DNA of 64,000 nucleotides from Vulcanimicrobiota bacterium (GTDB lineage Bacteria; Vulcanimicrobiota; Vulcanimicrobiia; Vulcanimicrobiales; Vulcanimicrobiaceae), in NCBI GenBank assembly GCA_013036105.1, contig JAAXCX010000007.1, forward strand, positions 62,001 to 126,000, given 5' to 3'. The notes beneath the pieces were generated by a model, which saw only the letters and a list, made by a program, of their open reading frames with translations, was not told the DNA's origin and searched no databases. Positions within the stretch are counted from its first letter, which is position 1. Each line of letters begins with the position of its first letter. Below, piece by piece: positions 1 to 64,000 of this stretch. Both the position numbers and the translations under genes were made by a program.

Positions 1-578
1 ACGCGGGCCAGCAGATCGGCTTGGATGTTTTCTAAGTTTCCGGGATCGCGGCCGCTGGTCACCCAGGCGGTCGGCATCACCAATATCTCGGCGCCGCGAT
101 CGACGAGCGTCCGCGCGATGGTCGGAATCCGGCCATCGGCGCAGATCAGCACTCCTAAGTTACCGAGCGACGTCCGAACCGGCGCCAATTGTTCGGCCGG
201 CGCAAACCATTGGCGGTCGAAATGCCAAAGGAAATGCTTGTCGGCGCTTCCCGCGACTTCTCCGCCGGTATCGAAGACGATGGCGCTGTTGTAGACGCGG
301 CCTTCGTGCGCGCGCGCGGCGCCGGCGACGAGCACGATCTTCAGATCGCGCGCCAAACTGCCGCATTCGGCTAACGCCTCTGCGATTTCACGGCCATCAA
401 ACGGACGGCGGCCGAGCACGTAGGCCGGGAGCGTTCCCTCCGGAAGCACGACCAGGTGCGCGCCCGCGTGGGCGGCGTCGCGGATGCGCTGCGCGATCGT
501 TGGCCACACGCGCGGCAGCGATGCGCGATCGTGAGCTAAGAGTTGGATCGCTGAAACCTTAAAAACGCGGCGGTTCAC
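1..578 (-). CDS. Carbon-nitrogen hydrolase (nitrilase superfamily), 3' end cut off by the window
   Basis: About 192 N-terminal residues are visible and the gene runs off the left edge. The nitrilase catalytic triad is in order: Glu47 in VVLPEG, Lys114 in ADKHF and Cys146 in LICADGR, all with normal family spacing. Such enzymes hydrolyse amides or nitriles in the cytoplasm; the substrate cannot be told from this part. A GTG at 578 gives the typical N-terminus (MNRRVFKVSAIQL), leading straight into the first beta strand. A further in-frame GTG lies at 608. No strong ribosome binding site is visible for either. The gene is divergent from the exported-protein gene at 702. Confidence 0.85.
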   Translation of the reverse strand, partial: MNRRVFKVSAIQLLAHDRASLPRVWPTIAQRIRDAAHAGAHLVVLPEGTLPAYVLGRRPFDGREIAEALAECGSLARDLKIVLVAGAARAHEGRVYNSAIVFDTGGEVAGSADKHFLWHFDRQWFAPAEQLAPVRTSLGNLGVLICADGRIPTIARTLVDRGAEILVMPTAWVTSGRDPGNLENIQADLLAR

Positions 579-701
579 TGCTGCAAGGGTGTTTGCAGCC
601 GTGGCCACCCTTCCTGTTCGCTCGGAGAGGAACGCAAGCGACTAATAGCGGGACAATCCGCGGCCGAAGTGTAGTGTGGGGAGAGAAAAAGGAGCGGCGC
701 T

Positions 702-1163
702 ATGCGCTTACATCGCTTTCTCTTTGTCGTAACAGCCTTGTCGCTGTTGGCGTTCAGCGCGCCGCAGCCGGCATTTTCGGCCACGCATGTAGCGATGGCT
801 AAATTTACGTCGCGAGTCGCACCGGCCGACGAGTACTTCGGCCGTCTGAAGATGAGCATTCTCGGCATCCGCAACGAACTGCGCGACCTCGACCAGCGCT
901 TGACCTATTCGCCCGACGGCGGCGCCAGCTCGCTCGGAACTGCGCTCTTCGTTGAAAACGCCATCCGCGATTGGGAAGCCAAATATCCGGCCGATCCGTG
1001 GCTCGCACGCAGCGTGTACCAACTCACGCACGTGTACGCGAAGATCCACACCGAAGAAGGTCACCAGCGGGCCGTGAGCGCGCTGCACTGGCTGACCTCT
1101 CGCTATTCCGGCTCGCCGTTTTGCAACGTCGCGCAAACTGAGGTGGGAAGCGCTCTGAAGTAA
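702..1163 (+). CDS. Exported helical protein, paralogue of the next gene
   Basis: A 153-residue protein with a signal peptide (hydrophobic core about residues 8-20, AFSA-type cleavage near 27). The mature part contains DEYFGRLK near residue 45 and a helical segment with KYPADPWLARS, followed by a TPR-like helix pair ending near the C-terminus. Both motifs recur in the protein encoded at 1178, so the two are tandem paralogues of a family I do not recognise. AAGGAG lies 7-8 bases before the ATG. It is probably periplasmic. The function is unknown; the helices suggest a scaffold or binding role, which is only inference. Confidence 0.8.
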   Translation: MRLHRFLFVVTALSLLAFSAPQPAFSATHVAMAKFTSRVAPADEYFGRLKMSILGIRNELRDLDQRLTYSPDGGASSLGTALFVENAIRDWEAKYPADPWLARSVYQLTHVYAKIHTEEGHQRAVSALHWLTSRYSGSPFCNVAQTEVGSALK

Positions 1164-1177
1164 GCGAACCCTGGCCG

Positions 1178-2002
1178 GTGATGAAGAGCCGCTCTACCAC
1201 CATATCTCTCTTAGCTGCCGCAGCGGCAGCGTGCGTTCTCGGTTCCGTGGCAGCGGCGCCGACGTCGAAACCGCCGGCGAAACCGGCCCCCAAAGGGCCG
1301 AAGCCACCGGCGGTTTCGAAATTCAGGCAGCGCCAACTCGAGATGATGAGAGTCTCGGCGCCGGGGGACGAATATTTCGGGCGGCTCAAATTGAGCTACC
1401 TCGGAATCAACAACACGTTCCGCGACGAATCCATTCGCGCCGGCGCGTACACCACCGATTCACACATCATTTCACAGGTTGATTTCGCGGAAGACGCGTT
1501 ACGCGGCTGGTCCAACAAGTATCCGAAAGACCCTCAGCTCGCCCGTTCGTATTTTCTCGCGTATGCGATGTACCGCAAAATTTGGACGCAACCCGGGCAA
1601 AGCAAGGCCTGGCAGTATCTGCACATCATCGAACAGCGCTTTCCATCGACCTATTTCGGCAAGCTGGTGAACAAAGATCTCACCGGATTCACCGAGCATT
1701 ACTTCATGGAGCCGCAGCCGTGTCCGTCTCCCCAGCCGACGCTCTCGCCGGGCGCGCGCCGGCCGCCGCCGACGCCAAGCCCCACGCCCTCGCCCGAACC
1801 GACCGCATCGCCGAGCCCCGCGCCCGGGCAGCCGGCGGTAGAAGTTCTGCCGGTTCCCTGCTACACGCCGACTCCGCCGACGCCGTCGCCAACGCCGGTA
1901 CCGATCCCGACGATCGCACCTAGCGCGTTACCGACACAGCTACCCAGCGGCTTGGTAACGCCGACGCCGTTGCCGTCACCCGCTCCGACACGTTCGGCAT
2001 AA
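1178..2002 (+). CDS. Exported helical protein with long Pro/Thr/Ser-rich tail
   Basis: 274 residues, with a signal peptide in about the first 27 residues and an Ala/Pro/Lys-rich stretch before the shared domain. That domain carries DEYFGRLK and KYPKDPQLARS, like the 702 product, so it arose by tandem duplication. From about residue 180 the protein is a low-complexity tail rich in PTPSPTP-type repeats, as found in cell-wall or surface-spanning linkers. The start is GTG 1178 or the adjacent ATG 1181. The last three codons and the stop lie inside the left arm of a large inverted repeat (1990-2146), so the present C-terminus may have been set by that element. The function is not recognised. Confidence 0.8.
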   Translation: MMKSRSTTISLLAAAAAACVLGSVAAAPTSKPPAKPAPKGPKPPAVSKFRQRQLEMMRVSAPGDEYFGRLKLSYLGINNTFRDESIRAGAYTTDSHIISQVDFAEDALRGWSNKYPKDPQLARSYFLAYAMYRKIWTQPGQSKAWQYLHIIEQRFPSTYFGKLVNKDLTGFTEHYFMEPQPCPSPQPTLSPGARRPPPTPSPTPSPEPTASPSPAPGQPAVEVLPVPCYTPTPPTPSPTPVPIPTIAPSALPTQLPSGLVTPTPLPSPAPTRSA

Positions 2003-2146
2003 AGCCCCGCGGCGAAACCGCTCGCAAAATTACGTCCATGTAATTTTGCGGCTTCGCTGCATTTTTGGCAAAACAAGTTTTGAAGCTGCCATCCAGGCAG
2101 GGCCAAAAATGTCAGAGATTCCGCCGCGGGGCTTTATGCCGAACGT
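1990..2146. repeat. Composite nested inverted repeat, 157 bp
   Basis: The 25-bp end arms 1990-2014 and 2122-2146 are perfect reverse complements. Inside lie an 11-bp perfect hairpin (2023-2033 with 2040-2050, loop of 6), a 10-bp pair (2060-2069 with 2102-2111) and, within that, two small hairpins (2069-2074 with 2077-2082; 2086-2090 with 2096-2100). The whole can fold as a closed multi-branch structure. The left arm contains the TAA of the upstream gene. It could be a MITE-like or REP-like element, or a structured transcript end. No target-site duplication is obvious. Confidence 0.85.
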
Positions 2147-2162
2147 TCCCGAGCGCCTAATA

Positions 2163-2196
2163 AAAGAGCCCCGGCTTTCGCCGGGGCTCTTTCTTG
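2163..2196. terminator. Bidirectional rho-independent terminator
   Basis: A 13-bp perfect GC-rich stem (2163-2175 with 2180-2192) with a TTTC loop is followed by TTCTT on the plus strand and a T-rich stretch on the minus strand. It lies between the convergent genes ending at 2002 and 2216 and can serve both. Confidence 0.85.
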
Positions 2197-2215
2197 TTCT
2201 CGATCTCTTACGAGA

Positions 2216-3595
2216 TTAGAACTTCAGACCTAACCCACCGTATGCGCCCGTGTAGCTGTAATTCGCGGGTGCATTCTGTTTATTCCGTCCGTTGCTTCCG
2301 AGGAAGCCGAACTCGATAAACACTGGAACGTTGGGCCCGAACGTAAACGCCCCGCCGATATCCCAGCGAAGAACGTTGTACGCGAGCGTGTAGGGAACGC
2401 CCGGCGGTACGCAGCCGTTTGCCGCGATACATGCCGTGCCGTTTCCTTGCACGTTCGGATAATAGTAGGCGCTGCCGTACCACGTGAATCCCTCGTTGAG
2501 GTCAGGCAGCTTCTCTACGCCGACGCCAAAGTTACCAAGTTTGGGGTATCCGTAATTACCGGATTGCCACAGGTAACCGACGCCGATGTAGATACGCGGA
2601 TCGAGTACCTTGAGACCAAGACGCGCATCGCCTTCGTATTGGCGAGCGATGAACGCCGGAATGAAGGTCATCGAATTTCCGCCGATCGTGGTGACGCAGC
2701 CCGTGTCTCCGGGTGCCGCGTGTCCACCGAGGCCGTCGCACACTTGGAATGCGTTAGCAGTCGTCGTGTTGACGCCTTGATTGTGCGGATAGTTGAATTG
2801 CCGGTAGTCGCCCTCGATCATCCAGGGCAGGTTGATGAGATTGAACTCCCACGCGCCATGAATGCGATACGAGAAACCACCTTGCGTGTTCGTGCCGGTG
2901 TTGCCCGGGCTGAACTCGTTATACACCTTCGGCGAGATGATGTAGTCGCCGGCGATGAAGTGGTCCATGTACGGCGCAGGCACGGGTGACGGCGTTACCA
3001 CCGGCACGGGTGACGGAGCCGGCGTTGTGGGCGGCGGAGGCGGCGTCGGCGGGATGTAGCGGACTACAACCAGACGCTTGTCCGGAACCCATTGGACGTA
3101 CGCGCCCATACCTTCAGATATGACGCGGACCGGGACGACGACATGACCTTGGTAGATCTCAGGCGGCACGTCCAGCGGACGCGTTTCGCCATTGATGACG
3201 ACCTCGGGTTTGCCGACGGTCACTTTTACGTCCGCGCCGGGCTTGGTCACGTCGACCGTTTTGGACGCAGGGTCGTATGCGACCGTTGCACCCATTTGCT
3301 CGAACATCGAACGTAATGGAATGAGAATGGTACCGCCACGCACGAGCGCTGCCAGTACGCGGCCCTGTTTGAGCTCGTCCGGTTTTGCGTACACGTGGTG
3401 ATCGTTGTAAAGAATCGGAATTTGGCCGGACGGCGGGGAACCGAAGTTCATCGGCGGCGGAGCCGGGCTAGCCTGTGCGACCACGTTGGTTCCTAAGTTT
3501 CCATGCGATCCAGGCTGCGACGGAGCTGCCACCGCGCTAAGTCCCAAGCCGGCCGTTAACAACGCGGCGAGGACTCCGGTGCTCAGTCGTTTCAA
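2216..3595 (-). CDS. Outer-membrane protein with copper-amine-oxidase-N stalk domain and beta barrel
   Basis: 459 residues. A signal peptide covers about residues 1-25. Residues about 60-180 hold a copper amine oxidase N-terminal-like stalk domain, with the LIPLRSMFEQMGATVAYD and VVPVRVISEGMGAYVQW half-repeats typical of PF07833. A Pro-rich linker (about 185-205) leads to a roughly 250-residue region of alternating polar and aromatic strands that ends in GLGLKF; a terminal Phe is the usual sign of a BamA-inserted barrel. It probably sits in the outer membrane with the stalk domain in the periplasm. Translation starts at TTG 3595, with AGGAGG 5 bases upstream. No cargo or substrate can be inferred. 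Confidence 0.85.
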   Translation of the reverse strand: MKRLSTGVLAALLTAGLGLSAVAAPSQPGSHGNLGTNVVAQASPAPPPMNFGSPPSGQIPILYNDHHVYAKPDELKQGRVLAALVRGGTILIPLRSMFEQMGATVAYDPASKTVDVTKPGADVKVTVGKPEVVINGETRPLDVPPEIYQGHVVVPVRVISEGMGAYVQWVPDKRLVVVRYIPPTPPPPPTTPAPSPVPVVTPSPVPAPYMDHFIAGDYIISPKVYNEFSPGNTGTNTQGGFSYRIHGAWEFNLINLPWMIEGDYRQFNYPHNQGVNTTTANAFQVCDGLGGHAAPGDTGCVTTIGGNSMTFIPAFIARQYEGDARLGLKVLDPRIYIGVGYLWQSGNYGYPKLGNFGVGVEKLPDLNEGFTWYGSAYYYPNVQGNGTACIAANGCVPPGVPYTLAYNVLRWDIGGAFTFGPNVPVFIEFGFLGSNGRNKQNAPANYSYTGAYGGLGLKF

Positions 3596-3756
3596 GTTTT
3601 CCTCCTAGCTAGAATGAGGAGCTCGGTTTGCCTGGGCTGGGACGGAGTGACCCGTACCTCCTGCCGCGAACCAAGCGTGGGTTTCGTCGCAGGGATACCC
3701 AAGAGCAAGCAAAGCTAATCGTTTCAGGGAGCCGGGTTGCCCCCCCTTGTAGTATA
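3596..3756 (-). promoter_or_regulatory. Promoter and about 150-nt leader of the outer-membrane protein gene
   Basis: On the minus strand a TATACT -10 hexamer (3756-3751) precedes a GC-rich leader of about 150 nt that ends in AGGAGG next to the TTG start. No good -35 box is seen. A leader this long before a surface protein could be regulatory, but I could not match it to any riboswitch I know, including c-di-AMP and c-di-GMP types. Confidence 0.35.
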
Positions 3757-3835
3757 AGCGAGTACGGGCTTGCTCGGCGGCTACCTTTGCCAGCGACCTC
3801 GCCGGGGCCCGGTCCCTTCGTTTATAAAGGTAGCG

Positions 3836-4258
3836 TTAAGTGAGCTTCTCTTCAAGCTTTGAGCGGAATTTTGTGCGATCCATGACGTACCGCTCGTGGG
3901 TTCCCTCGGCCACGGCCTCTTGCTCGTCGAAGACTCGGACCGCAAAACTGACCCGGGGGCCGTCAACGAGCACCACCTCGACCTCGGTCCTTAATATGAA
4001 TCCGACCGGCACGGGGGATTTGTGTTCGAGGTCGATATGGGTGGCTAGGCTCACCTGGTTCTCTCCCAAGGTGGGGGCCAGGCACGCCATGGCGGCGTCT
4101 TCGACCAGCTGAACGAGCGTCGGCGTCGAAAGGGCGTCGACGCCCTTGTTGCCGGCTTTCTCCGCGGTCATCCACTCTTCGACGCGGCTCTGCCTGCTGT
4201 ACGTGCGGCCGATCTCGAGTTTGGCGCCCATGGCTTGATTGTTGTACCACATCGGCAC
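3836..4258 (-). CDS. Hotdog-fold thioesterase (FlK-like)
   Basis: 140 residues of hotdog fold, of the fluoroacetyl-CoA thioesterase/YbgC-like type. From about residue 37 on it has the pattern KGVDALSTPTLVQLVEDAAM, then a central strand with a His (THIDLEHKSP) and FILRTEVEVVLVDGPRVSF. It likely hydrolyses acyl-CoA thioesters in the cytoplasm; the actual substrate is unknown. The longest start is GTG 4258. ATG 4252 or ATG 4231 (MGAKLEIG) fits the family better, so the first 9 residues are doubtful. The start lies against the left arm of an inverted repeat (4259-4331). It is divergent from the efflux adaptor gene. Confidence 0.8.
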   Translation of the reverse strand: MPMWYNNQAMGAKLEIGRTYSRQSRVEEWMTAEKAGNKGVDALSTPTLVQLVEDAAMACLAPTLGENQVSLATHIDLEHKSPVPVGFILRTEVEVVLVDGPRVSFAVRVFDEQEAVAEGTHERYVMDRTKFRSKLEEKLT

Positions 4259-4331
4259 GCCGGTCCCCGCCCTCCCTTCGACTGCGCTCAGGACTTCGGC
4301 GGCTCGTTTAAACGCTCGGGCAGGGACCGGC
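4259..4331. repeat. Nested inverted repeat carrying a CCTTCGAC...CTCAGGA copy
   Basis: Arms 4259-4272 and 4318-4331 are reverse complements with one mismatch. Between them lie CCCTTCGACTGCGCTCAGGAC (about 4274-4294), the hairpin-less form of a repeat also found at 22669, 31747 and 62794, and the palindrome CGTTTAAACG (4304-4313). It fills the start of the intergenic space between divergent genes. The rest, 4332-4527, shows nothing clear apart from an A/G-rich ribosome binding region. Confidence 0.7.
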
Positions 4332-4527
4332 CCGCCGATGTGCTGCGGGTTGGACTACTGGGGTTCACCGGGCATTGGGTAATCCTGAGCCTTCGTGTGA
4401 TAAGGGGAAGGGGACGAAATGGGATCGGATCGAGCGGGTATAGCAACGGGAGGAAGGGCAGACGGTTTTAAGGTCCGATAGGTACTACTTGAATCAAACT
4501 ACTTGTAATCTCCGTAATAGAAGAAGA

Positions 4528-5838
4528 ATGAAAGCAAAAAGTCTCACGATATTCGCTATTGTCCTCACATTGGCCGGATGCGGCGGCGGCGGTCAGCAAA
4601 AACGCGGACCCACGGCTCTAGACGTCGACGTCTCGCAAGCGCAGCGCCGCACCATCGCGACCTACATCACGTTAGACGGTCAAGTCTCGCCATTGGAAGA
4701 TTCGACGCTCTCGTTCCAGCAATCCGGACCGGTGTCGGCGGTGTATGTGAATCAGGGCGATCGCGTGAGCGCCGGCGAGCTGCTCGCACGGATCGACGAT
4801 TCGACGTTGCGCGCGCAACTCGCGCAAGACGAAGCGCTGATCTCACAAGCTGCGGCGCGCGCGCAGTCTTCGGCCATGAACGTGCCAATCGTGTCGTCGC
4901 AAACGACGGACGCCGCGCGTTCGGCTAAAGCCGCGCTCGACAACGCGCAGCTGGCCTACAACCAAGACGAACAGCTTTTTAAACAGGGTTACGTTTCACA
5001 GTCGCAACTCGTGCAAGCGCGCTCGGCATACATCTCTGCGCAGACGCAGTATCAGTCGGCGTTAGCAAACCGGCAATCTACCGCGGTGTCGGGCGCAAGC
5101 GCGGCCGCGGATCGCGCGGCGGTGCAGTCGGCACAAGCTCAAGCCAACACGCTGCAGACCGCCATTGGCCAGACGGCGCTGTACGCACCGTTCGACGGCG
5201 TGGTCACGGCGCGTTTGCTCGATCCCGGTGCGATGGCGAGTCCGGGAACGGCGGCATTGCGTGTGAGCAAGATCGATACGGTGTGGATTAACGTCAACGT
5301 TCCCGATGAAGATTTGGCCTACGTCCATGCCGGCACGCCGGTAACGTTCACGACCGGTGCGGGCGGCCCGCGGTTCACCGCACGCGTCGATGCGGTGAAC
5401 GCCGTGCCGACGCAAGGCACGCTGTCGTATCAAGCGCGCATTCGTCAAGTGAATCCGGGGAATACGCTGCGCGGCGGAATGCTCGTGAGCGTGACCGTGC
5501 AGCAGGCGCGCCACGATAACGCGATCGTCGTACCGCGTCAAGCGGTGGCGCAGTCGGATCGCGGAACCGCTGTGTTCGTCGTGGGCGCGGACAAAAAGGC
5601 AAAAGAAGTGCCCGTGCAAATCGGTCTGCAAACCGACACGCTGAGCGAAGTGCGCAGCCCGCTGGTCACGGCCGGAACCACCGTCATCACCACGCGCCCC
5701 GACGCGTTGCAAGACGGCAGTTTGGTTGCGTACGGCACGACCGGCGCGGGTGGCGGGCCGCCGGGTGCTGCCCCTGCCGGAGCCCCGGGCGCGAAACCGC
5801 CCGCGGGCGCGCAGCGCCGTCACAAGCGGACGCAGTAG
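4528..5838 (+). CDS. Efflux periplasmic adaptor (membrane fusion protein, HlyD/AcrA type), lipoprotein
   Basis: About 436 residues. The ATG at 4528 gives a clear lipoprotein signal (MKAKSLTIFAIVLTLAGC), with AGAAGAAG as ribosome binding site; a TTG at 4489 is in frame but less likely. The order of parts is typical: split biotinyl-lipoyl domain (first half near VNQGDRVSAGELLARIDD), a long alpha hairpin, the second lipoyl half (ALYAPFDGVVTARLLDPG), a beta barrel and a membrane-proximal domain. The C-terminus is Gly/Pro/Ala-rich. It would bridge an inner-membrane pump to the TolC-like protein encoded 3 nt downstream. No pump gene follows. Confidence 0.9.
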   Translation: MKAKSLTIFAIVLTLAGCGGGGQQKRGPTALDVDVSQAQRRTIATYITLDGQVSPLEDSTLSFQQSGPVSAVYVNQGDRVSAGELLARIDDSTLRAQLAQDEALISQAAARAQSSAMNVPIVSSQTTDAARSAKAALDNAQLAYNQDEQLFKQGYVSQSQLVQARSAYISAQTQYQSALANRQSTAVSGASAAADRAAVQSAQAQANTLQTAIGQTALYAPFDGVVTARLLDPGAMASPGTAALRVSKIDTVWINVNVPDEDLAYVHAGTPVTFTTGAGGPRFTARVDAVNAVPTQGTLSYQARIRQVNPGNTLRGGMLVSVTVQQARHDNAIVVPRQAVAQSDRGTAVFVVGADKKAKEVPVQIGLQTDTLSEVRSPLVTAGTTVITTRPDALQDGSLVAYGTTGAGGGPPGAAPAGAPGAKPPAGAQRRHKRTQ

Positions 5839-5841
5839 CCG

Positions 5842-7239
5842 ATGCACGCATTCATTCTAGCGGCCGTCGTTCTGGCGACGCCGACGCCCATTCCCGCGGC
5901 CACGCCGCAGGCACTACCGTACCCGGCTTACGGGACGCCGGCTCCGGGGGCAGCCGTGCAGAGGCCTCAACCGGGCGTTCCGGTTTCGATCACGCTCCCG
6001 CAGGCCATTGCTATCGCCGCCGCGCGTTCGCCCGTTTTGGCGATCGCGCGTTCGGATTACCGGTTGACGCAGCTTTCGGTGGATCTCGCACGCACCGGGC
6101 TCTACCCTAATCTCGCGGCGACGGCCAGCCTATCACGATCGTTCGGATCGCGCGGCGGCAGTTCGACCACGGGAACCCTCGGCGGCGGCGTGACGAGCGA
6201 AGGCCTCAACGCCACGCTCCGGCAGTTTATTTTCGATGGCGGAAGAGTCATCAACGAGATCCGCCAGGCGCAGTCTGGCCAATTAGCCGGCGCGGGAACG
6301 TATCAGCGCTCACTGCAGACGCTGGCGTTCAACGTCGCGACGGCGTATTACAACGCCCTGCAAGCGGAGTCGGCGACAACGCTCGCGGTGCAAGTTGTGC
6401 ATCAAAACCAAGTGCAGGAAAATCTCGTGACGGCACAACTTCGCGCCGGCACCGCATCGCGCGTCGATCTCGCTACCGCCCAGTTGCCGACAGCGCAGGC
6501 GCGCGTCGCACTCGTGCGCGCGCAAGGTAATCAGCTCTCGGCTTTGGCGGCGTTTGCGAATCAACTGGGCCTCGACGCAAGCGCGCTGGTCATGCCCATC
6601 AACGATACGCCGGCCAATCCTGCCGCTTCACTGTTAACGCAGCAAAAAGTCGACTACGATCAAGCGGTCGCGCGGGCGTTCCTGGAACGGCCCGATTATT
6701 TGTCGGCCCAATACACCGCGCAGGCGGCCGCCTATAACGTGCGCGCGCAGCGCGCCGGTTTGTTGCCCAGCTTGTCGGGCAACGCATCGTACGGCACCAA
6801 CTCAACGACGGCAACCGGAACCGATTTTCGTACCAGCGGCAGCGCCGGCGTCACGCTGAGCATTCCCATCTTCGATCAAGGCGTCACGCGCGTCCAAATC
6901 GCGCAAGCTCAAGCGCAGGCCGATATCGCCAACAGCGAGCTCGACGAAAGCAAACTGACCGTCGAGCTGAACGTGCGCCAGGCGTTAGTCGGCCTTATCT
7001 CGGCGGAGTCCGCGGTCGGGCAAGCGCAGGCCGAGCTTTCAAAAGCGAGCGAAATCTTGCGCGCCACGCAGGCGCAATACCGCGCCGGCGTCACCACGTT
7101 GCCGCTGCTGCTGAACGCACAGGTTGGGCTGACGCAGGCCGAGACCGACGAGCTTAACGCCGTGTACGCGCTGCGCCAAGCCGAGCAGACATATCTGTTT
7201 GCCCTTGGCGAGAATGATTTGGGGGCCGCGTCGCTCTAA
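5842..7239 (+). CDS. TolC-family outer-membrane efflux channel
   Basis: 465 residues with a short signal peptide and Pro-rich N-terminus. Two homologous halves follow, each with a long coiled-coil helix pair and beta strands of the trimeric outer-membrane channel (NLAATASLSRSFG and LLPSLSGNASYG mark the strand parts). Family length is usually 430-490. The gene starts 3 nt after the adaptor stop, so both are surely cotranscribed. Unlike most tripartite systems there is no RND, ABC or MFS pump in this operon. The downstream gene begins within about 40 nt and may belong to the same transcript. Confidence 0.92.
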   Translation: MHAFILAAVVLATPTPIPAATPQALPYPAYGTPAPGAAVQRPQPGVPVSITLPQAIAIAAARSPVLAIARSDYRLTQLSVDLARTGLYPNLAATASLSRSFGSRGGSSTTGTLGGGVTSEGLNATLRQFIFDGGRVINEIRQAQSGQLAGAGTYQRSLQTLAFNVATAYYNALQAESATTLAVQVVHQNQVQENLVTAQLRAGTASRVDLATAQLPTAQARVALVRAQGNQLSALAAFANQLGLDASALVMPINDTPANPAASLLTQQKVDYDQAVARAFLERPDYLSAQYTAQAAAYNVRAQRAGLLPSLSGNASYGTNSTTATGTDFRTSGSAGVTLSIPIFDQGVTRVQIAQAQAQADIANSELDESKLTVELNVRQALVGLISAESAVGQAQAELSKASEILRATQAQYRAGVTTLPLLLNAQVGLTQAETDELNAVYALRQAEQTYLFALGENDLGAASL

Positions 7240-7280
7240 CGGTTTCGGCGGCGGTTAGCGATCCCGTCAACGCCCAGATT

Positions 7281-8366
7281 CTGGCGGTATCCGAAGACCG
7301 GCTCGCAGGCTTTCAGGAAGATCCGTTCGGCGAGATAGCGGCGCGTAGCGGCGTTCCCGTCGATACGGTGATCGAGCGTATTGCCGGCATGCTGCGCGCG
7401 GGAACGATCCGGCGCGTGCGCCAGACGCTACTGGCGACGAGCCTGGCGCAGGGCGCACTCGTTGCTTGGCGCGTCGCCCCGGAAAAACTCGATGCAGCTT
7501 TCGATTTTCTGTTTCGCGACGATCCGTTTTCCGGACACGTCGTTATTCGCACGGCGGATCCGGCGACGCCGGGCGCGTCGTATCGTTTGTGGACCACGCT
7601 CAAAGTTCCACAAGGGTATTCGTTGCGAAAACATGCCGAGTTCTTGCAGCGGCAGGTTGGCGCCGACAACTTCCGCTTGATGCCGGCCAAAAAACTTTTC
7701 GCATTGGGCGTCGGACACGTGCGCCGGCGCGGCATTGAGATCGGCAGCCGCGCGGATGTTTTAGCCGAACCGATCGACACGACTATCGTGGAGTTGAGCG
7801 ATCGTGAATGGCGCATACTCACGGCAGTCAAGCGGGAATTCACGCCCGGGGAAATCGTGCGCGAGCTGTGGCGCGCGCGCGCAGCGGAAGCGGGTGTTGA
7901 CCTGAATGAGTTTTACGAAGCCGGCCGCGTTTTGAATGCGCGGGGTGTCATCGGAAGATTCTCAACATTTCTGGAGCACGTAAAGAAAACGGCCGGCGAC
8001 GAACGCGTGACTCGCTATAACGCGCTCTTCCATTGGGCCGTTCCAAAAGGCCGGGAGCTCGACGCGGGCCGCGAGGTCGGGCGCCATCATATCATCACGC
8101 ACGCCTACTGGCGCGAGGGCGGACCGGAGTTTCACAACGTCAACGTGATGGCCGTCGCGCACGGCTTAGACAAGGACGTCGTGCTGGCGCACAAGGCGGC
8201 CATCGACGCCCACCTGCGGGAAGCCGGCATCGACTTCGAGTATACGAATGTCTTCTGGGGAGGCCGCAGCGAAATCAAGCCGTCCGAGATATCGCCGCTC
8301 GCATACCGCGAGTTCTGCGCAAAGCATGGGCTCGAGCCCGACACGATGAGAGAGGAGCCTGGATGA
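7281..8366 (+). CDS. Two-domain Lrp/AsnC-like protein (siroheme decarboxylase/NirD-like)
   Basis: The reading frame opens at 7218. It contains an N-terminal winged-helix segment (FGEIAARSGVPVDTVIERIAGML), an AsnC-type alpha/beta domain, a second segment (LSDREWRILTAVK) and a second alpha/beta domain with RYNALFHWAVPKGREL. This duplicated layout resembles NirD/NirL/AhbAB siroheme decarboxylases and related proteins; a plain regulator is possible. The first canonical start, GTG 7368, would cut the first helix-turn-helix. CTG 7281 would preserve it, so I place the start there with low certainty. The stop overlaps the next ATG (ATGA), which implies coupled translation with the peptide-binding lipoprotein. 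Confidence 0.7.
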   Translation: MAVSEDRLAGFQEDPFGEIAARSGVPVDTVIERIAGMLRAGTIRRVRQTLLATSLAQGALVAWRVAPEKLDAAFDFLFRDDPFSGHVVIRTADPATPGASYRLWTTLKVPQGYSLRKHAEFLQRQVGADNFRLMPAKKLFALGVGHVRRRGIEIGSRADVLAEPIDTTIVELSDREWRILTAVKREFTPGEIVRELWRARAAEAGVDLNEFYEAGRVLNARGVIGRFSTFLEHVKKTAGDERVTRYNALFHWAVPKGRELDAGREVGRHHIITHAYWREGGPEFHNVNVMAVAHGLDKDVVLAHKAAIDAHLREAGIDFEYTNVFWGGRSEIKPSEISPLAYREFCAKHGLEPDTMREEPG

Positions 8367-10057
8367 AACGCATTCTCGCCGCTACGATTGCCGCGGTTTT
8401 TGTTCTTGCCGCATGCACCAAGACAGAGACGACCGGCAACGGACAGACGACGACGGCATTCCCAAGTAACGGGACGGACCACACAATCATGGGGCCCGTG
8501 GGCACGCCTGCGAATAGGTGGACGATTCCTCATGTGCTGCGTTATTCAACCGATGGCGACATCACATCCCTGAACCCGCATCTCGTACAGCAACTCACAC
8601 TTGGGTTTGTCTCGTCGTTGACGATGGCTTGGCTGATCAAGTGGGATCACGATAACAAGCCGTATCCCGAACTTGCGACCGAAGTGCCTACGCAACAAAA
8701 CGGCGGCGTTAGTAAAGACGGGCTTACTATCACGTATCACATCCGCAAAGGCGTGAAATGGTCCGACGGCGCGCCGTTCAACGCCGACGACGTTGTCTTC
8801 TCGACGCAAGTGGTGCTGAATAAAGCCAATAACGAGGTCAGCCGTTCGGGCTGGGACCGGATTGCGAAAATCGACGAGCCCGATAAATACACGGTCGTCT
8901 ATCATCTGAGCAAACCTTACTCGCCGTTTGTCGAAACGTTTTTTTCAACGGCCGGAGCGAACCCGTGTATTCTTCCCAAGCACATTCTCGGCGGTCTCCC
9001 AAACATCAATACGGCTCCGTACAACGCGCTGCCGGTCGGGATTGGGCCCTTCAAGTATCAGCGCTGGGATCGCGCCTCGCGCGTTGTTATGGTTGCCAAT
9101 CCGCTATACTGGCGCGGCATGCCGAAATTACAGAAAATCGTTTGGGTGATTATCCCTGACCGCAACACGGTGCTCACGCAGATTCAATCGCATCAGTTGG
9201 ACCTCTGGTATCCGGTGCCGGGAAACTATTTTGCGCGCGCGAATTCAGTTCCCGGTTACACGTCGGTACGGTTGCCGTCGTTCGGCTATAATCACTTGGA
9301 CTTTAATATCACCAGGCCCAAGGTCAGCGACCCGGCCGTGCGGCAAGCGCTCCGGCTGGCCGTGGATCGCGAAACGATCCGCAAGAAAGTCAGGCATGGC
9401 ATCGGGTACCTCCAAGAACAGCCGGCGTCGCACACGGCGTCTTATTGGGATCCTTCGATCAAGTTGGTCCCTTTCGATATCGCCAAGGCTAACGACATAC
9501 TCGACAAAGCCGGATGGGTGCGAGGCGCCGACGGCATTCGCTCAAAAAACGGCGTGACGCTGAGCAATCTTGAATTTGCCACCGCGACCGGCAGCCCTGA
9601 TACCGACCTCATGATCGAGCTGATCCGCAGCTGGTGGAAGCAAATCGGCGTGACGATAAATGTTAAGCACTATCCGGCGGCGTTGCTGTTCGCGCCGATG
9701 GCTAACGGAGGCGTTGTCCTCAACGGCCGATGGGACACCATCGCTTTTGCTTGGTTTCCTGATGCGCTCGGAGACCTTTCGACGATTTATGCTTGCAATC
9801 AGATCCCTCCGCTGGGGCAAAACGTTCTGCATTGGTGCAATCAAAAAGCAAATAACGCAATGATGGCGCTTTACGGGCACTACAACCAAGCCGATCGCGA
9901 TAAGGACGCACATATCGTTATGGAACAGTTGGCTAACGATGTACCCACCATAGTCACGGACGGCCGCGAGGATACCTACATCGTCAACCAAGATCTTCGC
10001 AACTTTCAGCCTAACGCTGTTTCACAATTCGACAACTTCATGAACGTCGACATTTAG
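8363..10057 (+). CDS. ABC transporter substrate-binding lipoprotein, family 5 (peptide/nickel/heme type)
   Basis: About 564 residues. The N-terminus MKRILAATIAAVFVLAAC is a lipobox signal (Cys18), and AGGAG precedes the ATG. The body is a classic SBP_bac_5 (DppA/OppA) fold: TSLNPHLVQ near the start, the signature LRKGVKWSDGAPFNADDVVF near residue 125, and VRQALRLAVDRETI. It binds peptides or another ligand outside the inner membrane. No permease or ATPase genes follow, only a second binding protein, so it either serves a transporter encoded elsewhere or acts as a sensor. It overlaps the Lrp-like gene by 4 nt. Confidence 0.92.
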   Translation: MKRILAATIAAVFVLAACTKTETTGNGQTTTAFPSNGTDHTIMGPVGTPANRWTIPHVLRYSTDGDITSLNPHLVQQLTLGFVSSLTMAWLIKWDHDNKPYPELATEVPTQQNGGVSKDGLTITYHIRKGVKWSDGAPFNADDVVFSTQVVLNKANNEVSRSGWDRIAKIDEPDKYTVVYHLSKPYSPFVETFFSTAGANPCILPKHILGGLPNINTAPYNALPVGIGPFKYQRWDRASRVVMVANPLYWRGMPKLQKIVWVIIPDRNTVLTQIQSHQLDLWYPVPGNYFARANSVPGYTSVRLPSFGYNHLDFNITRPKVSDPAVRQALRLAVDRETIRKKVRHGIGYLQEQPASHTASYWDPSIKLVPFDIAKANDILDKAGWVRGADGIRSKNGVTLSNLEFATATGSPDTDLMIELIRSWWKQIGVTINVKHYPAALLFAPMANGGVVLNGRWDTIAFAWFPDALGDLSTIYACNQIPPLGQNVLHWCNQKANNAMMALYGHYNQADRDKDAHIVMEQLANDVPTIVTDGREDTYIVNQDLRNFQPNAVSQFDNFMNVDI

Positions 10058-10058
10058 C

Positions 10059-11693
10059 GTGAACGCGGTCCGGGTTTGCGCGGCGCTCGTTTTGGGCGCC
10101 GCGCTCGTTTCTTGCTCGGCGAACGGCGGCTCGCGGCTCGCGGGGTCGCATCAGCGGCACCCGTGGACTATTCCCGGTACGTTGCGCTGGGCGGACGGCG
10201 AAGATATCGACAACCTCAACCCGCTGCTCTCGACGGAGACGCTCGTCAACGACCTGTCGTCGTTTACGATGGGCTATTTCTTTCTGTTCGACGACAAAGG
10301 CAACCCGATACCCTCGCTTTGTTTAAAGGTTCCGACCAAAGCCAACGGATTGATCTCCGCAGACGGAAAATCGCTGACGTTCCGGCTACGTCACGGCGTG
10401 CTGTGGCATGACGGAAAGCCGTTTACCTCGGCCGATGTCGCATTTACCGTGAAGACGATCCTCGATCCGCGCACGAACGTGCTGACGCGCGAAGGCTGGG
10501 ATCTTATTACGCGTGTTGATACGCCGGACGCATACACCGCAATCTTTCGCCTGAAAAAACCGTACGCGGCATTCATCAATCATTATTTTACGCCGATCGG
10601 CAATCCGGCCATTTTGCCCAAACACTTGCTGCAAGGCGTAGACATCAACCGCAACTCCTACAACTCACTGCCCGTCGGGCTCGGGCCCTTCCGGTACGTG
10701 CGCTGGGCGCGCGGCAACGACGTGGTGATGGAGGCGTTTCCGCAATGGTGGGGCGGGGCGCCGAAACTCCAGCGCGTCATTTTCCAAATCATTCCCGACG
10801 CAAATTCGGTTTTCGTGGCGCTGCAATCCCACGCGATCGACATGTACGTGCGCGTTCCGAATGCGCAGTACCAATCCGTCGCCCGGACGGCCGCGACGCG
10901 CACCATCGACCATGACGTCACCAGCTACGGCCACATCGACTTCAACCTGAAGAATCCGATGCTTGCGGATCCGCAGGTGCGCCAAGCGCTGGCGCGCGCA
11001 ATCGACGTGCACCTCATGTGGCAGAAAGTCGATCATCAAACCGGCTACCTTGCGTGCACGCCGATCTCGCATATGAGTTGGGCCTACGATCCGAATGCAC
11101 CGTGCTATTCGTTCGATTTGAAAGCTGCGGCGGCGCAACTGGATCGCGATGGATGGAAACTCGGAACCGACGGGCTGCGTCACAAAAACGGCGCGACGCT
11201 GAACTTCGACTTCGCAGGTAATACCGGCAATCCCGGGCTGGACGCGCGGGTACTCATGATTCAGCAGTGGTTTAAAGCGATCGGCGTGGGCCTCGACTAC
11301 ACGCGCTATCCGACCAACCGGCTCTTCGCGTCGTATGCGGGTGGCGGCATTGCCGCGACGCGCCGTTACGACCTGGTCTCCTACGCTTGGACGGTCGCGC
11401 CCGATCCGGATCTCACGAACCTGGTCGCGTGCTCGCGCATCTCGCCGCTGGGCCAGAACTACATGGCCTATTGCAATCCCGAGGTTGACCGCGCGTTACA
11501 AGATGCGCTATCGCACTACGAACGGGGCCGCCGCCGCGCGGATTACATCTTGATGCAAGAACTGATGGCGCGCGACGTTCCGTTCATCGTACTGAGCCAG
11601 CGGACCGATCACGTAACGTTCAACGATGACTTTACCGGAGTCAATCCCGGACCGCAGCTGATGTTCTGGAATCCGCAAGATATTTCGAACTGA
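10059..11693 (+). CDS. Second ABC substrate-binding lipoprotein, family 5, tandem paralogue
   Basis: 544 residues starting at GTG 10059, one base after the previous stop. The lipobox is at ALVSC (Cys19). It has the same SBP_bac_5 signature (FRLRHGVLWHDGKPFTSADVAF) and VRQALARAIDVHLMW as its neighbour, so the pair arose by duplication. Two adjacent binding proteins of one family suggest two related ligands feeding one permease. The 3' end overlaps by about 53 nt, in convergent orientation, the end of the membrane glycosyltransferase gene. Confidence 0.92.
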   Translation: MNAVRVCAALVLGAALVSCSANGGSRLAGSHQRHPWTIPGTLRWADGEDIDNLNPLLSTETLVNDLSSFTMGYFFLFDDKGNPIPSLCLKVPTKANGLISADGKSLTFRLRHGVLWHDGKPFTSADVAFTVKTILDPRTNVLTREGWDLITRVDTPDAYTAIFRLKKPYAAFINHYFTPIGNPAILPKHLLQGVDINRNSYNSLPVGLGPFRYVRWARGNDVVMEAFPQWWGGAPKLQRVIFQIIPDANSVFVALQSHAIDMYVRVPNAQYQSVARTAATRTIDHDVTSYGHIDFNLKNPMLADPQVRQALARAIDVHLMWQKVDHQTGYLACTPISHMSWAYDPNAPCYSFDLKAAAAQLDRDGWKLGTDGLRHKNGATLNFDFAGNTGNPGLDARVLMIQQWFKAIGVGLDYTRYPTNRLFASYAGGGIAATRRYDLVSYAWTVAPDPDLTNLVACSRISPLGQNYMAYCNPEVDRALQDALSHYERGRRRADYILMQELMARDVPFIVLSQRTDHVTFNDDFTGVNPGPQLMFWNPQDISN

Positions 11694-13035
11694 TCCACGC
11701 TCCGTAGACCAGTAGCGCGCCGCCCGCGAGCGATGCGCAGCGCAACAGCGACCAGAATGCGTTTTGCGCGAAAAGTCCCGTTGCCAACTGTTCGGCATGC
11801 CAGACGCCGGGTGCGGTCATGCCCCTAACGGCCGGTGATAGCGGCGCTATGGCGTCGGGCCATACCGGCATAACGTGGGTTTGCGCGTAGATGCCTACCG
11901 CGACGATTATGAGTGCAGTACCAAAGGGCGCGGCCAACGCGCGAAAGCCGAACTCTCCGCGCAGCACGAGCAGTGCTAACGCAAACGCCAGTGTGAGCAG
12001 GAGCGTTTGCGGGGTGGCCCCGGGATTCTGTGCCAGTCCGATCCAGTTCGTCGCGCAGAGCAGCGAGCCGGCCATGATGACCGGAAGCGCGGAAGCGGGC
12101 GCGCGCAAGACCAGCGCAACGGCGGGAACGAACATGATGACCAAATCGTGCTGGTGGAAAAATGCAGCGCCGAACGGCACGAGCGCGCACGAAATGACGA
12201 ACAGCGTCAAGCGATCGTCGAATTGTACCATCGCGCGCAGCCAAAAAAGCATGGCTGCGACGGCAGCTGCGCCTCCGGTTGCGATGGCCACGTTGTCAGG
12301 CGCGCCGAAACCATAGGCGATGGCCGCGGGCGTGAGCTGAATCGCCGAGAATTGTTCGGCGGCTCCGTGCGCCAACAGCACGAGAGCGTACGTCAGAACA
12401 CCGTTCACGCTGACGCCGGCGCACAGGAGCGCGAAAAAGGCAACGCCCGCTATGAGTGCGAGCGCCGTATTTTTCCGGCGAAATTCGCCGGCGAGTGATA
12501 GCGCCAGATTCGGTTGCGCGAAAGCGGCAGCCGATGCCAGCACTTTTCCGCCGAATCGTGTGGCGGCGTAAGCAATAGCTACGGCAGCAGCGACGGGTAG
12601 CGCGATTTGTCCGAGCGCCAGCGCGTTGGTTATCGCGCCGAACCCGAGTGCCGCCAGCGCAAGCGCGATCACGTTGAAGGCCGATCGCGGCACTCCGCCC
12701 AGCGACAATGCGATCCATAGCAGCGCGAAAATCGAGAGCACGAGGACCACGCGCCATGCATTCGCTGCGGTCGGATAGGCAAGCCGCGCGAACGCGGACC
12801 ACAACGGCAGCGTTGCCGGAGGGCCGACGAATGGCAAGAATTCGAAGCGTTTAGCGTTTACTCCGGGGAGGGTTCGTTCGGTTTGCCAGATTGCCGTGCC
12901 GTAGGGATCGCCGCCTCGCGTCCATGCCGCGCCCGCGGAATAGTACGCTTCAAAATCACGCAGCGACGGGCCGGGCGCGCGATGCGGGCGCGCGATCGTC
13001 AGCGCGACAATAACGGCAAGCGCTGCAATCGTCAG
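11641..13035 (-). CDS. Polytopic membrane glycosyltransferase, GT87/DUF2029-like
   Basis: About 460 residues with roughly ten hydrophobic helices. After the first helix comes the polar motif PSLRDFEAYYSAGAAWTRGGDPYG, the Asp-containing periplasmic loop of the GT87 (polyprenyl-phosphomannose-dependent) mannosyltransferase family. It probably adds a sugar from a lipid carrier on the outer face of the inner membrane. The frame runs upstream to a GTG at 13305, but that part overlaps the site-2 protease gene and does not look real. No ATG, GTG or TTG lies near the first helix; CTG 13035 does, 15 nt after the upstream stop, so the start is uncertain. Confidence 0.7.
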   Translation of the reverse strand: MTIAALAVIVALTIARPHRAPGPSLRDFEAYYSAGAAWTRGGDPYGTAIWQTERTLPGVNAKRFEFLPFVGPPATLPLWSAFARLAYPTAANAWRVVLVLSIFALLWIALSLGGVPRSAFNVIALALAALGFGAITNALALGQIALPVAAAVAIAYAATRFGGKVLASAAAFAQPNLALSLAGEFRRKNTALALIAGVAFFALLCAGVSVNGVLTYALVLLAHGAAEQFSAIQLTPAAIAYGFGAPDNVAIATGGAAAVAAMLFWLRAMVQFDDRLTLFVISCALVPFGAAFFHQHDLVIMFVPAVALVLRAPASALPVIMAGSLLCATNWIGLAQNPGATPQTLLLTLAFALALLVLRGEFGFRALAAPFGTALIIVAVGIYAQTHVMPVWPDAIAPLSPAVRGMTAPGVWHAEQLATGLFAQNAFWSLLRCASLAGGALLVYGAWISSKYLADSRTSAAVRD

Positions 13036-13049
13036 CGCGGCCCAGCGCG

Positions 13050-13946
13050 TTACGCGTGGGTCGATGGCATTCCCGCGGCGTGGGTCACCGTCATGAGGTA
13101 GAAAAGCGCGAACAGCGTTGCGAGATACCAGGTTCCGACGCGAACCTTGGCGGGCGTCGTCATTGCGGCAAACCGCGGATCCTGATGTCCCCGCCAGCCC
13201 GCGATTGCGCTTGGCAGTGCGAGCGCGGCAAACAGGATGACGAAGAAGAGTGAAATGTGGAGCGTGAACGCGAGCACCAGGAATACGACGAATCCGACCA
13301 CCCACAGTACCGGGGAGAGCGCGCCGGCGATGCGTCCGCCGTCGAACGGCATAACCGGGATCATGTTAAAGAGATTGAGGAACGCGCCCACGTAGGCTGC
13401 CATAAACCAAAACGGTTGGTGTGTTTCCACGGCAAACACAAAACACATCACGGCGATGCCTAAGCCTGTGAGAGGGCCCGCGAGCGCTATATAAGCGTCG
13501 TGTTCGAGATTCTCGGGAACACCGCCGACGGTGTAGGCGCCGATGAACGGAATGAACATCGGCAACCGCGCGGGCAATCCGTAATTGCGAATGGTGAAAT
13601 AGTGTCCGAGCTCGTGCGCGAGAATCATCAGCACGAAAACCAGCGCGAATTTCCAGCCCCAGAATATCCCGTAGAGCCAGATCGAGAGAAACATCGATCC
13701 GCCGAACTTCAAAATCAAGAACAGCGCCTTGAAGTTGAACAGGACCAGCAGCAGCGACTTGAATTTCAGGAGAATGGCGCCGATGCCGAGGCCGGCGGCG
13801 CCGATGCCTTCAGCAGTTTTCTTGGCGCGTTCTTTCTTGGCGTCGGGCGGAACGTAGTCAACATCGTATGCGCGATTCTCAGGCCGCTCGGCGTTAAATC
13901 CCGAGGCCCAAGGATTCTTTGGAGGCTTTTTCCCGTCGTCGTTCAC
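13050..13946 (-). CDS. Site-2 protease family (M50) membrane zinc metalloprotease
   Basis: 298 residues. A charged cytoplasmic N-terminus (about 65 residues) precedes several membrane helices. The zinc motif HELGH is near residue 126 and the third ligand is in NLFNMIPVMPFDGGR, near residue 210. Family members cut membrane-anchored regulators by regulated intramembrane proteolysis. GTG 13946 is preceded by AAGGGAG. It is the first gene of a two-gene minus-strand unit with the GT87-like gene and is divergent from ndh, 51 nt away. No anti-sigma or other likely substrate is nearby. Confidence 0.9.
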   Translation of the reverse strand: MNDDGKKPPKNPWASGFNAERPENRAYDVDYVPPDAKKERAKKTAEGIGAAGLGIGAILLKFKSLLLVLFNFKALFLILKFGGSMFLSIWLYGIFWGWKFALVFVLMILAHELGHYFTIRNYGLPARLPMFIPFIGAYTVGGVPENLEHDAYIALAGPLTGLGIAVMCFVFAVETHQPFWFMAAYVGAFLNLFNMIPVMPFDGGRIAGALSPVLWVVGFVVFLVLAFTLHISLFFVILFAALALPSAIAGWRGHQDPRFAAMTTPAKVRVGTWYLATLFALFYLMTVTHAAGMPSTHA

Positions 13947-13997
13947 GCTGGCTCCCTTCTACGATGACAACGCGAGTTCTTAGCTGAAGAGAGGGAC

Positions 13998-15311
13998 GTG
14001 ACGCGCATCGTTATTTTGGGCGGCGGTTTCGCGGCCATCGGAGTCGCGCAGCGTTTAGAGCGGCTTCTGCGGCCGAGCGACGCCGAATTAACGCTGATCA
14101 GCCGCGAGAATTTTTCGCTATTCACGCCGATGCTGCCGGAGGTGAGCTCGGGCGCGCTGGGAACGCGCGACATCGTGACGCCGATCCGCGCGCAAATAAG
14201 GCGGACGCATTTCATTTTGGCCGACGTCACCGGCGTCGATTTGGCAAAACGCGAAGTGTCTTACGCGCACACGCTGACAGGCGTTACGGAGCGCATCGGC
14301 TACGATCAGCTCGTGCTGACGACAGGCGCGTCAACGTCGACGTTTGGATTGCCCGGCATCCCGGAGCGCGTCTTCGCGCTGAAGACGCTGGAGGACGCGG
14401 CAATTTTGCGCAACCGTTTGATTTGGCTGCTCGAACTGGCCGATGACGCCGGCGAGCTCGAACGCAAGAAATTGCTGACGCTGGTCGTGGTCGGCGGCGG
14501 TTTCACGGGCGTCGAAACCACCGGCGAGATGGCCGAGCTCTTTCGGAATGTCGAGCGTTTCTATCCCAACGTGCGTCCCGGCGACGTGCGCATCGTGCTG
14601 ATCGAGGGCGGCGCGACGCTGCTGCCCGGACTTCCGCCGCGCATGGGATCGTACGCGGAGAAGTTTTTGCGCAAGCGCGGGGTCGAAGTCGTGACCGGCG
14701 ACGGCGTGCGTGGCGCGGACGATGAGGGGATCGAACTGCTCAGCGGCAGACGGATCGAAACGCGCACGATCGTATGGAGCGCCGGCATCAAGCCGCGCGT
14801 ACTTGCCGGAACTGAAAGTCTGCCGCGCTCGAAAAATGGCGCGATTCTTGTGAACCCCGACATGAGCGTTTCTGGTTTTTCCGGCATTTGGGCGTGCGGC
14901 GACTGCGCGGCGGTGCCGGCCGGCGCCGGCTCGTTCTATCCGCCGACCGCACAGCACGCGATCCGCGAAGCGCCGGTGCTGGCCGAGAATATCGTCTGGT
15001 CGCTGCGCCAAAAGGCGACGCGCCCTTTCCACTACTCGTCGCTCGGCATGATGGCGTCGCTGGGAGCTCGCAAAGCGGTGGCGCAGCTGCCCGGCGACCG
15101 CGTGCTGACCGGGTTTCTCGCATGGTTTCTCTGGCGGACCTACTATCTGGCGCGCCTGCCTGGATTGGACCGGAAATTGCGCGTCGCATTCGACTGGACG
15201 CTCGAACTGCTCTTCCCGCGCGACATTTCCGAACTGCGTGTCTATACACGGCGCGCACAGTCCAGCGCGGCGGCCGACGCGGGGCTTCTTCCGCGCGACG
15301 AGAATCCGTAA
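13998..15311 (+). CDS. ndh: NADH:quinone oxidoreductase type 2 (NDH-2)
   Basis: 437 residues. It has an N-terminal FAD-binding GGGFAAIG, a second nucleotide-binding VVGGGFTGVETTGE near residue 170 for NADH, GIWACGDCAA near residue 300 for FAD, and a C-terminal amphipathic region with Trp/Arg clusters (WFLWRTYYLARLPG) for membrane attachment. It passes electrons from NADH to quinone without pumping protons. The start is GTG 13998 with GAGAGGGA upstream. The gene is followed after 3 nt by a LeuA-family gene, with no obvious metabolic link. Confidence 0.9.
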   Translation: MTRIVILGGGFAAIGVAQRLERLLRPSDAELTLISRENFSLFTPMLPEVSSGALGTRDIVTPIRAQIRRTHFILADVTGVDLAKREVSYAHTLTGVTERIGYDQLVLTTGASTSTFGLPGIPERVFALKTLEDAAILRNRLIWLLELADDAGELERKKLLTLVVVGGGFTGVETTGEMAELFRNVERFYPNVRPGDVRIVLIEGGATLLPGLPPRMGSYAEKFLRKRGVEVVTGDGVRGADDEGIELLSGRRIETRTIVWSAGIKPRVLAGTESLPRSKNGAILVNPDMSVSGFSGIWACGDCAAVPAGAGSFYPPTAQHAIREAPVLAENIVWSLRQKATRPFHYSSLGMMASLGARKAVAQLPGDRVLTGFLAWFLWRTYYLARLPGLDRKLRVAFDWTLELLFPRDISELRVYTRRAQSSAAADAGLLPRDENP

Positions 15312-15314
15312 CGC

Positions 15315-16712
15315 GTGGAATTGAAAGAGCCGATCGGGCAGCTGATCCGCGACCCGCGCGAATTCACCAAGGATCTGAAGTTCCCCAATCCGGCCGACAT
15401 TCGCATTTATGACGAGACGCTGCGCGACGGCGAACAGATGCCCGGCGTCTGCTATACGCCCGAGCAGAAGCGCGACATCGCCAAGCAGCTGGCCGAGATC
15501 GGCGTGCACGTGATGAGCGTGGGATTCCCCGCCGCATCGGCCGGCGATCGCAAGACGCTGCAGCTGGTGATGGAATCGAAGCGGCGGGGCGAGCTTGGCA
15601 ACGTCGAGATCGTCGTCATGTGCCGCAGCAATCCCAACGATATCGATGTTACGGCGAAAACGCTGGAAGAAGTGGGCGTTTCGCCGGCGGACGTGACGTT
15701 CTTCATTTTTACGAGCGGCAGCGATCTGCATCTGAAGTACAAGATCGGCAAGACGCTGCTCAAGTTGGAAGGCCGCGACGAGCGCGAGTGGCTCGATCTG
15801 CCACTTGAGTTTTATCGCGAAGCAAACATCAAACTGCAATGTGATGCGATCCGCTACGCGCGCAGCCGGGGCGTGACGAGCATCGAATTCGGCGCCGAAG
15901 ACGGCAGCCGCGGCGATGTCGATTACTTCATTCGCTACTTCAAGCGCAGCTTGGAAGCGGGCGGTGACCGGCCCGCGTGGCCGGATACGGTTGGCTGTTT
16001 AACGCCCGAGGCCGCGCGTTGGTACTGCTCGCGCATCGTCGATGCGATGCCGCCCGGTTTGCCGATGGTCTGCCATTTCCACAACGACTACGGCTTGGGC
16101 ACGATCAACGCGATTACCGCGGTTTCGTGCGGGTTTAAGATCGTGTCGGTTACCGCAAACGGGTACGGCGAGCGCGCGGGTAACGTGAAGTTGCACGAAT
16201 TCGTGACGGCGCTCAACGTTTTGTACGGCGTCGAAATCCCGGGTTTCAAATACGACAAGTTGCGCGACCTCGCGCGCTTTATGGAACGCATGAGCGGCGT
16301 GCCGATGCAGCAGCACGAGCCGATCGTGGGGTCAAAAGTGTTCGCGCACGAATCGGGGATCCACACGCAGGCGATGCTGATCGACCGGCGGATGTATGAA
16401 GCGGTTCCAGCGGGACTGGTTGGCGGCGAGATTTCTTGGATCTTCGGGAAGCACTCGGGCGTTGCACTCGTGAAGGATACGCTGCGCAAACACGCTGCCG
16501 AACTTTCCGCACAAGGCGTCGAGCCTTCGGATGATCTCGCGCAGCGCGTAACCGACGAGATCAAACGTCTGCGCGAAGAGCGCGCCGCGAGCAGCAAGAG
16601 TGAGGAAACTATCGCTACGTACGAGCGGGCGATGGGGCAGCTCTCGCTGGACGAAGCCGACGTCGTGGAGATCGCCGCGGCCATTGGAGCGCCGAAAACC
16701 GCTGCGCGCTAA
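15315..16712 (+). CDS. 2-isopropylmalate/homocitrate synthase-family acyltransferase (DRE-TIM)
   Basis: 465 residues. Catalytic and metal motifs of the LeuA superfamily are present: DETLRDGEQMPG near residue 32, the metal pair HFHND near 254, GYGERAGN near 280, HESGIH near 348 and FGKHSG near 378. The protein condenses acetyl-CoA with a 2-oxoacid. It stops shortly after the barrel and linker, so the allosteric LeuA dimerisation domain for leucine feedback is missing. Homocitrate, citramalate or Re-citrate synthase activity are therefore alternatives to leucine synthesis. GTG 15315 is 4 nt after ndh. No leu genes lie nearby. Confidence 0.85.
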   Translation: MELKEPIGQLIRDPREFTKDLKFPNPADIRIYDETLRDGEQMPGVCYTPEQKRDIAKQLAEIGVHVMSVGFPAASAGDRKTLQLVMESKRRGELGNVEIVVMCRSNPNDIDVTAKTLEEVGVSPADVTFFIFTSGSDLHLKYKIGKTLLKLEGRDEREWLDLPLEFYREANIKLQCDAIRYARSRGVTSIEFGAEDGSRGDVDYFIRYFKRSLEAGGDRPAWPDTVGCLTPEAARWYCSRIVDAMPPGLPMVCHFHNDYGLGTINAITAVSCGFKIVSVTANGYGERAGNVKLHEFVTALNVLYGVEIPGFKYDKLRDLARFMERMSGVPMQQHEPIVGSKVFAHESGIHTQAMLIDRRMYEAVPAGLVGGEISWIFGKHSGVALVKDTLRKHAAELSAQGVEPSDDLAQRVTDEIKRLREERAASSKSEETIATYERAMGQLSLDEADVVEIAAAIGAPKTAAR

Positions 16713-16751
16713 GCCCCTTGCTAGAATGCGGCCTCGTCGTGATATCTCTGC

Positions 16752-16970
16752 GTGCGATTCAGCAAATATGCAATCGAGCAGATGCGCCGTCGTCGTATTC
16801 CGGAATCGGATGTTGCGGTCGTCTGCTCTTGGCCCGCCATGGTCGTCGAAGGGCGAGCGGGCGCGAAGACATTTTACGGCCAAGGCCCAGCGAGCGGTTA
16901 CCGCATTCGAGTAATGGTCGGCACCGATGGTATCGTGAAGAGTGCCGCCTTTGCGGACTGGCGCAAATGA
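16752..16970 (+). CDS. DUF4258 small protein (putative toxin of a toxin-antitoxin-like pair)
   Basis: 72 residues from GTG 16752. The pattern FSKYAIEQMRRRRIPESDV, then a Gly-rich strand and RIRVMVGTDGIVKSAAF, matches the DUF4258 family, a small RelE/BrnT-like fold. It is followed directly by a DUF2283 gene with a strong AGGAGG that overlaps the end of this gene. The two families commonly occur side by side, which suggests a type II toxin-antitoxin-like module. Toxicity is not proven, so this remains inference. Confidence 0.75.
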   Translation: MRFSKYAIEQMRRRRIPESDVAVVCSWPAMVVEGRAGAKTFYGQGPASGYRIRVMVGTDGIVKSAAFADWRK

Positions 16971-16980
16971 GGAGGGTATG

Positions 16981-17229
16981 ATGATTCACCCGATAGATGT
17001 TGAAATTGACCATGAAGCGGACGCGGGTTATATCAAGTACTCGAGAGGCGAAGTCGCGGAAACGATCGAGGTTTGGAAAGAAGGAGCGGTAGCGGCCGAC
17101 GTTGACTCGAGCGGAAATATCCTGGGAATAGAAGTCCTCGGTTTCGATGAAGAACTTCTTTCGCGCGCGCGCGCTTTCGCGAGCGAAAACGACCTCATTT
17201 TCCCGGAACGGTTGGGTTCGCCGGATTAA
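16981..17229 (+). CDS. DUF2283 small protein (putative antitoxin partner)
   Basis: 82 residues. The sequence (DHEADAGYIKY, then VAADVDSSGNILGIEVLGF) is the DUF2283 signature. AGGAGG at 16970-16976 is 5 bases before ATG 16981; the earlier ATG 16978 is too close. It is acidic, as antitoxins of such pairs often are. It is cotranscribed with the DUF4258 gene and convergent with the M55 aminopeptidase gene, with only 3 nt between stops. Confidence 0.8.
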   Translation: MIHPIDVEIDHEADAGYIKYSRGEVAETIEVWKEGAVAADVDSSGNILGIEVLGFDEELLSRARAFASENDLIFPERLGSPD

Positions 17230-17232
17230 AGT

Positions 17233-18069
17233 CTAGGCGCGCGCGTCGGCGACGGCGCCCATCCGGAACGCTGCCACGAACGCTTTAAATACCGTCGGAT
17301 AATCCTCGCTCGTGAAACGCACCGTGCGCGGCGCCGTGCGCTCGAATTGCGGAATGAGCGCCACCCAATCGGCTTGTTCGATTCGCGCGAGATCGATTTC
17401 GAGCACGATCGGCGGCTCGGCTACAAACGGCTTCGCGTCTTTTATCGAGCGCATCGCTTGCGCGGCGCCGTCGCGAATGGCATCCTGCGCAGCTTGCGGC
17501 GAGAGTGAATCGACGGCGTAGTTGCCGATACTTTCCTTAACGACAACGCCCGTTATCCAGGGCATTTGCGCTTTCGCGGTTTCGATGGTCGCGCGATCGC
17601 CGGTGATCAGCAGAACCGGAACGCCGCAATGCCCGGCGAGCGCGGCGTTGAGCGTAGCTTCGCTGCAGCGCATGCCGTTGAGGCGCACGCCGTATACGAC
17701 CGACGGCGTGTAGGTGTGGCAAAGCGTCGCGTTGGGTTCGCCGATCGCGCCGTGGTAGCCGGTGAAGAAGACGCCGTCGAATTCGCCGTTCAGGCCTTCG
17801 TTCATCGAAAAAGGTTTGCGGTTGCCGAAGATGACGCGTGCGGTTTCCGGCAGTTCGTCGAGCAGCAAATTGCGCATCGGACCGTGCGAATCGTTGATCG
17901 TGAAATCGCGCGCGCCGCCTTTGCGCGCGCCTTCGATCGCAGCGCAGACTTCGGCGGTCATGATCTTTTGGTAGATAAAGTAGTCGGGCGTATAATTTCG
18001 CGCGTCGACTTGATCCCACGAACAGACGCCGGCTGTACCTTCCATGTCGGCGGAAATGTAGATTCTCAT
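17233..18069 (-). CDS. dppA: D-aminopeptidase, M55 family (DppA-like), copy 2
   Basis: 278 residues. The N-terminus MRIYISADMEGTAGVCSWDQV holds the zinc-binding Asp and Glu of the M55 family. NDSHGPMRN near residue 60 and FTGYHG and LCHTYTPS near 105-118 supply further ligands. These decameric enzymes release D-amino acids from peptides such as D-Ala-D-Ala. It is downstream of, and overlaps by 4 nt, a paralogue, so both copies are made from one transcript. In other bacteria DppA is coupled to dipeptide transport; two orphan peptide-binding proteins lie 6 kb away. Confidence 0.92.
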   Translation of the reverse strand: MRIYISADMEGTAGVCSWDQVDARNYTPDYFIYQKIMTAEVCAAIEGARKGGARDFTINDSHGPMRNLLLDELPETARVIFGNRKPFSMNEGLNGEFDGVFFTGYHGAIGEPNATLCHTYTPSVVYGVRLNGMRCSEATLNAALAGHCGVPVLLITGDRATIETAKAQMPWITGVVVKESIGNYAVDSLSPQAAQDAIRDGAAQAMRSIKDAKPFVAEPPIVLEIDLARIEQADWVALIPQFERTAPRTVRFTSEDYPTVFKAFVAAFRMGAVADARA

Positions 18070-18899
18070 GCGCGCACGTTGGCCGCGCCGCCCAGGCGGA
18101 ATGCCGCGGTGAAAGCTCGGAATATGTCCGGGTAGTTATCACCTTGGAACCGCACGGTGCGCCCGTTTACGCGTTGGTAGCCGGGCATGAGTTCGATGAA
18201 ATCAGCCTGTTCTGCGTGCGTAACATCGATTTCGAGCGTCAGCGGCGGCTCGAACGTAAACGGTTTGGCCTTGGAAGCGCCTTTTACGGCGTGCGCCGCT
18301 GCGTCACGGATCGCGGCGCATGCTGCTTGCGGCGTCATCGAATCGGCGGCGTAATGGCCGATGCCTTCCTTGACAATCACGCCGGTCACCCACGGCATGT
18401 ATGCGTTCACATGTTCCACCACGACGCGATCGCCGGTAACGAGCAGCAGCGGTATGCCGTAATGCCCAGCCATGGCTGCATTAAGCAGCGCTTCGCTGCA
18501 TTCGGTTCCGTTGACGCGGACGTTGTAGATCGTCTCGCCGGTATAGGTGTGCGCGAGGACGCCGTCGCGATCGCCAATCTTGGCGTGGTAACCGGTGAAC
18601 ATGGCGCCGCCAAAGCCGTCTCCCAGGCCTTGCGTCATCGAAAGCGGCTTGCGGCCGCCCGAAATCAAGCGGACGTCGGAAGGCAGTTCGTCCCAGAGAA
18701 CATTACGCATGTCCCAGTGGGAGTCGTTCACGACGATGTCAGATGCGCCGCCCTTGCGCGCGCCCTCGATCGCGGCGCGCACTTCGCGCGACATGTAGCG
18801 GCGGTAGATCGGGTACTCGTGCGTGTTGGATGGGTCGCATTGCATCCAACTGCAGACTCCCGCCGTGCCTTCCATGTCGCACGAGATGTAAATCCGCAC
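18066..18899 (-). CDS. dppA: D-aminopeptidase, M55 family (DppA-like), copy 1
   Basis: 277 residues, with the same M55 motifs as its neighbour (MRIYISCDMEGTAGVCSWMQ, NDSHWDMRN, FTGYHAKIG, LAHTYTGE). The first-shell residues are unchanged, so both copies are probably active but with different specificity pockets (for example TPDYFIYQ versus HEYPIYRR after the first strand). The gene begins at the last base of the upstream TPR protein gene. The tandem duplication is old, judging by the divergence. Confidence 0.92.
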   Translation of the reverse strand: MRIYISCDMEGTAGVCSWMQCDPSNTHEYPIYRRYMSREVRAAIEGARKGGASDIVVNDSHWDMRNVLWDELPSDVRLISGGRKPLSMTQGLGDGFGGAMFTGYHAKIGDRDGVLAHTYTGETIYNVRVNGTECSEALLNAAMAGHYGIPLLLVTGDRVVVEHVNAYMPWVTGVIVKEGIGHYAADSMTPQAACAAIRDAAAHAVKGASKAKPFTFEPPLTLEIDVTHAEQADFIELMPGYQRVNGRTVRFQGDNYPDIFRAFTAAFRLGGAANVRA

Positions 18900-19336
18900 T
18901 ACTGCGCGTCTTTCAGTCCGGCGCGCGCCTCGCTCAAGCCCTCGCGAGCGGCGACGTTATGCGGATTGGCCGCCAGCGCGCGAACGTAATACGGAATCGC
19001 ATCGCTATATTTCTCCGCCGCGAGGTAAAGATCGCCCAATTGCGTGAGGGCGACGTCGTCTTTGGGTGAACGCGCGATCCGGGCGCGTAACTCTTGCAGC
19101 TGCACCCGCACGGTTGCGGGCGGTCCGCCCTGAACGTTGACCGAAGGCGGCCCGGCGGTTTCGTTTGCAGCGGGGGCCTGCGCGGCGACTCCGGTGCCGG
19201 TTCCAAAAACGGATCCGCCGGTAGCGAAGCCCTGCTTGAGCAGCCACCCGACGGCTCCTAAGAAAAGCACGCCGATAACGATGACGATGGGAAGATAGAT
19301 GCGCGGCGGCAGTCCGCGCTTGGGAGCGGCGATCAC
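18899..19336 (-). CDS. Membrane-anchored TPR protein
   Basis: About 145 residues: a basic N-terminus (APKRGLPPR), one hydrophobic helix (YLPIVIVIGVLFLGAVGWLL), a Gly/Ala/Pro linker and one to two TPR units at the end (LTQLGDLYLAAEKYSDAIPYYVRALAANPHN). It resembles the small TPR proteins found in cytochrome biogenesis or envelope complexes; no partner is certain. The start is probably GTG 19336 or TTG 19339, because the longer frame to 19396 would overlap the divergent SprT gene. It heads a three-gene operon with the two M55 aminopeptidases. Confidence 0.75.
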   Translation of the reverse strand: MIAAPKRGLPPRIYLPIVIVIGVLFLGAVGWLLKQGFATGGSVFGTGTGVAAQAPAANETAGPPSVNVQGGPPATVRVQLQELRARIARSPKDDVALTQLGDLYLAAEKYSDAIPYYVRALAANPHNVAAREGLSEARAGLKDAQ

Positions 19337-19372
19337 CAAGAAACGGTTGGACGAACGGCGAACAAACTCTTC

Positions 19373-19915
19373 GTGCCGACGGAAACCGAGCTCCAACTAC
19401 TCTTCGCCGAATTAAACAATTATTATTTCAACGGTGAAACGCCCGTCTGCCGTATCCGTTACAACTCGCGCTTTTCGAATTCCGCCGGGCGGATTACCTA
19501 TAGCACGCGGCCGGTGCTGATCGAACTTTCGGTCAAACATTTCCGCGAACACCCCGAAGCGCTGCGCGAAACGCTGCTGCACGAGATGATCCACGCCTGG
19601 CTTTACGACCGCGCCGGCGACACCGGGCACGGCCCGGAGTTTCGAAAGAAGATGGCCGAGTGCGGGTTGACGTCGATCTATCACGATCTCGGCAACATGA
19701 AGCCGTTCAACGAATCGGCCAAGCGTTACATTTTACGCTGCGAGCAGTGCGCGCTTGAGATTCTACGCCGGCGCTTGCCGCGCGCGGCCATGAGTTGCGG
19801 CCGCTGCAGCAAGCAGGGCTACGATCCGCGATTCCCGCTCACGCTGCTCGAAGTCACCGAGACCCGCGAGTTAGGTATGACTGTTCCGCGCGCCGCTTTT
19901 AAATCGCAGCGTTAG
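19373..19915 (+). CDS. SprT-like zinc metalloprotease
   Basis: 180 residues from GTG 19373. The metal site HEMIHAW lies near residue 66, followed by the downstream ligand in GHGPEF, and at the C-terminus a zinc ribbon with CEQC and CGRC (about residues 120-142). This is the layout of SprT/Spartan-type proteases, which in eukaryotes cut DNA-protein crosslinks; the bacterial role is poorly known. Its stop overlaps by 4 nt, convergently, the end of the next exported protein gene. Confidence 0.88.
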   Translation: MPTETELQLLFAELNNYYFNGETPVCRIRYNSRFSNSAGRITYSTRPVLIELSVKHFREHPEALRETLLHEMIHAWLYDRAGDTGHGPEFRKKMAECGLTSIYHDLGNMKPFNESAKRYILRCEQCALEILRRRLPRAAMSCGRCSKQGYDPRFPLTLLEVTETRELGMTVPRAAFKSQR

Positions 19916-20304
19916 AAATCGTAGCCGGGCCGGGCGCCGGCGATATATGAAAAAGAACATTGGTAGGTGCTCCACCGGGCCGCCGATAGCTTCATGGAAA
20001 GATCAATCGTCTGGTTCGGGTCCACGGTGCCTTGCAAACTGCAACCGCCTTGGGATCCGACGGCGCTTGCGGAGACTGTCGTAACTCCGGGGGTCACGCC
20101 GAAAAAGTAAAACCGGCCATTGCGATCGGTCATCGTCCAGCCAATGCCAGAGGGATTGCTCCACGCCACCCGCGCGTTTGCGATAGGTCTCCCGGTCGAG
20201 TACGACTTAACAACTCCGCGTACGATTCCGGTATTGCCGTCGGCCAGGGCCGCTGCTTGTGTCAAACTCGCCGCTAGGACGAACGCAACGAATGCATTTT
20301 TCAT
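19912..20304 (-). CDS. Exported protein with carboxypeptidase-regulatory-like domain
   Basis: 130 residues. ATG 20304 gives a signal peptide (MKNAFVAFVLAASLTQAAALA) and has AAAGG just upstream; an in-frame GTG lies at 20340. The mature protein is one transthyretin-like/CarboxypepD_reg domain (GIVRGVVKSYSTGRPIANARV...TMTDRNGRFYFFGVTPG), usually a beta-sandwich in periplasmic or surface proteins. Two Cys near residues 90 and 119 could form a disulfide. Function unknown. Confidence 0.82.
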   Translation of the reverse strand: MKNAFVAFVLAASLTQAAALADGNTGIVRGVVKSYSTGRPIANARVAWSNPSGIGWTMTDRNGRFYFFGVTPGVTTVSASAVGSQGGCSLQGTVDPNQTIDLSMKLSAARWSTYQCSFSYIAGARPGYDF

Positions 20305-20418
20305 ACCTTTAAAATGAATGGTGGCGAAGTTTCGTGACAATTTCCTAACGCCGGCCCTAGCGACAGTTGCGCTATGGCATGTTAGAGTATTTGCGAGGAA
20401 AGGCGTAACGCATAATCT

Positions 20419-20643
20419 ATGGAAATTCTAGTTGCCCGGCTCGAAGCAACCGCCGAACAGATTAGCGGCTGCCTTGACTCCATCGAATCGTGCCTTGCCC
20501 GGATCGAAAGCAAAATCGGATGCGCGCCCGGTTCGATGGTGGTGCGCATGGATGAGGCCTTTTCAGCCATCGACCGAAAAGCTTCGTGGGTTATCGGGCT
20601 ATTAGTCGCCGGAATTTTGTTGCGGCTTATGCTGCAATATTGA
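20419..20643 (+). CDS. Small coiled-coil protein with C-terminal membrane helix (copy 1)
   Basis: 74 residues: a heptad-like amphipathic N-terminal half (LVARLEATAEQISGCLDSIESCLARIES), then a single hydrophobic helix at the C-terminus (ASWVIGLLVAGILLRLML). The layout resembles XhlA-type or other tail-anchored small proteins. A similar protein is encoded 58 nt downstream. The ribosome binding site is weak. Function unknown. Confidence 0.6.
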   Translation: MEILVARLEATAEQISGCLDSIESCLARIESKIGCAPGSMVVRMDEAFSAIDRKASWVIGLLVAGILLRLMLQY

Positions 20644-20701
20644 GTCTGCGGGCCTAGCGAGGAGTCCTACAGCGCGTGATAGACTAGGGGGAGGGCAGAC
20701 T

Positions 20702-20920
20702 TTGAGCGCGCAACTGTGGGAAGTCAGAATGGCACATTTGGAAGGAGCATACGAGCAGGTCAGCCAGCGGCTAAACGGCATCGACCAACGCCTTCTCGGA
20801 ATAGAGCAACGGATAGACGCCTTGCGAAGCAGCGTGGACCAGAAGTTCCTATGGTTGATTGGCCTTGTGCTCGTTTCCATTTTGTTGCCGCTCGTCCAAC
20901 GCTTCGTTCCGCACGGCTAG
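20702..20920 (+). CDS. Small coiled-coil protein with C-terminal membrane helix (copy 2)
   Basis: 72 residues from TTG 20702, with GGGGGAGGG about 10 bases upstream; ATG 20729 is an alternative. The heptad-rich part (LEGAYEQVSQRLNGIDQRLLGIEQRI) is followed by FLWLIGLVLVSILLPLV. Same plan and length as the 20419 product, so a tandem pair. The two could form a hetero-oligomer in the inner membrane, which is speculative. It lies just before fumC. Confidence 0.65.
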   Translation: MSAQLWEVRMAHLEGAYEQVSQRLNGIDQRLLGIEQRIDALRSSVDQKFLWLIGLVLVSILLPLVQRFVPHG

Positions 20921-20977
20921 AGGCGGCTCCGACCTTTATAGAGGCAGAACGGCAGCCCTAAGCGAGAAGATAGGGGC

Positions 20978-22378
20978 GTGAAGACACGCACCGAGTCCGA
21001 CTCCATGGGCCAGATCCAGGTCCCCAGCGACAAATATTACGGCGCCCAGTCTGCCCGCTCGCTCGTCCATTTCGATATCGGCGACGGCGAAACGCCGCGC
21101 GACGTCATGCCGCGTCAGGTCATCCGTGCGATGGCGACGCTCAAGAAAGCGGCCGCATTCGTCAACCGCGATCTCGGCAAACTCGCCGATGACAAGGCGA
21201 AGCTTATCATTGCCGCGGCCGACGAAGTTATCGCAGGCAAGCTCGAGGGGCATTTTCCGCTGCGCGTTTGGCAAACCGGATCGGGCACGCAGACCAACAT
21301 GAACGTCAACGAGGTGATATCCAATCGCGCGATCGAGATCGCCGGCGGCGAGATGGGCAGCAAAAAGCCCGTTCATCCCAACGACGACGTCAATATGTCG
21401 CAATCGTCGAACGACACGTTTCCGACCGCTATGCATATGGCCGCCGCCGAAGCAATGTCCGATATGCTGCCCGCCGTCAAGAAATTACGCGACTCGCTCG
21501 GGGTTAAGTCCAAAGAGTGGATGGGGATCGTCAAAGTCGGACGCACGCATCTGCAGGACGCGACGCCGATCACGCTCGGCCAAGAATTCTCCGGCTACGT
21601 GACGCAGCTCGATCGCGCGATGGCCGCGTGCAAAGCGGCGCTCGACCCGCTCTACGATTTAGCGATCGGCGGTACGGCCGTCGGGACGGGCCTGAACGCG
21701 CATCCCGAATTCGGCGAACGCGTGGCCAAGAAGCTGGCAGAACTCACCGGACTGCCCTTCCGGTCGCACCCCAATAAATTCACCGCATTGGCTTCACACG
21801 ACGATTTCGTCTTTGCATCGGGCGCGCTCAAAACGCTGGGCGCAGCTTTAATGAAGATCGCCAACGACATTCGCTGGCTGGCGTCGGGGCCGCGCGCGGG
21901 TATCGGCGAGCTCACGCTTCCCGAGAACGAGCCCGGCTCTTCGATCATGCCGGGGAAGGTTAATCCCACGCAGTCCGAGGCGATGACGATGGTCGTCGCG
22001 CAGGTCTATGGCAACGACCTTGCGATCAGCTTCGGCGCTTCTCAGGGTAACTTCGAACTCAACGTCTTCAATCCGGTGATGATCTACAACTTCTTGCACT
22101 CATGCCGACTGTTGCGTGATACGTGCACGATGTTCCGCGAGCACGCCGTAGAAGGTTTGGCCGCCAACGAAGAGACGATTGCCAAATATCTCCAGGAATC
22201 GCTGATGACCGTTACGGCGCTGGCGCCGAGAATCGGCTACGACAAGGCGGCGGAGATCGCCAAGCACGCGCACCATAAAAAGACGACGCTCAAGGAAGCG
22301 GCGGTCAGTCTAGGGCACGTGAGCGCGGAGGATTTCGACAAATACGTCGTCCCGCACGAGATGACGAAACCGAAATAA
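20978..22378 (+). CDS. fumC: Class II fumarate hydratase
   Basis: 466 residues, the normal family length. The signature [13 protein letters not shown] is near residue 323, and [13 protein letters not shown] near 98 and [11 protein letters not shown] near 140 are the other active-site regions. It interconverts fumarate and malate in the TCA cycle, in the cytoplasm, as a homotetramer without an iron-sulfur cluster. The start is GTG 20978. It stands alone, after the two small membrane-protein genes. Confidence 0.95.
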
Positions 22379-22455
22379 ACCGCGTTCGCTCATGCCGTCC
22401 TCGCGTTGAACATGGTTAATCGCTTGGCCGGCACGAACCGAACGCTTACTATTGC

Positions 22456-22623
22456 TTAATTGTTGCTGATTAAGACGATCTTGCAGGCGTCGCGCGTGGT
22501 CTGCCAGTCGTGTTCGTTGTAGCCGCCGGCGGCGAGCTGCTCGCGGCTGTGTAAATCCTGCGCCCACTCCCGATAGTACGAGCCCTCGGCCTCAAGGGCG
22601 ACGACCTCGCGTTCCGGTTCCAT
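22456..22623 (-). CDS. Small acidic protein, unknown
   Basis: 55 residues from ATG 22623. It is acidic and hydrophilic (EREVVALEAEGSYYREWAQDLHSREQ), with natural-looking composition and no membrane segment. The ribosome binding site is poor. It lies between fumC and a dispersed palindromic repeat. No family is recognised. Confidence 0.45.
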   Translation of the reverse strand: MEPEREVVALEAEGSYYREWAQDLHSREQLAAGGYNEHDWQTTRDACKIVLISNN

Positions 22624-22668
22624 AGATGGTGAATCGGCAGTTTTTGAGGCGATCTTAACGCGGCCCTC

Positions 22669-22714
22669 GTCCTTCGACGACGGGTTCGTATTGCGAACCC
22701 TACTCAGGATGACA
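22669..22714. repeat. Dispersed palindromic repeat, copy 2
   Basis: GTCCTTCGAC at the left and CTCAGGATGACA at the right flank a perfect 7-bp hairpin (22682-22688 with 22694-22700, loop of 5). The same flanks occur at about 4274, 31747 and 62794 around different inner sequence. It lies 16 bp from the end of hpnI. Confidence 0.75.
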
Positions 22715-22730
22715 AAACTGAAGCGTCCGC

Positions 22731-23879
22731 TCAGCGTGCGTCCGACAACTTGCCGCCCTGTTCGATTTCGAAATGCCGGTCGCGCCAGGTGACATCTTTT
22801 GCGAAGAAGGCCCCGAGCCAAGTCGCAAACGCAAATGTGTCCGCGACCGCAATAAGCCACGGCGACAACTCTATCTCGGGCGCGAAGGTTTTCCGCGCCT
22901 CTTCGTGCACCATGACGCGCAGCGCGACAGCAGCCGCCAGTATTGTTCCGGCGACCGGCGTGCGGGAAAGAAGCGCTGAAATAGTAGCCAGTGGCAAGGT
23001 GTAGGTGATAATCGAACCCGCAAATCCTCGTGGACGTTCGGCGAGTACGGTGCGCTGCCAACGCACGTGATGCAGCCAGAGCGCGCTCAGATCGGCGTCC
23101 GCCACGGTCATCCGCACGACATACGGGCAGAGCGCAACCCTGAACCCTGAGTCGGAAACGAGCTTGCCGAGCATGAAGTCATCGCCTATGTGCGCCCCCA
23201 GCGCCGCGAAGCCGCCGATTGCGTCGAGAACGTCCCGTCGCACGGCCATCGTTGCGCCGAAACAGTACGTAAGCGGCTCGATGATGTCTGCAACGAGCAC
23301 CGACGGCATGAAATGTTCGTTCACGACCGCCGCACCGAGCTCGGTAACGGTTCCAGCTGCGGGAACACCGGCATATAAGCAGGTAGCGGCCCCTACCTTC
23401 GGATCCGAAAATACCCCGGCAATCGCGCTGAGGTAATCCGCGCCTACGTGAATATCGCTGTCTACGACGACGATTATGCCGTGTTTGGCCTGGCCGATCA
23501 TCCCTTGCAGATTTTCGACTTTCGGATTCACGCAATGCGGCGCGGAGCCGCCCGCAACAACGCAGAGGTCGGCCTCCGGAAAATCACGCACCAACCGGCG
23601 CGCGACCTCGAGCGCCGGATCGCGCTCGTCGCGTGACCCGAAGATTACCTGATAGCGCGGATATGATTGCCGGCAGAAAGAGCGCAGGTTTTCATACAAC
23701 TGCGGCTCGTCGCCGTGCAACGGTTTCAGGACGGTGACCGGCGGTTGTGCTTGCACGGCTCGCGCGGGGCGATTGCGAAAGCGGCGCATTCCCGCGATCT
23801 CGGCGGCCGAATACGCGAGCCCGGCTGCCGTGAGCGCATAGCCGGCCAGCGAAAGAACGTTGCGCAATTTAAGCGCCAC
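22731..23879 (-). CDS. hpnI: Hopanoid head-group glycosyltransferase HpnI (GT2)
   Basis: 382 residues. An N-terminal membrane helix, then a GT2 domain with VTVLKPLHGDEPQLYENL, DSDIHV near residue 140 (metal-binding Asp pair), GDDFMLG near 232 and the HHVRWQRT motif near 273, which is the ceramide-glucosyltransferase-like arrangement. Two to three C-terminal helices follow. HpnI is thought to attach N-acetylglucosamine to bacteriohopanetetrol at the cytoplasmic membrane. The gene overlaps by 11 nt with hpnK, the next enzyme of that branch, and is divergent from the squalene/hopene genes. Confidence 0.88.
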   Translation of the reverse strand: MALKLRNVLSLAGYALTAAGLAYSAAEIAGMRRFRNRPARAVQAQPPVTVLKPLHGDEPQLYENLRSFCRQSYPRYQVIFGSRDERDPALEVARRLVRDFPEADLCVVAGGSAPHCVNPKVENLQGMIGQAKHGIIVVVDSDIHVGADYLSAIAGVFSDPKVGAATCLYAGVPAAGTVTELGAAVVNEHFMPSVLVADIIEPLTYCFGATMAVRRDVLDAIGGFAALGAHIGDDFMLGKLVSDSGFRVALCPYVVRMTVADADLSALWLHHVRWQRTVLAERPRGFAGSIITYTLPLATISALLSRTPVAGTILAAAVALRVMVHEEARKTFAPEIELSPWLIAVADTFAFATWLGAFFAKDVTWRDRHFEIEQGGKLSDAR

Positions 23880-24747
23880 GGTGAGCCAACTCCGAAAAAG
23901 TGACGGGCCGGATATCTGATTCGTGCAAACGCGCGATCACGCGCGCGTCGGTCAGCGCCGCAAATTCACCGGTATAATCGGCATCGGGCGGATCCGCCGA
24001 ATCGAACTGCGCCGTCGCCGGATGTGAATAAATCTCCGAAACTCCCGGAGGAAGTGCGGCAATGTACTCTTCCACCGCTGCCGCATTCATGCGGCCGCTG
24101 TCGATCATGCCGAACACGTAATCGTTGGCAGCGAAGCCACCCGCGCGGATGCGCCGTTTCATCAGTGCCATCCACGGCGCCAAAGAAGCGCTTTGCATCA
24201 AACGCCCGCGGAATTGCGTTCGCGTTGCGCGCCAGGCCGGCCCGAACGGTTCGTAGGGAACGCGAATAGCGCGTAATCCGAAATCGCGCCCCACTTTCAT
24301 CATGAGCGAGAGAACTGTGGGATGCACGTGCATGTGGTTCTGCGCGTTTGCATGATCGAGCGCTAGGCCGGTCACAGAAAACAGCCGGAACTGTTCGCGG
24401 ATCTCGGCCTCGAGTTGGGCGCGGATGCCGGGCTTGAAAAAATACCGCACGCCGGCAGCGAAAAGATCGCTCGAAAAACGTCCGTCAGCGCCAACCAGAT
24501 CGGGAACGCGCGACGGCGGGAGTGCAGGCCGCCCGTTGACGAGCACGACGTGTAAGCCGACGCGCAGATTGGGCAGGCGGCGAGCACGCTCAACCGCGTC
24601 GGCGGTCTGCGGAGCCGCGGCCATGAGGCTGGCCGTCGAAAGAATGCCGCGCACGTGCGCCTGTTCGACCGCTTCATTCACAGGAATGGCTAACCCAAAA
24701 TCGTCCGCGGTCACAATCAGGCGGCGCACCGCCGCTTCATTCACCAA
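23869..24747 (-). CDS. hpnK: Hopanoid-associated deacetylase HpnK (YdjC/ChbG family)
   Basis: 292 residues. VTADDFGL near the start holds the metal-binding Asp pair. GLHVVL near residue 63 and the His cluster NHMHVHP near 136 complete the YdjC deacetylase site, and EIYSHPA comes later. HpnK removes the acetyl group from the glucosaminyl hopanoid made by HpnI. Start candidates are TTG 24747, GTG 24744 and GTG 24729; the last begins directly with MRRLIVTADDFG and is the best fit. It is divergent from fni with only 35-53 nt between, so the two promoters must overlap. Confidence 0.88.
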   Translation of the reverse strand: MVNEAAVRRLIVTADDFGLAIPVNEAVEQAHVRGILSTASLMAAAPQTADAVERARRLPNLRVGLHVVLVNGRPALPPSRVPDLVGADGRFSSDLFAAGVRYFFKPGIRAQLEAEIREQFRLFSVTGLALDHANAQNHMHVHPTVLSLMMKVGRDFGLRAIRVPYEPFGPAWRATRTQFRGRLMQSASLAPWMALMKRRIRAGGFAANDYVFGMIDSGRMNAAAVEEYIAALPPGVSEIYSHPATAQFDSADPPDADYTGEFAALTDARVIARLHESDIRPVTFSELAHRGA

Positions 24748-24782
24748 GGAACTCTCGCGACCATCGAAGGAAGGCTGAATCG

Positions 24783-25835
24783 ATGGCGGAGACGGTGGCC
24801 GATGGTACGGTCGCGCGCAAAGCGGATCACGTGCGCATCAATCTCGAGCAAGACGTTGCGGGGAAAGGCCCCGGCAGCGGCTTCGACGAGTATCGTTTCG
24901 TCAATCGCGCTCTTCCGGGAATCGATCTCGACGACGTAGATACCTCCGCGGAACTTTTCGGCCGAAAACTCGCTGCACCGTTTCTCATATCATGCATGAC
25001 CGGCGGCACGCAGGAAGCGCGGGATATCAATCAGACGTTAGCAGCGGTCGCGCAGGAACACCGCTTTGCGATGGGTTTGGGATCGGCTCGCGCGCTGCTG
25101 GAAGATCCCGCGCTGCTCGACACCTTCGCCGTTCGCGCCCAGGCGCCCGATGTTTTGCTGTTTGCCAATCTCGGCGCCGTGCAACTCAACAAGGGCTATG
25201 GCGCCGACGATTGCCGCAGGCTTCTGGACATGCTTCAGGCGGATGCATTGGTGCTCCATCTCAACGCGATCCAAGAAGCGGTGCAGCCCGCGGGCGACAC
25301 GAGTTTTCGCGGACTGCTTAGCAAGATTGAAACGCTCTGCAAACGGCTGAGCGCTCCGGTCATCGTGAAAGAAGTGGGTTGGGGTATCGCTGCCGATACG
25401 GCGCGCGATCTTTTCGACGCAGGTGTGGCCGCGGTGGATCTCGCCGGGGCGGGCGGAACGTCCTGGAGCGAAGTGGAGAAGCACCGCATCGAGGAGCCGT
25501 GGCGCGCGCGCGTCGCCGGATCGTTCGCGGAGTGGGGAATTCCGACCGCCGAATGTTTGCGCGCAGCTCGGGCTGCGGAACCGGACGGCGTGCTGATCGC
25601 AAGCGGCGGCATTCGCAACGGCATCGACGCCGTGAAGGCGATCGCGCTGGGCGCCGACGCGGTTGGAATCGCCGGACCGTTTTTGCGCGCAGCGGCACGC
25701 GGTTCGGAAGCGGCAAACGATCTGGCGCGCGAATTGCGCGAAGTTTTACGCATCGCCATGTTCGCGCTGGGCGAGCGCACGATCGCGGACTTGCGCGAGA
25801 CTAAGCGCCTATTGAGGGCCGGCCAGCGTCCGTGA
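24783..25835 (+). CDS. fni: Type 2 isopentenyl-diphosphate delta-isomerase (FMN)
   Basis: 350 residues. The N-terminal KADHVRI and FDEYRFVNRALPGIDLDDVD, the FMN-binding SCMTGGTQEARDIN and GLGSARALLED, and the C-terminal phosphate-binding IASGGIRNGIDAVKAIALGADAVGIAGP are those of IDI-2. It converts IPP to DMAPP with reduced FMN, feeding farnesyl diphosphate to the squalene genes that follow. AAGGAAGG precedes ATG 24783. First gene of the hopanoid operon; its TGA overlaps the GTG of hpnC. Confidence 0.93.
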   Translation: MAETVADGTVARKADHVRINLEQDVAGKGPGSGFDEYRFVNRALPGIDLDDVDTSAELFGRKLAAPFLISCMTGGTQEARDINQTLAAVAQEHRFAMGLGSARALLEDPALLDTFAVRAQAPDVLLFANLGAVQLNKGYGADDCRRLLDMLQADALVLHLNAIQEAVQPAGDTSFRGLLSKIETLCKRLSAPVIVKEVGWGIAADTARDLFDAGVAAVDLAGAGGTSWSEVEKHRIEEPWRARVAGSFAEWGIPTAECLRAARAAEPDGVLIASGGIRNGIDAVKAIALGADAVGIAGPFLRAAARGSEAANDLARELREVLRIAMFALGERTIADLRETKRLLRAGQRP

Positions 25836-26656
25836 TGCAAGCCGACACGTATTGCCGCGAATTGGCGATGCGCCATTACGAGAATTTCTCGGTCGCGTCG
25901 CGATTCGTGCCCGCGCCGCTGCGTGCGGACCTCATGCGGTTTTACGCATTTTGCCGGACGACCGACGATTTTGGCGATGAAAGTCCATCGCGTGAAGCGG
26001 CGCTGGAACATCTGCGAGCCTGGCGCGCTGAAACCGAAGCGATGTTCGCGGGAGCGCAGCCCGTTCATCCGGTCCTGATCGCGTTGCGCGAAACGGTCGA
26101 GAGACACCACTTGGACCGGCAGCCGTTTTTGGACCTTATCGCCGCAAATGAACAAGACCAGACAGTAACGTCTTACTCGACCTGGCCCGAGCTGCAAGGC
26201 TACTGCATGCTTTCGGCGGCACCGGTTGGACGCGTCGTGCTGAAAATATTCGGCATTGACGGAGCGGACGCGCGCAAGCTCTCAGACGACGTTTGCATCG
26301 GCTTGCAGCTGGCCAATCACGCACAAGACGTCAGCCGCGATGCGAAGATCGGCCGGTCTTATCTCTTGCGCGAAGACATTGAGATTCGCGGCTCGCGCGG
26401 CGCGATTCAGGCGCTCGTCGAGCGGGCCCGTTCGCTGCTCGCGTCGGGCGAGACGCTCGAGCGCATGACGCGCGGGGCGCTGCGGCTACAGCTCTCGCTG
26501 TACCGTTTGGGCGGCCTCGCCATCTGTGATCGCATCGAACAAGGCGATTTTCGTACGGATGTAACGCGCCCATCGGTATCGAAGGCCACGAAAGTGGCGC
26601 TAGTGATTCGGGCGGCTCTTTCTTTGGCTCGCCGCAACGGAAAAAGGGGATGCTGA
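25832..26656 (+). CDS. hpnC: Squalene-forming HpnC (hydroxysqualene synthase)
   Basis: 274 residues of the trans-isoprenyl diphosphate synthase (squalene/phytoene synthase) fold. The first Asp-rich motif is FCRTTDDFGDES near residue 40, and the second region reads ANHAQDVSRDAKIGR. The changes from the canonical DxxxD motifs are typical of HpnC, which turns presqualene diphosphate into hydroxysqualene. It is flanked by fni and hpnD with overlaps of 4 and 7 nt. The start is GTG 25832 or ATG 25835. Confidence 0.92.
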   Translation: MMQADTYCRELAMRHYENFSVASRFVPAPLRADLMRFYAFCRTTDDFGDESPSREAALEHLRAWRAETEAMFAGAQPVHPVLIALRETVERHHLDRQPFLDLIAANEQDQTVTSYSTWPELQGYCMLSAAPVGRVVLKIFGIDGADARKLSDDVCIGLQLANHAQDVSRDAKIGRSYLLREDIEIRGSRGAIQALVERARSLLASGETLERMTRGALRLQLSLYRLGGLAICDRIEQGDFRTDVTRPSVSKATKVALVIRAALSLARRNGKRGC

Positions 26657-27510
26657 GCCCGCCCCGGGTCGACCAAGAAGCCGAACGTTTCTGCCGCGAG
26701 ATGGCGCGCCGCGAAGCCAAGAATTTTTACTGGGGTTTCATTTCGCTCCCGCACGAGCAGCGGATGGCGATCTACGCGTTGTACGACTTCGCGCGACAAG
26801 TAGACGACGACGTCGATAGCGCGCCGCGTCCGGAGCTCATTCCCGAAAAGTTGTCGGCGCAGCGCGATCGCGTCAGGAACGCCGAACATTCCGCCGAGCG
26901 CGATCCGGTCATGCACGTGCTCTCGCGCGCGGTCGAGCGGTATAGCATTCCCCAAGCGGAGCTGCTCGCGCTCATCGACGGCGTCGAGATGGATTGCACC
27001 AAGACGCGCTACGCCACCTGGAGCGACCTTCGCGAATATTGTACGCTCGTCGCTTCGATCGTCGGGCGGATGTGCGTGCGCATCTTCGGCTTCGACGATC
27101 CGCGGGCGCTGGACCGTGCCGACGACCTCGGTTTGGCGCTGCAATTGACCAACATCATGCGCGACGTCCGCGAAGATGCGGCAATGGGCCGCGTGTATCT
27201 TCCCCAGGAAGATTTGGCGCGGTTCGGCATTTTGGAACGGGATTTGCTCGATGGTCATCCGGGCGAAGGCTGGGAGCCGCTGGTCGCTTTCGAGACGGAA
27301 CGCACACGTGCGCTTTTTGCGAGCGGTTATCAGGTGCTCGGCTACATTCCGCGCCGTCCCGCGGCCTGCGTGCAGACGATGGCCGGCATCTACGAGCGTA
27401 TCTTGGAAAAGATCGAACGCGATCCGCAGCTGCCTCTGCGGGGGCGCGCGGCGCTCTCGAACGGAGAGAAACTGCGCGTCATGGTCGCCTCGTGGCTGCG
27501 CCCCGGATAG
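26650..27510 (+). CDS. hpnD: Presqualene diphosphate synthase HpnD
   Basis: 286 residues. YDFARQVDDDVD near residue 45 is the first diphosphate-binding motif and LTNIMRDVREDAAMGRVYLP near 165 the second; YATWSDLREYC lies between. It joins two farnesyl diphosphates to presqualene diphosphate, the first step of the three-enzyme HpnCDE route. Codons are shared with hpnC at the 5' end and with hpnE at the 3' end (19 nt overlap), indicating tight coupling. Confidence 0.94.
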   Translation: MLSPPRVDQEAERFCREMARREAKNFYWGFISLPHEQRMAIYALYDFARQVDDDVDSAPRPELIPEKLSAQRDRVRNAEHSAERDPVMHVLSRAVERYSIPQAELLALIDGVEMDCTKTRYATWSDLREYCTLVASIVGRMCVRIFGFDDPRALDRADDLGLALQLTNIMRDVREDAAMGRVYLPQEDLARFGILERDLLDGHPGEGWEPLVAFETERTRALFASGYQVLGYIPRRPAACVQTMAGIYERILEKIERDPQLPLRGRAALSNGEKLRVMVASWLRPG

Positions 27511-28772
27511 CGGTAGCGGGCGGCGGTCTCGCCGGACTTGCCGCGGCGATCGACCTAACAGGCGCCGGATGCGAGGTGCATCTCTTCGAACGAAGCCGCC
27601 TGTTGGGCGGGCGCGCCACGTCATTTCAGATCGACGGGCGCACGGTTGACAACGGTCAACACGTCTTCCTTGCGTGCTGCACGGAATTCATCGGCTTTGT
27701 CGAGCGAGCCGGAATGGCGGACGCGCTCTATCTGCAAGATCGTTTCGACGTCACCGTGTATGCGCACGGCGTCCGCAGCGAGTTGAGAGCCGCGAATCTG
27801 CCGGCTCCTTGGCATCTGATCGCATCGATGGCTGCATACCGCCATCTCGGCCTTGGCGGAAAATTGCAACTCGCGCGCGCGCTATTCGCGCTGGCCCGCG
27901 AAAGGGCGCCGCAGGGAAACTTCGCGGACTGGCTGCGGCGGCACGGGCAAAGCATTGAAACGATCCGGGCTTTTTGGGATCCGTTCATGGTGCCGGCGCT
28001 AAACGCGCCGCTGGAAGCCATGAGCGCCGCGGAAGCGGCGTTCGTGATCCGGACGGCGTTTCTGTACGATCGCGGCGCAGCGCGCTTCGGGTATTCCAAA
28101 GTGCCGTTGGCACAGATTATGGAGGCGGCCGCGCGCGATCTGGCTTCGGTCCGTCGCGCCACCGCCGTTTCGGCGATGGAGACGTATGACGGCGGCGTGC
28201 GATTGCGAACGGCAGACGCGCACGACGACATTTTCGACGCGGTGGTTCTTGCGCTGCCGCCGCGCGCGCTGGAGCGCCTTCTCGGAGAAGCTGCACGCTT
28301 CGGCGTTAAAGACCTCGGCCGGTACGAAGCGAGCGCGATCATGGACGTGCACCTGTGGCATGACGGCGGGCGGCTGGACTTCGATTTTTGCGCGCTGCTC
28401 GATTCGCCCGTGCAATGGATTTTTCAAAAAGGCGACGGCTATCTCTGCTGCAGTTTGAGTGCGGCGGGCGCGCTCGTTTCGACTCCGACGGATGACGTCG
28501 TCGGCGCGATCTGGCGCGAGGTTTCGGGCGCACTTCCGGAATTGCGCGGAGCGAAACTTGTCCGCGGTGCGGCCACGCGCAACCCCGAAGGGACGTACAA
28601 CGCGCGGCCGGGCACCGTGCGTCCGGCGGCCCGGACGCTCGATCCGCGTGTGGCGATAGCCGGATCGTGGACTGCGACGGGTTGGCCGGATACTATGGAG
28701 TCGGCAGTGCGCAGCGGCCGTGAGGCCGCGCGCGTTCTGCTCGAACAGAACGCATGGACGACAAAGCTTTAA
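27492..28772 (+). CDS. hpnE: Squalene-associated FAD-dependent desaturase HpnE
   Basis: 426 residues from GTG 27492, which starts right at the dinucleotide-binding motif (MAAPRIAVAGGGLAGLAAA). HLFERSRLLGGRATSF and VDNGQHVFLACC are family motifs near residues 30-60. The C-terminus carries the second FAD-contact segment (RVAIAGSWTATGWPDTMESAVRSG). HpnE reduces hydroxysqualene to squalene. It overlaps hpnD by 19 nt and shc by 19 nt. Longer frames upstream are antecedent to hpnD coding and not real. Confidence 0.92.
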   Translation: MAAPRIAVAGGGLAGLAAAIDLTGAGCEVHLFERSRLLGGRATSFQIDGRTVDNGQHVFLACCTEFIGFVERAGMADALYLQDRFDVTVYAHGVRSELRAANLPAPWHLIASMAAYRHLGLGGKLQLARALFALARERAPQGNFADWLRRHGQSIETIRAFWDPFMVPALNAPLEAMSAAEAAFVIRTAFLYDRGAARFGYSKVPLAQIMEAAARDLASVRRATAVSAMETYDGGVRLRTADAHDDIFDAVVLALPPRALERLLGEAARFGVKDLGRYEASAIMDVHLWHDGGRLDFDFCALLDSPVQWIFQKGDGYLCCSLSAAGALVSTPTDDVVGAIWREVSGALPELRGAKLVRGAATRNPEGTYNARPGTVRPAARTLDPRVAIAGSWTATGWPDTMESAVRSGREAARVLLEQNAWTTKL

Positions 28773-30643
28773 CCGCGTCGGTCAACTGGCTGCTGGAGCG
28801 CCAAGCTCCCGACGGCTGGTGGACGGACGAACTCGAGACGAACGTGACGATGACCGCGGAGCATGTGTTGCTGCTGCGTTTTCTGGGCGTTCCCGTCGAT
28901 GCGATCCGCGACGGCGCGATCCGCCATATTCTGCATCATCAGCGCGAGGACGGATCGTGGGCGCTCTACTTTGAAGGGCCGGCTGATGTCAGCACGACGA
29001 TCGAAGCCTACGTCGCGCTCAAAGTGCTCGGCCTCGACCCCAGCCGCGGCGAAATGCAGCGCGCACTCGCGGTGATCCGCACCCTCGGCGGATTAACGCA
29101 GGCGCGCGTTTTCACGAAAATTTGGATGGCGCTCTTTGGCGAATATCCGTGGGACGGAATACCGACCATGCCGCCGGAGATCGTCTATTTTCCGCCGTCG
29201 ATGCCGTTCAATCTCTACGATTTTTCTTGCTGGGCGCGCGGAACGGTCGCGCCGCTCTGTATCGTCATCGCGCGCCGTCCGCGCCGCGAACTTGGCGTGG
29301 GTGTGCGCGAGATCGTCAATCCGGGAACGCGAGCGCAGATGCATCGCGTCCCGGGTTCGGGCTGGCTGTGGTGGGCCGACCAGCTGCTGAAACTGTACGA
29401 GCGTCTTCCTTACAAGTTCGGCCGCAATGCGGCATGCGCGAAGATGATGGACTGGGTCGTGGCGCGTCAGGAAGCTGACGGAAGCTGGGGCGGCATTCAG
29501 CCGCCGTGGGTCTATTCGCTGATCGCTTTAGATATTGAAGGCTATGGGCTCGATCATCCGGTGATGCGCAAAGGCTTGCACGGCATGGAGCGCTTTGCGT
29601 TCAACGACCAAACCGGATGGCGCTTTCAGGCTTGCATGTCGCCGGTGTGGGATACCGCGTGGGCGATCCGCGCGCTCTATCAAGCGGGGCTGCGCGCCGA
29701 TCATCCGGCGATGCGGCTCGCCGTCAACTGGATGCTGGCCGAACAGATTCCGGCGGATGCTCCGGGCGATTGGCAAGTGCGCTGCAAAGGCGAACCGTGC
29801 GGGGGCTGGGCGTTCGAATTCGACAACGACATCTATCCCGACATCGACGATACCGCCGTCATCGTGTGTTCGCTGCTCGAGGGCGGAAAAGGACCGGCGG
29901 TGCGCACTTCGATCGACCGCGCGGTGCGGTGGACGCTGGCAATGCGTTCGAGTAACGGCGCGTGGGGGGCATTCGATCGCGACAATACGAGCGAGGTGCT
30001 CTACCGCATGCCGTTCTCGGATTTCGGCGCGATGATCGATCCGCCGACCGAAGACGTTACGGCGCACGTTTTGGAGATGCTCGCCATGCTCGGGCGTTCC
30101 GAGCTGGATCCGTATGTCGCGAGCGGACTGAAATACTTGCGCGAAACGCAGAAGCCGCGCGGACATTGGTTCGGACGCTGGGGCGTGAACCACATCTACG
30201 GAACGTGGTGCGTCGTTTCGGCGCTTGCGCAACTGGATGCCGGGCGCGACATGGTCGAGCGTGCAACCGGGTGGACGATCGCCATGCAAAACAGCGACGG
30301 CGGTTGGGGCGAGAGCTGCCATTCGTACGCGGACGAATCGTTCGCCGGTGTCGGTACGAGCACGCCCTCGCAAACGGCTTGGGCGATCATGACGCTGCAG
30401 TGGGCCGGCTTAGGCGAGCATGCCGCCGCGCAGCGCGGCCTGCGCTTTCTGCGCGAGCGCCAGCGTTCTGACGGTACCTGGGATGAGCCTCATTTCACAG
30501 GAACGGGCTTTCCGCGCGACTTTTATCTGAACTACCATATGTACCGCCATCTCTTTCCCGCCATGGCGCTGGCGATGGATCGCCCGGCCCGGCGCGTCGA
30601 GGGGGGAATATCGCCGGAAAGCCAGCACTTAACCGTTTCATGA
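28754..30643 (+). CDS. shc: Squalene-hopene cyclase
   Basis: 629 residues, normal length. The catalytic acid motif DIDDTA (DxDD type) lies near residue 360, and several QW repeats are visible (REDGSWALYF, QEADGSWGGIQ, QNSDGGWGES, RQRSDGTWDEP). It cyclises squalene to hopene/hopanol at the inner face of the membrane. ATG 28754 lies inside the 3' end of hpnE, and the stop overlaps hpnH by 4 nt. The complete motif set suggests full activity. Confidence 0.96.
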   Translation: MDDKALTASVNWLLERQAPDGWWTDELETNVTMTAEHVLLLRFLGVPVDAIRDGAIRHILHHQREDGSWALYFEGPADVSTTIEAYVALKVLGLDPSRGEMQRALAVIRTLGGLTQARVFTKIWMALFGEYPWDGIPTMPPEIVYFPPSMPFNLYDFSCWARGTVAPLCIVIARRPRRELGVGVREIVNPGTRAQMHRVPGSGWLWWADQLLKLYERLPYKFGRNAACAKMMDWVVARQEADGSWGGIQPPWVYSLIALDIEGYGLDHPVMRKGLHGMERFAFNDQTGWRFQACMSPVWDTAWAIRALYQAGLRADHPAMRLAVNWMLAEQIPADAPGDWQVRCKGEPCGGWAFEFDNDIYPDIDDTAVIVCSLLEGGKGPAVRTSIDRAVRWTLAMRSSNGAWGAFDRDNTSEVLYRMPFSDFGAMIDPPTEDVTAHVLEMLAMLGRSELDPYVASGLKYLRETQKPRGHWFGRWGVNHIYGTWCVVSALAQLDAGRDMVERATGWTIAMQNSDGGWGESCHSYADESFAGVGTSTPSQTAWAIMTLQWAGLGEHAAAQRGLRFLRERQRSDGTWDEPHFTGTGFPRDFYLNYHMYRHLFPAMALAMDRPARRVEGGISPESQHLTVS

Positions 30644-31647
30644 GCACGCCGTTCGCGCAAAAAGCCGCTATCGCAAAATACGTCCTCGGCAAGAAGCTGA
30701 AAGGCGAGACGAAGTACGCTTTGGTAATGGAGCTTGAGCCGCTTTATCAGTGCAATCTTGCGTGCGCCGGCTGCGGAAAGATTCAGCATCCCGCGGAGAC
30801 GCTGCGCAAACGCTTGAGTCTCGAGGAGTGCTTAACGGCAATTGAAGAGTGCGGCGCGCCCGTGATTTCTATCGCCGGAGGCGAGCCGCTCGTGTACGAG
30901 CAGTTGCCGCAGCTGGTGGACGAGCTCGTGCGCCGCAAGAAAGTCGTCATCGTTTGCACGAACGCGTTGCTGCTCGAAAAGAAGATCGATCAATTCAAGC
31001 CTTCGCCGTACTTTACGTGGATGATTCACTTGGACGGCATGCGCGAGCGGCACGACGAAGTCGTCTGCCGCGAGGGAACATTCGACAAGGCCGTTGCGGC
31101 AATTAAAGTGGCGCAGGAGAAGGGCTTCCGCGTCGGCACCAATACGACGTTTTTCGATCCGGATAACGCCACGGCCATTCGCGCGGTGCTCGATTACCTC
31201 AACGACGAGCTCAAAGTCGACGCGATGCAGATTTCACCCGGTTATGCCTATGAGAAAGCGCCGGACCAGGAACATTTCCTTGGCGTCGACCGCACGCGCG
31301 CGATCTTCAAGGAAGCGTTCGCCGGCGGCAAACGAAAAAAGTGGCGTTTGAACCATAGCCCGCTGTATTTGGACTTTCTCGAAGGCAAATTCGACATGGA
31401 GTGCACACCCTGGGGCATTCCATCGTATTCGATCCTGGGCTGGCAGCGGCCGTGCTACTTAATGTCCGATGCGCCGTATGCGCAAACCTACAAAGAGTTG
31501 ATCGAAGAGACGGACTGGTCGCTCTACGGCCGCGGCAAGAATCCGAAGTGCGCGAATTGCATGGCGCACTGCGGCTACGAACCCACTGCCGTCGTACGGA
31601 CAACCGGATCGGTCAAGGAGAGCATTCGCGCGGCGCTTGCCCACTGA
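30640..31647 (+). CDS. hpnH: Radical SAM adenosylhopane synthase HpnH
   Basis: 335 residues. The iron-sulfur motif CNLACAGC is near residue 45 (CxxxCxxC), followed by the SAM-binding ISIAGGEPL. The C-terminal C-x2-C region KCANCMAHCGYEPTAV is typical of HpnH. The enzyme adds the 5'-deoxyadenosyl radical to hopene and so starts side-chain extension. ATG 30640 overlaps the shc TGA; the 3' end overlaps hpnA by 11 nt. Confidence 0.94.
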   Translation: MSTPFAQKAAIAKYVLGKKLKGETKYALVMELEPLYQCNLACAGCGKIQHPAETLRKRLSLEECLTAIEECGAPVISIAGGEPLVYEQLPQLVDELVRRKKVVIVCTNALLLEKKIDQFKPSPYFTWMIHLDGMRERHDEVVCREGTFDKAVAAIKVAQEKGFRVGTNTTFFDPDNATAIRAVLDYLNDELKVDAMQISPGYAYEKAPDQEHFLGVDRTRAIFKEAFAGGKRKKWRLNHSPLYLDFLEGKFDMECTPWGIPSYSILGWQRPCYLMSDAPYAQTYKELIEETDWSLYGRGKNPKCANCMAHCGYEPTAVVRTTGSVKESIRAALAH

Positions 31648-32656
31648 CCGCGTTTTCCTCACCGGTGCGAGCGGATTCGTCGGCGCGCACATCTTACGCG
31701 AACTCTTAGGCGCGGGTTACAGCGTGCGGGCACTCGTGCGTCCTTCGTCCTTCGACTACGCGCGCCGATCGCGCGCTGCTCAGGATGACAACTCCCTTCT
31801 CAATGACGCCAATGTAGAGTTCATTGAAGGCGACCTGCGGCGCGTTGGAGATTTTGCGCGCGCACTGGATGGCTGCCGGTATCTCGTGCACTGCGCGGCG
31901 CTGTACACGTTGGGGCCCGGTGAGCGGCGGGCTCTGCACGACGTCAACGTTCGCGGGACTGAAAGCTTGTTTGAAGCGGCCCGGATCGCCGGCATTGAGC
32001 GGGCGGTTCTCACGTCGAGTTCCGCGACGCTGGGAAGCTCGCGCGACGGAAAGCCGCGCACGGAAGACGATTACGCCCAAGGCGGCGGTTCAGGCTATCA
32101 CCACTCGAAAGTGGAGCAAGAACGCGCTGCATTTGCCGCGCGCGTTCCAGTTGTTGCCCTATTGCCGACCGCACCCGTCGGTCCGGGTGACGCCAAACCC
32201 ACTCCAACGGGCCAGCTCGTGCTGGAGTTCGCAAAAGGAAAGATCTTCGCGAAGCCGCCGCGCGGCGGCGGAATGAATCTGGTTCCGGTCGAGGATGTGG
32301 CGCGCGCCCACGTGGCCGCGCTGCAACGGGGGAGAACCGGCGAGCGCTACATTTTGGGTGGCGAGAATCTTACGCTCGACGAGGTGTGGACGTTGCTTGC
32401 GGCGGTGACGAAACGCAAAATGCCCGCATGGCGGGTGCCGGCTTGGTTCGCGCTCGCAATCGCGTACGGTGACGAGACGCGCGCGCGTTTGACGCGTACC
32501 CGGCCATTCGTACCGGTAGAAGGCGTAAATCTGTCGCGCGAGCTGATGTTCGCCGATAACGTCAAAGCCCGCGAGGAATTGAATTTTCAACCCGGCTCCA
32601 TTGCGGGCGCGCTCGAGCGCGCGGTCTACTGGTATCGCGCGCATGGCTACTGCTGA
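31637..32656 (+). CDS. hpnA: Hopanoid-associated sugar epimerase HpnA (SDR), with in-frame repeat insertion
   Basis: 339 residues of extended SDR fold from TTG 31637: LTGASGFVGAHI is the NAD-binding glycine motif, and the YHHSKVEQE segment near residue 155 gives the Tyr and Lys of the active site. The substrate in hopanoid synthesis is not settled. Between the VRP after the second strand and VEFIEGDLR there are about 12 extra residues (SFDYARRSRAAQDD) encoded by a dispersed palindromic repeat (31747-31790). The insertion keeps the frame and lies in a surface loop, so the enzyme may still work. Confidence 0.9.
   Translation: MPTDRVFLTGASGFVGAHILRELLGAGYSVRALVRPSSFDYARRSRAAQDDNSLLNDANVEFIEGDLRRVGDFARALDGCRYLVHCAALYTLGPGERRALHDVNVRGTESLFEAARIAGIERAVLTSSSATLGSSRDGKPRTEDDYAQGGGSGYHHSKVEQERAAFAARVPVVALLPTAPVGPGDAKPTPTGQLVLEFAKGKIFAKPPRGGGMNLVPVEDVARAHVAALQRGRTGERYILGGENLTLDEVWTLLAAVTKRKMPAWRVPAWFALAIAYGDETRARLTRTRPFVPVEGVNLSRELMFADNVKAREELNFQPGSIAGALERAVYWYRAHGYC
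31747..31790. repeat. Dispersed palindromic repeat, copy 3, inside hpnA
   Basis: GTCCTTCGAC on the left and CTCAGGATGACA on the right surround a 6-bp perfect hairpin (31759-31764 with 31770-31775, loop of 5). It is translated in frame as part of HpnA. A CGTCCTT tandem pair (31739-31745, 31746-31752) at the left border could be a trace of the insertion event. Confidence 0.8.
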
Positions 32657-33239
32657 GCGCATCACGGTTGTCGCCGCGACGGGCATAGAGGCGCGCGCGG
32701 CCAAGGCTGCGCTCGGAAATCGCGCGCGCGTCATACAGTCTGGAATCGCGTTGCGCGGCTTGCGCGGCGATCCCGGTCCCGTAACGATCAGCTGCGGTCT
32801 GGCGGGCGGACTGCGCGACGATTTGCCGACGGGAACCGTGCTGATTCCGCGCCAGGTGCGCCGCCCCGATGGAACGATGTTGACATGCGATCCGGAACTG
32901 ACGGCGGCGCTTTTGCGCGCGGCGCGCGCGGAGGGATGCGATCCGGTCGAAGCTCCGCTGCTGACGACGGCGCGGATCGTGCGCGGGAACGAACGCATGC
33001 GCTGGGCGCAACAAGGCTACGCAGGAGCCGATATGGAGAGTGGATTGCTGCAATCTCGGCGCATCGCATGCGTGCGCGTGATCCTCGATACGCCCGTGCA
33101 CGAGTTTTCGGCGGCGTGGGAAAACCCGGCCTTAGTTGTTTTCCGGCCGGACGCGTGGTTCGACATACCGTTTCTCGCGCGTGAAGCGCCGCGCTGCGCG
33201 GCTCTGGCCGCGCGCATCGTCGCCGGCGCGCTCTCTTAG
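32643..33239 (+). CDS. hpnG: Hopanoid-associated phosphorylase/nucleosidase HpnG
   Basis: 198 residues from ATG 32643. Although short, it keeps purine phosphorylase-like features: VVAATGIEARA at the start, SCGLAGGL near residue 50, and GADMESG near 130 (the Glu that binds ribose in this fold). HpnG releases adenine from adenosylhopane to give ribosylhopane, the step after HpnH. It overlaps hpnA by 14 nt and ends the hopanoid operon. Confidence 0.88.
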   Translation: MATAERITVVAATGIEARAAKAALGNRARVIQSGIALRGLRGDPGPVTISCGLAGGLRDDLPTGTVLIPRQVRRPDGTMLTCDPELTAALLRAARAEGCDPVEAPLLTTARIVRGNERMRWAQQGYAGADMESGLLQSRRIACVRVILDTPVHEFSAAWENPALVVFRPDAWFDIPFLAREAPRCAALAARIVAGALS

Positions 33240-33442
33240 GTCCGCTCGACGCCTCGCGAGTCGGTCGCAGTGTGCTGCCGGCAGCAGAAGAGCTCGATGA
33301 GCTCCGAGCCGATCAGTTCGCCGCTGCAGCCGCAAGCCCACGACCAGCGGCGCGAATAATGGTCGTCAACGGTGCCGTACTCGACGGTCGCGCACGGGAG
33401 GCCGAGTTTCGAGGTCGCTCCGGCGGTTCTCGCGACGATCAT
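33236..33442 (-). CDS. Small Cys-rich protein, unknown
   Basis: 68 residues from ATG 33442. A central segment with paired Cys and His (HYSRRWSWACGCSG, then ELFCCRQH) could bind a metal ion. It overlaps the hpnG stop by 4 nt, antisense, and follows the GGDEF-EAL gene on the same strand after 31 nt. The ribosome binding site is weak. No family recognised. Confidence 0.42.
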   Translation of the reverse strand: MIVARTAGATSKLGLPCATVEYGTVDDHYSRRWSWACGCSGELIGSELIELFCCRQHTATDSRGVERT

Positions 33443-33473
33443 CGCCCAGATTGTACCCTCGCGGGCCGTTGTT

Positions 33474-35345
33474 TTATCGAAGCAGCGCGGAGATGTCTTG
33501 CGCCGGGACCGGAGCATGAAAGTAGATTCCCTGTCCCGATTTGCAGCCCAGCGAAAGCAGCGTCTCCGCTTGCGCTTTTGTCTCGATGCCTTCCGCGGTC
33601 ACGCGCAATCCGCAGGCTTCTCCCAATCCGACCAGCAGCCGCACGATTTGCTCCCCCTTCGGATCGGCAAGCGCGGCGATGAAACTCTGATCGATCTTGA
33701 ATGAATCGATCGGGAGCGACGTAATGTACTGCAGCGACGAATAGCCCGTGCCGAAATCGTCGATGCAAAGGTCGACGCCGACCGACTTGAGCGTTTCCAG
33801 AATTCCCGCGGCACGGTGCTCGCTTTGCAAAATCGAAGTCTCCGTAATTTCAAGCGAGAGCATTTTCGGATCGACCGAATACGTGCGGACAAGCTTTCGC
33901 AGGAAGTCCGGAAGATTGGGCTGGAGGACTTCTTGCACCGAGAGATTGACGTTCAGTCCCAGATTCGAATAGCCGGCCTGATGCCAGCGCGCAAGATCCC
34001 GGCAAGCGGTGTCGAGCACGAAACGGCCGACCGGTTCCATCAAACCCATCTCTTCGGCGAGCGGCAAAAATGCCGCCGGCGCGAGATAGCCCTGTTCGGG
34101 ATGATTCCAGCGCAGCAGCGCTTCGACGCATTCGACGCGGCGCGTATCCAGCATCACGATCGGCTGATACATGACGACCAACTGCCGCTCTTCGATCGCC
34201 GCGCGCAGATCGAGGCGTAAAGAGAGGCGCTGAAGTGCCTCTTCGTGCATCGTCGGCGTGAAGATCGCGTTGCGATCGCGGCCCTGGCTTTTCGCGCGGT
34301 ACATCGCCGTTTCCGCATCGCGCAAGACTTCGGCGATAGACGTATAGCCTTGATCGACCGAGACGACGCCGATGCTCGCGGTCATCGCGAGCGTTCGTCC
34401 CGCCATCGGGTAAGGCCGGCGAAGCGTTTCGTGGATCGTGTCCAGCACGCTCTGCACGGCGGGCGCCGACGTCCCCGGAATAAGAACGCCGAACTTATCG
34501 CCGGCCATCCGCGCGACCAGCGATCGCTCGTCAACGATCATCCGCAAGCGCTGCGCCGTTTCCTTGAGCACGTCGTCGCCGGCAAGATGACCGAGCGTGT
34601 CGTTAATCGCCTTGAACTCGTCGAGATCGAGATAGAGCACGCTGTGCGGCTCGCCTTCGCCGCGGTGCACGGCCTCGAGCTTGCGCGCGAGTTGCAGCGA
34701 GAAAACGGTGCGGTTCGGGAGCGCCGTCAGTGAATCATGGGTCGCTTCGTACTGCAGCCGGCTTTGTGAGCGCGCGTTTACCAGCGCCAATCCCATCAGA
34801 TTCACGAAGACTTGCATCGAGCGCAGCGTCTGCACCGCGGGAATCTCGCCGTTGAGCGGGCCGTCAGGCGACATGTAGCCGATCATCACGCCGTCGCGAT
34901 CGTGCAGGGTCAGAACCAGCGCGTCGCGCTCTTGCCATTGATTGGGATATTGCCGTTTGGTTTCGTTCGGATTGAACCCGGTGTAGATCGATCGCTCCCA
35001 TTCCGCGTCGCGTTCGGCCGGGAAGAAGTAGCAGTCGTCAAAAAATCGGACCGCGTGGCCGAGCATGGCGGCAAAGGCTTCGCGGTCGACGTTTTCGTGC
35101 AAGCGCTCTTTGACGATCTCTTCAGGATAGCCGAGCATGACGCGGCGCCGCAAATCGCCGTTGGGTTCCTCGGCAGCAACCATCGAAACGAAGCGCCAGC
35201 CGAACAATTCTTGCACGCCGCGCGCCAGCGACATCAGCGCCGCGTCAAGAGTCGGCGCCTCTAAGACGTCGCGCGTGATCTCAAAGAGCCGCTCGAGATC
35301 GCTGACCGAACCCGGGCGCCCTGAAACAGATCCGATCTGTTGCAT
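33474..35345 (-). CDS. GAF-GGDEF-EAL signalling protein, probable c-di-GMP phosphodiesterase
   Basis: 623 residues. Residues 14-190 form a GAF-like sensor, 210-365 a GGDEF domain and 380-620 an EAL domain. The cyclase signature is degenerate (AGDKF in place of GGDEF), so synthesis is unlikely; the domain may bind GTP as a regulator. The EAL domain has its catalytic residues: ECVEALLRW, NVNLSV, LEITETS, DDFGTGYSSL, K in FKIDQSF and AEGIET. It most likely degrades c-di-GMP in response to a cytoplasmic signal. No targets are nearby. Confidence 0.92.
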   Translation of the reverse strand: MQQIGSVSGRPGSVSDLERLFEITRDVLEAPTLDAALMSLARGVQELFGWRFVSMVAAEEPNGDLRRRVMLGYPEEIVKERLHENVDREAFAAMLGHAVRFFDDCYFFPAERDAEWERSIYTGFNPNETKRQYPNQWQERDALVLTLHDRDGVMIGYMSPDGPLNGEIPAVQTLRSMQVFVNLMGLALVNARSQSRLQYEATHDSLTALPNRTVFSLQLARKLEAVHRGEGEPHSVLYLDLDEFKAINDTLGHLAGDDVLKETAQRLRMIVDERSLVARMAGDKFGVLIPGTSAPAVQSVLDTIHETLRRPYPMAGRTLAMTASIGVVSVDQGYTSIAEVLRDAETAMYRAKSQGRDRNAIFTPTMHEEALQRLSLRLDLRAAIEERQLVVMYQPIVMLDTRRVECVEALLRWNHPEQGYLAPAAFLPLAEEMGLMEPVGRFVLDTACRDLARWHQAGYSNLGLNVNLSVQEVLQPNLPDFLRKLVRTYSVDPKMLSLEITETSILQSEHRAAGILETLKSVGVDLCIDDFGTGYSSLQYITSLPIDSFKIDQSFIAALADPKGEQIVRLLVGLGEACGLRVTAEGIETKAQAETLLSLGCKSGQGIYFHAPVPAQDISALLR

Positions 35346-35380
35346 CGGTAGCTCCTACTTCCCGTCCGCAGGCGAGCTCC

Positions 35381-36133
35381 CTACCCGATGATGTGGCGGA
35401 AGACCATGGCGATGGCCGCGATCGTCAGCGCGGCCGCAACGCTCAGCATCAAGGGCCGCGATTTTAGCCGTGCTGAGAGCTTCGCGCCGACCGGACCTCC
35501 CAGCAAACCCGCAACGGCCAGCGTGATAGCGTACTTCCACGCAATGTCATGTTGGATTGCGTGCGTGATGAAACCGACCGGGGACGTGAGCAGGATCGCA
35601 AATTGCGACGTGGCGCTAATCGCGTGCGCCGGGAGCGCCGTAAAATACAAGAGCGAGGGAACCAGAATCACGCCGCCCCCGACGCCGAAAAGACTCGAAA
35701 CGAAACCGACGGCGAAACCCATTGCCAGCGCCGCGGCCGGCCTCGTCATGACGGTGCCAGCAAGATTCTCCGCGCGCGGCCGCCGGTTCGCGACGATATC
35801 CGCGGAAACGAGAAGCAAGAATACTGCAAACAGCCAGTCGAAGACGCGCGGCGGCGCGTGTTTCACGGCGATCGCACCCAGAATGCTTCCCGGTATTCCG
35901 CCGATGGCTACCATCCAACCCGTGCGTATGTGGACGCGCCGCTGCAGCAGATACGAAGTCGAACTGCTGGCGCCGTTGGCGATGACGAGCGCGAGCGAAG
36001 TTCCCGCCGCCGCCGCCGGCGAAAATCCGAAGAACAACCGTAACACCGGCGCCATGATGAATCCGCCGCTCAGCCCGACCATCGCTCCGAATACGCTCGC
36101 GACAAAACCGATCACGAATAGCCAGAGCATCAT
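35381..36133 (-). CDS. TSUP (TauE/SafE) family membrane transporter
   Basis: 250 residues with about eight hydrophobic helices in two repeats, each opening with the family Gly-rich motif (FGAMVGLSGGFIMAP near residue 15, SSLFGVGGGVILVPSL near 150). Family members export sulfite, sulfonates or other small organic sulfur anions; the substrate here is unknown. Two ATG codons lie at the start. The 159-nt leader between efp and this gene can form competing hairpins, one of which covers the start codons. The gene may be read from the efp transcript or its own promoter. Confidence 0.9.
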   Translation of the reverse strand: MMLWLFVIGFVASVFGAMVGLSGGFIMAPVLRLFFGFSPAAAAGTSLALVIANGASSSTSYLLQRRVHIRTGWMVAIGGIPGSILGAIAVKHAPPRVFDWLFAVFLLLVSADIVANRRPRAENLAGTVMTRPAAALAMGFAVGFVSSLFGVGGGVILVPSLLYFTALPAHAISATSQFAILLTSPVGFITHAIQHDIAWKYAITLAVAGLLGGPVGAKLSARLKSRPLMLSVAAALTIAAIAMVFRHIIG

Positions 36134-36291
36134 GTGGATTCCGCTTCCAGGGCATGTTTAAGAAGCGTAATCGACACGATGCTCTGGCATAAATCATATT
36201 CTTTTAATATATATTGGACAGAGTGTAGGCCGGCACCGTGTTCATTCTGTTTCTTAAACATGCTCATGAAACAGAATCAATATGGTGCCGG
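36134..36291 (-). promoter_or_regulatory. Structured leader or MITE-like element between efp and the TSUP gene
   Basis: Three inverted pairs are seen. (1) 36230-36253 with 36268-36291: an 8-bp and a 10-bp perfect stem joined by a six-base segment that forms weaker pairs on one strand. It ends exactly at the efp stop. (2) 36251-36263 with 36152-36164: 13-bp perfect, using the left arm and loop of hairpin 1. (3) 36178-36188 with 36121-36131: 11-bp perfect, covering the two ATG codons of the TSUP gene. Pairs 1 and 2 exclude each other. This could be an RNA switch or a mobile palindromic element. Confidence 0.6.
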
Positions 36292-36292
36292 A

Positions 36293-36850
36293 CTAGACGC
36301 GGCCGATGTAGCGCCGGTCGCGAGTGTCTATTTTTATGAGGTCGCCGGAATTGACGAACAGCGGCACGTTGACGACGGCGCCCGTTTCGAGCGTGGCCGG
36401 CTTGGTGGTGCCCTGCGCGGTGTCGCCCTTGAACCCGGGATCGGTGGTTTCTATGCGCAGCTCGACGTGAGCGGGCAGATCGCAGCCGATCGGGATGCCG
36501 TCATGAAACTGCATTTCGACCGTCATGCCGTCTTTGAGGAAATCGGCTGGGCCGCCGATCAGGTCGCGCTGGAGCGTGACGTTTTCGAACGTCTCCTTGT
36601 CCATGAAGTGGTAGCCCTCGGAATCGTTGTAGAGCATTTGCATCTCGCGGTTGTCCACGGTGGCGCGCTCGAGCTTTTCGCCTGCGCGAAAGGTACGTTC
36701 GACGGTGGAGCCGGTCTTGACGTTCTTCATCCGCGTGCGCACGAACGCAGAGCCCTTGCCGGGCTTGACGTGCTGAAACTCGATGACGGTCCAGAGCTGG
36801 CCTTCAATGACGATCGTAATGCCGTTGCGCAGGTCGTTTGAAGAGATCAT
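36293..36850 (-). CDS. efp: Elongation factor P
   Basis: 185 residues, normal length, with three beta-barrel domains. The modification loop reads KPGKGSAFVR, with Lys near position 32 as acceptor for a possible modification. The C-terminal signature DLIKIDTRDRRYIGRV is complete. It relieves ribosome stalling at polyproline, useful here as the window itself codes for several Pro-rich proteins. It lies downstream of plsY and der on the same strand, 33 nt from plsY. Confidence 0.96.
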   Translation of the reverse strand: MISSNDLRNGITIVIEGQLWTVIEFQHVKPGKGSAFVRTRMKNVKTGSTVERTFRAGEKLERATVDNREMQMLYNDSEGYHFMDKETFENVTLQRDLIGGPADFLKDGMTVEMQFHDGIPIGCDLPAHVELRIETTDPGFKGDTAQGTTKPATLETGAVVNVPLFVNSGDLIKIDTRDRRYIGRV

Positions 36851-36883
36851 GAGCGGGGCTTACGCAGCGCGGTTTGCCGAGCC

Positions 36884-37471
36884 CTACAGCTTGATGGGGT
36901 TTTCGCGTCCGGCAAGCAGCCGGGCGATATTCTCGCGGTGCGTATATACAATGAAGAGAGCCGCGAAGATCCCGTAACCTGTGAGCCATGCATCGCGCGT
37001 GAAATACCACAGGGCTGCCGCGCCCAGCACGCTTCCGAGCATGGAGCCGACCGAGGAGTAGCGCGAGAGGAGCGCACCCGCGACCCACCCGCCGATCGCG
37101 ACGAATCCCGCGGCCGGGCTGAGCGCAAAGATCGCGCCGAAAGAGGTGGCGACGCCCTTGCCGCCTTTCCAACCGAGCCAGGGTGAAAAGCAATGGCCGA
37201 GTACCGCGCAAGCCGCGACGATCGCGACGCCGGAAAGCGGCAAAATATCGCGGTGAAAGACGAAGTGCGCCGGAAAAAATCCCTTGAGCGCGTCGAGCAC
37301 CAATACCGCAACGGCGCCGCTCTTGCCGATCGTACGCATGGCGTTCATCGCCCCGATGTTGCCGCTGCCCGACTTCCGGATATCGGTTTTGAAGAACAGA
37401 ACGCCGATGACATAGCCGAACGGGATGGAACCGATCAGAAAAGACGCGATGGCGAACAGGGCGAGGGTCAT
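36884..37471 (-). CDS. plsY: Glycerol-3-phosphate acyltransferase PlsY
   Basis: 195 residues, five membrane helices. PlsY motifs are visible: KSGSGNIGAMN near residue 33 (Met instead of the usual Thr), the substrate motif GWKGGKGVATS near 100 and YTHRENI near the C-terminus. It transfers acyl from acyl phosphate to glycerol-3-phosphate, the first step of phospholipid synthesis, in the inner membrane. It overlaps der by 4 nt (ATGA), a common gene order. Confidence 0.94.
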   Translation of the reverse strand: MTLALFAIASFLIGSIPFGYVIGVLFFKTDIRKSGSGNIGAMNAMRTIGKSGAVAVLVLDALKGFFPAHFVFHRDILPLSGVAIVAACAVLGHCFSPWLGWKGGKGVATSFGAIFALSPAAGFVAIGGWVAGALLSRYSSVGSMLGSVLGAAALWYFTRDAWLTGYGIFAALFIVYTHRENIARLLAGRENPIKL

Positions 37472-38814
37472 TCCCGAACCTCACGGGTCCGCTCGCGAAA
37501 CTGCAGCGAGAGCGGCACGCCTTCGAAATCGAAATTCTTCCGGATGGTATTTTCGAGGAAGCGCCGGTAAGACGTCTGCACCAGTTTCGGGTCGTTGACG
37601 TGAAAAACAAAGAGCGGCGGATGCACGCCCGGCTGGGAAGCGTAGAGAATCTTTACGGGTTTGCCGCCGGGCGCTGGAGGCGGATGCGCGAGCGCGGCGT
37701 CGCGCACGATCGCGTTCAGCTTCGCGGTCGGCACGTGCCTGTCCAAATTTTCAGCGACGTGCGTGACGACCGGCATCAAGCTTCCGAGGCGGCGCTGCGT
37801 TTTCGCCGAGAGGAACGCTACGGGTGCAAATCGCGCGAAGGGCAACTGCTCGTGGATCACGGTCGTCAGTTCGTTCTGGCTGTACTCGCCCTGCTCGCGC
37901 GCGAGGTCCCACTTGTTGCCGACGAGGATCAGGCCTTTGCGCTCTTCGAGAATCAGTCCGGCCAGACGCCGCTCTTGCGCGAGAATGCCGTGCATCGTAT
38001 CGAAGAGCAGAATGGCGATGTCGCAGCGCGCGATCGCGCCGAGCGAGCGCAGCGCCGCATAGTATTCGATCGCGCCGTGCGCTTTGGGTTTGCTGCGCAG
38101 GCCGGCGGTGTCGATGAGCCGCAGGCGGCGATCCTGATAGGTGAGGATCGAATCGATTGCGTCGCGCGTCGTACCGGGGACGTCGGAGACGACCGAGCGT
38201 TCTGATCCGATCAGCGCGTTGAGCAGCGAGCTCTTGCCGACGTTCGGGCGGCCGACGATAGCGATGGCGAGCTCGCCGGAGTTGTCTTCCGCCGAGGCGT
38301 CGGGCGGCAGTTTCTCGACCACACGATCCAAAAGATCGCCGGTCCCTTCGCCGTGGATCGCCGATACCGCCAGCGGCTCCCCGAATCCAAACGCGGCGAA
38401 CTCGGCGTACATAGCTGCGAGCGCGCTCGGCGATTCCGCTTTGTTGGCGGCAAGAATCACGGGGCGCCGTGTCTTGCGCAAAATTTTCGCGACGTCGTCG
38501 TCGACCGGGTTGCGCCCGGCGGAAGCGTCCACGACAAACAGAATGACGTCGGCTTCCTGCGCGGCGGCTTCGGCTTGTTTTTGCGTCGCGGCGATTGCGT
38601 CGTCAGGATCTTTTTCCGCCGTCGGATCGATGCCGGCCGTGTCGACCAGACTGAACGTGCGGCCGCTCCATTCGCACAAGCCGTACAAACGGTCGCGCGT
38701 CACGCCGGGCGTATCTTCAACGATCGCCATGCGCTGTCCGATCAGCCGGTTGAAGAGCGCGCTCTTGCCGACGTTCGGCCGCCCGACGATAGCGACGGTC
38801 GCCGGATGAAGCAT
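37468..38814 (-). CDS. der: Ribosome-assembly GTPase Der (EngA)
   Basis: 448 residues from ATG 38814. Two G domains in tandem: GRPNVGKSALFNRL near residue 9, then DTPGVTRD, DTAGI and NKAE; the second begins GRPNVGKSSLLNAL near 185, with DVPGTTRD, DTAGL and NKWD. A C-terminal KH-like domain binds rRNA. It acts in 50S subunit assembly. A longer frame to 38913 would overlap the divergent miaB gene and is rejected. Divergent spacing to miaB is 82 nt. Confidence 0.95.
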   Translation of the reverse strand: MLHPATVAIVGRPNVGKSALFNRLIGQRMAIVEDTPGVTRDRLYGLCEWSGRTFSLVDTAGIDPTAEKDPDDAIAATQKQAEAAAQEADVILFVVDASAGRNPVDDDVAKILRKTRRPVILAANKAESPSALAAMYAEFAAFGFGEPLAVSAIHGEGTGDLLDRVVEKLPPDASAEDNSGELAIAIVGRPNVGKSSLLNALIGSERSVVSDVPGTTRDAIDSILTYQDRRLRLIDTAGLRSKPKAHGAIEYYAALRSLGAIARCDIAILLFDTMHGILAQERRLAGLILEERKGLILVGNKWDLAREQGEYSQNELTTVIHEQLPFARFAPVAFLSAKTQRRLGSLMPVVTHVAENLDRHVPTAKLNAIVRDAALAHPPPAPGGKPVKILYASQPGVHPPLFVFHVNDPKLVQTSYRRFLENTIRKNFDFEGVPLSLQFRERTREVRE

Positions 38815-38896
38815 AGCGCCTTCGCGCTCGTCAGTTTGCACCGTCGGAGGGTTCCGCCGCACTCGGGGTATTCCCGCGGCCGCTGCCGAACAGGCG

Positions 38897-40306
38897 ATGC
38901 CCGTGGCGAGCATTTACATCGAAACACACGGCTGTCAAATGAACGAGGCCGATTCGCAGTATATAGCGGATCGCGCCGCGTCGGCCGGCTATGCCGTGGC
39001 CGAGCGGGCCGAAGACGCTCACGTCGTTATTCTCAATACGTGCACGGTCCGTGACAACGCCGAACGTCGCGCCTACGGACGCATGGGTCACCTCAAATCG
39101 CTCAAGAACGCGCATCCCGCGTTGAAGCTGATCGTTACGGGCTGTTTGGCCGAACAAGATCGCGATCGCATGCGCCTGATCGCGCCACATGTTGACGCGG
39201 TTTTTGGCACGTCGGAGCTGAAGCAGCTCGGAGACGCGATTACGCGCTGGCGCGAAGAGTTTTCCGAAACCGATGCCGGCGAAGAGCTCGTGCTGCGCAT
39301 GCCGATTGGCGGCTCGCCCGATTGCGTGGCGGGAGCTTTTTCACCGGTTCGCGGATTCGTGACCGTGCAGCGCGGCTGTTCGTACTACTGTACGTTCTGC
39401 ATCGTGCCGCACGTGCGCGGCCGTTTCGATCACCGCCCCATGGCCGAAGTCCTGAGCGAAGTGCGGCAGCGCGTAGAGGAAGGGGCCCGCGAGGTCATGC
39501 TCGTCGGACAGACGGTCAACTCGTACCGCGACCCGGCGCAAGACGGGGATTTCGGCCGCCTCTGCGCGCGCGTCGCGCAGATTCCCGGGTTGGAGCGCTT
39601 GACGTTCATCTCGCCGCATCCCAAAGATTTTACGCGGGAGATGCTGCGCGAACTCTCGCAGATTCCGCAGATGAACCCGCGGATGCATTTACCGCTGCAG
39701 TCGGCGAGCGACGTGATGCTGCGCCGCATGAACCGCAAGTATACGTTCTCGCAATATATGGAAAAGGCTGAATGGATTCGAGAATTCTTTCCGGATGCGG
39801 CGATCACGACGGATTTCATCGTCGGATTTCCGGGCGAGACCGAGCAAGATTTTCAAGCGACGCTGGATTGCGTGCGCAGCGGCATGTTTGCCAACGCCTA
39901 TATGTACATCTATTCCAAGCGCCGCGGCACGCCGGCAGCCCATTGGGAGCAAGTCGAACCGGCCGTGGCAAGCGAGCGGCACGCCCGTCTGGCCGACGCG
40001 CAAAATGCCGTCGCGCGCGCTTATCACGAGCGCAAGATCGGCACCCAGGTCAGGACGCTGGTGCAGGGCGTCTCGAAAAAAGACGGCTCGAAGCTCGCCG
40101 CCAAGACGCTCGACAATGTGACGGTCATCGTTTCGCAGCCGCCGGATTACGAGGAGCGGCTCTACGCGAGCGAGCCATGGCTTGACGTTCGCATCGATTC
40201 GGGCCACAAATGGGGGTGCGACGGCACGGTCGTCGGCCGGGCGCGACGCTTTGCCGATCGCGGATCGCCGGTCAAAACTGCGTTAATAAACTTGCTCACA
40301 GCGTAG
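38897..40306 (+). CDS. miaB: tRNA methylthiotransferase MiaB
   Basis: 469 residues. The N-terminal UPF0004 domain has ETHGCQMNEADS, NTCTVRDNAE and TGCLAEQ, with three Cys for the auxiliary cluster. The radical SAM motif is CSYYCTFCIVPHVRG near residue 158, and a TRAM domain lies at the C-terminus. It adds the methylthio group to i6A37 of tRNAs. Its partner miaA lies 4 kb downstream in the same gene run. Followed after 41 nt by mutS. Confidence 0.95.
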   Translation: MPVASIYIETHGCQMNEADSQYIADRAASAGYAVAERAEDAHVVILNTCTVRDNAERRAYGRMGHLKSLKNAHPALKLIVTGCLAEQDRDRMRLIAPHVDAVFGTSELKQLGDAITRWREEFSETDAGEELVLRMPIGGSPDCVAGAFSPVRGFVTVQRGCSYYCTFCIVPHVRGRFDHRPMAEVLSEVRQRVEEGAREVMLVGQTVNSYRDPAQDGDFGRLCARVAQIPGLERLTFISPHPKDFTREMLRELSQIPQMNPRMHLPLQSASDVMLRRMNRKYTFSQYMEKAEWIREFFPDAAITTDFIVGFPGETEQDFQATLDCVRSGMFANAYMYIYSKRRGTPAAHWEQVEPAVASERHARLADAQNAVARAYHERKIGTQVRTLVQGVSKKDGSKLAAKTLDNVTVIVSQPPDYEERLYASEPWLDVRIDSGHKWGCDGTVVGRARRFADRGSPVKTALINLLTA

Positions 40307-40347
40307 TCGCAAGTTATCCACAGCCCTTCTCCCGAAATGCGCGGAGC

Positions 40348-42846
40348 GTGAGCGAGCGGTATTCACCGATGCTCGAGCAGTACTTTGGGATGAAAGCCCG
40401 TCATCCTGAAGCGATTTTGCTTTCGCGTGTCGGTGATTTTTACGAAGCCTATGGTGAGGACGCCGAACGGATCGCGCCCGCACTTTCGATTGCGCTCACC
40501 TCGAAAGAAGCCGGCAGCGGACAGCGCATCGCCATGGCCGGCGTTCCGCATCACGCGCTTTCACAATACTTAGCCCGGCTCGTGCAGCAGCGCTACATCG
40601 TCGCGCTTGCCGAGCAACTCGAAGTTCCGCAACCGAACAAGCTCGTGCGCCGCGACGTCGTGCGCATCGTCACGCCCGGCACGCTGATCGAAGATCAGCT
40701 GCTCGACGGCAAACAAAACAATTATCTGGCTGCGATTACCGCCGTGGATGACACCTACGGCCTCGCTTACGCCGACGTTTCAACCGGCTTGTGCGCGGCG
40801 ACTGCGCTTTCGGGCGAGGCAGCGTTCGAAGAATTGCTCGCCGAGATTGGGCGCATCGGTCCGGCGGAGATCGTGGCCGACGTGCCGCCGGGTTTGCGCG
40901 CGAATCTTTCGCTGACGCTGGAAAGCTCGGGCGTACGGGTCGCCGCGCCCGCGCTCTGCTCAGTCGAAACCCGCGACCGCCGATCGATCGAAGGCTTTTC
41001 GGTCGACGAAGCCCTCGCTATGCACCGTGCTCTCGACGCGGTCGCGGGTTTCGTTCGCCGTTCGGGCGTGGCTCCCTCAGGTTCGGCGCAAACGTCCGAA
41101 GCGAGCACGCTGCGGCCGCCCGATTTCTATCGCTACCGCACGTTTCTGGCGCTCGATCCGAATACGCGAAAAAATCTCGAATTGGTGAAAGCGCTGGGCG
41201 CGAATCCGAAAGCCACGCTGCAAGCGACGCTGGACAAATGCGCGACGTCGATGGGCTCGCGCCTGCTGGCGCGTTGGATTTTGGCTCCGCTCGTCGACAC
41301 GGAAGCGATCGGCAAGCGGCAAGACGCCGTGGCGGCGCTCATCGCCGAACACGTGCGCCGCGAATCCATGCAAGAGTTGCTGCGCGGCTGCTTCGATCTC
41401 GAGCGCATATCGCAGAAGGTGCGCTTTAAACGCGCGCTGCCGCGCGACTTGGCCTCGCTGCGCCGCACGCTGGAGAATTTGCGGCCGCTGCGCCAGGTGA
41501 CGCCGCCGGCATTGAAGCCCTATGCGGAGCGCATGGGCGACTTCGAAGATATGCTGGCCGATCTGAACATGACGCTCGTTGACGAGCCGCCCGCTCAGCT
41601 CATGGACGGCGGCGTGATTCGCGCAGCGGCGAACGCCGAGCTCGCCGAATGCGTGAGCCTGCGGACCGACGCGCGTGCGAAACTTTCAGAACTCGAAGAA
41701 CGCGAGCGCGAACGCACCGGCATCAAAACGCTGAAGGTGAAATACGTCAGCACTTTCGGCTATGCCATCGAAGTGGGCAAAGCGCATGCGGCCAGCGTGC
41801 CGGCCGATTACGTGCGCAAACAAACGCTGACCACAGGCGAGCGCTACACGACGCCGGAGCTCAAGGAACTCGAAATCGCCATTTCGACCGCGCAGTCGCG
41901 GCAGCTGCGACTTGAAGAGCAGCTCTTCGGCGAGCTCGTCGACCGCATCGCGGCGCGGATCGAAGATCTGCTCGCCGCCGGCGAGACGTTGGCGGAAATC
42001 GACGCGCTCGCCTCGCTCGCGCAGTGTGCTGCCGAACGTGGGTACGTGCGGCCGAAGTTCGTGGAAGAGAGCATCGTTGAGTTCAAAGACGGGCGCCATC
42101 CGGTGATGGAAGCGATTCTGCACGCCAACTTCGTGCCCAACGATCTGCACCTGCGCGAAGGCGAGCACCGCTTCGTCTTGCTGACCGGGCCCAACATGGG
42201 CGGCAAGTCTACGTATCTTCGGCAGGCCGCGCTGCTGACGATCATGGCGCAGATCGGGTCGTTCGTACCGGCGAAGTCCGCGCGTCTGGGCATCGTGGAC
42301 CGCATCTTCACGCGCATCGGCGCGGGCGACGATCTGGCGTCGGGACAATCGACGTTCTACATAGAAATGGCGGAGGCGGCGAATATTCTGCGCCGCTGCA
42401 CCCGCAGCAGTTTGCTGCTGATTGATGAAGTCGGGCGCGGCACCGGCACGATCGACGGCTTGTCGATCGCGCAAGCGATTTGTGAATTCTTGCTCGGCCT
42501 GGAAGATCAGGCGCCGTTGGTGCTGTTCGCCACGCACTTTCACGAACTGGTCGCGCTGGCCGAACACTGGAAGCTGGTTGCGAACTATCACGTCACGGCC
42601 GTTGAAAAAACCGGTCCCGACGGCGGCCCGGTCTTTTCGCATCGCGTGCTCGCCGGCAGCACTTCGCGTTCGTTCGGCATCGAAGTCGGTCGCATGGCCG
42701 GATTACCGGATGCGGTGGTCGAGCGCGCGCAAGAGATCGCCGACGCCCTCTCCGGAAAGGCTGACGTCGAAGAGCAAGTTCCGCTGCGCCGCCGCTTACC
42801 GAAGATTGTTCCGGCCGAGCGGCAATTGACGTTCCTCGACTCGTAG
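40348..42846 (+). CDS. mutS: DNA mismatch repair protein MutS
   Basis: About 832 residues from GTG 40348, which gives the usual opening (SPMLEQYFGMKARHPEAILLSRVGDFYE). Residues near 40 hold the mismatch-reading FYE motif (here GDFYEAY, with Phe and Glu present). The ATPase has GPNMGGKST near residue 614, then SFVPA, STFYIEMAE, DEVGRGT and ATHFHEL. It recognises mismatches and recruits MutL, encoded next, one base after the stop. An ATG at 40369 is possible but would shorten the N-terminus. Confidence 0.96.
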   Translation: MSERYSPMLEQYFGMKARHPEAILLSRVGDFYEAYGEDAERIAPALSIALTSKEAGSGQRIAMAGVPHHALSQYLARLVQQRYIVALAEQLEVPQPNKLVRRDVVRIVTPGTLIEDQLLDGKQNNYLAAITAVDDTYGLAYADVSTGLCAATALSGEAAFEELLAEIGRIGPAEIVADVPPGLRANLSLTLESSGVRVAAPALCSVETRDRRSIEGFSVDEALAMHRALDAVAGFVRRSGVAPSGSAQTSEASTLRPPDFYRYRTFLALDPNTRKNLELVKALGANPKATLQATLDKCATSMGSRLLARWILAPLVDTEAIGKRQDAVAALIAEHVRRESMQELLRGCFDLERISQKVRFKRALPRDLASLRRTLENLRPLRQVTPPALKPYAERMGDFEDMLADLNMTLVDEPPAQLMDGGVIRAAANAELAECVSLRTDARAKLSELEERERERTGIKTLKVKYVSTFGYAIEVGKAHAASVPADYVRKQTLTTGERYTTPELKELEIAISTAQSRQLRLEEQLFGELVDRIAARIEDLLAAGETLAEIDALASLAQCAAERGYVRPKFVEESIVEFKDGRHPVMEAILHANFVPNDLHLREGEHRFVLLTGPNMGGKSTYLRQAALLTIMAQIGSFVPAKSARLGIVDRIFTRIGAGDDLASGQSTFYIEMAEAANILRRCTRSSLLLIDEVGRGTGTIDGLSIAQAICEFLLGLEDQAPLVLFATHFHELVALAEHWKLVANYHVTAVEKTGPDGGPVFSHRVLAGSTSRSFGIEVGRMAGLPDAVVERAQEIADALSGKADVEEQVPLRRRLPKIVPAERQLTFLDS

Positions 42847-42847
42847 G

Positions 42848-44524
42848 ATGATTCACGTTCTCGATCCCGCAACCGTCGGGCAGATTGCGGCCGGCGAGAT
42901 CATCGAGCGTCCGCTTTCGGTGGTGAAAGAACTCGTCGAAAATTCCGTTGATGCGGGCGCGACTCGCGTCACGGTGACGCTGGAAGAAGGCGGCATTGCC
43001 GCGATCGAGGTCGCCGACGACGGCGGGGGCATTGAGCCGTCCGACCTAGCGTTAGCGGTACGAAGACATGCGACGAGCAAACTTTCCCGCGCCACTGATC
43101 TCGAATCGATTTCGACACTTGGGTTTCGCGGCGAAGGCTTGGCGAGCATCGCGGCCGTCTCGCGCGTTGAAATTCTTTCGCGCGGCATCGAAAGCGACGT
43201 GGGCGCGCGCGTTACCGCGCATGCCGAAGAGGTCAGCGGAATCGAAAAGGCGGCGGCGCCCGTTGGCACAATAGTGCGCGCGCGCGAACTTTTCGGCAAC
43301 GTGCCGGTGCGCCGCGAATATTTGAAGTCGCCGGCGGCCGAACTGACGCGCATTTCGGGCTGGCTCTCGACCTTCGCGCTTGGCTATCCGCGCGTCACGT
43401 TCGCGCTGCGTCATGACGGCAAGGAAGTCTGGGTCATGCCCGCAGTCGACGACGAAAAAGCGCGTCTCGCAATGGTCTTTGGAAAGGCCGCAGCGCAATC
43501 GCTCATTCCTATCGATAACGAGGTTGCGCGCAGTATGCACGGCTCGCTCACCGGCTTTATCAGTACGCCAGGCAACGATCGCGCCGACCGGAGAATGCAA
43601 ATCTTATTCGTAAACGGACGGCTGCTGCGCAGTACGCTCCTGGCCGGCGCATGGAGCGCAGGTTACGCGACCTTCGCGATGACGGGAAGGCAACCGTACG
43701 GCGTGCTCTTCTTGCAGTTGCCCCCCGATCACGTCGACCCGAATATTCATCCGACCAAGAGCGACGTGCGGTTGCGGTTCGGTCACCAAGTGGCCGATAC
43801 GGTCAAACGCGCGATAGCGGTCACGCTTCGCAATCACGCCGCGAAGCGCTTCGGCGATTCGGTAACCGTGTCGGCGGCGCCCGAGAGCATCGACGCCAGC
43901 CTGGCGCACCTCCAGACGCTTTTCGAGCGCGTTCCCGCCGACGACCCGTCGGAAACAGGCGCGCAAAGCGGATTGCGCGTGCTCGCGCAGATCGACCGAA
44001 CCTACATCCTGGCGACCGACGGCAGCGCGATCGTACTGGTCGATCAACACGCGGCTCACGAACGCATCGCGTACGAACGGATCGTGGCCGCCGCCAACGC
44101 GGCGACCGCTCCGGCCGAGCCGCTGCTGGTGCCGTTCGCTTTCGAACTCAGCGGCGACCGCGTAGCCGCGCTCGAGCGTGTGCTCGAACCTTTGCGCGAG
44201 GGCGGACTCGAGATAGAAAACTTCGGCGATCGCAGCTACCGCATCGTCGCGACGCCGGCCGGTTACGGCGCTCGCGCATTCGATGTCAGCGGTTTTCTGG
44301 ACGATGTAAACGAGGGTGCGAGAGAGCGTGACGTCCGCGAACGCGTTTGGGCGTCGCTGGCGTGCCATTCGGTGACGCGCGCCGGCGAGCGTCTCGATCT
44401 TTCGGAGATGACGACGCTGCTCGATCGCCTGCAAGTCTGCGAAAATCCGATGCACTGCCCGCACGGGCGCCCGACCATCGTCCGCATCGAACCGGGCGGC
44501 ATCGCGCGGCTCTTCAAACGGTGA
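42848..44524 (+). CDS. mutL: DNA mismatch repair protein MutL
   Basis: 558 residues. The GHKL ATPase N-terminus is complete: IAAGEIIERPLSVVKELVENSVDAG, DDGGGI, RHATSK, LGFRGEGLASIAAV. The dimerisation domain follows from about residue 370, with LVDQHAAHERI and a C-terminal CHSVTRAGERL and CPHGRP. I do not see the DQHA(x)2E(x)4E endonuclease motif in full form (it reads DQHAAHERIAYER), so nuclease activity depends on the second Glu, which is present. One base separates it from mutS; GTGA overlaps miaA. Confidence 0.95.
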   Translation: MIHVLDPATVGQIAAGEIIERPLSVVKELVENSVDAGATRVTVTLEEGGIAAIEVADDGGGIEPSDLALAVRRHATSKLSRATDLESISTLGFRGEGLASIAAVSRVEILSRGIESDVGARVTAHAEEVSGIEKAAAPVGTIVRARELFGNVPVRREYLKSPAAELTRISGWLSTFALGYPRVTFALRHDGKEVWVMPAVDDEKARLAMVFGKAAAQSLIPIDNEVARSMHGSLTGFISTPGNDRADRRMQILFVNGRLLRSTLLAGAWSAGYATFAMTGRQPYGVLFLQLPPDHVDPNIHPTKSDVRLRFGHQVADTVKRAIAVTLRNHAAKRFGDSVTVSAAPESIDASLAHLQTLFERVPADDPSETGAQSGLRVLAQIDRTYILATDGSAIVLVDQHAAHERIAYERIVAAANAATAPAEPLLVPFAFELSGDRVAALERVLEPLREGGLEIENFGDRSYRIVATPAGYGARAFDVSGFLDDVNEGARERDVRERVWASLACHSVTRAGERLDLSEMTTLLDRLQVCENPMHCPHGRPTIVRIEPGGIARLFKR

Positions 44525-45426
44525 ACGGAGCATCCGGCGTTCTCGTGATCGCCGGACCGACCGCGTCGGGGAAGACGGAACTCGCGATCGATCTCGCGCG
44601 AACCTTCGGCGCCGAAATCGTCAATGCCGATTCGCGGCAAATCTATCGCGGCATGCCGATCGGCACGGCTGCGCCGGCGCCGGACCAGCTTGCCGCCGTC
44701 CCGCATCATCTCTTCGGATTTCTCGATCCCGCCGAACGCTATTCGGCGGCGCGTTATTCCGCCGACGCTGTCGCCGCGATCGCTCAGATCCACGCGCGCG
44801 GCAAGCGCGCGATCGTTGCCGGCGGCACGGGATTCTACGTTCGAGCGTTGACCGGCGCGGTAGACCTTGCTCCGCAGTACGATGAGGCGGTGCGCGAACG
44901 GCTCCTGCGCGAAACCCGCCTGCACGATGCAGAGTTCTTGCATACCTGGCTGAGCGTCCGCGATCGCGCGCGTGCCGCAGCGATTCATCCGCAAGATGCG
45001 TACCGCGTGTTGCGCGCATTGGAAATCGTGCTCGCGCCGTATTCAGGAACGCGCGCAGGACGAATTACGTCGCTGCGTTCGGCCGGCATCTCATTCCTCA
45101 AAGTATTTCTCACCGTTGACGAAACTGCGCTGCGGGAGCGCATTGCCCGGCGAACCGATGCGATGTTACGGTCGGGGTTTGTAGAAGAAGCCGAGCGGAT
45201 CGGCGAAGCTGCTGTAGCCGCAACTGCGGTGGGCTATCCGCAAGCTCTCGCGTATGCACGAGGATGGAGCACGCTCGACGAACTGCGCGAATTATTGATC
45301 CGCGCTACCAGGCGCTATGCAAAACGGCAGATGACTTGGTTTCGCGGCGAGCCGGAAACGGTGCAGGCAGAGCCGGTGGACGTCGAACGGCTGGCAAGGG
45401 AAAGTCTGCAATGGGTTGAAGCGTGA
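44521..45426 (+). CDS. miaA: tRNA dimethylallyltransferase MiaA
   Basis: 301 residues from GTG 44521. The P-loop reads GPTASGKTELA near residue 11; NADSRQIYRGMPIGTA, the VGGTGFY-like AGGTGFYVRAL, and the C-terminal RRYAKRQMTWFRGE are standard. It puts a dimethylallyl group on A37 of tRNAs, which MiaB then methylthiolates; DMAPP comes from the isoprenoid pathway also feeding hopanoids. A longer frame starting at 44347 lies within mutL and is not used. Confidence 0.95.
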   Translation: MNGASGVLVIAGPTASGKTELAIDLARTFGAEIVNADSRQIYRGMPIGTAAPAPDQLAAVPHHLFGFLDPAERYSAARYSADAVAAIAQIHARGKRAIVAGGTGFYVRALTGAVDLAPQYDEAVRERLLRETRLHDAEFLHTWLSVRDRARAAAIHPQDAYRVLRALEIVLAPYSGTRAGRITSLRSAGISFLKVFLTVDETALRERIARRTDAMLRSGFVEEAERIGEAAVAATAVGYPQALAYARGWSTLDELRELLIRATRRYAKRQMTWFRGEPETVQAEPVDVERLARESLQWVEA

Positions 45427-45429
45427 TTC

Positions 45430-45699
45430 ATGCCCGGTAGCCTTCAGGATACTTACCTTGCTGAAGTTCGGCGGCAGGGCGTTGCCGTGACAATTTATTT
45501 GGTCAACGGTTTTCAATTGCGCGGAGTCGTTAAAGGTTTCGATCCGTTCACGATATTGATCGAATACGAACGCAAAACGCACCTGATTTACAAACACGCG
45601 GTATCGACCATTTCACCGCAAGGCCCATTTTCATCGGCCGGCGGTGGCGAGCCGGGCGTGACCGCGCCCGAAGCAGCTTCAGAGGTGACGACCTCGTAA
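45430..45699 (+). CDS. hfq: RNA chaperone Hfq
   Basis: 89 residues. The Sm1 motif region QDTYLAEVRRQGVAVTIYLVNGFQLRGVVKGFDPFTILIE and the Sm2 motif YKHAVSTI are well conserved (key residues Gln8-like, Phe42-like, Tyr/Lys/His of YKHA). A short Gly/Ser tail of about 23 residues follows. It forms hexamers that pair small RNAs with mRNAs. The miaA-hfq order matches the arrangement in proteobacteria. Confidence 0.95.
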   Translation: MPGSLQDTYLAEVRRQGVAVTIYLVNGFQLRGVVKGFDPFTILIEYERKTHLIYKHAVSTISPQGPFSSAGGGEPGVTAPEAASEVTTS

Positions 45700-46490
45700 T
45701 GTCCGGCGTGGCCGTGACCAAGATGCACGGCGCGTTCAACGACTTCGCCGTCATCGACCGGCGCAATCCGACCGAACCGTTCGATCCGGCGACGCTCGCG
45801 CGCCGCATCTGCGATCGCCGGGGCGGCATCGGTTGCGACGGAGTGATCCTCATCGAGCCTTCGAAAACCGCCGATGCGCGGATGCGCATCATCAATGCCG
45901 ACGGAAGCGAGGCGGAGATGTGCGGTAACGGACTGCGCTGCGCGGCGCGCTTTCTTTCCGAGGCCGGCGAGGGCGAGCATCTTCGCATCGAAACCGAATC
46001 CGGTGTTCTTTCGGCGCAGATTATGAGTAAAGGGGAAGAGTACAGCGTTCGAACGCAAGTCGGCACGCCGCGCTTTGAGCCGCGGGCGCTGCCGTTCGCA
46101 AACTCGGCGCACGTTGTGGTCGGAAACCCGCACGTCGTGATCTTCGAACGGTCGCTGGACGCGATCGATTTGCAAGCGGCCGCCGCAAAACTTCAGCCGC
46201 TTTTTCCCAAAGGCATCAACGTCCATGTAGCGGTCGTCGTCGATCGCGGCCGGTTGGACGTGCGTCACTGGGAGCGCGGAGTAGGGCTGACGCAAGCGTG
46301 CGGAACGGGTTCGGCGGCGTGCGCGGCCGCGGCGATCCGGTTCGGGCTCGCTGAGAGTCCTGTTGCCGTTCACGTTCCGGGCGGAGTGCTGACCGTTGAA
46401 TGGGACGGCGCCGGCGAAGCGTTTTTGACCGGACCGGCCGTACGCGTGTTTGATGCGAGCGTTCCGGCACTGCATGCAGCTGCCGTCTAA
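45699..46490 (+). CDS. dapF: Diaminopimelate epimerase
   Basis: 263 residues. The two catalytic Cys are in EMCGNGLRCAA near residue 73 and in LTQACGTGSAACAA near 205. HGAFNDF and GCDGVILIEPS complete the signature. It converts LL- to meso-diaminopimelate for lysine and peptidoglycan. Its ATG uses the last base of the hfq TAA. The 3' end overlaps the acetyltransferase gene by 17 nt. Confidence 0.95.
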   Translation: MSGVAVTKMHGAFNDFAVIDRRNPTEPFDPATLARRICDRRGGIGCDGVILIEPSKTADARMRIINADGSEAEMCGNGLRCAARFLSEAGEGEHLRIETESGVLSAQIMSKGEEYSVRTQVGTPRFEPRALPFANSAHVVVGNPHVVIFERSLDAIDLQAAAAKLQPLFPKGINVHVAVVVDRGRLDVRHWERGVGLTQACGTGSAACAAAAIRFGLAESPVAVHVPGGVLTVEWDGAGEAFLTGPAVRVFDASVPALHAAAV

Positions 46491-46923
46491 CGACTTAGCC
46501 GTTTCCATCCGTGACGCGATGCCTGCCGACGCCGAACGCATTGTCGCTCTCGCGCTTCAGTTGGGTTATGAAACTCCGCTCGCGCACGTGGAAGCGGTCG
46601 TTCATTCCGCAAGCGACTCTCGTGCCATCTTGGTCGCAGTCGTTCCGCGCGCGGGCGTGGTTGGCTGGACGTTTGTGGCGCGCGAGGATACGCTGATCGC
46701 CATCCGGCGTGCCGAAATTCACGGCCTGGTCGTGGAAGACGAGTTCCGCAGCCACCGGATCGGCGAGATGCTCGTTGAGGCGGCGGAAGAGTGGGCGCGA
46801 AAGCAGGGCTGCGCGACGCTGCGGCTGCTTTCGAACGTCGTTCGCGAACGCGCGCACACGTTTTATGCGCGGTTAGGGTACGACGTACTCAAGACCGAGT
46901 ACGTTTTCCAAAAAACGCTGTGA
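46474..46923 (+). CDS. GNAT-family N-acetyltransferase
   Basis: 149 residues from ATG 46474. The fold is GNAT: strand IRDAMPADAERIVALALQLGY, then the acetyl-CoA pyrophosphate loop EDEFRSHRIGEMLVEAAEEWARKQGC near residue 88 (R-x-x-R-I-G pattern) and FYARLGYD near 131. The substrate is unknown. It overlaps dapF at the 5' end and shares four bases (GTGA) with a radical SAM gene downstream, so all are one transcript. Confidence 0.85.
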   Translation: MQLPSNDLAVSIRDAMPADAERIVALALQLGYETPLAHVEAVVHSASDSRAILVAVVPRAGVVGWTFVAREDTLIAIRRAEIHGLVVEDEFRSHRIGEMLVEAAEEWARKQGCATLRLLSNVVRERAHTFYARLGYDVLKTEYVFQKTL

Positions 46924-48128
46924 TCGGTCTAGCGTACTGCGACAAAGCCGGGCGCATATTTTACGATGAGAAAGCGGAGCCGTTAGCTGACGGGGGCATC
47001 GTCCGCGCCGTCGCAGACGAGGAACTCGTGCCCGCGCCCGCCGGAACGGTGCCGATGGTCTTGGCCGCGCGCCATCCGCGCGTGACGCGCGGCGTCGAGC
47101 GCAGACGGCAGGCGCTCGCGGTCATGCTGCCGGCCGGATACACGCGTTTGCTGTTGCCTGCCTACGACCGCGACGCGGGCGCGCCGGCCTTGCCGCTTTT
47201 CGGTTACACGTTTGCGTGCGCGATCGATGAGACGCTTCACGTCGCCGCCATGCGGACCGACGAAGGCGAGGATTGGCAGCCGCGCACGTTTGCTCCGGGC
47301 GAGCTCGAGCAGCTGGTCGAACGCCGCGTCGGCGCGGGCAATGGAAACCGCGTCTTGCAGCAGCTTGCGACGTGTTCGCTCGAGTATAGCTGCTTTACGG
47401 CGCAGAACGTGTTTCTGGAACGGGGCGAAGCTGCGCTACCGGTTTCGCCGTCTTGCAACGCGCGCTGCGTCGGCTGCATCTCCGAACAAGAGCCGGAGAC
47501 GGGCGTGCCTTCGCCGCAGTTGCGCATCGCCGAAGAAATGACGGCGCGCGATCTCGCGAGCATTGCGATTGCGCATCTCGAGCGCGTCCAGGATGGGATC
47601 GTGTCGTTTGGACAGGGCTGCGAGGGAGAGCCGCTATTGCGTTCAATCGCAATCGCACGGGCTATCACGATGATTCGCACGGAGCGCGCGAACGGCGTCA
47701 TCAATCTCAACACGAACGGGAGTCTGCCTTCGGCGCTCAAGCGCTGCATCGACGCCGGCCTTCAGGCCGTGCGCGTGAGCCTGAATTCGTTTCGACCGCG
47801 CGTTTACGCCGCGTACTATCGTCCGATTGGCTATAGTCTCGACGACGTATTCGCGTCAGTCCGTATGGCGTGCGAAGCGGGGCTGCGCGTGTCGCTCAAC
47901 TTGCTCACGCATCCGGGCGTCACCGATGACGCCGACGAGCTCGCGGCTATGCGGGAGTTTCTGCGATCGGTCAACGTCGGCATGATCCAAACACGCACGC
48001 TCAACATCGATCCGGAGTGGTACTTCGATACGGTGGGCCGTCCGTCAAATCCGGCCGGCATGCGCGAGGCGATCGCGCAGATGCGCGCGAGCGGCGTTCG
48101 CGTCGGGAACTTCACCCACACGCACTGA
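46920..48128 (+). CDS. Radical SAM protein of unknown role
   Basis: 402 residues from GTG 46920. About 180 residues without obvious homology (mixed alpha/beta) precede the iron-sulfur motif CNARCVGC near residue 180, then ISEQEPETG, a GCEGEPLL motif for SAM binding near 235 and NLNTNGSLP near 262. The late CxxxCxxC position means a separate N-terminal domain of unknown function. It is coupled to an acetyltransferase upstream and to an antiporter downstream (TGATG overlap). The product could be a peptide, tRNA or cofactor modification; nothing decides. Confidence 0.82.
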   Translation: MIGLAYCDKAGRIFYDEKAEPLADGGIVRAVADEELVPAPAGTVPMVLAARHPRVTRGVERRRQALAVMLPAGYTRLLLPAYDRDAGAPALPLFGYTFACAIDETLHVAAMRTDEGEDWQPRTFAPGELEQLVERRVGAGNGNRVLQQLATCSLEYSCFTAQNVFLERGEAALPVSPSCNARCVGCISEQEPETGVPSPQLRIAEEMTARDLASIAIAHLERVQDGIVSFGQGCEGEPLLRSIAIARAITMIRTERANGVINLNTNGSLPSALKRCIDAGLQAVRVSLNSFRPRVYAAYYRPIGYSLDDVFASVRMACEAGLRVSLNLLTHPGVTDDADELAAMREFLRSVNVGMIQTRTLNIDPEWYFDTVGRPSNPAGMREAIAQMRASGVRVGNFTHTH

Positions 48129-49255
48129 TGCAGCTCGGAGTGGTCGCCGCGCTCCTGATTGCCGGCATCATCGTAGGCGTTATTTTTCCGGGACGGCTTA
48201 CCGGCGTGTTCGGAGCGGCAACGCTCTACATTTTTCTTCCGGCTCTAATATACGAAGGCGCTTGGAGATTGGAAGCGCGCACGATGGGCCGCATGTGGGG
48301 TCCAATTCTCATGCTCGCTGTTCCCGGCGTCGTTTGCTCTGCTGCAATCGTCACCATTTGCCTTCACTACCTCGGAAGCGTGGGCTGGATTCCCGCGCTG
48401 CTCCTCGGCGCGATTCTCAGCGCCACCGATCCCGTGGCGGTGCTGGCAATTTTCCGGCGTTTGCGCCTCCCGCGATCGCTCCTAACCATCGTGGAGAGCG
48501 AAGCGCTTCTCAACGATGCCGTAGCCGTTGTCATTTTTCGCGGCGTCGCGGCTGCTGCAGCGCTGACCGCAACGTCCGGTCTGTGGCAGGTCACGGCGGA
48601 CGCGGCGCTCGGTGCGTTCTTAGGAATCCTATGCGGCGCTGCAATCGCCGCTGCATCGGCTGTGCTGCTGGGGCGGAGCCGGCAGTTCGTCGCGTACGCC
48701 GTCGTCACGTTGGCCGGCGCTTACGGCGCATATTATCTCGCCACGCGTTTCGATTGGTCCGGCATTTTCGCGGTCTTGGCTTTCGGGATGACGCTGCGGT
48801 TGTTGCAGCAAGGCCGCTTGGATGCACTGTGCTCAGTGGCTGTCGGCCGTTTTTGGGAGGGAATCGCGTTGGTTGCGAACGCCGCGCTGTTCTTTTTGAT
48901 CGGATCCGCTATCGATGTTACGGCGATCGGACGTGCGCTTCCAATTGCCTTGCTTACGGCAACTATTGTGCTGGCGTCACGTTTTGTAATCGTTCATGGC
49001 CTGTTGGAGTTTGCAAGTCCCCGGCTGCATCTCGCCTGGCTAACCGTCGTGCGCATGGCGGGGATACGCGGCGCGCTCTCGCTCGCACTGGCTCTGGCAA
49101 TTCCGCAGGGCATTGCGGGCCGCGAGCTCGCGGTCAACGTCACGTTCGTCGTCGTTGTTCTTACGCTGCTGGTTGGCTTACTCACTCTCGAGCGCCGGGT
49201 CAAGAAACTGCCACTGGAACACGGTAGCGTGCGGATGAACGGCGGCTTACCATGA
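48128..49255 (+). CDS. Cation/proton antiporter (CPA1, NhaP-like)
   Basis: 375 residues, about 11-12 hydrophobic helices. The Na+/H+ exchanger motif SATDPVAVLAIFRRLRLPR near residue 100 and the ND pair in ESEALLNDAVAVVIF near 130 are present, as are RFDWSGIFAVLAFGM and VRMAGIRGALSLALA. It trades protons for Na+ or K+ across the inner membrane. Two TrkA-type regulators are encoded convergently just downstream. Confidence 0.92.
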   Translation: MQLGVVAALLIAGIIVGVIFPGRLTGVFGAATLYIFLPALIYEGAWRLEARTMGRMWGPILMLAVPGVVCSAAIVTICLHYLGSVGWIPALLLGAILSATDPVAVLAIFRRLRLPRSLLTIVESEALLNDAVAVVIFRGVAAAAALTATSGLWQVTADAALGAFLGILCGAAIAAASAVLLGRSRQFVAYAVVTLAGAYGAYYLATRFDWSGIFAVLAFGMTLRLLQQGRLDALCSVAVGRFWEGIALVANAALFFLIGSAIDVTAIGRALPIALLTATIVLASRFVIVHGLLEFASPRLHLAWLTVVRMAGIRGALSLALALAIPQGIAGRELAVNVTFVVVVLTLLVGLLTLERRVKKLPLEHGSVRMNGGLP

Positions 49256-49265
49256 CAAGACGTTG

Positions 49266-49682
49266 TTAAACTGCGGCGGTGACGTGCTTGTGAATCGCGT
49301 CCAGAATCACTTCGGTCGACGAAATGACCGTGACCGGATTCTGCTCGTCGAGCGATTCAAAGATCAGTTTATTGCGAGGATTATTGACGCGCGCGATACA
49401 GCGAGCGGTAGAATTTTTCTTGGTGATCAAGCAAACGACAAGGTTGTCTTCGTCGTCTCCGGTGTCGGCAATGACGACGTCGGCGCGCTTAAGGCCGGCT
49501 TTTTCCAGCACGAGCGGGTCGCAGCCGTCGCCGACGAGCGTGACGTTGCGCTCAAGGAGTTGTTCGAGCAGCCGGGCTTTGCGCTCGGCTTTCTCGACGA
49601 TGACCACTTCGTGGCCCTGAGCCACGAGCGCACGCGTCAGATATGAGCCGACCTTCCCGCCGCCAACGATCAGAACGAACAT
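49266..49682 (-). CDS. TrkA-N (RCK/KTN) NAD-binding protein, short form
   Basis: 138 residues, a single RCK N-lobe. VLIVGGGKVGSYLTRAL is the NAD(H)-binding glycine motif, HEVVIVEKAE carries the acidic residue that binds ribose, and VGDGCDPLVLEKAG and ADTGDDEDNLVVC follow. No TrkA-C domain. It overlaps by one base the second TrkA gene upstream. They likely form the gating ring of a K+ uptake channel (Trk/Ktr) encoded elsewhere. Confidence 0.9.
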   Translation of the reverse strand: MFVLIVGGGKVGSYLTRALVAQGHEVVIVEKAERKARLLEQLLERNVTLVGDGCDPLVLEKAGLKRADVVIADTGDDEDNLVVCLITKKNSTARCIARVNNPRNKLIFESLDEQNPVTVISSTEVILDAIHKHVTAAV

Positions 49683-50353
49683 CAGCTCACGTTTTCCGGG
49701 ACGCGTGCGTCAGCGAACATTTGCGCGAATTCGCTGATCGCTTCAGGCGCGACGATCGCGTTGATTTCGTCGCTCTCGGCCAGCACCGTGTCGTTAGCGG
49801 CCACACGCACGCTCTTCCCGGTGCGCACGGCCGCGATGCGAATGCGGCCGGCGCGTTCGAAGTCCGCGACGCGCTTGCCCGCGTCGGACGCGCCGATGGT
49901 CGCGGTCAGCGAGGTCACGTTGCCGAAATCGAACGATTGCAGCGTGTCCCACGGCGCCTCCATGAGAACGTCGCGGATCATTTTCGCCCCCGTCGTCGTG
50001 GGGCAAACCGTATCTATTCCGAGCTCGCGGTACATCATGCCGCGCGTCGGATCGTAGATTCTGGCGACGATTTTCTTGATGTGGAACATGCGTTGCGCGA
50101 TCAGTGCCGCCATGACATTGCGGTTGTCGCCGTTGGTCACGGCAACGAAGCCGCCGGCTTGCGCGGCGCCCGCATGCTTGAGCACGTCGTAATCGATGCC
50201 GGTTCCGACCACGACGTGTCCTTTGAACTTTTGCCCCAAGCGTTTGAAAGCGTTGGGATCTTCGTCAACGACGATAACTTCGTGCCCGTCTGCGTCGAGC
50301 AGCTTCGCGAGGGTCGAACCGACGCGGCCGCAGCCGACGATGAGGTATCTCAT
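49682..50353 (-). CDS. trkA: TrkA-type potassium uptake regulator with TrkA-C domain
   Basis: 223 residues: TrkA-N (LIVGCGRVGSTLAKLLDADGHEVIVVDEDP, then VVGTGIDYDVLKHAG) followed from about residue 140 by a TrkA-C ligand-binding domain (RIAAVRTGKSVRVAANDTVLAESDEINAIV). First gene of a two-gene unit with the short RCK protein. Two different subunits suggest a hetero-octameric ring. Confidence 0.92.
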   Translation of the reverse strand: MRYLIVGCGRVGSTLAKLLDADGHEVIVVDEDPNAFKRLGQKFKGHVVVGTGIDYDVLKHAGAAQAGGFVAVTNGDNRNVMAALIAQRMFHIKKIVARIYDPTRGMMYRELGIDTVCPTTTGAKMIRDVLMEAPWDTLQSFDFGNVTSLTATIGASDAGKRVADFERAGRIRIAAVRTGKSVRVAANDTVLAESDEINAIVAPEAISEFAQMFADARVPENVS

Positions 50354-50454
50354 GGGTGTCGAGGAAACTTTTAGCTAGCGTTGCGCGTTTTCCCGTCCGG
50401 TCGATCCGGCAGGAGGGGGAGGGAGCCGACCGAACCTACGGGAGCACGAATTTC

Positions 50455-50528
50455 CGGGGCGTGGCTCAGCTTGGTAGAGCGCTTCGTTCGGGACGAAGAG
50501 GCCGCTGGTTCGAATCCAGTCGCCCCGA
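50455..50528 (+). tRNA. tRNA-Pro (anticodon CGG)
   Basis: Acceptor stem 50455-50461 pairs perfectly with 50521-50527; discriminator A at 50528, no encoded CCA. The anticodon stem 482-486/494-498 (last three digits) closes the loop with CGG at 50489-50491, reading CCG codons. T arm has GGTTCGAATCC. Overlapping open frames are not real. Confidence 0.96.
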
Positions 50529-50561
50529 AATTTTTAAAAAAGGCACCCGGAGCAATGCTGG

Positions 50562-50945
50562 TTGTTCTCAAAATTTAGTCCGGCATCGGGGCGCATCTTA
50601 CGCGCGGCCGAGCAAGAGTGCCGAAACCACAACCACTACTATATCGGCGTCGAGCATTTGCTCGTGGCGCTGTTACAAGAACCCGATGCGGCGATCGCCG
50701 AACGCCTGAACCGTGAGGGCATCGATCCGGCCGAAGCCCACTCGGAGATCCGCCGCTCGCTTGGAACCGGCGAAGATCGCAGCTGGGAAGGCATCCTCGT
50801 GACACCGCGAGTGCGCAACATCGTCGCCATCGCCGAGAAAAATACCGAAGGTTTGATCGAGCCGGTAAATTTACTGGAAGCCTTAGAACTCGAAGGCGGC
50901 AGCCGCGCCGCGGAAATCCTCAAGCGCTCGCGTGCACGCGTTTAG
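50562..50945 (+). CDS. Stand-alone Clp N-terminal domain protein
   Basis: 127 residues from TTG 50562. It contains the double Clp-N repeat (FSKFSPASGRILRAAEQECRNHNHYYIGVEHLLVALLQE, and VTPRVRNIVAIAEKNTEGLIEPVNLLEALELE), the module at the front of ClpA/ClpC ATPases that binds adaptors. There is no AAA domain after it. It could act as a decoy or adaptor for the Clp machine, by inference. It starts 33 nt after the tRNA and overlaps the DedA gene by 14 nt. Confidence 0.85.
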   Translation: MFSKFSPASGRILRAAEQECRNHNHYYIGVEHLLVALLQEPDAAIAERLNREGIDPAEAHSEIRRSLGTGEDRSWEGILVTPRVRNIVAIAEKNTEGLIEPVNLLEALELEGGSRAAEILKRSRARV

Positions 50946-51543
50946 CCAGTACTTCCTGCACCTCATCGATCACTTCGGCTATCTCGGCTTATACGTCGTG
51001 ATGACGCTGGCCAATATCGGCGCGCCCGTCGGCAGCGAACTCGTGCTGCCCGCGGCCGGCGCACTGGCGGCGACCGGCCATCTTTCCAGCGTGTGGCTGG
51101 TGATTGCGGTGGCGCTCGCGGGGGAGTTGACGGGTCAAAGCATCGGCTATGCGGTCGGGCGTTTCGGTGGACGGCCCTTCGTGGACAAATTCGGCAGGTA
51201 CGTGCGTTTCCATCATGCTGAACTCGAGCGCGTTGACGTCTTTTTCGCGCGCTGGGGAAGTTTCGCGATCTTTATCTGCCGCTTCGTTCCTTTTATACGG
51301 GGAATTATGGGCGTGCCGGCGGGCATTGCCGAGATGCCGCTCGTGCCATTCTATTTCTGGACGTTTTGCGGCTCGCTGATATTCTGTGCGGGCTTCGTGT
51401 TGCTCGGCAGCTCGCTGGGATCCCACGCGGCGGTCGTCGGCGAGGCATTCCGCCACTACGCGCTGCTGATCGCCGGCGTGGCAGTGGCGGCGCTCGCGGC
51501 CTATTTCATTGTAAAGAGCTTGTCTTCCAAGAGGCCAGCCTAG
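50932..51543 (+). CDS. DedA-family membrane protein
   Basis: 203 residues, GTG start. The family core is present: NIGAPVGSELVLPAAGALA near residue 28, the Gly-rich GQSIGYAVGRFGGRP near 66, and FICRFVPFIRGIMGVPAG near 110, with the conserved Arg and Pro in re-entrant loops. DedA proteins move lipid carriers such as undecaprenyl phosphate or support membrane homeostasis using the proton gradient. It overlaps the Clp-N gene and is followed by two lipoprotein genes. Confidence 0.92.
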   Translation: MHAFSQYFLHLIDHFGYLGLYVVMTLANIGAPVGSELVLPAAGALAATGHLSSVWLVIAVALAGELTGQSIGYAVGRFGGRPFVDKFGRYVRFHHAELERVDVFFARWGSFAIFICRFVPFIRGIMGVPAGIAEMPLVPFYFWTFCGSLIFCAGFVLLGSSLGSHAAVVGEAFRHYALLIAGVAVAALAAYFIVKSLSSKRPA

Positions 51544-51612
51544 AAGGGACGCATAGGAGGGCGGCGACGAGCTGTGGCAACTCAGCTCCTCTACTCTCTC
51601 CTGGAGAACTCG

Positions 51613-53322
51613 ATGAAAGCTTATTCATTGAGGGGCTTTGCTTCACTCCGGCGCATGGCGCGCATCCCGGCGGTCCTCGTGGTCGCCGGCATGCTGAGCG
51701 CGTGCGGCGGAGGCGGCGGTATGAGTTCCGCGGTGCCAAGCGCACCCGGAACTTTGGCCAGCCAGATGGCGCAAGTAACCTTCACTATGCATTGGAACGA
51801 CGTCACTCCGTCATCAATTCAACCAAAATACGTTCCCGTCACGGCGCGCAGCGTCAGTGTCTCCGTGAACGGAGGCACTCCGCAGTACGTGAATTCGCCG
51901 GCGACGTCGATCGTGATCGACGCACCGGTCGGAAGCGACACGTTCGTTTTTCAGACTTACGACGAGCAGAACGGCCAGGGCAACGTGTTGAGCCGCGCGA
52001 CGGTTACAAAAGCCATTGTCGCGGGCACCGCCAATACGGTCACCGCCGTGCTGAACGGCGTGATCGCATCGCTCCTCATCTCGCTGAGCAACGCCAGTCC
52101 GAACGCCGGCGTGCCGGCCACGGTCAACGTGAACGTGGCCGCGAAAGACGCCGACGGCAACACGATCGTCGGTCCGGGCGACTACAGCGTGCCGGTCAAA
52201 CTGGCGATAAACGACAGTACGAACAGCGGTACGCTCTCGCTCTCCACCAATACTATTCCTAATTCGGGCACGACGGCGACGCTGACATACAACGGCGGAA
52301 CGCTCAACAGCGGACTACCGGGTGGTCCGACGGCGACAGTCGTCGCGTCGGGGACGGGCGTCTCAACCGTTTCGACGGCATTTACCCCCACGCCGACGTT
52401 CTACCAATTCTCGATTCCGGTCAACACGAACCGGCCGCAGTGGATCGCGGCGGGGTCCGACGGAAACATGTGGTTTACCGAGAACCCGGGCGCGAGCGTC
52501 GCGCGGATCACGCCCGCCGGCGTCGTGACCGAGTTCGCCATACCGACTGCTAACGCACAGCCGCAGATGATCGTCGGGGCTACCGATGGCAATCTCTGGT
52601 TCACGGAGTTCTCGACGACGCCGCCTCCAGGAACAAGTAAGATTGCGAAGGTCACAACAACGGGCACGTTCACGGAGTTCAGCACGCTGTTCGCTCCGCC
52701 GCCGCCGGACAATCCGCTGGGGCTCGTAGATCGCGGCGACGGCAACATTTGGTACGTCGCCAACGGCAGCAGCCGCGTCGGTTTCCAGGGAATTAGTTCG
52801 GGCGTCGCGGGCGAAACCAGTATCCCGACCGCGAATTCCGGTCCGTTCGGAATCGCGACCGCACCGGACAACAACCTCTATTACACCGAATCAGCGGTCG
52901 ACAAGATCGGCCGGATCACGAACCTGTTTACCGCCCAGAGCGAGATCACTTTGACCGCCGGAACTGTTCCCGAATCGATCGTGCGCGGACCGGACGGCAA
53001 CCTCTGGTTTGCTGAAAACGGCACGAATAAGATCGGACGACTCTCGCCCAACTCGTTCTCGGTAACGGGCGAATTCCCGACTCTTACCCCAAACTCGGCG
53101 CCGGTAGGAATGAGCGTCGGACAAGACGGCGCGATCTGGTTTACCGAAAACGGAACCGACCGGGTCGGCCGTATTACAACCGGCGGCACAGTATCGGAAT
53201 ATGCGTCACCTGTGACCGGTCTCGGGCTGAGGGGCATCGGGACCGCGCCCGATGGCTCGCTTTGGTTCGCTGAACCAGGTACCGGCTTGAATCCGGGCCG
53301 CGTCGGAAAGTTGGTGTACTAA
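51613..53322 (+). CDS. Lipoprotein with Ig-like domains and virginiamycin-B-lyase-type propeller
   Basis: 569 residues. ATG 51613 (GGAG upstream) gives a lipobox signal (VVAGMLSAC, Cys31). Residues about 55-260 look like beta-sandwich domains; from about 265 there are repeated blades of the Vgb/SMP-30 kind (GSDGNMWFTENPG, ATDGNLWFTEF, GPDGNLWFAENGTNKIGR, GQDGAIWFTENGTDRVGR, APDGSLWFAEPG). Family members with this fold include streptogramin lyase, but most are uncharacterised surface proteins. Overlaps by one base the next lipoprotein gene. Confidence 0.88.
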   Translation: MKAYSLRGFASLRRMARIPAVLVVAGMLSACGGGGGMSSAVPSAPGTLASQMAQVTFTMHWNDVTPSSIQPKYVPVTARSVSVSVNGGTPQYVNSPATSIVIDAPVGSDTFVFQTYDEQNGQGNVLSRATVTKAIVAGTANTVTAVLNGVIASLLISLSNASPNAGVPATVNVNVAAKDADGNTIVGPGDYSVPVKLAINDSTNSGTLSLSTNTIPNSGTTATLTYNGGTLNSGLPGGPTATVVASGTGVSTVSTAFTPTPTFYQFSIPVNTNRPQWIAAGSDGNMWFTENPGASVARITPAGVVTEFAIPTANAQPQMIVGATDGNLWFTEFSTTPPPGTSKIAKVTTTGTFTEFSTLFAPPPPDNPLGLVDRGDGNIWYVANGSSRVGFQGISSGVAGETSIPTANSGPFGIATAPDNNLYYTESAVDKIGRITNLFTAQSEITLTAGTVPESIVRGPDGNLWFAENGTNKIGRLSPNSFSVTGEFPTLTPNSAPVGMSVGQDGAIWFTENGTDRVGRITTGGTVSEYASPVTGLGLRGIGTAPDGSLWFAEPGTGLNPGRVGKLVY

Positions 53323-54035
53323 TGTATAACTTGCAAAGAATCGCACTGCTTGCGGTACTTTTTAGCGGCAGCGCGTTCGCAATTTCTGCATGCACCGGCT
53401 CCACCGGGCCGGCCGGCCCGGCAGGGGGCGCCGGTCCATCCGGCGTCGCGCCCACGCCTCAAAGCACACCGGCAGCCAATCCCGCATCGATCGCTCTGAC
53501 CGGCGCGGGATCGACCGGCGGCTTCACGGTGAGCGAAACCAATTACACCGGCACGCTGACAGCTGCCAACGGTACGCCGACGTGCGCAGGCATCGCCACG
53601 TTCTCGCCCTCTAGCGGAACGGGACCGGTCGCGACCTTCGTGGTTACGGCGGTTGCTCCGGGGATCTGCCAAGTCAAAGTGAGCGACTCCGCTGGGAACG
53701 CTGCAGGCGAACAAGTGACTGTCAACGCAGCCGGCGGCGGCACGGCGGGTGCGTTAAACGTCAGCACGAATTCGCTGGCATTTACCGCTGCCGGACAAGC
53801 CAACACATTTACGGCGACGGAAGCCAATTACACCGGCAACTTCACCGCCGCAAATGGATCGCCGAGTTGTGCCGGCATCGCGACGTTCGCTCCGGCGAGC
53901 TCCGCGGGCCCCAGCGCGCAATTCACCGTGACCGCGGTTGCGGCCGGAACGTGTCAAATCAAAGTCACCGACAGCAACGGACAAACCGCCGCCGTCAATA
54001 TCGTCGTCACGACGACGAGCGGCAGCATCAGCTAA
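53322..54035 (+). CDS. Lipoprotein with short collagen-like run and two Ig-like repeats
   Basis: 237 residues. Lipobox AISAC (Cys24), then a collagen-type Gly-X-Y run (GSTGPAGPAGGAGPSG). Two about 85-residue repeats follow, each with ANYTG/TNYTG, a TPTCAGIATFSP/SPSCAGIATFAP segment with Cys, and CQVKVSDSAGN/CQIKVTDSNGQ. The paired Cys likely form disulfides. A surface or periplasmic structural role is probable. Its transcript ends at the hairpin at 54052. Confidence 0.85.
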   Translation: MYNLQRIALLAVLFSGSAFAISACTGSTGPAGPAGGAGPSGVAPTPQSTPAANPASIALTGAGSTGGFTVSETNYTGTLTAANGTPTCAGIATFSPSSGTGPVATFVVTAVAPGICQVKVSDSAGNAAGEQVTVNAAGGGTAGALNVSTNSLAFTAAGQANTFTATEANYTGNFTAANGSPSCAGIATFAPASSAGPSAQFTVTAVAAGTCQIKVTDSNGQTAAVNIVVTTTSGSIS

Positions 54036-54051
54036 GCATCCCTAGCTAGGC

Positions 54052-54085
54052 AAGGCCCGCACCGCCTCGGTGCGGGCCTTTTCTT
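54052..54085 (+). terminator. Rho-independent terminator
   Basis: 12-bp perfect stem 54052-54063 with 54069-54080, loop of 5, followed by TTCTTT. It ends the DedA-lipoprotein transcript just before uvrC. Confidence 0.88.
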
Positions 54086-54111
54086 TGGCGGGCGGGAAGA
54101 GACTCGCGCTC

Positions 54112-56184
54112 ATGACCACTCCCGCGCCGCTCGCGCAAACCCTCGCGCAGATTCCCGATGCGCCCGGCATCTACATGATGCTGGACAAGAACGGCGACGT
54201 GCTCTACATCGGAAAAGCCGTCTCGCTGCGCAGCCGCGTGCGGTCGTATTTTCAAGAAAGCGCGGCGCATCACGTGCGCACGCAGGCGATGGTCGAGCGC
54301 GTGGTCGACGTGCGGACCATCGTCGTCACCAACGAAGTCGAAGCGCTTATTCTGGAAGCCAATCTGATCAAGCGTTACCAGCCGCCCTACAACGTGCGGC
54401 TGCGCGACGACAAACGCTATCCGTACCTGAAGGTCACCAACGAGCCGTTTCCGCGCGTGCTCTTTACGCGCGTGGTGAAAAACGACGGCGCGCGCTACTT
54501 TGGTCCATACACCAACGCGCACGGCCTACGCGAGCTGATCGATCTCGTGCGTCTGGTATTTCCGCTGCGCACGTGCCCCGAGCCGATTGACGGGCGGCGT
54601 CGGCGCCCGTGCCTGCAGTATCACATCAAGCGGTGCTTGGCGCCGTGTGTGGGCTACCAAAGCCAAGACGACTATGACGGCATGATCGAAGAAGTTGTGC
54701 TGTTTTTGGAAGGTAAGCAAGAGTCGCTGCTTTCGCGGTTGCAGCGCGACATGGTGACGTCGGCAGAGTCATATAATTTTGAGGCGGCGGCGCGCTTGCG
54801 CGACCGTATCGTTGCCGTGCGGCGCGTGACCGAGGCGCAGAAGGTCGTGTGGCGTTCGCGGATCGACATGGATTTGCTCGGACTCGCGCGTGCGCAGGGC
54901 CAAGCGTGCGTGCAAGTCTTCATGGTGCGTGCCGGCAAGCTGATTGCGCAGGAGCATTTCATTCTCGACGGCGTGGCCGATCAGCCGGATTCGGAGCTCT
55001 TTAGCGAGTTCCTGAAACAGTTTTACACTGCGCGGACTGCCGGCGCGCCCGAACCGGCCGGCGTTTCACCGTTGGCGTCGCTTCGAACGGCGCGCGGCGT
55101 GGAATCGCCGGTGCCTTTGCCGCGCGCGAATGCGAAGGCGGCGCGAACGGCCGCCAGTGCGATTCCCAAGGAAATCTTAGTACAGGCGCTGCCCGGCGAT
55201 ACGTCGATTATCGAAGCGTGGCTGACCGAATATAAAGGAACGCGGGTGCGCGTTCTGCTTCCGCGGCGCGGCGAGCGCTCTCGCTATCTCAAACTCGTGC
55301 AGAAGAACGCGGAGCAGAACCTCAAGGCGTTTCTGGCCCATCAGGAAGTGCAAGAGACGGCGCAGGCGCAATCGCTGACCGAACTCGCCGACGCGCTGGA
55401 GCTGCCCGAACCGCCGCACCGCATCGAGTGTTACGATATTTCGAACATCCAAGGCTCAAACGCGGTCAGCTCGATGGTCGTCTTCGTTGAAGGCCGCGCG
55501 AAGAAGAGCGACTACCGCAAATTCAAGATCCAGTACGACAAAGGGCCTAATGATTTTGCGATGATGCAAGAGACGCTGCGCCGCCGCTTGCGCTATTTAC
55601 GCACGAAGACCGATATTGACGTGGCGAATCGTGACGAGAGTGTCATGGTGAGCTTGTCGAACCACGGCCGGGCAGCGCCCGAAGGGGCGCATGACGAGGC
55701 CCGCACGAAGTTGCTCGATCAGCTCGCACGCAAAGAAAAATTCAACAAGAAGCCCGACCTCTTGCTGATCGACGGCGGAAAAGGGCAGCTGAGCGCCGTG
55801 ATGGAGGTGCTCGAAGAGATGGATATGACCGGTCTGTCGGTTGCGGGGCTCGCGAAAGAAAACGAATGGCTGTACGTTCCGGGTCAGTCCGAGCCCATCG
55901 TGCTTCCACCAAATTCCGCGGCGCTCCATTTAGTGATGCGGATTCGTGACGAGGCGCACCGTTTTGCGGTTACGTACCATCGCCAACGCCGCGGAAAAGA
56001 GATGACGCGTTCGGCGGTCGACGCGCTGGCAGGGGTCGGTCCGGTTCGAAAGAAGCGCTTGCTCACTGCCTTTGGGTCCGCGGCCGGCATTCGGCGCGCA
56101 AGCGTTGACGAGATCGCGGCGGTGAAGGGCATGACCCCGGCTTTGGCTTCGCGGGTGAAAGCCGCACTGGAGAAGTCGCCGTAA
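54112..56184 (+). CDS. uvrC: Excinuclease ABC subunit C, with in-frame palindromic insertion
   Basis: 690 residues from ATG 54112, about 80 longer than usual. In order: GIY-YIG nuclease (DAPGIYMMLDKNGDVLYIGKA), the Cys-rich CPEPIDGRRRRPCLQYHIKRCLAPC, a UVR motif, the RNase H-like nuclease (IECYDISNIQGSNAVSSMVVF; LLIDGGKGQL) and C-terminal helix-hairpin-helix pairs. A 60-bp palindromic element adds 20 residues at about 511-530 just before the second catalytic Asp region. Another unusual Pro/Ala-rich stretch of about 35 residues lies near 310-350. The catalytic residues look intact. It makes both cuts in nucleotide excision repair. Confidence 0.94.
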   Translation: MTTPAPLAQTLAQIPDAPGIYMMLDKNGDVLYIGKAVSLRSRVRSYFQESAAHHVRTQAMVERVVDVRTIVVTNEVEALILEANLIKRYQPPYNVRLRDDKRYPYLKVTNEPFPRVLFTRVVKNDGARYFGPYTNAHGLRELIDLVRLVFPLRTCPEPIDGRRRRPCLQYHIKRCLAPCVGYQSQDDYDGMIEEVVLFLEGKQESLLSRLQRDMVTSAESYNFEAAARLRDRIVAVRRVTEAQKVVWRSRIDMDLLGLARAQGQACVQVFMVRAGKLIAQEHFILDGVADQPDSELFSEFLKQFYTARTAGAPEPAGVSPLASLRTARGVESPVPLPRANAKAARTAASAIPKEILVQALPGDTSIIEAWLTEYKGTRVRVLLPRRGERSRYLKLVQKNAEQNLKAFLAHQEVQETAQAQSLTELADALELPEPPHRIECYDISNIQGSNAVSSMVVFVEGRAKKSDYRKFKIQYDKGPNDFAMMQETLRRRLRYLRTKTDIDVANRDESVMVSLSNHGRAAPEGAHDEARTKLLDQLARKEKFNKKPDLLLIDGGKGQLSAVMEVLEEMDMTGLSVAGLAKENEWLYVPGQSEPIVLPPNSAALHLVMRIRDEAHRFAVTYHRQRRGKEMTRSAVDALAGVGPVRKKRLLTAFGSAAGIRRASVDEIAAVKGMTPALASRVKAALEKSP
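55638..55697. repeat. 60-bp palindromic insertion within uvrC
   Basis: A 7-bp direct repeat (TGACGAG at 55632-55638 and 55692-55698) is spaced 60 bp, exactly 20 codons. Inside, GTCAT (55642-55646) and ATGAC (55691-55695) form inverted ends, with a GCGCCC/GGGCGC hairpin between. The peptide MVSLSNHG is typical of translated dispersed repeats seen in many bacterial genomes. Removing 60 bp restores a normal UvrC frame. Confidence 0.85.
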
Positions 56185-56195
56185 AGGAGCGATAA

Positions 56196-56558
56196 ATGCA
56201 TTTCATAATCCGCCTGCTGATCAACGCGCTGGCGTTGTGGCTGATCGCGAAGTACGTCCCGGGATTTATGATGACCGGTGGCGTTTGGACGCCGATTATC
56301 GCGGCGCTGATTTTCGGTATCGTCAACGCGTTGGTGCGCCCCATCGTGCTGCTGCTCACGTTGCCGATTTCGATTCTCACGCTGGGCCTGTTCGTCATCA
56401 TCGTCAATGCGCTGATGTTCTGGCTGGTTACGTGGCTCACGCCAAACTTCAAGGTCTCCGGATTCGGTCCGGCCTTGATCGGCGCCGTCATCATGATGAT
56501 CGTCTCGCTGATCGTCAACCACGTCTTCAAGGCGGAAGAAGCGCCGCGCGCGGTCTAG
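56196..56558 (+). CDS. Small four-helix membrane protein, phage-holin superfamily IV type
   Basis: 120 residues with four hydrophobic helices. The sequence (LINALALWLIAKYVPGF, IFGIVNALVRPIVLLLTLPISILTLGLFVIIVNALMFWL, then VIMMIVSLIVNHVF) matches the family annotated as mycobacterial four-TM phage holin. It is common in chromosomes with no phage and probably has an envelope role. AAAGGAGCG precedes the ATG. It lies 11 nt after uvrC and before ssrA. Confidence 0.88.
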   Translation: MHFIIRLLINALALWLIAKYVPGFMMTGGVWTPIIAALIFGIVNALVRPIVLLLTLPISILTLGLFVIIVNALMFWLVTWLTPNFKVSGFGPALIGAVIMMIVSLIVNHVFKAEEAPRAV

Positions 56559-56604
56559 AAACTGAGTTTTCCTGGGGCTGCATCCGTCTTTTGCCGTTTC
56601 GTGT

Positions 56605-56610
56605 TATACT
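56605..56610 (+). promoter_or_regulatory. Likely -10 box of ssrA
   Basis: TATACT lies 19 bases before the mature tmRNA 5' end. No convincing -35 box is seen at 16-18 nt spacing. Confidence 0.4.
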
Positions 56611-56628
56611 CTACGGCGATCCAACCAT

Positions 56629-56983
56629 GGGGCTGAAATAGGTTCGACGGGAAGATCCGCGGTCAACGTAAGCAGGCGGAGTTGCGAGCACTCCTAAAAC
56701 GATCGCAAGCGTTTTACACGCAAATAACCAATACGCACTGGCTGCCTAATCTAGGTTAGCCACCGGACGCGAAGAGTCGGCCCGAACTACTTCGCACTCC
56801 GGTCACGAAATCGGGCTGGCACGATTGACCGACTCTAAGGTCGTGTAAGAAACAGAGTCTGCTGCGAACGGTAATCCACGCTTTGAGGAGTACGTTCGAG
56901 TAAGTAAAAATCGAAGCTGAGCCTGGAGAAAGCTTTGGTCCGGCTTTTCGGACTCGGGGGGCAGCACCCCGACAGCTCCACCA
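56629..56983 (+). ncRNA. ssrA: tmRNA
   Basis: The 5' end GGGGCTGAAATAGGTTCGACGGG is the tmRNA hallmark (longest literal part: first 20 bases), and its first 7 bases pair with CAGCTCC at the 3' end. CCA is encoded at 56981-56983. The T arm lies just upstream. The tag frame runs from GCA 56720 to TAA 56747-56749 and reads ANNQYALAA, ending in the usual ALAA degron. It rescues stalled ribosomes and marks the product for ClpXP-type proteases. Confidence 0.97.
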
Positions 56984-57380
56984 ATTTTCAGCAGGGGTAC
57001 AGAATTCAACTTTTTTGGCTTCGCGTTGGAGCCGTGCCCGTCCGCGAGCACCACCGCCTCATAGAGTCCGGAAATTAAAATCGTGCCGGGGTCACTCAGG
57101 CCGGCATAAAGCCACTCGCGTGCCAAATTGAAGGGGCATATCTACGTTCCGACGAGCGGGCACGGACAAGGTTGAGATACTCCGAAATGCAGCAAAAACA
57201 TGAGATACTCCGAAATGCGGCAAAACGCCGAGACAACGCCCGTGTACTGCAAGCCGACCATTGCCTGAAAGGCCAAGCGATGCCGCAGGGACCACGCCAA
57301 GAGAGGCAGCTAAGATCAGCGCGATGCTCACTGGCTCTGCACGATCCGTACCGGGCAAACCGAAACAATGTGCGTGCGGT
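56984..57380. other. Gene-free stretch downstream of ssrA
   Basis: About 400 bp with no credible gene on either strand. Short open frames overlap each other and the tmRNA, and none shows a family or ribosome binding site. It contains the 28-bp direct repeat described next. The 3' end of ssrA is a known integration site for phages and islands, so this may be a decayed insertion; no integrase remnant is recognisable. Confidence 0.5.
57173..57228. repeat. Two 28-bp direct repeats
   Basis: TGAGATACTCCGAAATGC begins at 57173 and again at 57201. Each copy goes on with AGCAAAA or GGCAAAA and the period is exactly 28 bp. Only two units are visible, too few for a CRISPR array and with no spacers. Confidence 0.75.
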
Positions 57381-58100
57381 TCACGGCTTCATCCTCACGT
57401 CCGTGATAAGCGAAGTCCCTATGGGAAAGCTGACTCGCGTTTCCAGCGCGCAAAATGCTGAATAAAGCCGCCCGATAACTCCCTCACGCCCCGCCTTCCG
57501 CGGATATTCACGGCGCAACAGCTGGGAGAAAATGACCACGATTGGAATCGACAATGCTCCAAAGTACCGCATACAGCAAATTTCAAATTGCGATGCGAGC
57601 AGCTTGCGGAACGAACGGGCGCTGTAGCGGCGGAGATGGCCGAGGCGTTCGTCGTGAACTCCGTAAAGCCATGGCACGGCGGGGACGGTGATAATCGCAT
57701 GCGCGCCGGGCCGTAACATCGATCGCAAGAGCGCGGCGGCCTCTGCGTCGTCCTCGATGTGTTCGAAGACATCGACCAGCACCGCAAGATCTCCGCTCAC
57801 GCCTTGTTTCGCCAGGCCAGCCAGGTCGCAGTTGTAGACCGTGCAACCTTCAGGCGCGTCTTTGCGTGCCATCTCAAACGCCAATGGTTCGGGCTCGCAG
57901 CCGATCACGCGCAAGCCGAGGGCGGCGACGATCGTGTTGAAGTATCCGGCGCCGCACCCTATGTTCAGCAACGTCATTCCGGGTTTAGCGTATGTCGTCA
58001 GCATGGCGCGGATTATCTCGCCCTTGGCTAAAGCATAGGCGTCGCTGCTTTGCGCTCGATGGTTGTCGAGCGTATAGCCGGCTGAGATTTGGACGGTCAC
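57381..58100 (-). CDS. Class I SAM-dependent methyltransferase
   Basis: 239 residues from GTG 58100. The SAM site is LLNIGCGAGYFNTIVAALGLRVIGCEPEP near residue 44-72; DVFEHIEDDAEAAALL and the VPAVPWLYGVHDERLGHLRRYS segment resemble methyltransferases in polysaccharide and lipid head-group clusters. A hydrophobic C-terminal stretch (YFGALSIPIVVIFSQLL) could touch the membrane. Its start overlaps the stop of an aminotransferase remnant (GTGA), so it once stood in a nucleotide-sugar operon now lost. Confidence 0.85.
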   Translation of the reverse strand: MTVQISAGYTLDNHRAQSSDAYALAKGEIIRAMLTTYAKPGMTLLNIGCGAGYFNTIVAALGLRVIGCEPEPLAFEMARKDAPEGCTVYNCDLAGLAKQGVSGDLAVLVDVFEHIEDDAEAAALLRSMLRPGAHAIITVPAVPWLYGVHDERLGHLRRYSARSFRKLLASQFEICCMRYFGALSIPIVVIFSQLLRREYPRKAGREGVIGRLYSAFCALETRVSFPIGTSLITDVRMKP

Positions 58101-58213
58101 TGTGCTAGCATTTGCCGGGCTACGTCGATAAACCGCTCTTGACCGCGTTCGGCGAGACCGTAGAAGATCGGAAGACTCAATGCTCCCGCGTAGTAGCTTT
58201 CTGTCACCGGAAA
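58097..58213 (-). pseudogene. C-terminal stub of a DegT/PseC-type sugar aminotransferase
   Basis: 38 residues in frame after a stop codon at 58214-58216: FPVTESYYAGALSLPIFYGLAERGQERF and on to a stop at 58097. The FPVTExYYxxALSLPxF pattern is the C-terminus of DegT/DnrJ/EryC1 aminotransferases, such as those for pseudaminic acid. The rest of the gene is missing; 58217-58363 shows nothing coding. The stub still overlaps the methyltransferase start. A deletion or recombination break must lie near 58214. Confidence 0.75.
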
Positions 58214-58363
58214 TTACCCATTCCGGAAGCCCAGCCGGCGAGAAGCTCTCAAGTCCCTAAGGGCGCTCAACGCGTCGCTTTATAGGAACCCGATTTTCTG
58301 ATTTCAACCAGGCGACCTAGGCGTTCCGTAGGAGACGGACGGAAACGTTCAGAGCCCCGGGGG

Positions 58364-59053
58364 TTAATTCGGCGCTAGCGGACCCGGAAACGGAAGAGCC
58401 TTGAATCGCCAAGCAGAAACGGCGTCGAATTCTAACGCGAAGGTGCGCCTGCGCGATCGAGATCTGTTAATCCACAAAATTCGTTTATCAGCATAAGCCA
58501 TCAATTGCTCGGGGTCAGCACGATAGTCTGCAGAATGTGCGGATGCTCGAGATTTAGTACCTCGCTCGTCAATAGAAGGCGTTACGTCGACATCGCGTGG
58601 TTTGCCGGACTGGTACCAGCCTTGCATATGACCGGCGGGAGTCTCACCGGTAAAACCCGACGGCAAGTTTTCACGCACCGCGTTTGCCGCCGTCTCGAAA
58701 AGCGCTTCCTCGGACACGACCCTGAACGTTGAGTCGCACGTGTAGGTGTAATGTTCGGGCAGGCCACCCGAGGGTTGCGTCGGCGGCGTAGTGCCAGATA
58801 AAACATACTTGGAAGTGTTTCTTGTCGGGCCACTTCAATGCCGCATACTGCGTCCCGTTTTCATCGCACCCGCCTTAGGATCGCGGATCGAGACGAAGTT
58901 TGTATCGGCATTTGCATAGGCGATCGAAAGAAACCGCGAAATCGCCGAGGCGTCGCCGCTCGCCGCGCGCGCCGGAACAAACCAGAGGGAAAGCGTCGCG
59001 GATAAGCCGAGGCCGAACACCGTAAAGAGGCGCGGATGCGTATTTAGGGGCAA
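58364..59053 (-). pseudogene. Exported protein gene interrupted by one in-frame TGA
   Basis: A single frame runs from TTG 59053 to 58364, broken only by TGA at 58835-58837. The first part codes for a signal peptide (PRLFTVFGLGLSATLSLW, ending near ARA) and ISRFLSIAYANADTNFVSIRDPKAG. The second part continues SKYVLSGTTPPTQPSGGLPEHYTYTCDSTFRVVSEEALFE, followed by EGAxGH-like GETPAGHMQGWY. Both halves look like natural protein and share the frame, so one TGG-to-TGA change is the simplest reading. It follows the lipase gene with a 10-nt overlap. Family not recognised. Confidence 0.6.
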
Positions 59054-60240
59054 TTTGGCGTGGCCGGTTTGCCGGCGAGCCGGTCCAGTATCCACGTCTT
59101 GACGCGTTCGAAACTGTCCGGCAAGACCGTCTGGTGCGTTGCATTGTCGACGGCATCCAATTCCAGCCGCGTCCCATTTGCGCACAATCCGGATCGCAGC
59201 TCATCGGTCAGCGCGTAGGGAACGAGGTCGTCGTTCCTGCCTTGTTCGATGAGCAGCGGGATGTGAATCGTAAGCGTTGACGGTTCGTTGATCTCGAAGT
59301 CGTGAAGCAGCGCGTCTGAGACGGCCTTTGGACGGAAGATCTGCGCCGGAGGGATCGAGCGCCACGACGGCGCGGACATCAACGCATCAATGCACTCGCT
59401 TTGGAGAGAGGGGAGCAGCGCGAGGCCTTGCGCCGAAAAAATTGTGCGCAGATCAAGGGCCGGGTCGGTCGAGACTATTCCCTCGACCATCATCGCGGCC
59501 ATTGGAAGCAGCGCCGTCGGCTGCTGCGTCATCATCATCTGTCCAACAAAGCCCGTAACTCCGGTACCGGGTGCGAACGCGACCGCCCCAAGCAACTGCA
59601 TATCGGGCGCCCACGCCTGCGCATCGGCAGCGGTGAAGAGCGCCACGGTTCCGCCCTCGGAGTGGCCCATCACAAACCAACGACCGCCGATCTGCGGATA
59701 TGCTTGTCGCGCCGCGCGCACGATGTCGATCGTATCGCGCGCGCCCGCCGTGCCCGAGTAGTACGGGTGCAATCCAGGCGTGCTTTCGCCTTCGTAGTCT
59801 GTCTGCGCTATTGCAAAGCCTGCTGCAATCCACTGCTCCAGGAAACGTTGCTCGCTGTTTTGCACCGTAAACCGCGACGGCGCGCACTGCGGCGCGTTGC
59901 CGGTTGTTCCGTGCGCCCAACTGATGATCGGCCACCCACCGGCCGGCGGAGTGCCCTTCGGAAGAGAAACCAAGCCGGAAACCGCAACGTCGTGTCCGCT
60001 AACCGAGACGGTGTGATAAAGAACAAGCGTATTGCTCGCCGCGCCTCTCAACGTCGACCCGCCCGTTACCGCGCGGCTCCAAATGATCGCTCCCGGTTTG
60101 CCGCTGGGCAAGGGAGAAGGCACCGGGTACAGACTTACGGGCGAGATTCCGGCCGCGTGCGACGTGCCGGCTGGAATCAAAAAAGCGAGAAACCCCACCA
60201 GAGCGGCTGCCCCGATAGCAATCAACGCGCGGCGCACCAT
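59044..60240 (-). CDS. Secreted alpha/beta hydrolase, secretory-lipase-like
   Basis: About 398 residues from ATG 60240, with a signal peptide (RRALIAIGAAALVGFLAFLIPAGTSHA). The nucleophile elbow is GHSEGG near residue 190. SWAHGTTG near 110 forms the oxyanion region, and the Asp (EQGRNDDLVP) and His (NATHQTVL) lie near 345 and 375. This fits the secretory lipase (PF03583-like) group, also close to bacterial PHA depolymerase-like esterases. A GTG at 60255 is in frame. Expected to act in the periplasm or outside the cell on esters. Confidence 0.85.
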   Translation of the reverse strand: MVRRALIAIGAAALVGFLAFLIPAGTSHAAGISPVSLYPVPSPLPSGKPGAIIWSRAVTGGSTLRGAASNTLVLYHTVSVSGHDVAVSGLVSLPKGTPPAGGWPIISWAHGTTGNAPQCAPSRFTVQNSEQRFLEQWIAAGFAIAQTDYEGESTPGLHPYYSGTAGARDTIDIVRAARQAYPQIGGRWFVMGHSEGGTVALFTAADAQAWAPDMQLLGAVAFAPGTGVTGFVGQMMMTQQPTALLPMAAMMVEGIVSTDPALDLRTIFSAQGLALLPSLQSECIDALMSAPSWRSIPPAQIFRPKAVSDALLHDFEINEPSTLTIHIPLLIEQGRNDDLVPYALTDELRSGLCANGTRLELDAVDNATHQTVLPDSFERVKTWILDRLAGKPATPNCP

Positions 60241-60372
60241 GCTTTCACGTCCCACTGCGGAATAATGTTCGGCACAGACGGGTTGTGACCGCTCCGTCGC
60301 TTGTCACGACAACCGCGCCTCCTTGCGACGGGAAAATTCGTTCGCGTGTGACAACGTGGCTAAGGTGCTGCA

Positions 60373-61149
60373 ATGAAATATTCCCTAGGGCGTTACGTCT
60401 ATGGCTTGGCGGCGATTGGCTTCGGCATCTGTGCCTTGGCGTGGCATGACATCAACAATTGGCAGCAGATCAAGGCGCTTGCTCACGATCCTCACCGCGC
60501 GATTCTCACCTACATCGTGGCCACCATCGAAATCCTTGGAGGCGCAGCCGTTCTATGGCCGAGAACGGCTCGAGCCGGTGCTGTCGCACTGGGCGCAATC
60601 TACTTCGCCTTCACCTTGCTGACGATACCGGGCATCATTGAGCATCCGCTGGTCTACAATAGCTTTGGCAATTTCTTCGAACAATTCTCATTAGCGTCGG
60701 GGGCCATGATCCTCTATGCGTCTTCCGGTCCAATCGCCCCGGCTCGAACGGCAAGATGGGCTCAGATCGGGTACTACTCGTTCGGTATTTGTCTTGTCTC
60801 GTTCGCACTGGAACAGCTTTTCTATCTCTCTGCAACAGCAGGTCTTGTTCCGAAATGGATTCCGCCTGGACAAATGTTCTGGGCGATTGCAACAACCGCC
60901 GCGTTTGCTCTTGCCGCTGTCGCTCTCCTCACGGGGTTCATGGCCCGGCTCGCGTCTCGATTGACCACGGCGATGCTCGTGGGTTTCGGCCTGCTGGTAT
61001 GGCTGCCGGCGCTCTTTGCCAATCCTCATAGTTTTGACAACTGGTCCGAAAGTGCGGAGACTCTGGGGATCGCCGCGTCGGCATGGATTGTCGCGGACTT
61101 CCTCGGCCACCGTCGCTCAACCGAGTCTGCACCCGCGAGTCTGGCCTAA
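60373..61149 (+). CDS. DoxX-like integral membrane protein
   Basis: 258 residues, about eight hydrophobic helices in two similar halves, each opening with a helix followed by LEIL/GG-type turns (YIVATIEILGGAAVLWPRTARAG near residue 55). It is similar in plan to the DoxX family, with a duplicated four-helix unit; the exact family is not certain. No cofactor motif is seen. The upstream 130 bp hold no clear promoter; 61150-61340 downstream holds nothing I recognise. Confidence 0.72.
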   Translation: MKYSLGRYVYGLAAIGFGICALAWHDINNWQQIKALAHDPHRAILTYIVATIEILGGAAVLWPRTARAGAVALGAIYFAFTLLTIPGIIEHPLVYNSFGNFFEQFSLASGAMILYASSGPIAPARTARWAQIGYYSFGICLVSFALEQLFYLSATAGLVPKWIPPGQMFWAIATTAAFALAAVALLTGFMARLASRLTTAMLVGFGLLVWLPALFANPHSFDNWSESAETLGIAASAWIVADFLGHRRSTESAPASLA

Positions 61150-61340
61150 TGACTCTCCGTCTAAAGGTTCACGTTCTAGGCCTAATTCTCGGTTATGGGA
61201 GCGGCGTGCAATATCGTGTTTATCGTGAAAGTAGGCGTAATTTTGCTCCTATGCGCATGCAGAGCGCGTGATCACTAACCAGCCCGTTAGGCAACCGTCG
61301 GCTGATCGGGCGGATAGAAATACTCAATCACGCGACCCCT

Positions 61341-62762
61341 TTAACGTGCCGGAAAACGGTTTGTGATGAAATCCGAAATGCGGCCGGCAGCCGGCGGGTC
61401 CATGTTCGCGAGCACCGCGACCACGTAGCCTGGAAGCGGACAGATCTCGAGATCGCCGTTCATCCCCGGCGCGCCGCCGTTGTGGCCAAAGCAGCGCACG
61501 CCGTTGATGATGCTCTCGCCAAAACCGAAGTCGTACTTTCCGCCCGGCATATCGATCTTGCCGGTGGTCATCATATCGGTGTGGGCCGCGTCGAGCAGCG
61601 TGTGGTTTTGCAACGCGTTGGCAAAACGCACTAAATCGCCGACCGTCGAATAGCCGCCGCCGGCCGACGTCCCGCGATACGGGAGCGTGTCGGTATTCGG
61701 CTGCCAGCGCCCGTGCGGGCTTTGGGTGTAGCCGATGCTGGTATTCGGGACCGGTTGATCTTCCGGCTGCGAGCCGGTCGAGGTCATCCCGGCCGGGGCA
61801 TAGACGTGATCGCGAACGTAGTCGTAGTAGCTCTGTCCGCTGACCTTTTCGACCACCAACCCCAAAAGGATGAAGCCGTAATTGCTGTAGTCGAAGCGCG
61901 CGCCGGGCTTGAAGAGCGGGGCGCGAGTGCCGTAGAGCTTCTCGTAGTCCGCCAGCGTACGCAGTTGCAGGCGGTGCGTCGCGAATTCGGGCCCGAAGAT
62001 GTCGCCGGTGCCGCCCGTATGGGTCAGCAGTTCGCGAATCGTGACCTGTGCGGCAACGTCCTTGTTCGGATAGTCTGTCAGGATTTTACCGAGCGGATCG
62101 TCGAGCCCGATTTTTCCGGCCTGGACCAGCTGCATGATCGAGACCGCGGTGAACATTTTGTTCATCGAACCGATGCGAAAGCGCGTTTGCAATGTGTTGG
62201 GGATCCGGTGCTCGCGGTCGGCGAGTCCGTACGCCTGCTCGAAAATCGGCTGCCCGTTGTGTGCCACGAGCACGGCGCCCGCAAAACGTCCGACTGCAGC
62301 GTCTTGCCGAAGCTTCGTTCGCAGCGCGTCGACGAGGCCGCTCGCGCTAAGGCGTGCGAGCGCAAATTCCGCCGGCCGTGAAATCGCTTCGAGGTCGATT
62401 GCGCGAATGGTGTTCGGTGGCGCGTTGTTCACGGTGAGCGTCAGCCGCGCGAATTGCTCGTTGAGGCGATCTTCCACCAGCGCCACGATCCGCGTCGGCG
62501 CCGACCGTTCGATTTTCTTCAGATCGAAGCCGCCGGTCATCTGCCGAAAATCCATGTCGCCATTCAAACGTGACAGACGCGCGGGTTCCTCGGTCTGCAT
62601 AAAACGGCGATACGTCGCTCTGTTCCCGCTGTCAAAGGCGACGAACCACGCATGCAGCGCGCGTCCCGCCGGGGTGTTCGGAATCGCCGGCGCGGTCGGA
62701 GCCGCTCCGACAAATGCAACGGCCGCGACGGCCACAAGGGACAAAAGTGCAACGGTCTTCAT
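61341..62762 (-). CDS. Exported serine hydrolase, class C beta-lactamase fold
   Basis: 473 residues from ATG 62762, with a signal peptide (KTVALLSLVAVAAVAFVGAA). An N-terminal region of about 130 residues precedes the PBP/beta-lactamase domain. The catalytic SxxK is in RIGSMNKMF near residue 210, YSNYG near 295 supplies the Tyr-x-Asn, and GHNGGAPG near 440 is the third motif. Family members include esterases and D-aminopeptidases, not only lactamases. The start at 62783 would only add a basic leader. Confidence 0.9.
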   Translation of the reverse strand: MKTVALLSLVAVAAVAFVGAAPTAPAIPNTPAGRALHAWFVAFDSGNRATYRRFMQTEEPARLSRLNGDMDFRQMTGGFDLKKIERSAPTRIVALVEDRLNEQFARLTLTVNNAPPNTIRAIDLEAISRPAEFALARLSASGLVDALRTKLRQDAAVGRFAGAVLVAHNGQPIFEQAYGLADREHRIPNTLQTRFRIGSMNKMFTAVSIMQLVQAGKIGLDDPLGKILTDYPNKDVAAQVTIRELLTHTGGTGDIFGPEFATHRLQLRTLADYEKLYGTRAPLFKPGARFDYSNYGFILLGLVVEKVSGQSYYDYVRDHVYAPAGMTSTGSQPEDQPVPNTSIGYTQSPHGRWQPNTDTLPYRGTSAGGGYSTVGDLVRFANALQNHTLLDAAHTDMMTTGKIDMPGGKYDFGFGESIINGVRCFGHNGGAPGMNGDLEICPLPGYVVAVLANMDPPAAGRISDFITNRFPAR

Positions 62763-62793
62763 ATAGATACGCTCTATTCGCACCGCCTCCGTT

Positions 62794-62841
62794 GTTATCC
62801 TGAGCGTAGCGACGCGGGGCGTCGCGAAGTCGAAGGGCGAC
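62794..62841. repeat. Dispersed palindromic repeat, copy 4 (reverse orientation)
   Basis: Read on the minus strand it has CCTTCGAC at the left and CTCAGGATAAC at the right, around a perfect 7-bp hairpin (62809-62815 with 62819-62825, loop of 3). It lies just upstream of the serine hydrolase gene. 62842-62943 shows nothing else. Confidence 0.78.
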
Positions 62842-62943
62842 TGAATGCCGAGCGAAATCGACGCTTCGGCGCTCAGCCGGCTCTATCCGGAGCGCGCCTT
62901 ACGCGATGTGGTGTGGACGGAGCAGCCACACAGGCATGCCTGC

Positions 62944-63135
62944 TTAATGCTCGCCCGCAATTTTGCGTGAAAGCGAATCCAACTTCTCGCCTAAAGATGC
63001 GATGCCGTCCGCCAATACAGCCAGTGATGTCTTCAGTAAGCTTAGGCTTCCCAAGCGACTCGCAGGCGATCGACCGGACAGATTTGCGGCGTTATTGCCG
63101 GCGATTGGCGGCACGGCGCGGTCAATATCTTCCAA
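62944..63135 (-). CDS. Small protein with C-terminal amphipathic helix, unknown
   Basis: 63 residues from TTG 63135. GGAGG lies 7 bases upstream, inside the 3' end of the preceding membrane-protein gene, and the two overlap by 14 nt. The second half (SLLKTSLAVLADGIASLGEKLDSLSRKI) can form a long amphipathic helix. No family recognised. Confidence 0.5.
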   Translation of the reverse strand: MEDIDRAVPPIAGNNAANLSGRSPASRLGSLSLLKTSLAVLADGIASLGEKLDSLSRKIAGEH

Positions 63136-63499
63136 GGAAAACCTCCGGCAGGCAAGACAAGGCTATCCCGCCCACAAGAACCGTCGCACCGATCAAGTTC
63201 CAACCATGCTTACCGAGTGGCACGAGGCCGAGGCCATATAAAATTGTGCCTATCGCCATGACCAAGAAAAATGGCCCCGTGGCATAGCAATGCACCCTAC
63301 CGCATCGGAGTGCATTGGCAACGCATGCGACGCCCATCGTGGTTAAAGCGATCGTCCAGACACCGGTTCTCCAGCCGGGACCGATATCTAGAAAGCCGCT
63401 TGCGACAAGCGCGAGGGCTGGAAGCCAAAACACTGCGCCGGCTAACAGCCGATTAAAAAGGATGTCTCGCGACTCGTTGGTCGCTGTGTCGGATTTCAT
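63122..63499 (-). CDS. Small four-helix membrane protein with RCGRVHCY motif
   Basis: 125 residues, four hydrophobic helices. Between helices 2 and 3 lies CVANALRCGRVHCYATGPFFL, with two Cys and a His at the membrane edge. This Cys/His motif recurs in a family of small uncharacterised membrane proteins and could bind metal, by inference. ATG overlaps the stop of the alkyltransferase-like gene by 4 nt, so the operon is translationally coupled. Confidence 0.75.
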   Translation of the reverse strand: MKSDTATNESRDILFNRLLAGAVFWLPALALVASGFLDIGPGWRTGVWTIALTTMGVACVANALRCGRVHCYATGPFFLVMAIGTILYGLGLVPLGKHGWNLIGATVLVGGIALSCLPEVFLGRY

Positions 63500-63807
63500 C
63501 GATCGTTACGCCTTATTCGAATCAGCCTAACCGGTTTAGCGTCCCTTGGCCATCGAGCTGCGCGAATGTCGACGCGGTTGCCGCATAGCGGTACGCCTTC
63601 CTTACGAAGCCGCTCGAGTTGTCTGCGTCCCTGAGTGACGCCGCCGTCTGCGCGCACCACACGATGCCACGGAATGGTCTGTGCGGCCGTCGCCAGGACG
63701 TGCCCGACAAGGCGTGGTGCGCGAGGGTCGATGTCGCCATACGTCTGCACAAAGCCTTTTGGGATCGCGCGAACAAGAGCGATGATACGCGCAGCGCGCG
63801 TGTTAAT
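63496..63807 (-). CDS. Alkyltransferase-like (ATL) DNA-binding protein
   Basis: About 103 residues of the O6-methylguanine-DNA methyltransferase C-terminal domain (ALVRAIPKGFVQTYGDI, then PRLVGHVLATAAQTIPWHRVVRADGGV). The active-site Cys of PCHRV is replaced by Trp (PWHRV), the mark of ATL proteins, which bind alkylated guanine and hand it to excision repair. Start: the stop of the upstream small gene overlaps GGAGG, placed 6 bases before ATT 63807; no ATG or GTG is nearby, so ATT may be the start. GTG 63852 would overlap that gene. Confidence 0.82.
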   Translation of the reverse strand: MNTRAARIIALVRAIPKGFVQTYGDIDPRAPRLVGHVLATAAQTIPWHRVVRADGGVTQGRRQLERLRKEGVPLCGNRVDIRAARWPRDAKPVRLIRIRRNDR

Positions 63808-63809
63808 TT

Positions 63810-63950
63810 TTAACCTCCGGGGCTCTCGACGCCGCCCTCCAGTGCGGCGCACTCGGCTCCATCTCGCTCACAATCCTTGCAATGATGGCCGTGATGGTTG
63901 CTCATTGCATGGCCGCAGGCCGGGCAACTCGTACTATGAATCTCTTCCAT
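63810..63950 (-). CDS. Small His/Cys-rich zinc-ribbon-like protein
   Basis: 46 residues from ATG 63950, GGAAG upstream. It has CPAC and CKDC pairs, with a His-rich segment (HAMSNHHGHH) between, so a zinc site is likely. Its last codons contain the GGAGG for the next gene. It heads the minus-strand operon with the ATL protein and the Cys/His membrane protein. Confidence 0.6.
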   Translation of the reverse strand: MEEIHSTSCPACGHAMSNHHGHHCKDCERDGAECAALEGGVESPGG

Positions 63951-64000
63951 TTCACTCTTCCGGCAGTTTACAACCGAGGAGAATCCTTAGACGGCACGAT

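Follow-up and report, generated by a model that had tools for sequence, protein, structure and literature searches.

Is the palindromic stretch in the uvrC gene of an uncultured Candidatus Eremiobacterota species from soil ordinary protein-coding sequence, or has a mobile element entered the gene in frame, and if so, of which kind and how long ago? Palindromic elements that sit in frame within proteins have been a known phenomenon since their description in Rickettsia. The window analysed here is a stretch of 64,000 nucleotides from a draft MAG, designated G000, and the genomes used for comparison are the congeners G001, G002, G003, G005 and G006; its sisters are palsa and fen MAGs. Some chance of repeat misassembly attaches to such a draft; independent MAGs give the same pattern.

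The uvrC Gene and Its Palindromic Element

The gene was identified as uvrC by the NCBIfam UvrC models and by the Pfam domains GIY-YIG, UVR, HhH and UvrC_RNaseH_dom (residues 427-620), all of which are complete. An alternative GTG start at 54070, upstream of the listed ATG, is likewise open. A preliminary description of the window had placed a palindromic unit inside this 690-codon frame without disruption of the frame, which is borne out by the ORF list and the NCBIfam assignment. The unit had been described as 60 bp between TGACGAG repeats; alignment with other copies in the genome gave an element of about 64 bp instead (Table 1), with the sequence TGTCATGGTGAGCTTGTCGAACCACGGCCGGGCAGCGCCCGAAGGGGCGCATGACGAGGCCCGC, coding approximately for residues 510-531 of UvrC, VMVSLSNHGRAAPEGAHDEAR. 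An inner GC hairpin had also been proposed, and two hairpins were identified, one of them with a GC stem.

The TGACGAG repeat exists on both sides as described. Its reading as a target-site duplication was not upheld, since near-identical elements elsewhere show the right repeat unit to be a part of the element: this region reads ...GGGGCGCATGACGAGGGG in locus L002, ...GCGCATGTCGAGGGG in L042 and ...GCGCATATCGAGGGG in L004, and the counterpart of the heptamer is GCATGACGAGGGG in L002 and a variant, GCATGTCGAGGGG or GCATATCGAGGGG, in others. The GTCAT/ATGAC ends do pair in the uvrC copy, but they are peculiar to this copy and are not termini of the family, in which the conserved feature is the stems flanking GAGC...TCGA. 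Taken alone, the uvrC copy did not fold significantly better than shuffled sequences (z of -1.1 for DNA and -0.8 for RNA), and the structural evidence for the element is the covariation between copies.

Directly downstream of uvrC, a tmRNA gene was identified by Rfam, as the only Rfam match near the element; ARAGORN reports none on that stretch. Some 190 bp beyond this gene lies a direct repeat, which is possibly related to an integration site.

Table 1. Features of the window (positions are those of the whole stretch).
Feature	Position	Strand	Description
Intergenic element relative	22673..22714	-	TGTCATCCTGAGT head
Second intragenic copy	31751..31790	-	minus-strand element hairpin near the 5' end of the HpnA-like epimerase gene (31637-32656, +); antisense, encodes SSFDYARRSRAAQDD
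uvrC	54112..56184	+	690 codons, ATG 54112 to stop 56184; from the ORF list
Hypervariable UvrC linker	55597..55746	+	between helix 481-516 and strand 550-554
Left TGACGAG	55632..55638	+	host uvrC sequence; right partner (55692-55698) inside the element consensus
Palindromic two-hairpin element in uvrC	55641..55704	+	about 64 bp; aligned with other genomic copies
Hairpin 1 of the uvrC element	55641..55665	+	TGTC head, AT, GGT-GAGC-TTG-TCGA-ACC
Hairpin 2 of the uvrC element	55666..55701	+	GGCC-GGGC-(GC stem-loop)-ACGA-GGCC
tmRNA gene	56629..56983		Rfam match
Direct repeat	57173..57225		TGAGATACTCCGAAATGCRGCAAAA, 25 bp, spacing 28 bp
Intergenic element relative	62793..62834	+	TGTTATCCTGAGC head

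A Dispersed Repeat Family

A search of the whole genome, which the preliminary description had called for, placed a 121-bp query at 46 places in G000. The head of the element, TGTCATSSTGAGC, occurs 75 times exactly in this 2.34-Mb genome (0 times when reversed as a control), far more often than chance would give, and the copy number was estimated at roughly a hundred; across seven genomes of the genus (G000 and six congeners), 62-154 exact heads were counted per genome. A copy consists of a head, which is TGTC in nearly all cases, followed by AT and a hairpin SST-GAGC-(TTG, CTG or a long stem-loop)-TCGA-ASS. Many copies contain a second hairpin, NNNN-GAGC-(loop)-TCGA-NNNN. The stem of hairpin 1 covaries as GGT/ACC, CCT/AGG and CGT/ACG, with 207 of 231 positions in Watson-Crick pairing compared to a shuffle maximum of 177, and the outer stem of hairpin 2 as CCCC/GGGG, GGCC/GGCC, GCCC/GGGC and CCCT/AGGG, with 135 of 176 positions paired compared to a maximum of 116. 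Four of the six reading frames are open in the head hairpin. The peptide said to recur was also found again, as VMVSLSNH in other proteins of G000 and of sister genomes.

Element hairpins form a tandem array with a period of 52 bp in L207 (3475-3740; ~41032-41271 of G000 contig 13), and head-to-tail repeats of 20-27 bp resembling this array occur at several loci of G000 and G006. The same core, of 24 bp, is present also in Alphaproteobacteria, on Phyllobacterium and Nitratireductor replicons, where it is preceded by CC and the head is consequently CCTC, and in five viral contigs. Among the papers listed by a literature search with the core sequence, the matches were incidental only.

Genomic Distribution and Orientation

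Among 73 element loci in G000, 22 are intragenic, 32 lie in gaps between co-directional genes, 14 in convergent and 4 in divergent gaps, although about 91% of the DNA surveyed was called as coding. A similar distribution was found in G003 and G006; the ratios of convergent to divergent gaps for intergenic copies are 14:4 (G000), 21:5 and 43:15, a preference as in REPs. The intragenic counts are approximate, as the survey covered stretches around exact heads with a simple hexamer gene caller, and some 'intragenic' calls in G003 and G006 look like chance head matches. In-frame copies were identified in about 20 genes of G000 besides uvrC. The intragenic hosts include, with UvrC, the proteins Mfd, LigA, an Lhr-type helicase, a DNA polymerase IV-like (Y-family) protein and MazG, further IleRS, CarB, NuoG, RF3, two biotin carboxylases and HutI, as well as ComEA, WhiA, TrpE and an HpnA-like epimerase. 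In G003 (L269, 1005-4999), adjacent genes for the error-prone polymerase DnaE2 and a Y-family polymerase-like protein each contain an in-frame element.

A polar domain was also observed, in which nearly all heads lie on one strand whatever the direction of the genes. It is a region of syntenic core chromosome with positive GC skew and comprises L224-L233 on contig 8 of G006 and L205-L208, L222 and L223 on contig 13 of G000. The strand bias is 75:2 on G006 contig 8 (77 heads) and 19:0 on contig 7, and on G000 contig 13 all heads but one share a strand; outside the domain, the orientation is mixed. A replication-strand cause was rejected as a genome-wide explanation, local GC skew being no predictor of orientation in G000: 31 minus-strand and 17 plus-strand elements lie in positive skew, compared to 14 and 11, respectively, in negative skew. 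An integron-like cassette array was not favoured either, given the core genes of the region (guaA, purF, panB, argG).

Protein Context of the Insert

The linker lies between an RNase H domain helix and the strand bearing Asp554. Its length varies from about 18 to 50 residues across Eremiobacterota, and it has no counterpart in the T. maritima UvrC structure (PDB 2nrt), where query residues 493 and 543 align to the adjacent residues 79 and 80. In an AlphaFold model based on 20 sequences (mean pLDDT 71), pLDDT falls below 50 at residues 507-523. The residues D442, D554 and H616, which are catalytic in the RNase H-like nuclease, show no variation in the UvrC alignment and are intact in the protein described here. 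Because the linker is absent from 2nrt and disordered in the model, and the catalytic residues are kept, the tolerance of the insert beside the nuclease, as postulated before, is plausible. The effect on DNA repair would most likely be close to neutral.

Sister Species and the Timing of the Insertion

With the linker left out, uvrC DNA gave the tree ((((G000,(G002,G005)),G006),G001),G003). G001, G005 and G006 share an element-free linker of 34 residues of the EGEDAKETTQ type (...EGEDAKETTQTKL... in G005), and the element is missing from siblings whose UvrC is 93-96% identical; in G002, a short, remnant-like VEGRVSKDEG is present. The topology of the tree indicates that the insertion in G000 is recent. 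The linker of G000 has 47 residues, so that the net growth compared to G005, G006 and G001 is 13 codons and not exactly 20 as had been supposed, which implies that a part of the old linker (~27 bp) was lost or overwritten.

G003, the closest outgroup in the genus, contains a different copy of the element at the same residue, GVILSGAQNARPVEGRPSEAEG. Measured against random pairs of copies from different species, the similarity between the G000 and G003 copies ranks at the 62nd percentile, so that they are not evident orthologues. On these sequences, the simplest reading would be that one uvrC linker was occupied independently two times or more.

Copies throughout the genome and element-free sisters support the proposal that the element behaves like the Rickettsia palindromic elements, as a mobile palindrome inserted in frame. 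For the same two reasons, it is neither a sequence lacking other genomic copies nor a stretch that all relatives share as normal protein. The observation first made at this locus is thus partly confirmed, and its interpretation partly supported.

Reuse of Insertion Sites Across the Genus

By hand count, 9 of the ~20 host genes of G000 are also occupied in G003 and 11 in G006, each near the same residue, and the intragenic copies of the three species lie at most about 10 residues apart in orthologs. For these overlaps, hypergeometric p values of ~4e-14 (G003) and ~3e-22 (G006) result with a pool of 2,300 genes, and of 8e-5 and 1e-10 with a pool of 200 permissive genes; they are descriptive and not a test, the gene counts (20, 24 and 14) being hand-filtered and the species related. 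At the LigA, IleRS and MazG sites, five species carry an element or a remnant. In G005 and G002, the G000 host sites are variously filled, tandemly extended, decayed or empty: the CarB and Lhr sites are empty in G002, and remnants of 13 residues were found at the IleRS site in G005 and at the LigA site in G002.

At reused sites, the congeners carry other copies, frames or strands. Same-site copies are similar at HutI, AccC, Mfd and MazG (at least the 98th percentile), and others are unrelated or on the opposite strand; at MazG itself, G000 and G003 are occupied on opposite strands. Inheritance and replacement of copies both seem to be at work.

Origin of the Insert

That the 20 residues are normal protein with an accidental palindromic look has next to no probability. 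Such ordinary divergence would agree with the hypervariability of the linker across the phylum and with the weak folding z-score of the single copy, but it is refuted by the repeat family: near-identical DNA is present at other places of the genome, in large part between genes, the stems covary between copies, and siblings with almost the same UvrC are without the element. GTCAT/ATGAC and the two TGACGAG of the uvrC copy suggested a MITE, a non-autonomous DNA transposon bounded by terminal inverted repeats and a target-site duplication of 7 bp. This explanation is contradicted and very improbable, as these motifs are variable or internal element sequence and neither a family-wide terminal inverted repeat nor a duplication was seen among the copies inspected.

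It is less improbable, but still distinctly unlikely, that the element was domesticated, with insertions favoured by selection because they adjust DNA repair or expression. Five of the ~20 G000 hosts (UvrC, LigA, Mfd, the Y-family polymerase-like protein and the Lhr-type helicase) act on DNA, DnaE2 carries the element in G003, and the sites are kept throughout the genus; these hosts are at most suggestive of an enrichment in DNA-repair genes. Against selection stand the free change of insert sequence, frame and strand between species, the empty sites (CarB and Lhr in G002) and the decayed ones, and the metabolic genes among the hosts. A single insertion in the genus ancestor, followed by decay or divergence in place and never by reuse of the site, would account for the occupation of LigA, IleRS and MazG in nearly all species and for the clear similarity of same-site copies at HutI, AccC, Mfd and MazG. 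It remains an unlikely explanation in view of the one element-free uvrC linker shared by G005, G006 and G001, the unrelated copies of G000 and G003 and the opposite strands at MazG.

We consider it highly probable that a dispersed REP-type element inserted recently, in frame and near-neutrally into uvrC, and that linkers are reoccupied across the genus. The element would be a dimer with a TGTC head, composed of two imperfect hairpins which each have the form stem-GAGC-loop-TCGA-stem, presumably mobile in trans. It would have entered a surface linker of the C-terminal RNase H-like endonuclease of UvrC after the split from the nearest sequenced relatives. Since its frames are mostly open and the linker lacks structure and varies, the insertion would lengthen a loop and probably be almost without effect. 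The same process would have acted in the ~20 other genes, and the same linkers would be reoccupied because few protein sites tolerate inserts; perhaps a new copy is added to an old one or takes its place, and replacement at resident sites would lead to repeated occupation. Against this account, the uvrC insertion was not clean, with ~27 bp of ancestral linker lost, the single copy folds no better than shuffles, neither movement nor excision at the present time was seen, and the mover was not found: a Y1_Tnp gene (PF01797; Y1/RAYT) is absent from G000 and six congeners, in a search which found it in 5 of 14 named control genomes.

More tentatively, and rather doubtfully, a transposase-less REP-like element might renew itself at fixed intragenic linkers by a RAYT-free single-stranded DNA or recombination process, beside or in place of resident copies, so that orthologs carry interchangeable, unrelated inserts. 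If this were true, the one-sided heads on G006 contig 8 (75 of 77) would be a trace of replication coupling. A genus in which ~15 orthologous linkers, that of uvrC included, are empty, filled, refilled or decayed offers a natural series for testing by what means palindromic inserts move and whether they are in repair genes by chance, and the insertion sites are a natural map of insertion-tolerant positions in essential proteins.

Comparison to Known Systems

A MITE is distinguished from the element by its terminal inverted repeats and target-site duplication, of which the apparent examples here are element-internal or particular to the uvrC copy. With REPINs, the GTAG REPs associated with RAYT, the element shares the hairpin dimers, the dispersed location and the vertically persisting populations; however, its head is TGTC and not GTAG, and a RAYT gene (Y1, HUH) was not found in the seven genomes of the genus.

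The closest resemblance of the element is to the CGTC/TGTC-tagged REP superfamily, two defining features of which it does not show. According to the consulted parts of Di Nocera et al. 2013 (PMC3733652), TGTC is a variant of the CGTC tag, CGTC REPs have no dedicated transposase, and intragenic REPs occur in uvr genes. Correspondingly, the unpaired tag at one end of superfamily members (CGTC, or TGTC/CCTC) has its counterpart in the heads, which are TGTC here and CCTC in Phyllobacterium and Nitratireductor, and Y1_Tnp is absent from G000 and six congeners. The stem start at AT, the dispersed and mostly intergenic copies, the preference for unidirectional and convergent gaps and the intragenic copies, those in uvr genes included, are further points of likeness. 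In contrast, the superfamily stem of 8-9 continuous bp from A-T pairs with a loop of 4-5 nt is replaced by 3-5 pairs around a GAGC/TCGA mismatch with a loop of 3 nt (TTG/CTG) or a long stem-loop, and in place of an unpaired CCA-type tail, the copies run from ACC-AC or AGG-AC into hairpin 2. No mention of Eremiobacterota as hosts of CGTC REPs was found in the same parts of PMC3733652.

The likeness to RPE-1, RPE-4 and RPE-6 consists in palindromes placed in frame in functional proteins, as in ~20 genes of G000; the host is unrelated, and the resemblance described here is one of behaviour. RPE-4 and RPE-6 were assigned to the CGTC REP superfamily, and a tuning of repair or expression by REPs in repair genes was speculated on, in the portions of PMC3733652 consulted. 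For the reuse of one site by different copies in congeners, no description was found there except one Xanthomonas case, in which different REPs occupy about the same recB site. In-frame insertion of REPs and RPEs was already known, and, as far as the partly consulted literature goes, it is the host lineage and the degree of site reuse that look new.
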